Made by a program: the position numbers and the translations under genes. Under the pieces are notes generated by a model. That model was given only the letters and a program-made list of their open reading frames with translations, was not told where the DNA came from and searched no databases. DNA of 35,212 nucleotides from Chromatiaceae bacterium (lineage in GTDB: Bacteria; Pseudomonadota; Gammaproteobacteria; Chromatiales; Chromatiaceae). The stretch's first letter is position 1. Each line of letters begins with the position of its first letter. This document shows, piece after piece, positions 1-35,212 of the stretch. The stretch spans positions 1 to 35,212 of the forward strand of contig JANQGF010000271.1 in the NCBI GenBank assembly GCA_028277465.1. Direction: 5' to 3'.

Positions 1-107
1 CGGCAACCATCGACAAGCTCGCCCGCAAGCTCCGCCGTGTCTTCGACTACCTGGGCATGAGCGCAAACGCCAAACCCCGCACTGACCAAGCAGCCCCCGC
101 CGGCTAG
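1..107 (+). CDS. C-terminal fragment of an unidentified protein (runs in from left edge)
   Basis: The frame starting at base 3 is open from the window edge to a TAG at 105-107 and encodes about 34 residues: a basic, probably helical stretch (KLARKLRRVFDYLG) and then a loose Ala/Pro-rich tail. It is convergent with polA, whose stop lies 24 bp further on. The fragment is too short to assign to a family. The amphipathic basic helix could be the end of a DNA-binding or regulatory protein, but this is only a guess. No terminator hairpin is visible in the short gap to polA. Confidence 0.4.
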   Translation, partial: ATIDKLARKLRRVFDYLGMSANAKPRTDQAAPAG

Positions 108-130
108 AACGGATTTGTCGTGGGCAAGGG

Positions 131-2848
131 TTATGAGTGGGCTTCCTCCCAGTTCTCGCCGCTGCCGATGTCCACCACCAGTGGGACCGCCAGGGTCGCC
201 GCCGACTCCATGGCTGAGCGGATCCGATCGCTCGCCGTCGCGACGCTGCCCTCGGCTACCTCGAACACCAGCTCGTCATGGACCTGCATGAGCATGCGGA
301 CCGGCGGGTGCTCCAATCGGATCCACTCGCTGACCGCGATCATGGCGCGCTTGATGATGTCGGCGGCCGTACCCTGCATGGGTGCATTGATGGCGGTGCG
401 CTCGGCGGCGGCGCGACGGCTCTGATTGCTGTGGTCGATCTCGGTGAGATAGAGCCGACGCCCGAACAGGGTCTCCACATAGCGGTCCTTGCGTGCCTTG
501 GCACGGATCCGCTCCATGAAGGTCTTGACGCCGGGGTAACGCTGGAAATAGCGATCCACATAGGCCTGGGCCGCACCCCGCTCGATCCCGAGCTGGCGGG
601 CCAGCCCGAAGGCCGACATGCCATAGATGAGCCCGAAGTTGATGGCCTTGGCCGAGCGGCGCTGCTCGCTCGTGACCTCTTCGGGTGGGAGGTCCAGGAT
701 CTCGGCGGCGGTGGCGCGATGGACGTCCTGACCGCGAGCGAAGGCCGCCAGCAGGCGTTCGTCGCCGGAGAGGTGTGCCATGATCCGCAGCTCGATCTGG
801 GAGTAGTCGGCGGCGAGGAGTCGCTGTCCGGGCTCGGCGATGAAGGCGCGGCGGATGCGTCGCCCCTCCTCGGTTCGGATGGGGATGTTCTGCAGGTTGG
901 GGTCGCTGGAGGAGAGCCGTCCGGTGGCGGCGACGGCCTGATGATAGGAGGTGTGGACCCGGCCCGTCTCGGGGTTGATCATCTGGCGTAGCTTGTCGGT
1001 GTAGGTGGACTTGAGCTTGGATAGGCCCCGGTGCCGGAGAATGAGCCCGGGCAGGAGATGGCCGGCGGCGGCGAGTTGCTCCAAGACGGCCTCGGACGTC
1101 GAGGGTGCACCCTTGGGTGTCTTGGCGATCACCGGCAGACCGAGCTCCTCGAAGAAGATGGCCCCGATCTGCTTGGGTGAGCCCATGTTGAAGCGGCGGC
1201 CCGCCTGCGCATAGGCCTGGGTCTCGAGCTCGCCGATGCGTCGGCCGAGCTCCTGGCTCTGCTCGGCCAGCAGATCAGTGTCGATACGCACACCGGTGCG
1301 CTCCATCCGCGACAGGATGGGCACGAGTGGCATCTCGACCGATCGATAGAGCTGGGCGAGGGAGGGGGTCGACTCGAGCCGCGGCCAGAGGTTGCGATGC
1401 AGCCGCAGGCTGATGTCTGCGTCCTCGGCCGCGTAATGGCCGGCCTGCTCCAAGGGGATCTGGTCGAAGGTGAGCTGTTTGACGCCTTTGCCCGCAATGT
1501 CCTCGAAATGGACCGTGTCGTAATCCAGATACTTCTTGGCCAATGAGTCCATGTCGTGCCGCGTCGCGGTGCTGTCGAGCACATAGCTCGCGAGCATGGT
1601 GTCGTGCCGGACGCCACGCATTTCGATCCCGTAGCGGGCCAGTATGCTCATGTCGTATTTGAGATTCTGCCCAACCTTGGCGCGTTCCGCGTCTTGCAGC
1701 AGGGGTTTCAGCCGGTTCAGAACGGCGTCTCGTTCGAGCTGGTTCGGGGCCCCCGGATAGGCGTGAGCCAGCGGGACATAGGCGGCCTGGCCAGGCGCGA
1801 CGGCGAACGACAGGCCCACCAGCTCGGCACGCATGTAGTCGAGGCTAGTCGTCTCGGTGTCGAAGGCGAAAAGCTCGGCGGCCTCGAGCCGCGCCACCCA
1901 GGTCTCGAAGTCATCCGGGGCGAGTATCAGCCCATAGTCGGCCTGGACCGGGGCCGCGGAGCTGGTGTCATCCCCCGATGCCGCATCCTGGGTCCCCTCA
2001 TCCAGGGTCGCGAGCAGACGGCGGGACTCGAGACGTCGGTACCAACCACGTAGCGTCTCTCGGTCGGGCGGTGCCGGCCGGAGATCCTCGGGGCCCTGAT
2101 CGAGCTCGACATCCCGTTTGATGCGGGTGAGTTCGCGCGCCAGCGGTAGCTGATCGAGCGCGGCACGCAGATTCTCTCCCAGCTTGCCCGAGACAGCACC
2201 CGCGTTGGCGATCACGCCATCCAGATCGCCGTATTCCGCAATCAATCGGGCGGCGGTCTTGGGACCGCATTTGGGCACGCCGGGGATGTTGTCGACGCTG
2301 TCGCCGGTGAGGCTGAGATAGTCGACGATGCGTTCGGGTGGGACGCCGAACTTCTCCCTGACGCCATCCGGGTCCAAGAGGCGATCGGTCATGGTATTGG
2401 CCAGGGTGACATGCTCGCCGACCAGCTGGGCCATGTCCTTGTCGCCAGTTGAGATCAGGGTCTGGATGCCCTGGGCCGCAGCCTGGGTCGCGAGGGTCCC
2501 GATGACATCGTCGGCTTCCACGCCAGGTACGACCAGCAATGGTAGCCCCATTGCCCGGATGACCGCCTGAAGGGGCTGGATCTGCTCGCGCAGATCCTCC
2601 GGCATGGGGGGGCGATGCGCCTTGTAGTCCGGATAGAGGTCGTTGCGGAAGCTCCTGCGGGCGGCGTCGAAGACCACCCCGATATAGTCAGGTTGGTGCT
2701 CGCCGATCAGCTTGCGCAGCATGTTGAGCACGCCCACGAGGGCGCCGGTCGCCTCGCCCTTGGAGTTGGTCAGTTTGGGCAGGGCGTGATAGGCGCGAAA
2801 GAGGTAGCCCGAGGCGTCGACCAGGATCAAAGGATACCTTGTTTCCAT
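131..2848 (-). CDS. polA: DNA polymerase I
   Basis: 905 residues, close to the usual length of about 930. It fills gaps and removes RNA primers in replication and repair. The N-terminal 5'-3' exonuclease (FEN-like) domain covers about residues 1-290. The 3'-5' proofreading domain keeps its first acidic motif (FDTETTSLDY, about 330). The polymerase domain has motif A (ADYSQIELR), motif B (RRSAKAINFGLIYGM) and motif C (QVHDELVFE), so all three enzyme activities look intact. The ATG at 2848 is preceded by AGGAGAG at about 7 nt. That ribosome site overlaps the stop codon of the upstream GGDEF-EAL gene 12 bp away on the same strand, so polA is probably co-transcribed and perhaps translationally coupled with a signalling gene. 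This is an unusual neighbourhood for polA. Identification is secure. Confidence 0.98.
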   Translation of the reverse strand: METRYPLILVDASGYLFRAYHALPKLTNSKGEATGALVGVLNMLRKLIGEHQPDYIGVVFDAARRSFRNDLYPDYKAHRPPMPEDLREQIQPLQAVIRAMGLPLLVVPGVEADDVIGTLATQAAAQGIQTLISTGDKDMAQLVGEHVTLANTMTDRLLDPDGVREKFGVPPERIVDYLSLTGDSVDNIPGVPKCGPKTAARLIAEYGDLDGVIANAGAVSGKLGENLRAALDQLPLARELTRIKRDVELDQGPEDLRPAPPDRETLRGWYRRLESRRLLATLDEGTQDAASGDDTSSAAPVQADYGLILAPDDFETWVARLEAAELFAFDTETTSLDYMRAELVGLSFAVAPGQAAYVPLAHAYPGAPNQLERDAVLNRLKPLLQDAERAKVGQNLKYDMSILARYGIEMRGVRHDTMLASYVLDSTATRHDMDSLAKKYLDYDTVHFEDIAGKGVKQLTFDQIPLEQAGHYAAEDADISLRLHRNLWPRLESTPSLAQLYRSVEMPLVPILSRMERTGVRIDTDLLAEQSQELGRRIGELETQAYAQAGRRFNMGSPKQIGAIFFEELGLPVIAKTPKGAPSTSEAVLEQLAAAGHLLPGLILRHRGLSKLKSTYTDKLRQMINPETGRVHTSYHQAVAATGRLSSSDPNLQNIPIRTEEGRRIRRAFIAEPGQRLLAADYSQIELRIMAHLSGDERLLAAFARGQDVHRATAAEILDLPPEEVTSEQRRSAKAINFGLIYGMSAFGLARQLGIERGAAQAYVDRYFQRYPGVKTFMERIRAKARKDRYVETLFGRRLYLTEIDHSNQSRRAAAERTAINAPMQGTAADIIKRAMIAVSEWIRLEHPPVRMLMQVHDELVFEVAEGSVATASDRIRSAMESAATLAVPLVVDIGSGENWEEAHS

Positions 2849-2860
2849 TGCATGTCTCTC

Positions 2861-5344
2861 CTATTGGAGCAAGGCCTGCAACCGCGCGAGGAAGGCGTCC
2901 CTCAGCTCAGTCAACTCACCTAATCGTCCCCTTGCCTCGGCGTCACGGCCATGCGCGTGGAGGTCGAGCAACTCCCTCGCCAGATCGTGTAAAAGCCGAT
3001 GCAACCGATCGATATCCTCGAAGGCAGGGTGGGTCTGTCCCTCGCCGCTCAACCACTGACCGAAACGGCATTGGTCGTGTCGATCATCCGCGGGCGGCGT
3101 CTCCCGGTTTCCCCGGACGAGCCCCTCGATGGCCTGGATCCAGGCTCGGTGCTCGACCGTGGCGAAATGCACCTGCAGGTCGTCGCGACCCACCGGCGAG
3201 AGCAGCGCCCAGGAGGGATGGGGTCGCCAGCTCGCGACCCATGCCGGGAGTTGGTTGCCGGGCATGGGCCGAGCGATGCCATAGCCTTGACCGAGTTCGC
3301 AGCCGAGCCGGAGCAATAGCTCGCCATGGGCCGCGGTCTCCACGCCCTCGGCGATGGGCACACGGCGAAAGGTCGCGGCCAGGCCAAGGACACCTTCCAC
3401 GATGGCCAAGTCCTCCGGATCCGTGAGCATGTCGCGCACGAAGCTCTGGTCGACCTTGATCTGCTCGGCCGGAAGGTGTCGTAGATAGGTCAGCGAGGAA
3501 TAGCCGGTGCCGAAATCGTCCAGCGCGAAGCTCACACCGATCGCCTTGCAGTCATTCATGATTCCGCATACGTGCGGCATGTCATTGAGCGCCCGGGTCT
3601 CCACGACCTCGATCTCCAGGGTCCCGCGCTCCAGATCCGGGTGCCCATTCAAACGGTCTTGTAGCCGTTGCACGAAATCGGGCTGTTGGAGATGGCGTGC
3701 GTCGACGTTCACGCTCACCTGGAGGTGCAACCCCTGGTCGCGCCAAGCCTCGACCTGATTCAGGGCCGTGGCCATGACCCACTCGCCGAGCTCGACCGCG
3801 AGAGGATGCCCCTCGACCATGGGCAGAAACTCGGCCGGCGGCAACAAGCCACGCTGCGGATGGTTCCAGCGGACCAAGGCCTCGGCACCCACGACCTGCC
3901 CAGTACGCATATTCACCTTTGGCTGATAATGGAGCACCAGCTCATCCGCGCTCAGTGCACGCGCGATTCGCTCCAGGCTCTCTTGGAGACCGCGCGCGGC
4001 ACGATCCTGCACATCGTCGAACAGGTGATAACGGTTCTTTCCAGCCATCTTGGCCTGATACATGGCCTGGTCGGCTTGGCGCAGCAGCTGGTCCGCGTCC
4101 AAGGGTACGGCCTGGGGATAGAAGGTGACCCCGAGGCTGGCAGAGACCTGGAGCACGACGTCCCCCACCTGAACGGGCGCGGCGGCGGCGTTCAAGAGGC
4201 GCTCGAGCAGGCTCACCACCGCTGCGGGGTCACCGAGGTCGCTGGCGACGATGACGAACTCATCGCCACCGAGACGCGCCAGGGTATCGCTTGCGCGCAA
4301 GGCAAGGCTGACCTGGTGAGAGACCGCCACCAGTAGCCGATCACCGGCCTCGTGACCATGGGCATCGTTGATGGCCTTGAAGCCGTCCAGATCAAGATAA
4401 GCGACCGCGAGCCGATGCCCTTGGCGTTGGGCGCGAATCATCGCCCGGTGCAGTCGGTCGGCCAGCAAGGCCCGGTTCGGGAGGTTGGTCAAGGGGTCAT
4501 AGTGGGCAAGGTGCTCCAGTCTCTGCTGCTGTTCCTTCTCGCGGGTGATGTCGGAGAAGAGGCCGACATAATGGCGCGTCCGCCCTCGTGCATCCCGCAC
4601 GGCAGTGACGGTCAATAGGGCAAGGAAGAGCGTGCCGTCCTTGCGGCGGTTCCAGATCTCGCCATGCCACTGCCCGCGACTGAGCAGGCCGTCCCAGAAG
4701 GTCCCATAGAACTCCGGCGGATGTCGGCCCGATTGGAGGATCCGAGGATTCTGGCCAACGGCTTCGTCCCGACTATAGCGCGTGATTCTGGTTAAGGCGT
4801 CGTTGACGTCGAGAATGGTCCCGTCGAGGCCGGTGATGAGGATCGCCTCGCGGGCGTGGGTGAAGACCGTGGCCGCCAAGCGGGCCTCGGTATCGCGCAG
4901 ATGACGCAGGATGGCGTGGCGGATCGCTCTGCGCAGCGTGTCGGCCTCGGTGCCCTTGGCCAGGTAGTCGTCCGCCCCGCACTCGATGGCCGCTGCGATC
5001 GCGCATTGGTCCTCGAGTCCAGTCAGCACCACCACCGGTACATCCGAAACGAGACGGCGGCAACGCTCGACCGTGGCCACGCCGCTGGAGTCAGGCAGGT
5101 TGAGGTCGAGCAGCACGATATCGGGGTGCAGATCCTCGCGATCGATCAGCTGGGTCGCCTCTTCAAGGGTGGCGGCCAAGTGAACGACGAAGCTACACGC
5201 GCCCGGCTCGGTCAATTGCCACCGGATCAAGTGTGCGTCCCCCGGCTCGTCCTCGACGATGAGTACGACCGCCGAGCGGTCGGGCGAGATGAAGCCGCCG
5301 CAATCCCTCAGGGGAGAGGCTTGTGGTTGGTCTGGGCCACTCAA
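2861..5344 (-). CDS. Response regulator REC-PAS-GGDEF-EAL-CZB (c-di-GMP turnover, zinc-binding tail)
   Basis: 827 residues in five parts. The receiver (about 25-145) has phospho-acceptor D80 in VLLDLNLP. A PAS domain follows (about 155-270). GGDEF is intact at 359-363, with an RxxD product-inhibition site (RASD, 350-353) five residues before it. EAL is intact (EALVRW, 488-493) with DDFGTGYSS downstream. The C-terminal CZB (chemoreceptor zinc-binding) domain has H732-x-W, C759-x-F-G-x-W and H782-x3-H786, the 3-His/1-Cys zinc signature. Cyclase and phosphodiesterase could both be active, gated by phosphorylation and zinc. The start is TTG: GGAG lies 7 nt upstream, and an in-frame stop (the TGA of the preceding receiver gene) lies just before it, so no upstream start is possible. 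It sits 12 bp after the receiver gene and 12 bp before polA. Confidence 0.93.
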   Translation of the reverse strand: MSGPDQPQASPLRDCGGFISPDRSAVVLIVEDEPGDAHLIRWQLTEPGACSFVVHLAATLEEATQLIDREDLHPDIVLLDLNLPDSSGVATVERCRRLVSDVPVVVLTGLEDQCAIAAAIECGADDYLAKGTEADTLRRAIRHAILRHLRDTEARLAATVFTHAREAILITGLDGTILDVNDALTRITRYSRDEAVGQNPRILQSGRHPPEFYGTFWDGLLSRGQWHGEIWNRRKDGTLFLALLTVTAVRDARGRTRHYVGLFSDITREKEQQQRLEHLAHYDPLTNLPNRALLADRLHRAMIRAQRQGHRLAVAYLDLDGFKAINDAHGHEAGDRLLVAVSHQVSLALRASDTLARLGGDEFVIVASDLGDPAAVVSLLERLLNAAAAPVQVGDVVLQVSASLGVTFYPQAVPLDADQLLRQADQAMYQAKMAGKNRYHLFDDVQDRAARGLQESLERIARALSADELVLHYQPKVNMRTGQVVGAEALVRWNHPQRGLLPPAEFLPMVEGHPLAVELGEWVMATALNQVEAWRDQGLHLQVSVNVDARHLQQPDFVQRLQDRLNGHPDLERGTLEIEVVETRALNDMPHVCGIMNDCKAIGVSFALDDFGTGYSSLTYLRHLPAEQIKVDQSFVRDMLTDPEDLAIVEGVLGLAATFRRVPIAEGVETAAHGELLLRLGCELGQGYGIARPMPGNQLPAWVASWRPHPSWALLSPVGRDDLQVHFATVEHRAWIQAIEGLVRGNRETPPADDRHDQCRFGQWLSGEGQTHPAFEDIDRLHRLLHDLARELLDLHAHGRDAEARGRLGELTELRDAFLARLQALLQ

Positions 5345-5356
5345 ATCGTCATCTCC

Positions 5357-5803
5357 TCAACCTTGGCGGGCCGGATGCCGCACCAGCGCGATCCAGTAAT
5401 CACACAGCTTGCGAACCGCCTCGACGAAGACATCGACGTCCAGCGGCTTGACGACGAAACCGGATGCGCCGAGGTCGTAGGAGGCCAGGATGTCGCTCTG
5501 GGCCTCGGAGGTGGTCAGCACCACGACCGGAATGCTGCGTAGACCAGGGATGGATTTCATCCTTTGAAGGAACTGGAGTCCAGGCATGCGAGGCATGTCG
5601 AGATCGAGCAGGATCAGGTCCGGATGGGGTACATCCGCGTAGGGCGTCTCGCCTTGGAGAAAGGCGAGCGCCTCGACTCCGTCGCGCACATGGTGCAGCT
5701 TGACTGGCAACCGACCTTCCGCGAACGCCATGTGGGCCAGATGGGCATCCGCCGGCTCGTCTTCGACCAGCAAGAGGTTGAACAAGGATTGCTCGAGGGT
5801 CAT
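5357..5803 (-). CDS. Single-domain response regulator (CheY/Rcp1-like)
   Basis: 148 residues, one receiver domain and no output domain. The acidic pocket (VEDEPAD, 13-19), phospho-acceptor D67 (LILLDLDMP), conserved Thr (VVLTTS) and Lys (FVVKPLD) are all present. The long loop before the phosphorylated Asp and the F(L/V)..K end are typical of Rcp1-like receivers that partner with phytochrome-class histidine kinases. It lies between the kinase (72 bp upstream) and the REC-GGDEF-EAL protein (12 bp downstream), all in one direction. It is therefore a likely phosphate acceptor from that kinase, acting either as a shuttle or by competing with the receiver of the downstream protein. The partner is inferred from position only. 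Confidence 0.93.
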   Translation of the reverse strand: MTLEQSLFNLLLVEDEPADAHLAHMAFAEGRLPVKLHHVRDGVEALAFLQGETPYADVPHPDLILLDLDMPRMPGLQFLQRMKSIPGLRSIPVVVLTTSEAQSDILASYDLGASGFVVKPLDVDVFVEAVRKLCDYWIALVRHPARQG

Positions 5804-5875
5804 GGCTGATCACCGGCGATCCGCTCATTGGCTAAAGCATAACCGCCTTTGCCACGAAAGTACGCTGCAGGCGCT

Positions 5876-8578
5876 TCAGCCCGCCCTTTGCAGTGTGAAC
5901 CGGAAGCGGCTACCGCGCCCTGCGCCTCTCGATTCCACCCAGATGCGCCCGCCATGTCGATCCAGGATCTTGCGACAAACCGCCAGTCCAATGCCGGTAC
6001 CTTCGTAGGTTTCGCGGCCGTGCAGGCGTTGAAAGAGCTTGAACAGATGCTCGAATTGGGTCGGGTCGATACCAATGCCATTGTCCTCGACGCAGAACTG
6101 CCAGAACTCGGCGTTTGACGCCACGCTCAGGGTCACCAGGGGTCGGCGCTCTCGCGCCCGATATTTGATGGCGTTGCCGATCAGATTCTGGAACAGCCGG
6201 GTCAACTCGTTGCGGTTGGCAAGGACCCGAGGCCAGTCGCCCTCCAGCCTGATCTCGGCCTGGGCCTCCGCGATCGCCGGTCCGAGAAACCTGAGCGCCT
6301 CCTCGATCGCGCCACGGCTCTCGATCGGCGCCAACGGCTCGTCCATGCGTCCTACCCGCGAATACTCGAGCAAAGAGACCAACATCTGATCCATGCGCAC
6401 GGCTCCCTCGGTGACGAATCCCATCATTTGGCGCGTTTCCTCGTCCAGGTGTGGGTCCAACCGCCGCTGGAGGAGTTGCACATAGCTGTTGACCATGCGC
6501 AGCGGCTGCCGGAGATCGTGCGAGGCGATGTAGGCGCACTGCTCCAGCTCGGCGTTGGAGCGGGCCAACTGCTCATGTTGCTCGGCGAGCGCCTGCTCGG
6601 CCCGCTTGCGCTCGGTGATGTCGACGACGAGTCCGACAAAATTGATGGGTGTTCCCCGCTGGTCGCGGACGGCCGAGGCGGCGATGTCCACCCACAGCAA
6701 CTTACCGGACTTGGTGAGATAGCGCTTCTCGAGCCGGTACTCGTCGCGCGCCCCCTCTTCGATCTCATCGAGCAACCCGACTTCTATTGCCAGATCATCC
6801 GGGTGAGTGAAGCAGGCGAAGTTCATGCCTCGCAGCTCCTCGAGACGATATTCCACCAGCTTGGCGAAACAGGCGTTGACTTTGATCAGGTTGCCTTCTC
6901 GGTCTGTGAAGGCGATACCCGCGTTGGCGCGCTCGAAGATGCTGCGTAGACGCTCCTCCGAGGCGCGCAGTGCCTGATCGGTCATCACCTGGGCGGTGAT
7001 GTCCTGCACGGTGCCAATGCCTGCCCACAACCGGCCTTCGGTGTCGAACAACAGCTCGGCCTGCTCGCGAACCCATTTGGTCCCGTCGCCGACCAGGATG
7101 CGATGATCGATCGCATACTCGGCTCCCTTCAGGGTCGCCCGCCAGGCTGCGTCGACCGAGGCGCGATCGTCCGGGTGGACACACTTCAGAAAGACCTCGT
7201 AGGACAGCGGTGTACGCGCGTCTACCCCGAAGATTCGGTAGGTCTCCTCCGACCACTCGAGGCGATGGCCGGCTAGATCCAGGTGCCAGCTTCCGATGCG
7301 AGCCACCTTCTGGGCGCGCTCGAGATTCCTCTCGCTCTCCTCGTAGCGGCTCTGGCTCTCGCGCAGCGCCCGGGTACGCTCGGTCACTCGTTCCTCCAAG
7401 CGCGTCTGCTCTTCTGCCAACCGATCGGCCATTCGGTTGAAGCTCGTGGCCAACCCGCGTAACTCGCGGCACCCGGCGATGGCCGCGCGCTCGCCCAGAT
7501 CGCCCGCGGCGATGCGTCGTGTCGCGGCAGCCAGGCGTTGGATCGGATGGCTAAGGCTGCGGCCAAACCAAAAGGCAGCCGTACCGGCGAGGAGCAGGAA
7601 CAGCGCGAGTGTGGTCAGGCTGTCGTCTCGCAGCCGACGGGCGGGTGCGAGTGCCTCCTGTGCGTCCATTTTGACCACCATGCCCCAGCCCAATGCGGGC
7701 AGGTGGCGCCAGGCGGCGGCGACCTCGTTCAGGGCATAGTCCCAGGTCAGTCCGCTGCCATGTGTGCCCTCGAGGGCGGCCTGCGTCGTTGGGGGTGTCC
7801 TCTCGAGTGCCATCCTGGGATGCAAGGCGGCGTCCTGCCGATGGCGAAGCGGCCCGATATAGAGCGCTTGGCCTTGATCGGCCTGCGCCAGCACCGTCTC
7901 GCCGGTCTGCCCCAGGCTTGTGGTGTCGCTGGCGACCGCGATCAAGTTATCCAGGTCGAGTCGCAGGACCAGCGTACCGAGCAGTTGACCCGCGGCGAGC
8001 ACGGGGGAGACCAGTAAGATGACCGGCTGGCCGTCGGACGCGGTGTGGAGTGCGGCGGGCGTGGTCTGGCCTTCCGAAAGCGCGATGGCCTCGCGGTATG
8101 CGCGTGCAAGCTGGGTGTCGCCATCCTGGCCGCTGAAGGGGTTGGTACCGGGATCGGCCTCGCGTGGAAAGGAGAACAGGAGATTGCCGGAGGTGTCGAC
8201 GAGCATGAGATCCTCGTAGTCACCCGCGTCGAAGAGGGCCTGGAGATCAGCACGGAAACTCGCCACGGCCGAATCCGAGGTGCTGCGTCCCTGCGCGAGC
8301 CCCGCGGATGTCCGCATCGCTTCGCGGGTGGCGGTCGCCATCGCAAGCACACGGCTGTCGGTGAGACGCTCGTTCAAATAGGCGTCGATCTGGTCTACCT
8401 TCTTGTCAGCGATGGATGACAGATTGAGCAGGGTGGTCTCCCGCAGGGACTGCTCGAAGGCGAGCAAGTGCAGCCCGGCCAGCCCCGCGAGGGGCAAGGC
8501 GGAGAGGAGTAGAAAGGCCGACATCAGGCGGACGAGAAGGCGCTTTCCGTCCTCTGCGCTGCGGTCGTTGCGGCTCAT
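5876..8578 (-). CDS. Membrane sensor histidine kinase dCache-HAMP-PAS-PAS-HisKA-HATPase
   Basis: 900 residues from the chosen start. TM1 is at about 18-38. An extracytoplasmic dCache-like region is followed by TM2 and a HAMP linker (LSHPIQRLAAATRRIAAGD). Two PAS domains follow, the first of the PAS_3 type (KVARIGSWHLDL). The dimerisation/phospho-acceptor helix is ASHDLRQPL with His about 687. The ATPase domain has N-box NLIGNAIKY (about 797-805), DNGIGID and GTGIGLAV. The HDLRQPL form of the H-box is that of phytochrome-like kinases, in line with the Rcp1-like receiver next door. The frame is open upstream to 8719, but ATG 8578 is preferred: GAGG lies 6-7 nt upstream and the membrane segment then sits near the N-terminus. 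First gene of the minus-strand unit that ends in polA. The ligand is unknown. Confidence 0.92.
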   Translation of the reverse strand: MSRNDRSAEDGKRLLVRLMSAFLLLSALPLAGLAGLHLLAFEQSLRETTLLNLSSIADKKVDQIDAYLNERLTDSRVLAMATATREAMRTSAGLAQGRSTSDSAVASFRADLQALFDAGDYEDLMLVDTSGNLLFSFPREADPGTNPFSGQDGDTQLARAYREAIALSEGQTTPAALHTASDGQPVILLVSPVLAAGQLLGTLVLRLDLDNLIAVASDTTSLGQTGETVLAQADQGQALYIGPLRHRQDAALHPRMALERTPPTTQAALEGTHGSGLTWDYALNEVAAAWRHLPALGWGMVVKMDAQEALAPARRLRDDSLTTLALFLLLAGTAAFWFGRSLSHPIQRLAAATRRIAAGDLGERAAIAGCRELRGLATSFNRMADRLAEEQTRLEERVTERTRALRESQSRYEESERNLERAQKVARIGSWHLDLAGHRLEWSEETYRIFGVDARTPLSYEVFLKCVHPDDRASVDAAWRATLKGAEYAIDHRILVGDGTKWVREQAELLFDTEGRLWAGIGTVQDITAQVMTDQALRASEERLRSIFERANAGIAFTDREGNLIKVNACFAKLVEYRLEELRGMNFACFTHPDDLAIEVGLLDEIEEGARDEYRLEKRYLTKSGKLLWVDIAASAVRDQRGTPINFVGLVVDITERKRAEQALAEQHEQLARSNAELEQCAYIASHDLRQPLRMVNSYVQLLQRRLDPHLDEETRQMMGFVTEGAVRMDQMLVSLLEYSRVGRMDEPLAPIESRGAIEEALRFLGPAIAEAQAEIRLEGDWPRVLANRNELTRLFQNLIGNAIKYRARERRPLVTLSVASNAEFWQFCVEDNGIGIDPTQFEHLFKLFQRLHGRETYEGTGIGLAVCRKILDRHGGRIWVESRGAGRGSRFRFTLQRAG

Positions 8579-8804
8579 CGAGGGCCTCGGGTCAGGGTCT
8601 GCCATGCCTCGCGGCAGCGATCGGTTCGCCAAGGCCCGGGACGCAGCCGGCGGCTCGATGCCTCGATCTCGGCGAACTGTGCCATCGAGCCCGACAGCTG
8701 TCCGGTTGGCCCCGGCCAATCAATCTGCGATGCTACGCCCAGGGTCATACCGGCCTCTGGTGAATAAGATAAACCTGCCCAGAGGAACAACCTGGCCAGA
8801 TGGC
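8579..8804. promoter_or_regulatory. Divergent intergenic region between the kinase and the GGDEF-EAL gene
   Basis: These 226 bp separate two divergent sensory genes and must hold promoters for both. Frames are open through it on both strands, but they show no recognisable domain and low-complexity Arg/Pro/Ser composition, so they are taken as GC-driven. No clear -10/-35 pair or inverted repeat could be picked out by eye. A locally AT-richer stretch at 8761-8772, just before AGAGGA (8781-8786), is the likeliest leader for the plus-strand gene. Confidence 0.4.
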
Positions 8805-11318
8805 ATGCAGACCGACGCCCCAGAGTTGCCAGAGCGCTCGTTTCCGCGACCAGCCGCATCGTCCCGGTCCGCGGCTCCTGCGCCGGTGTTCATCCTTGGG
8901 CTGAGGGGCAAGATCGTCCTCTTTTCTGTGCTTCTGGCGGCGCTGCCGCTGCTGGTCTCCAGCCTCTCCATGATCGACGCCACGCGCGGTGAACTCAAGA
9001 GCGTGGTCAATGATCGCTTGATCGCGGCCGCGGGGAGTCTCATGGACGAGATTCGGCTCACCCTGGAGCCTGCCTTGCAGACCCTGTCCCTTCTCAGGGC
9101 GGGCTTGGATCACCTGACCCTGCCGGTCGAGGGCAAGGTGGCTCTGCTTCATAGCGGAGTCGAGGACCTCCAGGGGCTCGAGGCCCTGCAATTGGTCGTT
9201 GCCGGCCGACCGCCGGTCTATCTGTTCAAACAGCGTTTCAAGGCGCGGCTGGATCGAGCCGAGGTGCTCCCGGCCCAGGGGCTGGCGATGCCTGTCGAGT
9301 CGGTGTCGGCGCTTCAGGCGCAGGGAGGGGTCGAGGTCGGCGAGCCATTCTATTTGTCCGGTCTCGACGCCTGGCTTCTGCCGCTAAGTGTGCGATTGCG
9401 AGAACCCATCGCCGGTCAGGAGTCCCTCTTGGTCGCCTATCTCGACCTGGGAGAGCTGCGGCGGGGCCTGGCAGGGCGTGACTTCGTCAGTGGCGGCGGC
9501 GTCTGGCTCCTGGGCCCTCAGGGTGCACCCTTGTTCTCCGGGGATCGGCCTCCGCCTGCCGCGGGACTGGCGGCGCTCGGTCGCGAGCCGCCGACCACGC
9601 CGAGCGGGACTGTGGTGGTTGCGCCCTTCCGAACCGAGGAGGGTGCGGCGATGCTGGTGGCCGTCGGGGTCATGGAGAACCCACCCTGGACCGTCCTGGT
9701 TGCGGCCTCTGAGCAGCAGGCCTATGCGGCGGTCGATCGCATGCAGCACGACCTGGTGTTCTGGTTGGCGCTGGGGATGGCGGCTGCCATCGTTGGCGCC
9801 TGGGTGCTGGCCAACCGTATCGCTGGACCGATTCGACAGATGGCCCGGGTCACCCGTCGGGTCGGTCGGGGTGATTTCCGGGTGAGCATTCAGGGTGTGG
9901 CGCGTCGTGACGAGATCGGCGCGCTCGCGCAGCAGCTCAACTTCATGATTCGCGGCTTGGCCGAGAGTCACCAGCGACTCGATCATCTGGCCCATCACGA
10001 CTCCCTGACCGGATTGCCCAACCGGCGTATGGTGCTGGAGCACCTGCCGCGGGCGCTCGACGAGGCCAGGCATGGTGGTGAGCGCGTCGCCCTCCTGTTC
10101 CTCGACTTGGATCGCTTCAAGAACGTCAACGACAGTCTGGGCCACGCCGTGGGGGACCGACTCTTGGTCAAGGCCGCGGCACGTCTGCGCGCATGCCTTG
10201 GAGAGGGAGAGATGGCGGCGCGTCTGGGTGGCGACGAGTTCCTGGTCGTCGTGAGGGATGTGAGGGACCGGCAGGCCGTTGCTGCCATCGCGACCCGGCT
10301 GATCGGGACGTTCGCCGCGCCGTTCCAGTTGCTGGAGAACGAGCTCTATGTGGGGCTCACCATCGGGATCAGCCTGATTCCGGACGACGGCTTCGAGGTT
10401 GCCGAGCTCATCGGCAAGTCGGACATGGCCATGTATCGGGCCAAGGAGGAGGGGCGTGGCCACTACCGGTTCTTCGACGCGGATCTCAAGTCGAAAGCGG
10501 TCCGCAAGCTCTCGCTGGACGGGCGCTTGCGCCGGGCGGTGGACGGCGGTTTGCTCGAGGTCTACTACCAACCTCAGGTGGACATCGAGCGTGGCCGCAT
10601 CGTTGCCACGGAGGCGCTGCTGCGCTGGCCCGATCAGCAAGGCGGGTTCGTCGCCTCGCCGAGCGAGTTCATTCCATTGGCCGAAGAGACCGGGTTGATC
10701 GTGGCCCTCGGAGATTGGGTGATGGACAGCGTCTGCCGCCAGACCCGAGCCTGGCACCTGGCTGGCCTCCCCAAGGTGTCCGCATCGGTCAATGTATCGG
10801 CGATTCAGTTCCGGCGGCCCGATTTCTTCCGCAAGGTTCGCCAATGTCTCGAGGGGTCGCATCTGGATGCCGGCTATCTGGGCCTGGAGCTGACCGAGGG
10901 GGTGCTGCTGGAAGACACGCGACGCTCTTTCAAGCTCATGTCCGAGATCAAGGAGATGGGGATTCAGGTCTTGATCGACGATTTCGGGACGGGCTATTCG
11001 TCGCTTGCCTATCTGAGGCGACTGCCGATCGATTATGTCAAGGTCGCCCAGGAATTCGTGATGGGCATCGGCAGCAACCAGAACGATGCGATGATCGTGG
11101 GTGCGGTGATCGCACTCGCACGGAGCCTCGGTCTCAAGACCATTGCCGAGGGGGTGGAGAACAGCGACCAGTTGGCATTCCTGGCGCAGCGTCATTGCGA
11201 CCTGATCCAAGGTTACTATTTTGGTCGGCCCTTGAGCGCCGAGCGATTCCAGTGTCTCCTTGGCCAAGAGGCCCGCCTCGGTCCTTCCGGTTCCGCCCCC
11301 CTGGAACCATGTGACTGA
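8805..11318 (+). CDS. Membrane GGDEF-EAL protein (c-di-GMP cyclase/phosphodiesterase)
   Basis: 837 residues from the chosen ATG. TM1 is at about 27-50 (KIVLFSVLLAALPLLVSS), followed by a roughly 270-residue extracytoplasmic Cache-like sensor, TM2 (LVFWLALGMAAAIVGAWVLA), HAMP, GGDEF (exact GGDEF at 475-479) and EAL (EALLRW from 603, DDFGTGYSSL). At the I-site position it reads GEGE instead of RxxD, so product feedback on the cyclase should be weak or absent, unlike the other GGDEF-EAL protein in this window. Both catalytic motifs look intact. The frame is open far upstream (to 8403); ATG 8805 is chosen because the protein then starts just before the first membrane segment. AGAGGA lies 18 nt upstream, rather far, and GTG 8760 is a possible alternative. 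It is divergent from the histidine kinase and 60 bp upstream of the LysM/FecR gene. Confidence 0.9.
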   Translation: MQTDAPELPERSFPRPAASSRSAAPAPVFILGLRGKIVLFSVLLAALPLLVSSLSMIDATRGELKSVVNDRLIAAAGSLMDEIRLTLEPALQTLSLLRAGLDHLTLPVEGKVALLHSGVEDLQGLEALQLVVAGRPPVYLFKQRFKARLDRAEVLPAQGLAMPVESVSALQAQGGVEVGEPFYLSGLDAWLLPLSVRLREPIAGQESLLVAYLDLGELRRGLAGRDFVSGGGVWLLGPQGAPLFSGDRPPPAAGLAALGREPPTTPSGTVVVAPFRTEEGAAMLVAVGVMENPPWTVLVAASEQQAYAAVDRMQHDLVFWLALGMAAAIVGAWVLANRIAGPIRQMARVTRRVGRGDFRVSIQGVARRDEIGALAQQLNFMIRGLAESHQRLDHLAHHDSLTGLPNRRMVLEHLPRALDEARHGGERVALLFLDLDRFKNVNDSLGHAVGDRLLVKAAARLRACLGEGEMAARLGGDEFLVVVRDVRDRQAVAAIATRLIGTFAAPFQLLENELYVGLTIGISLIPDDGFEVAELIGKSDMAMYRAKEEGRGHYRFFDADLKSKAVRKLSLDGRLRRAVDGGLLEVYYQPQVDIERGRIVATEALLRWPDQQGGFVASPSEFIPLAEETGLIVALGDWVMDSVCRQTRAWHLAGLPKVSASVNVSAIQFRRPDFFRKVRQCLEGSHLDAGYLGLELTEGVLLEDTRRSFKLMSEIKEMGIQVLIDDFGTGYSSLAYLRRLPIDYVKVAQEFVMGIGSNQNDAMIVGAVIALARSLGLKTIAEGVENSDQLAFLAQRHCDLIQGYYFGRPLSAERFQCLLGQEARLGPSGSAPLEPCD

Positions 11319-11333
11319 GAACCATGTGACTGA
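11304..11333 (+). repeat. Perfect 15-bp tandem duplication across a stop codon
   Basis: The unit GAACCATGTGACTGA occurs twice without a gap, at 11304-11318 and 11319-11333. The first copy supplies the last codons and the TGA stop of the GGDEF-EAL gene, and the second repeats them in the intergenic gap, giving a second in-frame TGA. This looks like a recent slippage duplication and leaves the protein unchanged. Confidence 0.9.
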
Positions 11334-11378
11334 GGCAGTCGCGTCCCCGATGCCGCGGAGCTACCAGCCAAGATCCCG

Positions 11379-13709
11379 ATGTCTCTTCTGCTGATCCGCT
11401 TGTTCGGCCTCGCTGGTGGCTTGTTACTGATAGCATCCGCCCTGGGTCAGGACGATCCGATCGCCCTGACCTGGCGGCCGGACGACAGCCTGCGTGGTCT
11501 CGCGGAGATCCATCTCGGTGACCCGGATGCCTGGCCGGAAATACTGCGCGCCAATCAGCTGGATTCGGCCGACCAACTGCGCCCTGGAATGGCGCTTCGT
11601 ATCCCGGCGAAGGCGATCCGCGAGCTCGATCGGGCCCTGCGCGAGCTGCGTGCCCTCATCTATCGAGCCACCCATGCCGGTGCCCAGGTCTTCGCGACCG
11701 AGACCATTGCGCAGGCGATGAGGGATCAGGCGGCGGCCCTCGAGGCCCGGCGTCGCGGGGCGCTGGACGAGGCGGTCGACTTGGCGCGCAGCGGCATTGC
11801 CGCTGCTCGGACTGCGCTGGAGACGAGTCGGCGTGACCGCGATGTCGCGGCCGAAGCGGTCCTGCAGGAGGCCGGTGGCACCGTCCAGCGGCGGCGCCCC
11901 TCCGAGTTCGACTGGACTGCCATTGCGATCAAGACGCTGCTGGCGGAGCGTGAGCGTTTGCGCACCCTCGCCGCGTCTTTCGCGGTGGTTCGGTTCCGCG
12001 ACGCCAGCTCCGTGCGGATGAGCGAGCATGCACAGTTGGCCATCCGGCGCATCCGTCGCGACCGCTTGACGCGTCGAGAAGCGGTCGACCTGGTGCTCTA
12101 CACCGGCGACGTCCGCGCGCTCATCGCCCCGGGGGCGGCACGCCAGTCGGTCGCGGTCGCCGTGCCGGGTATCGAGACCCGGGTGCGCTCCAATCACTAC
12201 TGGCTCCAGAAGACGCCCGATCGCACCCGCCTCGCGAACTATGACGGAGAGATCCAGGTCTCGGTCGGTGGCGACACGGTGGCGGTGCGTCGGAATCAGG
12301 GAACCCTGGTCGAGCGCGACCGACCGCCCCTGGCACCGGTCGATCTACTGCCATCCCCTGAACTGAAGGGCCCGCCGGATGGGAAGGTGCTCTTCGACAT
12401 GGGTGTCGGCTTTCGCTGGGAGGCCGAGACGGATGCCGTGGGCTATTGGCTCGAGGTGGCGCTGGATCGGGACTTCGCGCGACTGCTGTTCACCATGACG
12501 GCGATCGAGGAGACGCATTACTACCTGCCTATCGCGGAGGAGGGCTTGTATTACTGGCGCGTTTCTGCCATCGATGCCTCCGGTCTACCGGGTCCGGCCA
12601 GCGATAGCCGACGCCTACGTCTGCGCTGGGACCAGACGCCGCCTTACCTGGTACTGGAAGCGCCCCCGGAGGGGCATCTCAGCCGCGAACCCCGTGTGGC
12701 GGTGGCGGGTCGGACCGAGTCCGGGGCGAGCCTCATGCTGAACGGTGAACCCATCCAGGTCGGTCACGACGGCCGCTTCGCCGTCGAGCAACCGCTGGAC
12801 GAAGGCGCCAATGAGTTGCTCCTCGAGGCCCGGGATCCTGCCGGCAATCTCAGCCGCGTGGAACGTATCCTCCATTTCTCGCAGACGCAGCGGCTGCCGC
12901 TGGAGCTCGCCCAGGGGCTACCTCGCGACGCCCAGGGGCGTCTGGTCGTGAACCGTCCGCGTTTCACGCTTCGAGGCAGCACGCTCGCGGGCAGCCGGAT
13001 TCGTCTCCAGTCACTCGAGCCGCCGGGGTTCGGGGCCTCGGCCGTCGCCGACGCCGAGGGTGGCTTCAGTTTGACGGTCCCGGCCGCGGTCGGGGTCTCC
13101 CAGCTCATGCTCGAGGGCCAGGGTCCCTTGGGCCAGCGCGTCCAGCGTCGTCTGGAGGTGGTGCTGGACACGACGGCGCCGCTGATTCATCTGGACTCGG
13201 CGCCGCCCGATCGTACCTCTGACCCCATGCTCTTGTTGGCGGGGCAGGTCGAGGGAGCAAGCCGTCTGATCGCGGGGACGCGGCCGGTCGCACTGTCGCC
13301 GGAGGGTCGCTTCGGGTTGGAGGTTCCACTCGAGTCGGGACCCAATCTGATCCTGCTCGAGGCCCGCGACCAGGTCGGCAACCAGAGGCTGTGGCAAGAG
13401 ACCGTCGTGCTCGACCAGGATCCGCCCGGTCTCGTCGGCCATCGCCTGATCGGACGAGGGACCTCGGGTGCGAGCGGGGTGCTCGAGGTGGAGATCCGGG
13501 CCCAGGACGCGACCGGCGTGGTCGCCGCGATCCCCTATCGGTTGGAGGTCCAGGGGGACACCCATCTGGGGGTCGCTCGACGCTGTGCCGATCGGACCTG
13601 TCATCGCGATCGGGTCTTGTTGCAACCAGCGGCGATCCAGTCTGCTCGGCTGCGCAGCCTGGTCCTGGAGGATTATCTCGGCAATCGCCGGGAGGTGGAG
13701 CTTGACTGA
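11379..13709 (+). CDS. Exported LysM-FecR-Ig-like domain protein
   Basis: 776 residues. A signal peptide (about 1-23, ending ASALGQ) is followed by a LysM-like module (about 27-74: SLRGLAEIHLGDPDAWPEI...LRPGMALRIP), an Ala/Arg-rich coiled coil (about 75-190), and a FecR-type domain (about 205-315: VVRFRDASSVRM...GIETRVRSNHYWLQ...GEIQVSVGGDTVAV). The C-terminal half holds fibronectin/bacterial Ig-like modules (YWRVSAIDASGLPGPAS; DEGANELLLEARDPAGN, a motif repeated near 650). LysM plus FecR points to a periplasmic peptidoglycan-bound structural or scaffold protein, not a siderophore regulator. The stop codon overlaps the TTG start of the PKD gene, so the two are probably made together and may work as one envelope assembly. 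The exact role is unknown. Confidence 0.8.
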   Translation: MSLLLIRLFGLAGGLLLIASALGQDDPIALTWRPDDSLRGLAEIHLGDPDAWPEILRANQLDSADQLRPGMALRIPAKAIRELDRALRELRALIYRATHAGAQVFATETIAQAMRDQAAALEARRRGALDEAVDLARSGIAAARTALETSRRDRDVAAEAVLQEAGGTVQRRRPSEFDWTAIAIKTLLAERERLRTLAASFAVVRFRDASSVRMSEHAQLAIRRIRRDRLTRREAVDLVLYTGDVRALIAPGAARQSVAVAVPGIETRVRSNHYWLQKTPDRTRLANYDGEIQVSVGGDTVAVRRNQGTLVERDRPPLAPVDLLPSPELKGPPDGKVLFDMGVGFRWEAETDAVGYWLEVALDRDFARLLFTMTAIEETHYYLPIAEEGLYYWRVSAIDASGLPGPASDSRRLRLRWDQTPPYLVLEAPPEGHLSREPRVAVAGRTESGASLMLNGEPIQVGHDGRFAVEQPLDEGANELLLEARDPAGNLSRVERILHFSQTQRLPLELAQGLPRDAQGRLVVNRPRFTLRGSTLAGSRIRLQSLEPPGFGASAVADAEGGFSLTVPAAVGVSQLMLEGQGPLGQRVQRRLEVVLDTTAPLIHLDSAPPDRTSDPMLLLAGQVEGASRLIAGTRPVALSPEGRFGLEVPLESGPNLILLEARDQVGNQRLWQETVVLDQDPPGLVGHRLIGRGTSGASGVLEVEIRAQDATGVVAAIPYRLEVQGDTHLGVARRCADRTCHRDRVLLQPAAIQSARLRSLVLEDYLGNRREVELD

Positions 13710-16700
13710 CAAGACTCGGCGCTATGGGGTGCCCCTCTTTCTTCTTCTGGCGTTCCTCATCGGTCTCGACACCATCGCCCTGGACAGGGCGCGCTTGGTG
13801 ACCTTCGGCCCCGACGCCGGGCCGGGCAAGGGTGATGACGATTTCAGGGAGCTGGTCTCGATTCGTGTCCGCGCCTCGGTGACCCAACCCCTGCACCTGC
13901 GCATCTTCGATCCGGACGTGGGCGGCGGGGAGGACGAGCCAACTGGCCCTTGGAATACTCGCACTCGCTTTGCCCTCTTCGGCGGCGATGCGGACAGCAA
14001 GGGCGCCAGGCTTCTGGCCGAGGCCGTATTCGGTGCTGATCCGCGCACCGACGGACAGTGGCACAATCTGGGCGCCTTCAGCCCGGATCAGGGCGAGCGG
14101 GTCGGCGACGACTGGGTCTTCACCCTGGTCGCCGAGGGGCTGGAGGGAGACGACGGCAACCTGTTCGACGTCGCCGTCAGCGCCGACCCCAAGACGAGCG
14201 TCCAGACCGAGGGGGTTGTGCTGCTCAGCCTTCGGCCAACCATCCGCATCCCGGCCGGAGCCGACCGCGTCGCCGAGGTACGCTTCGCCGTCCCACCCGG
14301 GACGACTGGCTTGAGTATCCGCAGCTTCGATCTCGACCAGGCCCGCACCAGGCTCGATCTGCCCTTCTCGGATCCCATCCCGCTGCAGGACTCCGGCGAC
14401 GGGCGCTGGGGGGAGGACCGGGTCTCTCTGGACGCCGAAGAAAGGGCGCAACCCGCTGGGATCGTCATTCGAGGTGGGCGCAAGCTCCTCAACAACGTCG
14501 TGCTGGAGGCCCGAGATCAGTCTGGTCGGCCACTGGCCTTCCGGCTCCCGGTCAAGCTGTTTCCTCGTGCGACACCGCCTCGTCCGGTCGCTGAGTTCGA
14601 GACCCTCTCCGACTGCCGCACGGTGGTGTTCGACGCCAGCGGCTCTCACGACAAGGAGAGCCAATTGATCGGTTACCACTGGGATTTCGGGGACGGACAA
14701 TCAGGCGTGGGGCAGCGGATCACCCACACCTATGCCCAACCTGGCGTTTACCAGGCGACACTCACGGTCGCCGATGACTCGGGGCGGGTCAATGACCGGG
14801 CCCGTCGCGACTTTCGAGTGAAGGTCAATCAGGCCCCCGAGGCGGTGGCCGGATCGCCGCAGATCGCGGCGCCGGGCGAACCGCTCCTCTTCGATGCGCG
14901 GGCGTCGCGGGACCTCGACGGCGATATCATCGCTTACCGCTGGGCCTTCGGCGATGGCCACCGAGGTGATGGGGCCCGCGTCTCGCATGTCTACACCGAG
15001 CCCGGCCGCTACCAGGTCGAGCTGCGTCTGGAGGACGATGGTCCGGGTCCCTGTCGCACCGCGCTGGCCTCCACGGGGGTCTGGATCAATGCCCCCCCGG
15101 TCGCGGACGCTGGAGCGGATCGGGCCATCGCCGTTGGCGAGACCCTGCGGCTCGAGGCGGCCGGGAGTCGAGACACGGACGGTGAGCTGCGCTCCTTTCA
15201 CTGGGATCTGGGGGACGGTCAGGAGGCTCGGGGTCCGATCGCCGAGCACCAGTACGGGATGCCGGGCCGCTATGGCGTCACCCTCAGCGTCGAGGACGAT
15301 GCCGGGGTCGGCAACAGCCGGGCGGTGGACGCGATGATCGTAACGGTCAACGCGCCTCCGATCGCGGTGCCCGATGGCGATCGACGCGGCGCGGCCGGAG
15401 AGCCTCTGGCCTTCAATGCCATGGCCTCCCAGGATCCGGACGGTCGTCTGATTCGCTATGCCTGGGACTTCGGCGACGGACACCAGGCCGAGGGCGCGGA
15501 GGTCGAGCACAGCTATCGGGACCCCGGCAGCTATCTCGTCACTCTGAGGGTTCGGGACGACTCGGGGACGGCCTCCGAGACCAGCTCCGCTCAGCTCGAG
15601 GTCGTGGTCAATCACCCCCCGATCGCCGACGCGGGCCCGGATCAGCGGGTCACCGCCAGTGAGGCCCGGTTCGACGGCCGCGCCTCGCACGACCCGGATG
15701 GTCGGCTCGTCGCCTGGCAGTGGGATTTCGGCGATGGGGCCCTCGGGCAGGGACCGAACCCCAGCCACGTCTACGCCGCGCCCGGCAGCTACACCGTGGT
15801 CCTGACCGTGACCGACGATTCGGGGACCGCGTCCGCCAGTGCCCAGGATCGCATGAGGCTCGTCGTCAATGCCAAGCCGATCGCGGATGCGGGTCCAGAC
15901 AGATTGGCCGTCCCGGGTGAGAACCTGGTCTTCGACGGCTCCGGTTCCTTCGACCCCGATGGTTCCATCCGCGAGCATCGCTGGGCCTTCGGTGATGGCA
16001 CGACCGGAACCGGTGCGACGGCCTCCCATGCCTATCCCCGGCCCGGTCGCTACCATGTGCAGCTCCAGGTCGAGGACGACACCGGACACCCCGGGGCCGT
16101 GGGTCTCGCCGACGTGCTGGTGCAGGTCAACGCACCGCCCATTGCCGTCGCCGGCCCGGATCTCGAGATCGCACCGGGTGACCTCGTCGAGCTGGACGCC
16201 GGTGCCTCCTACGACCCGGACGGCAGGATTCTCTCCTACCAGTGGAGTTTCAGCGACGGTGAGCCATCTGCCGAGGGTCCGCGGGCAAGGCGCCGTTTCG
16301 AGGAGCCAGGCAGCTTCGGTGCGACCCTGGAGGTGGTGGACGACAGTGGGGCGACCAATGGTCGCGCCCGGGATGAGCTCGCGATCAGGGTCAACCACCA
16401 GCCGCGCGCCGTGCCAGGCGACCCCATCGAGGGCTGCGAGCAGTGGGTCGCGCTCGATGGTCGCGCCTCCAGCGACGCCGACGGGGATCCACTGAGCTTC
16501 CGCTGGGCGTTCGGTGATGGCAGCCCGCCCGGCGACGGCGCCCGTCCCCTGCATCGCTTTCCCGCACCTGGACGCTACCCGGTCGTGCTGACGGTGGATG
16601 ATGGTACCGGATTGGCCAACGCCACCCACAGCGCCTCGACCCAGGTCTGGATCCAGGCCGCTCCCCGCGCGGTCGCCGAGGCCGCCGAGATCGGCTGTGC

Positions 16701-18621
16701 TGGTGAGCTGATCCTCTTCAACGGGGCCAGGTCCGAGGACCCCGACGGCGGTCGTCTCTTCTACACCTGGGACTTCGGCGACGGCACCCAGTCCCACGCA
16801 GCCAGCCCGGCCAAGGCCTATCCACAGGGCGGGGTCTACAGGGTCAAGCTGCGAGTGCAAGACGACTCGGGCCTGGCGTGCGACCTCGGGGAGGACCGGA
16901 TCGCCGTGACGGTCGTCGATGCCCCGGTGGCGGACGCGGGCGGTGACCGGCGGGTCTGTGCCAACACCCCAGTCGCCTTCGATGGCTCGGGGTCGCGCGA
17001 TTTCGATGGGGTCGTCAACGCCTTCAGCTGGGACTTCGGGGATGGCACCAAGGGTGGCGGTCCCAACCCACGGCATCTCTACTCGAGTGCCGGGGAGTAC
17101 CTGGTGACCCTCACCATCAGGGGTGACGAGGTCGGTGACTGCGACAATCGTCACAGTGACCGGATCCGGGTCGAGGTCCTGGCCGCGCCTCGGGTGGGCG
17201 TGGAGGCGCCTTCCCAGGCCGCTCTGGGTCGCCCGGTCACCTTCAGGGCCGTTCCGGCCGGTGCAGGAGGTGAGGCCTCGAGCGCGGGTCTCGGCTACCG
17301 CTGGGAATTCGGCGATGGCGCCAGCGCCGAAGGCCAAGAGGTCACGCATGGTTACGCCGAGCCGGGCCGCTATCAGGTGGTTCTGACCGCCGATCGCGGG
17401 GACGGCGGCGAGTGCAGTCGGGTGCGTCTCGAGCATCCTTTGCTGGTGAACGCTCCTCCTCGTGCAGTGGCGGGCGAGGATCGGGTCGTGGCCCCGGGTG
17501 AGACGCTCTTCTTCGACGCGTCGGCCAGCTCGGACCCGGACGGCGCCATCCGCGATTACCGGTGGGACTTCGGCGACGGCGAGACGGCCTCAGGCGTCCG
17601 GGTGTCGCATCGCTACGAGCGGCCGGGAGTCTATGTCGCCGAGCTCGAGGTCACCGACGACACCAGCCTAGAGAACAATCGGCATCGTGACCGACTGACC
17701 ATAAGGAGTAACGCCGCTCCCAACCCGCGGTTCCGTCTCGAGCCCCAGGTCCCCTGTGTCGGCCAGGAGGTCGTCCTCGATGGTACCTCGTCAGATGACC
17801 CCGACGGCAGCATCTCGGCCTGGCAGTGGGGCTTTGGCGATGGTGAGATCGGGGCGGGCGAAAGGGTCCAGCACCGCTACCTGGAGCCCGGCCGTTACCA
17901 GGTGAGGCTGAGGGTCACCGACGATAGCCAGGCCCCCAATGCGCACGCGACGCTCGTCCGCGAGATCCTGGTGAACCGGCCCCCGAGGGCGGAGATCGCT
18001 GGCCCCATCAAGGGCTGTGCGGGCGCTAGCGTCCAGTTCGACGGCTCCAGGTCGCAGGACCCGGAGGGGAGGATCCGGGTCTACGACTGGTCCTTCGGTG
18101 AGGATGCGCGCGCGGTGGGCAGGCAGGTCAGCCACAGCTTCGCCGAGCCGGGTCTCTATTCTGTGGTCTTGCGGGTCGTCGACGACGCGGACAGCGCCTG
18201 CAGCGCTGGACGAGCGGTCGCCGAGGTCTTCATCAATGGGTCACCGAAGGCCAGCATCCGGACCAATCCGGTGGACCCTTTCGTCGGCGGTGCCCATGAT
18301 GCGATCCTGTTCGATGCCACAGGCTCGACCGACCCCAATGATGACCCCCTGACCTATCACTGGGACTTCGGCGACGGCACCCGAGGGCGAGGTCCTCGGG
18401 TGATGCATGCATTCAGCGAGCCCGGGCGTTACCGGGTCACACTGGAGGTGAGGGATGGCTCAGGCACGGAGTGTTCCACGGCGACCGATCAGCTCGAACT
18501 CGAGGTCAAGGGCGATCCGATTCCTGAGAGCGATCGTCTGCGCCGCATCAGCCCTGCTGCATTTCACGATAGGCGTCCAACTCCTCCAACGAGAGCCGCC
18601 GCGCCTCGTCCTCCAGCATGA
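13702..18621 (+). CDS. Giant exported protein with 15 PKD domains
   Basis: 1639 residues from the chosen TTG. That start has GGAGG 6 nt upstream (13691-13695) and overlaps the upstream stop (TTGACTGA), a typical translational-coupling arrangement. The frame is open back to 13468 but overlaps real LysM/FecR coding sequence. An N-terminal hydrophobic segment (about 10-28, [17 protein letters not shown]) is a signal or anchor. A unique region of about 265 residues follows, then 15 PKD (polycystic kidney disease) beta-sandwich repeats from about residue 294, each with a W-x-F-G-D-G-like core. Several repeats carry a Cys near the start and another near the end, suggesting disulfides outside the cytoplasm. 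There is no obvious enzyme domain, sortase signal or C-terminal anchor. Likely a rod-like surface or periplasmic adhesin/scaffold. The last 25 residues or so ([16 protein letters not shown] end) lie antisense to the Trm112-like gene. Confidence 0.85.
14581..18509 (+). repeat. Array of 15 PKD-domain coding repeats
   Basis: The coding repeat has a period of about 260 bp. Each unit begins with PP-x-A-x-A-G-like residues, has a D-P-D-G turn, the core WDFGDG or a variant, then P-G-x-Y and a D-D-S-G turn. Core variants seen are WDFGDG, WAFGDG, WDLGDG, WSFSDG, WEFGDG, WGFGDG and WSFGED. The units are diverged in sequence, so this is old domain duplication, not a young DNA repeat. Units 9, 10 and 14 carry two Cys each; others carry one or none. 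Confidence 0.85.
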
Positions 18622-18754
18622 TCGGGATGTCGTCGCGGATCGGATAGGCGAGCTGCGCGGACACCGAGATGAGCTCGTTCCGCGCCTTATCCAAGATGAT
18701 TGGGCCCTTGGTGACTGGACAGACGAGGATGTCGAGGAGTTTCTTGTCCAACAT
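18548..18754 (-). CDS. ycaR: Trm112/YcaR-family small zinc-ribbon-like protein
   Basis: 68 residues, the normal size for the family (UPF0434/Trm112p-like). The typical N-terminus [14 protein letters not shown] and the middle block [21 protein letters not shown] are clear. In eukaryotes and archaea Trm112 activates methyltransferases; the role of the bacterial short form is not settled. In many gammaproteobacteria it sits between lpxK and kdsB, but here it stands alone. GGAG lies about 10 nt before the ATG. Its last 24 codons overlap, tail to tail, the 3' end of the PKD-protein gene (18548-18621). Because those residues ([11 protein letters not shown]) are family-typical, this gene is the constrained partner in the overlap. 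Confidence 0.88.
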
Positions 18755-19057
18755 GGTTCGATTGCTCCGCAGGGAGTTTGAGAATCTGTGTGCGGCCGGT
18801 TGCCGGTTGAGCGAGTATCAGGGGGGCCAAGGTCCAAGTGACACCTGTCCGGCGGCCAGGTTGAAATCGACGGCGTCAGCCAGATCTTCAATGCGCTCGA
18901 ATCTGCCCGACCACGTGGTTCTCGAGACCGGGAGGGTTCAGACGAGCGATCATCCTAGCCGATCGACGCAGTTCAAGCACCACTCGGCAAAGCCGACGCC
19001 GAGTCGGCAAGACTGAAGGCTCAAGAACCAAGACTCAAGCCCGACGGCCATTCCGCG
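18755..19057. other. Intergenic region upstream of the hydrolase, with an inverted repeat
   Basis: 303 bp with no convincing gene. It contains an inverted repeat with 7-bp perfect arms, ACTCGGC (18982-18988) and GCCGAGT (18998-19004), loop 9 nt, about 55 bp before the hydrolase start. Short direct repeats of CTCAAG follow at 19020-19040. The hairpin could be an operator or a leader structure of the hydrolase mRNA. No promoter could be named with confidence. Confidence 0.4.
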
Positions 19058-20644
19058 ATGTCGAACCTCGTCTCCGCCTCTGCATCCGATCGCCCTCTTC
19101 GCCGATTCGTGACACCCCTCTTGGCCTTGGCGGCCCTGCTCGCCGTCGCTGTTGGACTCTGGCAGCTCGTCGCGGCAAGCGACGGGCTCAGGGTCACCCG
19201 GACTTGGGTCGGGAACGTGCCTGTCACGCTCTACCGTCCGGCCGACGATGCCCCCGCACCGGCGGTCGTGATCGCCCATGGTTTCGCTGGGTCGCAGCAG
19301 ATGATGCAGCCCTATGCGGTGACCCTGGCCCGCAACGGCTACCTTGCTGTCACCTTCGATTTTCCCGGTCACGGGCGCAATTCCGCCCCCTTCGTCTCCG
19401 ATCTGATGGACCTCGATCGGCGGATGCGCGTCTTGCTGTCCGCATTGGAACCGGCGGTCGAGTTCGCCTTGGAGCAGGAGGGCGCGGATGGTCGGCTGGC
19501 GTTGCTCGGGCACTCCATGGCGGGCGACGTACTGGCCCACTATGCCCTCGCGCACCCGGGGCGTGTCGCGGCCATGGTCCTGCTGTCCCCTTATTTGGCG
19601 GAGGACAGATCCACGGCCCAGCTGCGGAATCTGCTGCTGGTCTATGGCGCGCTAGAGCCGGAGGTGCTGCATCGGCAAGGCTTCGGCCTCCTCGCCAGGT
19701 CGGACGACGCCTCCGTCGAGGCCGGGGTGGTCTATGGCGACCCGGAGCGGGGGGATGCCCGCCGGCTGGTGCTGGCGGAGGGTGTCGAGCATATCGGCGT
19801 CTTGTACACGACTCAGGGATTGGAGGCTGCACGCGACTGGCTGGATGTCACCTTCGGGCGCGAGGGCTCTGGGTTCCTGGACGATCGCGGATTCTCATTG
19901 GCGCTCGTCTATCTGGGTCTGGTCGCCCTGGCTTGGCCGCTGTCGCGCCTGCTGCCCCGAGTGGCCTCGCGGCCTCTGGGGGCGGGCCTGGGTTGGCGGC
20001 GATTCTGGTTGGTTGCGATCGCACCGGCCTTGCTGACACCTTTGATCCTCTGGAGACTGCCCACCCATTTCTTGCCGATCCTGCTTGCAGACTATCTGGC
20101 GCTGCACTTCGCGTGCTACGGAGCGATCACGGCGCTGGGGCTTTGGCTGACCCGCCGTCGTGCCGAGCGAGCCTCGAGCGAGATGGCCGAGCGCGCGACC
20201 ATCCTCTGGCCTAGCTTCGCGGTCGCGGTCCTCGCCAGCACCACCTACGCCACGATTGCCATCGCGCTGCCGGCCGACCGTTTCGTGACCACCCTCCTGC
20301 CTGGGCCGGAGCGTCTGCCACTGGTGCTCGCCGTCTTGATCGGGACCCTGACCTATTTCAGCGCCGACGAGTGGTTGACACGGGGTGCCGGGGCGGCGCG
20401 TGGTGGCTATGGCGTGACCAAGGCGCTGTTCCTCTGCTCACTGTTGTTCGCGGTCCTGCTGAGCCTCGAGAAGCTGTTCTTCCTGGTCATCATCGTGCCT
20501 GCGATCCTCGTCTTCTTTCTGGTCTACGGCCTGATGAGCGGCTGGGTCTACGGCCGGACCAATCATCCACTGGTGGGTGCGATCGCCAATGCGCTCGCCT
20601 TTGCCTCCGCGGTGGCCGTGACTTTCCCCTTGGTGGCTGCGTGA
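19058..20644 (+). CDS. Alpha/beta hydrolase fused to a multi-pass membrane domain
   Basis: 528 residues. An N-terminal membrane anchor (about 16-38) is followed by a dienelactone-hydrolase/lipase-type alpha/beta fold (about 45-275): oxyanion loop HGFAG (74-78), FDFPGHGRN, nucleophile elbow GHSMAG with S153, and a likely catalytic His at 245 (GVEHIGVLY). From about 285 to the end lie roughly seven hydrophobic segments (for example LALVYLGLVALAWPLSRLL, LVLAVLIGTLTYFSA, LFFLVIIVPAILVFFLVYGLMSGW). The catalytic domain is expected on the outer face of the inner membrane. Substrate unknown: a lipid or acyl ester is plausible given the membrane domain, but that is inference. It is monocistronic by spacing. 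The N-terminal ATG is the only good start; no strong Shine-Dalgarno is seen. Confidence 0.82.
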   Translation: MSNLVSASASDRPLRRFVTPLLALAALLAVAVGLWQLVAASDGLRVTRTWVGNVPVTLYRPADDAPAPAVVIAHGFAGSQQMMQPYAVTLARNGYLAVTFDFPGHGRNSAPFVSDLMDLDRRMRVLLSALEPAVEFALEQEGADGRLALLGHSMAGDVLAHYALAHPGRVAAMVLLSPYLAEDRSTAQLRNLLLVYGALEPEVLHRQGFGLLARSDDASVEAGVVYGDPERGDARRLVLAEGVEHIGVLYTTQGLEAARDWLDVTFGREGSGFLDDRGFSLALVYLGLVALAWPLSRLLPRVASRPLGAGLGWRRFWLVAIAPALLTPLILWRLPTHFLPILLADYLALHFACYGAITALGLWLTRRRAERASSEMAERATILWPSFAVAVLASTTYATIAIALPADRFVTTLLPGPERLPLVLAVLIGTLTYFSADEWLTRGAGAARGGYGVTKALFLCSLLFAVLLSLEKLFFLVIIVPAILVFFLVYGLMSGWVYGRTNHPLVGAIANALAFASAVAVTFPLVAA

Positions 20645-20842
20645 GGCTGAGTCATTGGGTCGCGTGCAAGTTCCTTTTGTCGCCTGATTTCGCGTAAACT
20701 TCGAACACCGCTATGGTTTACTTGAGTCGCGGCAATCAACGCGGCCTGTGCCATGGGTTACTGCGGATGGGTACCCATCTGTGGTGATGATGCTATGAGA
20801 TGTTCCGAGGCCTGCTGCCTGATCGATCGGAGGAGTTCCGCT

Positions 20843-21289
20843 ATGGTCGCTTTCGCGCAACTGCATGCACAGAATCACAAGATCACCGAGTTGTCGAATG
20901 TCTTTCTCTATCTGGTTCGCGAGCGTTCCATGTGTGACACGGATGTGGCCTGTGATGTCTTTTTCGACCTGACTAACCGGGTGCGGGAGCACATGGAGTT
21001 GGTCGATCGCGAACTGTGCGGAAAGTTGATCTCCAATCCCGACCAAACAGTGAAGAACACGGCCAACCGCTTCCTCTCCGGCTCCACGGAGATCAAACGC
21101 ATCTTCAACGCTTACGTGAAACAGTGGTGCTCGCAGAAGCGGCGGTCATTGACCATCAGCGACCACCCCTCCTTCGTGCAGGACACGGAGCAGATGTTCG
21201 CCCTGGTGATGGATCGTATCCAGCGAGAGACGGAGCATCTGTATCCGCTGATCCGGAAATTGGAGCAGAGCGACAAGCAGGTGGCATGA
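20843..21289 (+). CDS. Small hemerythrin-like (HHE-type) four-helix protein
   Basis: 148 residues from ATG 20843, chosen because GGAGGAG lies about 8 nt upstream. An upstream in-frame ATG at 20753 would add 30 Cys-rich residues with no ribosome site. The whole protein is predicted helical, with candidate metal ligands at H8/H12 (LHAQNHK), H50 and D54 (VREHMELVD), and E131/H132 (ETEHLYPLI). The H...H-x3-(D/E)...E-H-x-x-x-P layout is that of hemerythrin-like domains, which bind oxygen or sense O2/iron. The third-helix His common in the family is not evident (STEIKRIF). It is convergent with nifM, the stops being 7 bp apart. A role in oxygen handling near nitrogenase is attractive but unproven. 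Four-helix regulators without metal are the alternative. Confidence 0.6.
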   Translation: MVAFAQLHAQNHKITELSNVFLYLVRERSMCDTDVACDVFFDLTNRVREHMELVDRELCGKLISNPDQTVKNTANRFLSGSTEIKRIFNAYVKQWCSQKRRSLTISDHPSFVQDTEQMFALVMDRIQRETEHLYPLIRKLEQSDKQVA

Positions 21290-21296
21290 GCCAACC

Positions 21297-22190
21297 CTAG
21301 GCGATGGGGCTCTGCGCAGCTTGTCCGGTTCGACGGCGCAGTTCGGTGAGCCAGCGCTTCTGATGGTCACGACGCCTGCGGGCCTCCAGGACCGAGCGGA
21401 TCTTGGGGCTTGCCTGATCGAAGCTGACAGAAACAGGGGCGTCGATCCGCTCGCACAGCACGAGGTGAAAGCCGACCTCGGACTCCAGGATGTCGCTGAT
21501 CTGGCCCTCTGCGAGCGAGAAGAGGGCGGCGTCGAGCGTCGGGTAGAGCTGACCGGGTGTGACTGTACCGAGCCTTCCTTCTTCCATCGCGGTCGGGCAT
21601 TCAGAGTGCTGTCGGGCGAGCCGCCCAAAGCGCCGGGCCTGATCCTGCAGCTCGGCCGCGATTCCTCCGATTCGCCGCAGTGCGGCCTCGCGCCGGTTCT
21701 CCTCGTACTCCTCGTTGATGGTAATGAGGATGTGGCGTGCGGCTCGCCGCTCGGTGCCTGCGAAGCGGTCCAAATGCAGTTCGTAGAAGAGACGCTCGTC
21801 CACGGCCGTCACCGCCGCGGCTCGTGCGCCGACCCGTCGCATGGCGGCGTCGAAGATGAGCTCCCGTCTCAGTGCGCGACGCAGGCCGTCCGCGTCGAGA
21901 CCGGTCACGGCCAGGTCGCCCCGAAAGGCGTCCTCGTCCGGATAACGCCGTCGAATCTCACTGACCGCCGCGTCGAGTTGCTGCTCGGGGATGCGTGTGT
22001 CGCGCGCCTCGGGTGAGGAGAGCACCAGGCTCTCCAATTCGAAGGTCTTTTGTGCCTGGTGCTCGACCTGAGCCATCTGCTGGGCGTCGAGCCTCGCGAG
22101 ATCGGTCTGGAAACGCTCGCTGGCCGCACGCAGCAGGTGATAAAGGTACTCGGATCCTTGTTCGTCGCGTCGTTGTCGTCTCGGGGTCAT
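21297..22190 (-). CDS. nifM: Nitrogenase Fe-protein maturation factor (PpiC-type peptidyl-prolyl isomerase)
   Basis: 297 residues, the usual length of NifM. It helps mature and fold the nitrogenase Fe protein (NifH). The N-terminal half is helical (YLYHLLRAASERF...; FYELHLDRF). The C-terminal half is a parvulin/PpiC isomerase domain, with RHILITINEEYEENR at about 148-162, RRFGRLARQHSECPTAMEEGRLGTVTPGQLYPTLD in the middle and GFHLVLCERI near the end. It is the last gene of the nifV-W-Z-M run, 40 bp after nifZ. The same order is known from Azotobacter-type nif clusters, which supports NifM over a generic parvulin. No signal peptide is present, as expected for a cytoplasmic factor. Confidence 0.88.
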   Translation of the reverse strand: MTPRRQRRDEQGSEYLYHLLRAASERFQTDLARLDAQQMAQVEHQAQKTFELESLVLSSPEARDTRIPEQQLDAAVSEIRRRYPDEDAFRGDLAVTGLDADGLRRALRRELIFDAAMRRVGARAAAVTAVDERLFYELHLDRFAGTERRAARHILITINEEYEENRREAALRRIGGIAAELQDQARRFGRLARQHSECPTAMEEGRLGTVTPGQLYPTLDAALFSLAEGQISDILESEVGFHLVLCERIDAPVSVSFDQASPKIRSVLEARRRRDHQKRWLTELRRRTGQAAQSPIA

Positions 22191-22230
22191 GGTCGGGGGT
22201 CGTGTTATTTCCTTGATTCTGAGGGAGCCT

Positions 22231-22674
22231 TCAGTTCGAGGTTGGGCTCAGTGCGGACTCGGGCACCAGCAACGTCTTGCGGCCGGTGAAATGAACCTGA
22301 TAGAAGACCCCGTGCGGATGATCCCGCAGGACGCGGATGACCTCGCCGATCTCGCCCGCTTCGACCATGACTCGGCCCTGGATGGCGAGTGATAGGCGGG
22401 CCGCGACCCGATCGCGGGACTCGAAGTGGCTCGGGGTCCAAGGGGCATCCGCTGGTTGGAGCTCCTCTTCGCGGCACCCCACGACCCGGTCACTGTCCAG
22501 CAGGTGAATCGAATAGATGATCTGGTCCTGGAGAAAGGTGCCGACATCCCGCACGAACCCCGTACTTCCCCGGCGAATCAAGAGGGCGCCAGTGGGCTCG
22601 CCCGGGAAGGTGCCGTCGTTGCGGACATTGCGCAGCACCCGTATCTGGTCGCCGATGTCATAACGGGGGCGCAT
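22231..22674 (-). CDS. nifZ: NifZ, nitrogenase P-cluster maturation protein
   Basis: 147 residues. The start MRPRYDIGDQIRVLRNVRNDGTFP and the following GxLLIRRGSTGFVRDVGTFLQDQIIYSIHLL are typical NifZ, an SH3-like fold needed for the second P-cluster of the MoFe protein. The second half repeats a similar hairpin (VIRVLRDHPHGVFYQVHF). Its ATG lies inside the 3' end of nifW (17-bp overlap), which implies translational coupling, and nifM follows after 40 bp. Confidence 0.93.
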   Translation of the reverse strand: MRPRYDIGDQIRVLRNVRNDGTFPGEPTGALLIRRGSTGFVRDVGTFLQDQIIYSIHLLDSDRVVGCREEELQPADAPWTPSHFESRDRVAARLSLAIQGRVMVEAGEIGEVIRVLRDHPHGVFYQVHFTGRKTLLVPESALSPTSN

Positions 22675-23002
22675 GGGGCTTCGGCTCCGTCAGATCGCTG
22701 AGTGGGACCGCGACTGGGCGGCGCTCGTTCATCCGGAAGACGCGAAAGACCTTCTCGGTCGCCGCGTCCGAGACCACGAAATCCTGGTAGGCCGCCTGCA
22801 AGAGATCGGCGTGGAGCCTCCAGCGGGCCTCGCCGGAGGTCGGCATCTCCTCGACCTGGCTCAGGTAGTCGTGGAAGCGTTGCAGGATGTGCAGTCGATT
22901 CACCTGCACCACCGCGGGCGCGAAGTCGATCTCGAAATACTCGAGGAAGTCTTCGGCGCTCGTCAGCTCGCTCATAGCGAGCGCGAAGTCGTCGTCGGTC
23001 AT
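22658..23002 (-). CDS. nifW: NifW, nitrogenase stabilizing/protective protein
   Basis: 114 residues, family-typical length. Recognised by LTSAEDFLEYFEIDFAPAVVQVNRLHILQRFHDYL and the C-terminal KVFRVFRM block. NifW binds the MoFe protein and protects it, including against oxygen. The start is ATG 23002 with GGAGAAGG immediately upstream. The last 17 bp overlap nifZ. It is separated from nifV by 114 bp that contain a G/C-rich hairpin (see separate entry). Confidence 0.93.
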   Translation of the reverse strand: MTDDDFALAMSELTSAEDFLEYFEIDFAPAVVQVNRLHILQRFHDYLSQVEEMPTSGEARWRLHADLLQAAYQDFVVSDAATEKVFRVFRMNERRPVAVPLSDLTEPKPHAPPL

Positions 23003-23070
23003 GGCCTTCTCCAGTGTGGCTTGGATCTGATCGCCTGATCGTGAGCGTCCGCGGCAGGCGCTCCGACTCG

Positions 23071-23091
23071 CCCTCTCGCCGGGGGAGAGGG
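23071..23091. repeat. GC-rich inverted repeat between nifV and nifW
   Basis: Perfect 7-bp arms CCCTCTC and GAGAGGG with a 7-nt loop. It lies 26 bp downstream of the nifV stop on the transcribed strand. There is no U-tract, so it would be an mRNA stability or attenuation element, not a full terminator. Its sequence resembles the CCCTCTC...GAGAGGG intergenic repeats scattered in many proteobacterial genomes, which is an alternative explanation. Confidence 0.5.
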
Positions 23092-23116
23092 ATGAGGAGA
23101 GGGGCGACGCTGCGGC

Positions 23117-24277
23117 TCAGCCGGTCGCCACTTTCATCCGCCGACGTAGCCGCGCGTCTGCCAGGAAGCGATGTAGATCCAATGGTTGAGGTGAGCGCTT
23201 GGTCTCGGTGACGAAGCGGCGCACCAGCGGCAGCAGATGCTCGGCCTGCTCCATGTCGAGGTCGAGGCACAAGAGGTCCGAGTAGCACTGGCGCAGTGCC
23301 TGTTTGCCCGAGTGCTTGCCCAGAACCATGCGGTGCGCACGGCCCAGCTCGGCGGGATCGACCCCCTGATAGTTCAGCGGATCCTTGAGCAAGCCGTCGA
23401 CATGGATGCCGGCCTCGTGGGTGAAGGCGCCGTCGCCGACCAGGCTCTTGTGCCAGGCCACCGGCCTGCCGGATGCCTGTTCGACCAAGCTGGACAGCTC
23501 ATCGAACCGTCTGAGATCCAGCCCGCTATCGATCTGGTGGAGGTGTCTCAGGCCCATGGCCACCTCTTCCAGTGCCGCGTTGCCGGCGCGCTCGCCGAGC
23601 CCGTGGACCGTCGTATTGACATGGGTCGCACCGCCGCGCACCGCGGCCAGGGTGTTGGCGGTGGCAAGCCCCAGGTCGTCGTGGGCGTGCATCTCGATCT
23701 CGAGGTCGAGGACGGCGCGCAGGTCGCGGATGCGCTCGAAGACCCCAAATGGATCCATGAGCCCGAGCGTGTCGGCGAAGCGCAAGCGCCGCGCACCGGC
23801 CTCCTGCGCCGTCTCTGCGGCCAGCCAGAGAAACTCTGGGTCGGCCCGCGAGGCGTCCTCGGCACCCACGCAGACCTCCAACCCCAGGTCCAGCGCGGCT
23901 GCCACCTGATGGCGGATCTGGGCCAGTACCCAGGCGCGGTCGCGCTGGAGCTTGCGCGCGATCTGTTGGTCCGAGAGGGGTATCGAGAGATCGACCAGCT
24001 CGACACCCAGGTCACGGCACTGCGCGATATCGGTTGGAAGCATCCGGCTCCAGACCATCAACCGGGCCGAGAGCCCCAGTGCAGCGACCGCCCGGATCGA
24101 CTCGCGCTCCTCTTCGCCCATGGCCGGGATGCCGATCTCCAACTCGGGCACGCCCAACGCGTCCAACCCGCGGGCGATGGCCAACTTCTCGTCCAGAGAA
24201 AAGGCGACGCCGGCCGACTGCTCGCCGTCGCGCAGCGTGGTGTCGTTGATGGTGACCTGTTTGGACTTGGGCGTCAT
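23117..24277 (-). CDS. nifV: Homocitrate synthase NifV
   Basis: 386 residues. Condenses acetyl-CoA with 2-oxoglutarate to homocitrate, the organic ligand of the FeMo-cofactor. The TIM-barrel signature [17 protein letters not shown] is at about 9-25, the metal-binding [16 protein letters not shown] and the family motif [19 protein letters not shown] in the middle, and [12 protein letters not shown] later. It lacks the C-terminal allosteric domain of LeuA, which together with the nif neighbours separates it from 2-isopropylmalate synthase. A sigma-54 promoter sits 33 bp before the ATG. First gene of the nifV-W-Z-M run. Confidence 0.95.
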
Positions 24278-24309
24278 GGCTGGCTCTCGGATGCCTTTGC
24301 GGGTAGCAA

Positions 24310-24326
24310 ATGCAAGGAATATGCCA
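24310..24326 (-). promoter_or_regulatory. Sigma-54 (RpoN) promoter of nifV
   Basis: On the minus strand the sequence TGGCATATTCCTTGCAT matches the -24/-12 consensus TGGCACG-N4-TTGCA with exact spacing; differences are at the last two positions of the -24 box. It lies 33 bp before the nifV ATG. Such promoters need an activator, NifA for nif genes. Further upstream a near match to the NifA site (TGT-N10-ACA) is read as TGT-N10-ACC on the plus strand at 24411-24426, one mismatch, about 85 bp from the promoter. Confidence 0.75.
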
Positions 24327-24410
24327 GCTACTAAAGGGCCGGATGCCTCGGTGTCTCAATGACTGCTGGAAGACGGCTTGAGGCATTCGCGACAAAGCGC
24401 TCGGCCTTCT

Positions 24411-24426
24411 TGTCGGGGACGCAACC
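24411..24426. promoter_or_regulatory. Possible NifA upstream activator site
   Basis: TGT-N10-ACC, one mismatch from the palindromic NifA consensus TGT-N10-ACA, located about 85 bp upstream of the sigma-54 promoter of nifV, in the usual range for an enhancer. Matches of this length arise by chance, so the call rests on position. Confidence 0.35.
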
Positions 24427-24446
24427 CGGCTGTGGCCCTCGATCGG

Positions 24447-24758
24447 CTAGTGCGTCCGGACTGCGTCCAGACTCACGACCGGGTCGTCTCCGACGACCTC
24501 GGCGCTGTGGAAGACGTGCTTCGGCACCACCAGGATGTCGCCGGCCTCGAGCACCAGGCTGCTACCCTGCATGCAGATACGAAAGCGCCCGGACAGGACA
24601 CCGTCGATCTTATCCACGCCGTGGTCATGATCCGGGAAGTAGGTCCCGGGCGGATAGCGGTAGGTGTCGACGACATAACCGCGGTCTTCCAGCTTGCGCC
24701 GCATGTTGGCCTCGGTGAGCGGGCCGTCGCGCTCCGAATCCCAGTGCTCGATCTGCAT
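24447..24758 (-). CDS. Small single-domain cupin protein
   Basis: 103 residues, one cupin beta-barrel. Motif 1 is PPGTYFPDHDHGVDKIDGVLSGRF with metal-ligand-like H44, H46 and Asp/Glu positions; motif 2 is LEAGDILVVPKHVFHSAEV with a His. This suggests metal binding, but small cupins range from enzymes to sensors and no substrate can be named. It lies 30 bp after the AAA ATPase gene on the same strand and is probably co-transcribed with it. It is followed by the sigma-54 promoter region of nifV. Confidence 0.85.
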   Translation of the reverse strand: MQIEHWDSERDGPLTEANMRRKLEDRGYVVDTYRYPPGTYFPDHDHGVDKIDGVLSGRFRICMQGSSLVLEAGDILVVPKHVFHSAEVVGDDPVVSLDAVRTH

Positions 24759-24788
24759 GGCGTTTCTACCTGATGGTCTCGTTGATGA

Positions 24789-26300
24789 TCACTGCATCTC
24801 TGGGTCGCCGATGGTCTGCGGTCCATGTGCAAGCACAGTGCGCTCGCTGGCCCAGGCTCGCAACGCCTGGATCTGCCGATCCATGACGACCGAGAGAGGC
24901 TGGGTGCTCGCGAGCTCGGTCAGCAAGGTCTCCGTCTCCAAGGTCCCCTCCTCGGCCGCGTCGGCGAACAGAGCGGAGACGACCGCCTGCTCGATGCCGG
25001 CGCCACTGAATCCCTCGCTCGCCTCGGCCAGGCTCTCGAGGTCGAAGTGCGCTGGATCCAGCCCCCGCTGCCGCAGATGGATAGCGAAGACGTCTCGCCG
25101 GACCTCGAAGGGAGGAAGGTCCACGAAGAAGAGCTCATCGATACGACCCTTGCGGATGAGCTCCGGTGGGAGTCGGGAGACGTCATTGGCCGTGGCGGTG
25201 AGGAACACCCGTGTCTTGCGCTCCGCCATCCAGGTGAGGAGCGTTCCCAAGATGCGCCGGCCGACCCCCTCGTCCTCCGAGCCGGTGGCGATGCCCTTCT
25301 CGATCTCATCCATCCAGAGCACGCAGGGTGCCATGAGGTCCGCGGTCTCCAGCGCCCGGCGAAGGTTCTTCTCGGTCTCACCGATGTATTTGTTATAGAG
25401 TGCTCCGAAATCGAGCCGCAGCAAGGGGACCCCGAACCGTCCGGCAACGGCCTTGGCGGCGAGGCTCTTGCCGCCTCCTTGCACACCCAACAGCAGGATG
25501 CCGCGGGGATGATCGCGGGTTCGTGCCGGGTCCAGGAAGGCGCCGCGCCGGCGATCGAGCCATGCCTTTAGATTGGAGAGGCCCGCCACCTCGGCGAAGG
25601 ACCGGGTGTCATGCTCGAAGCTGATGATGCCTTCGGGGCTCAGGAGCTCGTACTTGGCGCGCTTGACCGTTTCCACGTCCTCTTTGGTAATGGCCCCGTC
25701 CTGGCGAATGGCGTTGCGGACGAGGCGGCGGGCATCGGACTCGGTCACGCCCAGCAGGTTGCTGGCCAGTTGCTCCACGGCGTCGCGGCTGGCGCGGACG
25801 GTTTGTATCTCGTTGCTTTCCTGCCAGCGTCTGGCCTCTTCGCGGATGAGGCCCAGGATCCGCTTGCGGTCCGGCAGACGCAGTCTGAAATGCACGCCGA
25901 GATGACGCAGCTCGGGTGGGATCTCGAGTCCGTGGCTGACCAGGACCAGGGTTCGTGGCAGATCCTCATAGCCCTGGGCGATCTCCTTCAGCAGCCGGAC
26001 ATGGAGCGGATTGTCCAAATAGGGGTGAAAGTCGAGCAGCAGATAGATGCCGCGCTGGCTGGTGGCTCGGATGTGACGCAGGACCTCGGTCGGGTCCGCG
26101 AACAGGCGCTGGGGGGCGGTATCGAACTCGATGCGCCTTTGCCCTTCGGTGACGCTCCAGCAGAAGGCGGGCTCCGAGATGCGGATCGCCAAACGGGTGA
26201 AGAGCTTGATGACTCGGGGCTCTTCGATGGATTCGACGAGCACGATCGGGGTATCGGAGCGCAGCAACAGTTCCAGGTCGTGGAGGTCGGGTGTCATCAT
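24789..26300 (-). CDS. Ycf46-like AAA+ ATPase
   Basis: 503 residues. The N-terminal half (1-230) is the Ycf46-type domain ([45 protein letters not shown]), itself resembling an inactive P-loop fold. The C-terminal half is a classical AAA module: Walker A GVQGGGKS (272-279), Walker B VLWMDE (327-332), sensor-1 Asn about 372, Arg-finger candidates in [11 protein letters not shown], and a helical lid. Ycf46-type proteins are known from chloroplast genomes and cyanobacteria, where a link to CO2 use has been reported, and they are common in phototrophs and sulfur bacteria. Two adjacent ATGs (26300 and 26297) could be used. It is upstream of the cupin and divergent from leuA, with a palindrome in the shared promoter region. 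Confidence 0.88.
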
Positions 26301-26333
26301 GGCTCGGCGGCCTCACGGGTTGGCAAGGGAGTC

Positions 26334-26350
26334 GAACGGAGCGTCCGTTC
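26334..26350. promoter_or_regulatory. Palindromic operator-like site upstream of the AAA ATPase
   Basis: GAACGGAGCGTCCGTTC is a perfect inverted repeat with 7-bp arms and a 3-bp centre, 34 bp upstream of the ATPase start and 163 bp upstream of leuA. On the minus strand a weak promoter (TTGTGA at 26390-26395, 18 bp, TATCTT at 26366-26371) would place it in the early transcribed region, as for a repressor operator. The cognate regulator is unknown. A small mRNA hairpin is the alternative. Confidence 0.5.
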
Positions 26351-26512
26351 AGCTCGCAAATCATAAAGATAGACGGGTTTCTTGCGGATTCACAAGGCCG
26401 CGTGAGATGGTTGCAGGACCCTGTGCGGGGAATGCGACCTGGGTACCAGCGTCGCGCCGATCGCCTACAATGGGCCGCCGGAGGCATCGACCGTCAATCT
26501 CGGAGTGATTCC

Positions 26513-28063
26513 ATGAGCGCGAAAGACCATCTGATCATCTTCGACACCACGTTGCGCGACGGCGAGCAGAGTCCCGGGGCCTCGATGACGCGTGACGAGA
26601 AGGTGCGTATTGGCAAGGCGCTTGAGCGGTTGCGGGTCGACGTGATCGAGGCGGGTTTCCCGATCGCCAGTCCGGGTGACTTCGAGGCCGTCAAGGCGGT
26701 GGCGGAGGTCGTGCAGGAGAGCCGGGTGTGCGCGTTGGCGCGCGCGCTCGACAAGGACATCGACTGTGCGGGCGAGGCACTGAAGGGGGCCAATGCCGGG
26801 CGGATTCACACCTTCATCGCGACCTCGCCGATCCATATGGAGCAGAAGCTGCGGATGACGCCGGACGAGGTCGTCGAGCAGGCGGTCCATGCGGTCCGCC
26901 GGGCGCGTCGCTATACCGACGACCTGGAGTTCTCGCCCGAGGACGCGGGTCGCTCCGAGATCGACTTCCTCTGTCGGGTGCTCGAGGCGGTGATCGATGC
27001 CGGCGCCGGCACGGTCAATATCCCGGACACCGTCGGCTATAACATTCCAGATCAGTTCGGCGGTCTGATCGCGACCCTGCGCGAACGGGTGCCGAACGCC
27101 GATCGAGCGGTCTTCTCGGTCCATTGTCACAACGACCTGGGGCTCGCGGTCGCCAACTCCTTGGCCGCGGTGCGCATGGGTGCGCGCCAGGTCGAGTGCA
27201 CCATCAATGGGCTTGGCGAGCGCGCCGGCAACGCCGCGCTGGAAGAGGTGGTGATGACGGTGCGTACGCGCCAGGACCTCTTCGACTGCGAGACGCGGCT
27301 CGATACCACTCAGATCATGAACTGCTCGCGGCTGGTGTCCGGGATTACCGGGTTCGCGGTCCAGCCCAACAAGGCCGTGGTGGGTGCCAACGCCTTTGCG
27401 CACGAATCCGGCATCCACCAGGACGGGGTGCTCAAGCACCGCGAGACCTACGAGATCATGCGTGCCCAGGACGTCGGCTGGAGCGACAACCGCATGGTGC
27501 TGGGCAAGCATTCCGGACGCAACGCCTTCCGCACGCGTCTGCAGGAGCTCGGCGTGGCATTGGGCTCCGAAGAGGAGCTCAATGCGGCCTTTTCGCGCTT
27601 CAAGGATCTCGCCGACAAGAAGCACGAGATCTTCGACGAGGACCTGCTGGCGTTGGTCGCTGACGCCACCCTGGACGCCGCCAACGAGCGCGTCAAGCTG
27701 GTCTCCATGCGGGTCTGCTCGGAGACTGGCGAGACCCCGCGCGCCGATCTGGTGCTGGTCTTCGACGGGGTGGAGCGGGCGGGTCGCGCGGCCGGCGGTG
27801 GGCCGGTGGATGCGACCTTCAAGGCCATCGAGTCGATCGTCGAGAGCGACACCCTGCTCAAGCTCTATTCGGTCAACGCCATCACCAAGGGGACCGACGC
27901 ACAGGGTGAGGTCACGGTGCGGCTGGAGAAGGCGGGGCGCATCGTCAATGGTCAGGGCGCCGACACGGACATCCTGGTCGCCTCGGCCAAGGCCTATATC
28001 AACGCCTGCAACCGGATCCTGCGGCCGATCGAACGTGCCCACCCGCAGAACAGCAAGGTCTGA
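26513..28063 (+). CDS. leuA: 2-isopropylmalate synthase
   Basis: 516 residues, normal length. First committed step of leucine synthesis: acetyl-CoA plus 2-oxoisovalerate. The catalytic barrel has [18 protein letters not shown] (about 8-25), the metal site [32 protein letters not shown] and [12 protein letters not shown]. The C-terminal LeuA dimer/allosteric domain (about 390-505; [33 protein letters not shown]) gives leucine feedback and distinguishes it from the nearby NifV. ATG 26513 is chosen: GGAG lies 8 nt upstream and the N-terminus fits the family. The frame is open further upstream but overlaps the promoter region. The uracil-DNA glycosylase gene starts 10 bp after its stop. Confidence 0.96.
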
Positions 28064-28073
28064 GCTCGGACCC

Positions 28074-28901
28074 ATGGATGAAGAGCGCCGCCGCCGCTAT
28101 CTGAGTGCCATGGGGGTCGCGGTCTGGGAGTTGCGTCCCGGGCGGGAGCCAGGTGGCGAAACATCGAGCGGCGCGCAACCCCCTCGGCCCGAGCCCGCAC
28201 CCGATGCGGGGCCGGGCCAGGAAGAGGCGGCGTTGGCTCTCTCCAAGCCGCTTGGGGCCGTCGTCACCGGTGCGGATCAGGCGGAATCGGGCACGATGGA
28301 TCGGGCCTCCCGGGTCGCGCGGATGGACTGGGGTGAGCTGCGCGCGGCGGTGGCTGCCTGCCGTGACTGTGGTCTTTGCGAGACGCGGACCCAGACCGTC
28401 TTCGGCGTCGGCGACCAGGAGGCCGATCTGATGGTCATCGGCGAGGCACCGGGTGCGGACGAGGATCGTGAAGGGGAGCCCTTCGTGGGCCGTGCGGGCC
28501 AACTGCTGAATCGCATGCTCGCGGCGATCGGGTTTGCGCGCGAGCAGGTCTATATCGCCAATGTGCTCAAGTGCCGTCCGCCTGGAAACCGGGATCCGAG
28601 CGCCGAAGAGTCCCTGCGCTGCGAGGCCTATCTGATACGTCAGGTCGATTTGGTGCGGCCGCGTATCATCTTGGCGGTGGGCCGTATCGCGGCCCAGCAT
28701 CTCCTGCGAACGGACGTGAGCGTTGGCCGCTTGCGTGGACGCTGGTTCGAGCTCGGGCAGCCGGGGGTTCCGCTGCGCGTGACCTATCACCCCGCCTATC
28801 TTCTGCGCTCGCCCGAGCAGAAGGCCAAGGCCTGGGAGGATCTGACCGCCGTCAAGCGTCGCCTGGACGGTATGGGGACCAGTTCGGCATCTTCGGGCTA
28901 G
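28074..28901 (+). CDS. Type-4 (Fe-S) uracil-DNA glycosylase
   Basis: 275 residues. Removes uracil from DNA, the first step of base-excision repair of deaminated cytosine. The Fe-S ligands are C96, C99, C167 and C183 (CRDC..., KCRPP..., LRCEA). The catalytic motif is GEAPGADED (123-131) and the second motif HPAYLLR (239-245), as in thermophile-type family-4 enzymes. Before the catalytic domain is a roughly 85-residue low-complexity N-terminal extension rich in Pro, Ala and Gly, starting [15 protein letters not shown]. This pattern is often seen in gammaproteobacterial members, but the function of the tail is unknown. It lies 10 bp after leuA, so it is probably co-transcribed. The Shine-Dalgarno is weak. 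Confidence 0.93.
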
Positions 28902-29266
28902 GCTCGATCCTCTTCTGCATTCTCGGCATCCAAGGGATGGGGCCACGGCACAGGAATCCGGTGGTCTTTCCGATTCTCGTCACCTATTATTTCTATTTCG
29001 CCTAGACTTCCCATGGACATGCCGTGGCGCTGGCCACCTGATGCGATGCGGGCATCGGTCGAGAGCGGCGGAAGAAGGTTGGGGTTGTGCGCGGGAGTCG
29101 CGTGTCGATTGCATTTGATGGGTAATCGCTCTACCCTATCGCTAATCCGCTAGTGATAAATAAATATAATTTCTAATTTAATTATTTTCTAATATAATCT
29201 CGACCCGTGGTCACTGAAACGACGATCACGCTTGCTGCCAACGACATAAACGATCGGAGAGAATAG
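28902..29266. other. Intergenic region with AT-rich promoter zone of the sulfur globule gene
   Basis: 365 bp. The first 100 bp are GC-rich and contain an open frame with a hydrophobic end, without a ribosome site or family match; it is not called. From about 29100 the base composition drops abruptly: 29155-29200 is almost pure A/T. No terminator for the glycosylase gene is obvious. Confidence 0.6.
29155..29205 (+). promoter_or_regulatory. AT-rich promoter region of the sulfur globule protein gene
   Basis: Two perfect TATAAT boxes lie at 29165-29170 and 29193-29198 within a block of A/T, about 70-100 bp before the ATG. Neither has a good TTGACA at 17 bp, which suggests an A/T-rich UP-like element or an activator. 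The copies of TTCTAAT between them are short direct repeats. The following leader ends in GGAGAG five nt before the start, a strong ribosome site. The contrast with the surrounding GC-rich DNA fits a highly expressed gene. Confidence 0.55.
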
Positions 29267-29641
29267 ATGAAAAAGCTTGCTACTGCTGCTGCTGTCGCCG
29301 CGCTTCTTGGTGTTTCCGCTACCGCTTCTGCTTGGTGGGGTGGTGGTCCGGGCTGGGGTGGTCCTGGTTATGGCAGCGGATGGGGCGACTGGATGGACGA
29401 CTTCTTCGGTGATGGCTACGGTGATTTCAACATGAGCATGAGCGGCGGTGGTCGCGGTTATGGTCGTGGTTATCATCGCGGTTATCACGGCTACCATCCT
29501 TACTGGGGCGGTTATGGCGCTCCCCACTACGGTGGTTGGGGCTATCCCTACTATGGCGGTGGCTATCCCTATGCCTTCCCTTACGGCGCTCCGATGGCGC
29601 CTGTGGCTCCGGCTGCTCCTGCCCAGTCTGAATCCAAGTAA
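29267..29641 (+). CDS. Sulfur globule envelope protein
   Basis: 124 residues. Signal peptide 1-22 ([22 protein letters not shown], cut before WWGG). The mature part of about 102 residues is built from Gly, Tyr, Trp, His and Pro ([40 protein letters not shown]) and ends in an Ala/Pro tail. This is the pattern of the SgpA/SgpB/SgpC proteins that form the monolayer coat of the periplasmic sulfur globules stored by purple sulfur bacteria during sulfide oxidation. Which of the three it matches cannot be decided by eye. It has a strong ribosome site, its own AT-rich promoter and its own terminator, so it is a single-gene, highly expressed unit. The central [20 protein letters not shown] segment is acidic and less repetitive. 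Confidence 0.88.
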
Positions 29642-29660
29642 GGATCAGGCGATTGCGCTG

Positions 29661-29689
29661 AAAAAGCCAGGCGTCTGCCTGGCTTTTTC
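29661..29689 (+). terminator. Intrinsic terminator of the sulfur globule gene
   Basis: A perfect 12-bp stem (left arm 29661-29672 AAAAAGCCAGGC, loop GTCT, right arm 29677-29688 GCCTGGCTTTTT) ends in a T run. It begins 20 bp after the stop codon. The A/T flanks make it work in both directions. Confidence 0.93.
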
Positions 29690-29877
29690 TTTGATCGGGC
29701 ACACGCTGCCGGCCGTGACAGAGGATCGTCCCAACACTCCGCGTGATGCCTATCCCGGTCTACTCTTCATGTTCATCAAGACGGTAGTGTTTCGATTCTG
29801 TAAATCTGCTATGGCGCCTTACAAAAAGAGTTAATTGTTATACGTTGTTTTTCAACATGAAGCTAAACGTTGAGTTT

Positions 29878-30438
29878 TCAGCTCCAGAGGTTGCTGAGCT
29901 CAAGCTTCAGAGCATCGAAGGGCGCAACCGCGATGGCGTCGTTCCCGGATGCCTCGGCGAGTAAACGCCACTTGCCGCTGTCTAGTGCATAGGCCTCCAG
30001 GATTCGCCGCTTGGGATCGACGAGCCAAGCGTAGGCCACGCCATGGTGGGCGTAGATGGGCAGTTTGACTTCACGATCTTTGCTTTCGGTCGATGGGGAA
30101 AGGACCTCGCAGATCCAGTCCGGGACGACCTCGAATCGATGGCCTTCGGGTATCTGCGGCATGCGCTCTTTGCGCCAGCCCGCCAGATCCGGAACTGTGA
30201 CCTCCTCGTCTGTGATGAAGTGGATCTCGGGCTCGACGATGATCCACCAGCCCCCCGGGCCTCCTCGGCCTCTACCGTAGGCGTTGCCGATGTCGATGCT
30301 GAGCTCGGTCTCAGCGCGTGCATGCGGACCCGTCGGTCGCGGTTGGGCATGAAGTTGGCCGTTGAGAATTTCGCCGGTCAATCCCTCGGGCAGGGCTTCG
30401 AGCTGTTCGTAAAGTGTTGGTTTGTAGGCATGTTGCAT
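29878..30438 (-). CDS. Uma2-family (DUF820) PD-(D/E)XK nuclease-like protein
   Basis: 186 residues, full family length. The fold core is visible: EILNGQL near 23, EPEIHF (69-74), VPDLAGW (81-87), PDWICEVLSPST (106-117) and DREVKLPIYAHHGVAYAWLVDP (121-142). These make a restriction-endonuclease-like active site with E/D and K. Family members are very numerous in cyanobacteria and sulfur bacteria, often in mobile or accessory regions, and their biological role is unclear. The ATG at 30438 starts MQHAYKPTLYEQLEALPEG. It lies 15 bp downstream of the antitoxin-like gene. About 190 bp of AT-richer DNA with no gene separates it from the sulfur globule terminator. Confidence 0.88.
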   Translation of the reverse strand: MQHAYKPTLYEQLEALPEGLTGEILNGQLHAQPRPTGPHARAETELSIDIGNAYGRGRGGPGGWWIIVEPEIHFITDEEVTVPDLAGWRKERMPQIPEGHRFEVVPDWICEVLSPSTESKDREVKLPIYAHHGVAYAWLVDPKRRILEAYALDSGKWRLLAEASGNDAIAVAPFDALKLELSNLWS

Positions 30439-30453
30439 GGCTGTTGCCTTATA

Positions 30454-30843
30454 TTAAGGATCTTTTTCGAACCACGAAGAGCGCGAAGGAAAACCAAAAC
30501 AATCTTCTTGACGTGTTTTTGGTGGTGAGCTTTCCAGCACAAGGGTCTGTTCAAGATAGTCGGGTAAGGGCAGACCCCAAAGCCAAGCACTCCCCTCGGA
30601 ACCCGGTGTGCGCGTTTCCCCGCACGACGCACAAGCCTCGACAAGGCGCTCCCAGACACGCTCGAAGACGGCCTCGACCGTCCCGGCACGCAGCTCCGCC
30701 AGCCGGCGCTTGGCCTCGGCTGCCCACTGAGCGTCGATCTCGAACTGTGGCGGGTTCAGACTCCGCAGCAACGCGTCCATCATCAGGGCACGCTCCTCGA
30801 CGGGCAACGCGATCGCCTGTTCAATCAACTCTTTGGTGTTCAT
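30454..30843 (-). pseudogene. Degenerate orphan addiction-module antitoxin (PF09720-like) with a frame-shifted tail
   Basis: 129 codons. The first 55 or so (MNTKELIEQAIALPVEERALMM...LRSLNPP...WAAEAKRRLAELRAGTVEAV) are a clear addiction-module component of the type usually paired with a RelE/ParE toxin. The normal PGEEVFERV end is damaged: a few residues are missing (EAVFERVWERL). The remaining 60 residues look like out-of-frame translation (CASCGETRTPGSEG...), ending in DNA of the type ACCACGAAGAGCGCGAAGG, a common dispersed intergenic sequence in proteobacteria. No toxin gene follows; the Uma2 gene comes next. It may still make a truncated antitoxin. Confidence 0.6.
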
Positions 30844-31042
30844 CGGTCATCACCCCGGGTTTGGGGGGCGGTGAAGTATCGGGTCGGTCCGCAGCATCGG
30901 CCTGGGTTTGCTGGATTGACGTGGCGTTCTCGGGCAAGGCGCCGATCTCATCGAGACTCGCCAATGTGTTCGGATGGTTGGCGAAGAATTGCAGCCACGC
31001 CAGGCCCGAGCAAGCGCGAATGATCGTCGCCAGCAGTGGCAT
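30821..31042 (-). CDS. Short hypothetical ORF upstream of the antitoxin remnant
   Basis: 73 codons from ATG 31042. It overlaps the antitoxin start by 23 bp in another frame. The N-terminal half (ATIIRACSGLAWLQFFANHPNTLASLDEIGAL) looks like a folded helical segment, and the rest is Pro/Asp-rich. No family is recognised, and it may be the remains of a longer gene. The 190 bp between it and the adenosine deaminase gene show nothing recognisable. Confidence 0.25.
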   Translation of the reverse strand: MPLLATIIRACSGLAWLQFFANHPNTLASLDEIGALPENATSIQQTQADAADRPDTSPPPKPGVMTDEHQRVD

Positions 31043-31229
31043 TGATCCTTGACCCTATCCGGGAACCGGATTTTGAAGGGACCTAGCCAGCCTGATGCGA
31101 CACACCCGCCAATCAGCTGTGGACATAGGTCTCGACCAGGCGACAGCCGCGTGACGGCTCTTGTCCACTGGTGGCCCAGTAGCTGGAGGGCGACATTCGG
31201 CCGTTGCCGTCGAGATCGTCGCCTAGGCA

Positions 31230-33578
31230 TCAATCCGCCCGATGAAACAACGCTCGGTCGCCCGCCGAGACCAAGGACTCCAGGAACTGCTCGATCTCGC
31301 CGGGATCAAGCCCCCGTTGGCGCGCGGCGTCGACCACCAAGGCATATTCGTTCTCCAAACGTGTTGCGAAGGTGCCCGGATCATCGCAGTTGATCGTCAG
31401 GCGGACCCCGGGGTTTTGCTCACGAATCCAAAACAGCGGGTGGTCCCGCAGGTGTTCGAAGTCTCCGGTCGCGAGATTGGACGACGGATTCGTCTCCACG
31501 AAGATCCCCAAGCGCGCAATCTCGTCGAGCATCCAGCGCTGGAGGCGCTGAGTGTCCTCTTTGATCGTCTCCAGCGCATCGGGCGCGGTCCGTAACTGTT
31601 GCCGCGCCTGTCGGCACTCGTGGTCGTAGAGCTCGAGCCGGCGCAGGTCGGCCACCTTGTGGTCGACACCTCGAAGGGCCAGCCGGGACGGCGGTGAGCG
31701 GTGCCTCTGACGTTGCAGCTCGTAGAGTTCCGAGGCCGTTAATCGCTCGCGATAGAGCTCCCAGCTCAGCAGGTCGATCTCGTCGTCGAGGACACGCAAC
31801 GCCCGCTCGTCGACGCCGGGGATGGCCCGAAGCCTACGCGAGCACCAGGCCAGCGTATCCAGGGCCTCGCCCGCCGGAATCACGGTGTTCCCGGAGAGAG
31901 CGGCGAACCTGTAGAGATCGGTCCCGAGTGCGAGACCATGCCCAATTCGATCGCCCGGCCCCATCCGGCCATGTCTCATGATCTCCCAGATGGTCCTGAG
32001 ACCCGTCACCGGATGAAAAAAGTCCTCACCGGCGTGACAGGTCAGACCCAGTCGCGGCAACTGCCATGGGGGCCGATGCATGCCCGACGCTGCCACGCGA
32101 CGCCAGTGGCTCAGATGAGGTGAGTCCGCGAGTCCGGTCTCACCCGCCCGGTCATCGCCGAGACCATCGCCCCGCAGCAGCCGGATGTAAGGGGTAAAGA
32201 CATCGATCGGACTGTTGCGCTCGATGTTCGCGACATCGATACCGACGATCAGCCGGGCCAGGCTCGGATGGCGCCAGCGAAAGACCTGGAGCACGCCGGT
32301 CAAACGGTCCAGCTGGGTACGTAGGCGCCCGAACGCGACCGGGTGGGACGGGTCATCTCGGGAGCGGATCAAGTGGATCACGAACCACACCCGCAGCGGG
32401 CGCCCGTCGTCCTTCCGAGGCCTCAGTAATGGGCTGCGGCCTTCTTGCTTCTGCCAGCTTGTCAGGAACCGGACATACTCCTTGACGGACTCCAAAGGGC
32501 TGATGCGCAGCTCGATGCTGTGGAGATTCGGAGAGGCCCCGGCAAAATGAACCATGGACATGAAGCGCCGCCACTTCAGCCGTTCCGACCGCCCCGGGGT
32601 GAGGGGACGGGCACGATCGAAGAAACGGCGGAAGTTCTCCAGACCGGGGTTGCTGCCCGGGCTCTGGACATGACGCCTCAGGAACAGGTGCTTGCCATAG
32701 AGATAGCGATCGAGCTGAAGGACCTCGGGCGGTGTCAGCCGCCCCTGCAGCAGGCGCACCCAGAGCGCGCTGAGCAGACGACGCTCCGGAAGCAACTGCT
32801 CGTGGGGTAGCCACTGCGTCTCGGCCGAGCTCCCCATGCCGTCGAGCTCTTGGGCAGACCCCGGAATGTGTTGCGAGCGCATCAGCGCATGCCGCGCACG
32901 AATGGCGTGCCGAATCGCCTGGACCTCGCCGCCCCATTCCCGTAAGGCATCGCTGTTGCTTGCCCGGCGCTCGGCTTCGGCCCGACGATAGAAGGCGAAA
33001 CGCTCGCGTGGCAGCTCGCCATTGACGAGCCGCAGCCACAACAGCGGCATGCACTCGCAGCCTTCGAGATGGGTGTGGATGTCGGCGATCCCGCTCCCGG
33101 GACGTGCCGGAAGACGCTCGACGTTGCGACTCAGCAGGGCATCGTCGCAGGTCACATAGACATCCCAGTGTCTGAGATCTCCCGGACGCAGTGGATGCTT
33201 GAACTGCCTGGCGAATGCGAGGCAGATTAGGCAATCGGGGTCGAGCCAGCGATTGACGTCTCGCCAGCGCTCGAAGCCGTCCAACGGAATCCAGGGGGCG
33301 CCCTGATAGAAGTGGATCTGGATGCCCTGCTCATCCAGGACGACCTGGTACCATTGGTGCAGACTCGGGTACTGACGAAAAAAGGCGTCGACCCGATAGC
33401 CGATGTCATCGATGCGCAGCTGCGGGAATCGCTGCTCGAGGGCGAGACGGAAGCTGCGGAGCACCCGATCGCCGGCATCGGCGGCATCGACCGAGACGAT
33501 GCCGGCATGGAGCCGGGGCGGATAGAGCAGGAAGCGAATGGCGATGGCGCCGAGATCGAGGGTCACATTACTGCACAT
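31230..33578 (-). CDS. rdrB: Large divergent adenosine deaminase, RdrB-like (RADAR defence)
   Basis: 782 residues, more than twice a housekeeping adenosine deaminase (about 340). The deaminase site is complete but spread out: H168-x-H170 (ADIHTHLEG), H515 and E518 (CHAGEDF), H547 (RIGHGLALG), NPSSN (697-701) and D732-D733 (NCDDPGTF). These are the zinc ligands and catalytic Glu/Asp of the family. A 160-residue N-terminal domain and a roughly 340-residue insertion between HxH and HAGE are extra. This size and layout fit RdrB of RADAR, whose partner RdrA is encoded directly upstream; here too an overlapping gene precedes it (11 bp overlap). ATG 33578 is used; GTG 33566 is an alternative. The deaminase assignment is firm, the RADAR assignment is inferred from size, insertions and context. 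No RdrC/RdrD-like membrane gene follows. Confidence 0.75.
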   Translation of the reverse strand: MCSNVTLDLGAIAIRFLLYPPRLHAGIVSVDAADAGDRVLRSFRLALEQRFPQLRIDDIGYRVDAFFRQYPSLHQWYQVVLDEQGIQIHFYQGAPWIPLDGFERWRDVNRWLDPDCLICLAFARQFKHPLRPGDLRHWDVYVTCDDALLSRNVERLPARPGSGIADIHTHLEGCECMPLLWLRLVNGELPRERFAFYRRAEAERRASNSDALREWGGEVQAIRHAIRARHALMRSQHIPGSAQELDGMGSSAETQWLPHEQLLPERRLLSALWVRLLQGRLTPPEVLQLDRYLYGKHLFLRRHVQSPGSNPGLENFRRFFDRARPLTPGRSERLKWRRFMSMVHFAGASPNLHSIELRISPLESVKEYVRFLTSWQKQEGRSPLLRPRKDDGRPLRVWFVIHLIRSRDDPSHPVAFGRLRTQLDRLTGVLQVFRWRHPSLARLIVGIDVANIERNSPIDVFTPYIRLLRGDGLGDDRAGETGLADSPHLSHWRRVAASGMHRPPWQLPRLGLTCHAGEDFFHPVTGLRTIWEIMRHGRMGPGDRIGHGLALGTDLYRFAALSGNTVIPAGEALDTLAWCSRRLRAIPGVDERALRVLDDEIDLLSWELYRERLTASELYELQRQRHRSPPSRLALRGVDHKVADLRRLELYDHECRQARQQLRTAPDALETIKEDTQRLQRWMLDEIARLGIFVETNPSSNLATGDFEHLRDHPLFWIREQNPGVRLTINCDDPGTFATRLENEYALVVDAARQRGLDPGEIEQFLESLVSAGDRALFHRAD

Positions 33579-35212
33579 CGTCGACCGCGGCGAGGGCCTC
33601 TGCGATCACCGCGGCCGGGACCCCGACCCAGTCGGCCCAAGCCTGGACGTCGATCCCGGCCTGGCGCTTCGCCGGTTGCGGCGCTGGAGGACTGGCGGAG
33701 GGTGTATTTTCCAGCGCCCGGTATCTCCTCATCAGCGGGTTGACCCAGCGATCGAGCCAAGGGGGTGCCCCACCAGGCTTGGCGGGCGGCTCGTCGGGCA
33801 TGTCGCCAGGCGGCAACAGATCGCTATAGCACCACGGATCGTGAGGCAGGCCCTTCAGAACCTTCCTGAGATCGCCGATCAGCCCCTTCAGCGTGGCCCG
33901 CTCCGTGTCCGTCGGCAGATCCAGCTCACCCATATCCAAGGGGCGTTGTAGAGCCCAGCACAGCAACAGCCGATCGCGTGCAGACAAGTCACCGGATAGG
34001 GTCCCCAACAGGGTGCGCGCCGCTTTGAGTGCCGCGATCAGGTCTACACTGCCGATCTCGACCTCAGGGATTCGAGGACCGCGCCTTGCCAAGTTGTCGA
34101 CGGCTGCTGCCCCAGTCATCGGCTGGGAGCCTTGCGCCACGGCCCAAGCCTGATAGCTTGCGACGACCAAGATGTCACGGATATCGGCGATGCGGTGACG
34201 ACGCCGGGCCGGCCGGGTCCAGACACCTTCCTCCAGGACCCTGATCAAAGTTGCCGGCCAAGGATCGGCAAGCCAATCCGATAGGACTCCCACCGACTCG
34301 TCCGCGGATTCAATGAAATGCTTGAGGAAGGCCCGACGGTACGCTTGCTCATCCAACTCGTCTGGCGGCCGGACGCGACCAGCCTCCTCAGGCCGCAGGG
34401 CCTTCCCCAGGATCCAAATGCGATGGGCAAGGACAAACGCACGCGTCGCGGACGGCGTCCGGCTGTCCGTGGCCACCTCCGCGTAGCCCTGCCCTCGATA
34501 GCGCTCGAGTTGCGCAGACAGCCAATCCAGGCTCTGGAACTTGCCGGGCGTCAAGCGCGCCAACTCGCGCCGCAGGTCGATCGGAGGCTCACCGGCGCGA
34601 TCGACATCACGACCGGTCGCCACGGTCAACGGACCGTCGCGCAGCACACCGACGAGCTCTGACAGGTACAGGCAGTTCGGCGGTGGCTTCGCCGGATCCA
34701 GCGCATCCGGGGGCTCGCCGGCATCGAGCCGTCGGGCAACCTCCTCCACCTGAAGTGCTCTGGTCAGATCGATGCGCTGGGCCCCGTCCGGCTCCGGCGC
34801 GACGCGCTCGACCCGAACACGCCGGGCCCACGCCCCCGCATCCCAGGCACATCGCTCGGCATCAATCGCAAATGCGAAGACCTGAAACTCGAGGGGCGAA
34901 ACGGATTGGCTGGGAAGGTCGGTTCCCTGGGGGTCCAGGAAACCAGCCGATTCCTGGACCGGACCCTTCGGCGTGAACTGCTGGAGTGCAATCAGGATTC
35001 CGTGCAGCGGGTCGTCAATCGCCCGAGCGGCATCGTCACGTCCCTCCAAACTCGGCAAGCGTAGCAACAACTCGGGTAGCAGGGAGTCCGGCTCTTCGTC
35101 CTGCTCGAGTAGCCGCTCGAGCTGTTCCCCGAGGATCAGCAGATCCCGCGTCGTGAAGGCGGTCAGCAATTCGACGAAGCGCATCCGCCATAGGAACAAT
35201 GAGCGCCTGAGT
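33568..35212 (-). CDS. C-terminal part of a large helical protein, possible RdrA ATPase partner (runs off right edge)
   Basis: The frame is open to the window end (547 codons visible); the first bases encode LRRSLFLWRMRF with no stop or clear start, so the true start is probably outside. The visible part is largely helical and charged (FTTRDLLILGEQLERLLEQDEEPDSLLPELLL; RRRHRIADIRDILVVASYQAWAV) and ends in a Pro-rich linker and a short WADWVGVPAAVIAEALAAV tail. No Walker A, Walker B or other enzyme motif is seen. That is what one expects for the C-terminal helical half of an RdrA-type protein, whose AAA+ domain is N-terminal, but it is not proof. Its stop overlaps the start of the deaminase gene by 11 bp, so the two are translated together. 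Confidence 0.55.
   Translation of the reverse strand, partial: LRRSLFLWRMRFVELLTAFTTRDLLILGEQLERLLEQDEEPDSLLPELLLRLPSLEGRDDAARAIDDPLHGILIALQQFTPKGPVQESAGFLDPQGTDLPSQSVSPLEFQVFAFAIDAERCAWDAGAWARRVRVERVAPEPDGAQRIDLTRALQVEEVARRLDAGEPPDALDPAKPPPNCLYLSELVGVLRDGPLTVATGRDVDRAGEPPIDLRRELARLTPGKFQSLDWLSAQLERYRGQGYAEVATDSRTPSATRAFVLAHRIWILGKALRPEEAGRVRPPDELDEQAYRRAFLKHFIESADESVGVLSDWLADPWPATLIRVLEEGVWTRPARRRHRIADIRDILVVASYQAWAVAQGSQPMTGAAAVDNLARRGPRIPEVEIGSVDLIAALKAARTLLGTLSGDLSARDRLLLCWALQRPLDMGELDLPTDTERATLKGLIGDLRKVLKGLPHDPWCYSDLLPPGDMPDEPPAKPGGAPPWLDRWVNPLMRRYRALENTPSASPPAPQPAKRQAGIDVQAWADWVGVPAAVIAEALAAVDDVQ

Follow-up and report, generated by a model that had tools for sequence, protein, structure and literature searches.

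A very divergent RADAR anti-phage core preceded by a histidine kinase–receiver cassette with a possible role in its control

Two genes at the right-hand edge of a 35,212-nt stretch of Chromatiaceae DNA (the window, which is the whole of contig C287 and ends with it) encode, in our assessment with little room for doubt, the core of a very divergent RADAR anti-phage system: the AAA+ ATPase RdrA and the oversized adenosine deaminase RdrB. On the same strand, in the order HK–REC–X–RdrA–RdrB, they are preceded by genes for a membrane histidine kinase (HK), a stand-alone receiver (REC) and a 237-residue protein (X). We propose, at a probability of roughly 0.88, that a divergent RADAR core together with control by an HK–REC–X relay provides the full explanation of the locus; functional control of RdrAB by HK–REC–X, taken by itself, is plausible from gene linkage and stands at about even odds. 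The authors of the RADAR structure state that the infection signal activating the system is unknown (PMC9994260), and a RADAR clade that has its own kinase and receiver would offer a direct way to address that trigger, with REC Asp116 and HK His426 as single-residue handles.

The rdrB gene (31230..33578, minus strand) encodes the RADAR effector, a 782-residue deaminase, and its start overlaps by 11 bp (33568–33578) the 3′ end of rdrA, which lies on the same strand and remains open to the window edge (33568..35212; codons about 436–983 and the stop codon). The original prediction had described this arrangement, with the deaminase and its complete motifs next to an upstream gene cut by the edge, and had suggested extending the contig past position 35212 in search of an ATPase. 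A search of the genome identified a single further contig, C192, which begins with the same 99 bases with which the window ends. In the joined C287–C192 sequence, the upstream frame continues without interruption and yields a 983-residue AAA+ protein with an ATG start at joined position 36519 (rdrA, joined 33568..36519, minus strand); its Walker A (GSRGSGKS) and Walker B (FIDDCD) motifs lie on the C192 portion, as had been anticipated. Given that the overlap is exact and the frame open, we infer that the two contigs are adjacent and that the rdrA frame spans both. Downstream of rdrB, also on the minus strand, we find the neighbours named by the prediction, an Unstab_antitox gene (30454..30843), the domain of which covers only residues 13–59 of 129, and a Uma2 nuclease-like gene (29878..30438); the region 29878–30843 is probably accessory DNA. 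Beyond the HK gene, C192 (locus L003) carries an IS110-type transposase gene (7541–8188) and a gene for a 358-residue membrane protein without a family (5408–6484).

The deaminase retains every catalytic residue of RdrB, distributed over the motifs HTH (168–170), HAGED (515–519), GHG (546–548) and DDP (732–734); in an alignment of 46 RdrB sequences, His168, His170, His515, Glu518, His547 and Asp732 are invariant and Asp733 nearly so. Family models recognize it as RdrB (NCBIfam, E = 7e-43, 147 bits; PADLOC, 1.9e-28), RdrB gives the best matches in a sequence search of the PDB (1.4e-11, or 1e-40 with a profile of the clade), and hhalign against RdrB of the verified type returns E = 1e-58 across 682 columns. 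Among the verified-type references are proteins from Pantoea whose matches to the solved E. coli RADAR chains extend almost from end to end (1675 bits for RdrB and 1122 bits for RdrA). An AlphaFold model (pLDDT 89.6, pTM 0.92) has the large RdrB-type insertions and aligns with E. coli RdrB (8fnv) at Z 33.7 across 669 residues, that is, over the whole-length deaminase fold. It is extremely improbable that the gene encodes a purine adenosine deaminase of the housekeeping type and sits next to an unrelated ATPase gene. Pfam A_deaminase does match the C-terminal part (3.4e-12), but the family models favour RdrB over housekeeping deaminase by about 100 bits, the fold resembles housekeeping adenosine deaminases at Z 24.8 at most and over about 312 residues, an rdrA partner is present, and no RdrB relative was found in 56 genera of the window genome's family. 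A grouping with housekeeping purine enzymes, which the original prediction had named as one outcome that would speak against RADAR, was thus contradicted by models, PDB sequences and fold alike; the other outcome it had named, an upstream gene lacking an AAA+ domain, is contradicted by the Walker motifs of the completed rdrA.

RdrA is identified through its ATPase domain. The NCBIfam RdrA model matches the upstream protein at 2.1e-6 (26 bits), and a profile built from the RdrA proteins of the clade finds the solved E. coli RdrA (8fnt, 6.7e-10) and S. suis RdrA (8fnu, 0.0028) ahead of the next, unrelated entry (0.17), and hhalign aligns the AAA+ domain with that of verified-type RdrA at a probability of 99.1 (E = 1e-18). 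With the RdrA of the clade-mate L014 modelled as a stand-in for the window protein, the AAA+ part reaches Z 20.7 to RdrA and 9.3 to the next family; the C-terminal part of this model is helical and of low confidence. The C-terminal half of the window RdrA has no sequence match among its clade-mates, as expected given that RdrA conservation is confined to the ATPase domain (PMC9994260). A weak aminoglycoside acetyltransferase match in RdrA (17 bits) was taken as chance.

Tandem rdrA and rdrB genes in this order, together with the family models, the PDB sequence matches and the fold, bear out the RADAR identity that had been proposed, and membership of the pair in RADAR is near certain. Both proteins fall far under the curated cut-offs (26 versus 600 bits for RdrA, NF041743; 147 versus 800 bits for RdrB, NF041744), so standard annotation would miss them; these cut-offs are annotation limits for close members rather than biological features. 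The low scores, an RdrB identity of 20–25% to verified-type RADAR and the absence of the three-fold interface glutamates of E. coli RdrB (Glu595–Glu597, which align to a gap and Arg612) could also be read as signs of a sister system with the same architecture and another substrate, such as RNA, dATP only or a nucleotide messenger. We regard this as improbable: the catalytic residues are all retained, the fold matches RdrB over its whole length, and even the conserved parts of published RADAR systems are just 22–28% alike (PMC9994260). The glutamates were not taken as RADAR-defining, being reported for E. coli RdrB only.

The same annotation gap extends across the family. One pattern scan of about 85,000 genomes returned RdrB relatives from many phyla, at least 444 in number, of which 80 loci (L014–L093) were kept. 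Much of RADAR is therefore overlooked by the curated models. A large open reading frame lies directly upstream in 87 of the 93 RdrB loci from genomes, plasmids and viral contigs, with a strict Walker A motif in 79 of the 87. Phage records gave no RdrB match at E 1e-5, and viral contigs contributed only six RdrB, all distant. Several plasmid copies of RdrB with an upstream rdrA-like gene carry only the annotation 'hypothetical protein'. On the Rhizobium leguminosarum plasmid pRLN3 (L008, 10130–11731), rdrB is followed after about 900 bp by a same-strand gene for adenylosuccinate synthetase; this enzyme catalyses the first step of the IMP-to-AMP route and might therefore counter a build-up of inosine. 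A Candidatus Heimdallarchaeota MAG (L026, 3341–5725) encodes an RdrB relative behind a 671-residue open reading frame lacking a strict Walker A motif or an RdrA match, and RADAR-like genes may thus occur in Asgard archaea, unless this MAG is contaminated.

In a tree of 88 RdrB sequences, the window protein groups with that of L014, a Rhodospirillaceae MAG (SH-aLRT 90), within a deep clade of six members (SH-aLRT 100) that falls in Pseudomonadota and also contains Thalassospira (L034), Thiotrichales (L015), Rhodovulum (L016) and alphaproteobacterial (L017) loci; the RdrB model matches all six. L014 is the nearest relative, at 37% RdrB identity, and the class samples of the two genomes appear to have no genome in common, which suggests that they belong to different classes. 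As no RdrB relatives were found in 56 genera of its own family, the window genome probably acquired the operon laterally. Mobility can be followed in Thalassospira, where a gene for a 139-residue receiver-like protein (Response_reg, 0.0013) stands just ahead of rdrA. In a close relative, the leuS of which is 97% identical, exactly positions 5658–12203 of L034 are missing, comprising the receiver-like gene, rdrA and rdrB, and the flanks meet directly after the leuS stop codon; the receiver-like gene is likewise absent from 40 relatives. Because the block is missing as one piece, the receiver-like gene travelled with rdrAB, and the three genes entered as a single 6.5-kb insertion. The Thalassospira protein resembles the window receiver (z 7.6) and hardly that of L014 (z 1.0).

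The three minus-strand genes ahead of rdrA lie beyond the window, on C192. HK (joined 37777..39966; 729 residues) has eight hydrophobic segments, as in an eight-helix membrane protein, an HATPase_c domain (6.6e-17) and an HRINNLL motif, by which His426 is assigned as the phospho-acceptor. REC (joined 37362..37826) scores under the Pfam cut-off for Response_reg (9.4e-5) and carries Asp65, Asp66, Asp116, Ser156 and Lys182, so that the sequence hallmarks of a two-component pair are in place: HATPase_c with an acceptor histidine on one side, and the acidic pair, acceptor aspartate and lysine of a receiver on the other. X (joined 36652..37365) matches no Pfam family; the idea that it may be a winged-helix protein comes from a pattern read by eye, for which Pfam gave nothing. 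The start of X overlaps the REC stop through ATGA, 132 bases separate X from rdrA, and no terminator-like site was found on the rdrA strand in the stretch from HK to rdrA.

L014 holds the five genes in identical order, with the same ATGA overlap between REC and X. The membrane halves of the two kinases match at z 16.7 and the receivers at z 18.6, and the X proteins match weakly (z 3.0, a score reached by 6 of 400 shuffles). These two genomes are the only ones known to have a complete HK–REC–X set. The HK family was not found in 397 other sampled genomes of the phylum, 371 of the class of L014, 54 relatives, plasmids or viral contigs, an absence that holds for the sample; the large genome scans took even draws and fully scored two candidates per genome. 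Among 103 upstream open reading frames at other RADAR loci, the typical genes are those for restriction, TPR proteins and helicases, and neither Response_reg nor HATPase_c is among the families with three or more matches. We found no open paper describing a kinase-linked RADAR; a BREX paper and a paper on NTP-dependent conflict systems, both of which mention kinases, do not describe one.

By analogy with the E. coli system, the AAA+ ring of RdrA would dock on the RdrB deaminase shell and, upon infection, the assembly would deaminate ATP and dATP to ITP and dITP, halting phage replication (PMC9994260); ITP chemistry and phage defence by the window RdrAB are predicted on this basis. HK could sense an envelope or cell signal linked to infection and phosphorylate REC at Asp116, and REC, either directly or through X, which may act as an output or adaptor, could raise the expression or activity of RdrAB. 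In its most specific form the proposal is tentative, somewhat short of an even chance: a RADAR clade in which infection sensing has been split off to a transmembrane kinase–receiver relay, with phosphorylation controlling ATP-to-ITP abortive defence.

A serious contender, itself a little below an even bet, is that this RADAR stands alone, with RdrA sensing the phage and HK, REC and X forming an adjacent two-component system that serves some unrelated function. RADAR defends as a two-gene system in E. coli, C. rodentium and S. suis (PMC9994260), and two clade members have no HK–REC–X relay, a transposase (L016) or a membrane protein (L017) lying upstream of rdrA instead; the upstream region of L015 ends at the contig end. 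The gap between X and rdrA is consistent with such independence, as is, in L014 (7391–7480), a sigma-70-like promoter sequence read by eye in that gap (TTGACA-16-TATCAT), from which rdrAB may be transcribed separately; X could control this candidate promoter. The L014 contig also bears an additional, unrelated kinase. Against an incidental neighbourhood, HK–REC–X is found in identical order next to rdrAB in the two closest clade members, whose genomes apparently belong to different classes, the HK family was seen nowhere else among the sampled genomes, and in Thalassospira a REC-like gene moved with rdrAB. This linkage is what leads us to retain relay control of a divergent RADAR core as our preferred reading of the locus.

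Among the known systems nearest to the window locus is E. coli RADAR (RdrA, 8fnt and 8hr8; RdrB, 8fnv and 8hr7; PMC9994260), with which the locus shares tandem rdrA–rdrB genes, the AAA+ motifs, the RdrB catalytic residues and the whole-length RdrB fold; it differs in an RdrB that is only about 20% identical, in the missing interface glutamates and in the added upstream cassette. In RADAR an RdrA heptamer sits on an RdrB dodecamer. Cad1, a CARF-fused adenosine deaminase of type III CRISPR, is likewise a defence deaminase that converts ATP to ITP under a signal, but it is activated by cyclic oligoadenylates through its CARF domain and has no RdrA (PMC11645235); the window deaminase matches this type less well than RdrB (PADLOC CARF_ADA, 0.0012; Z 23.9 across 282 residues). 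The accessory membrane proteins known for RADAR are of the SLATT or Csx27 type (PMC11676413), and the window locus resembles those systems in joining a RADAR core to an extra membrane protein; here, in contrast, that protein is a histidine kinase with a receiver of its own.
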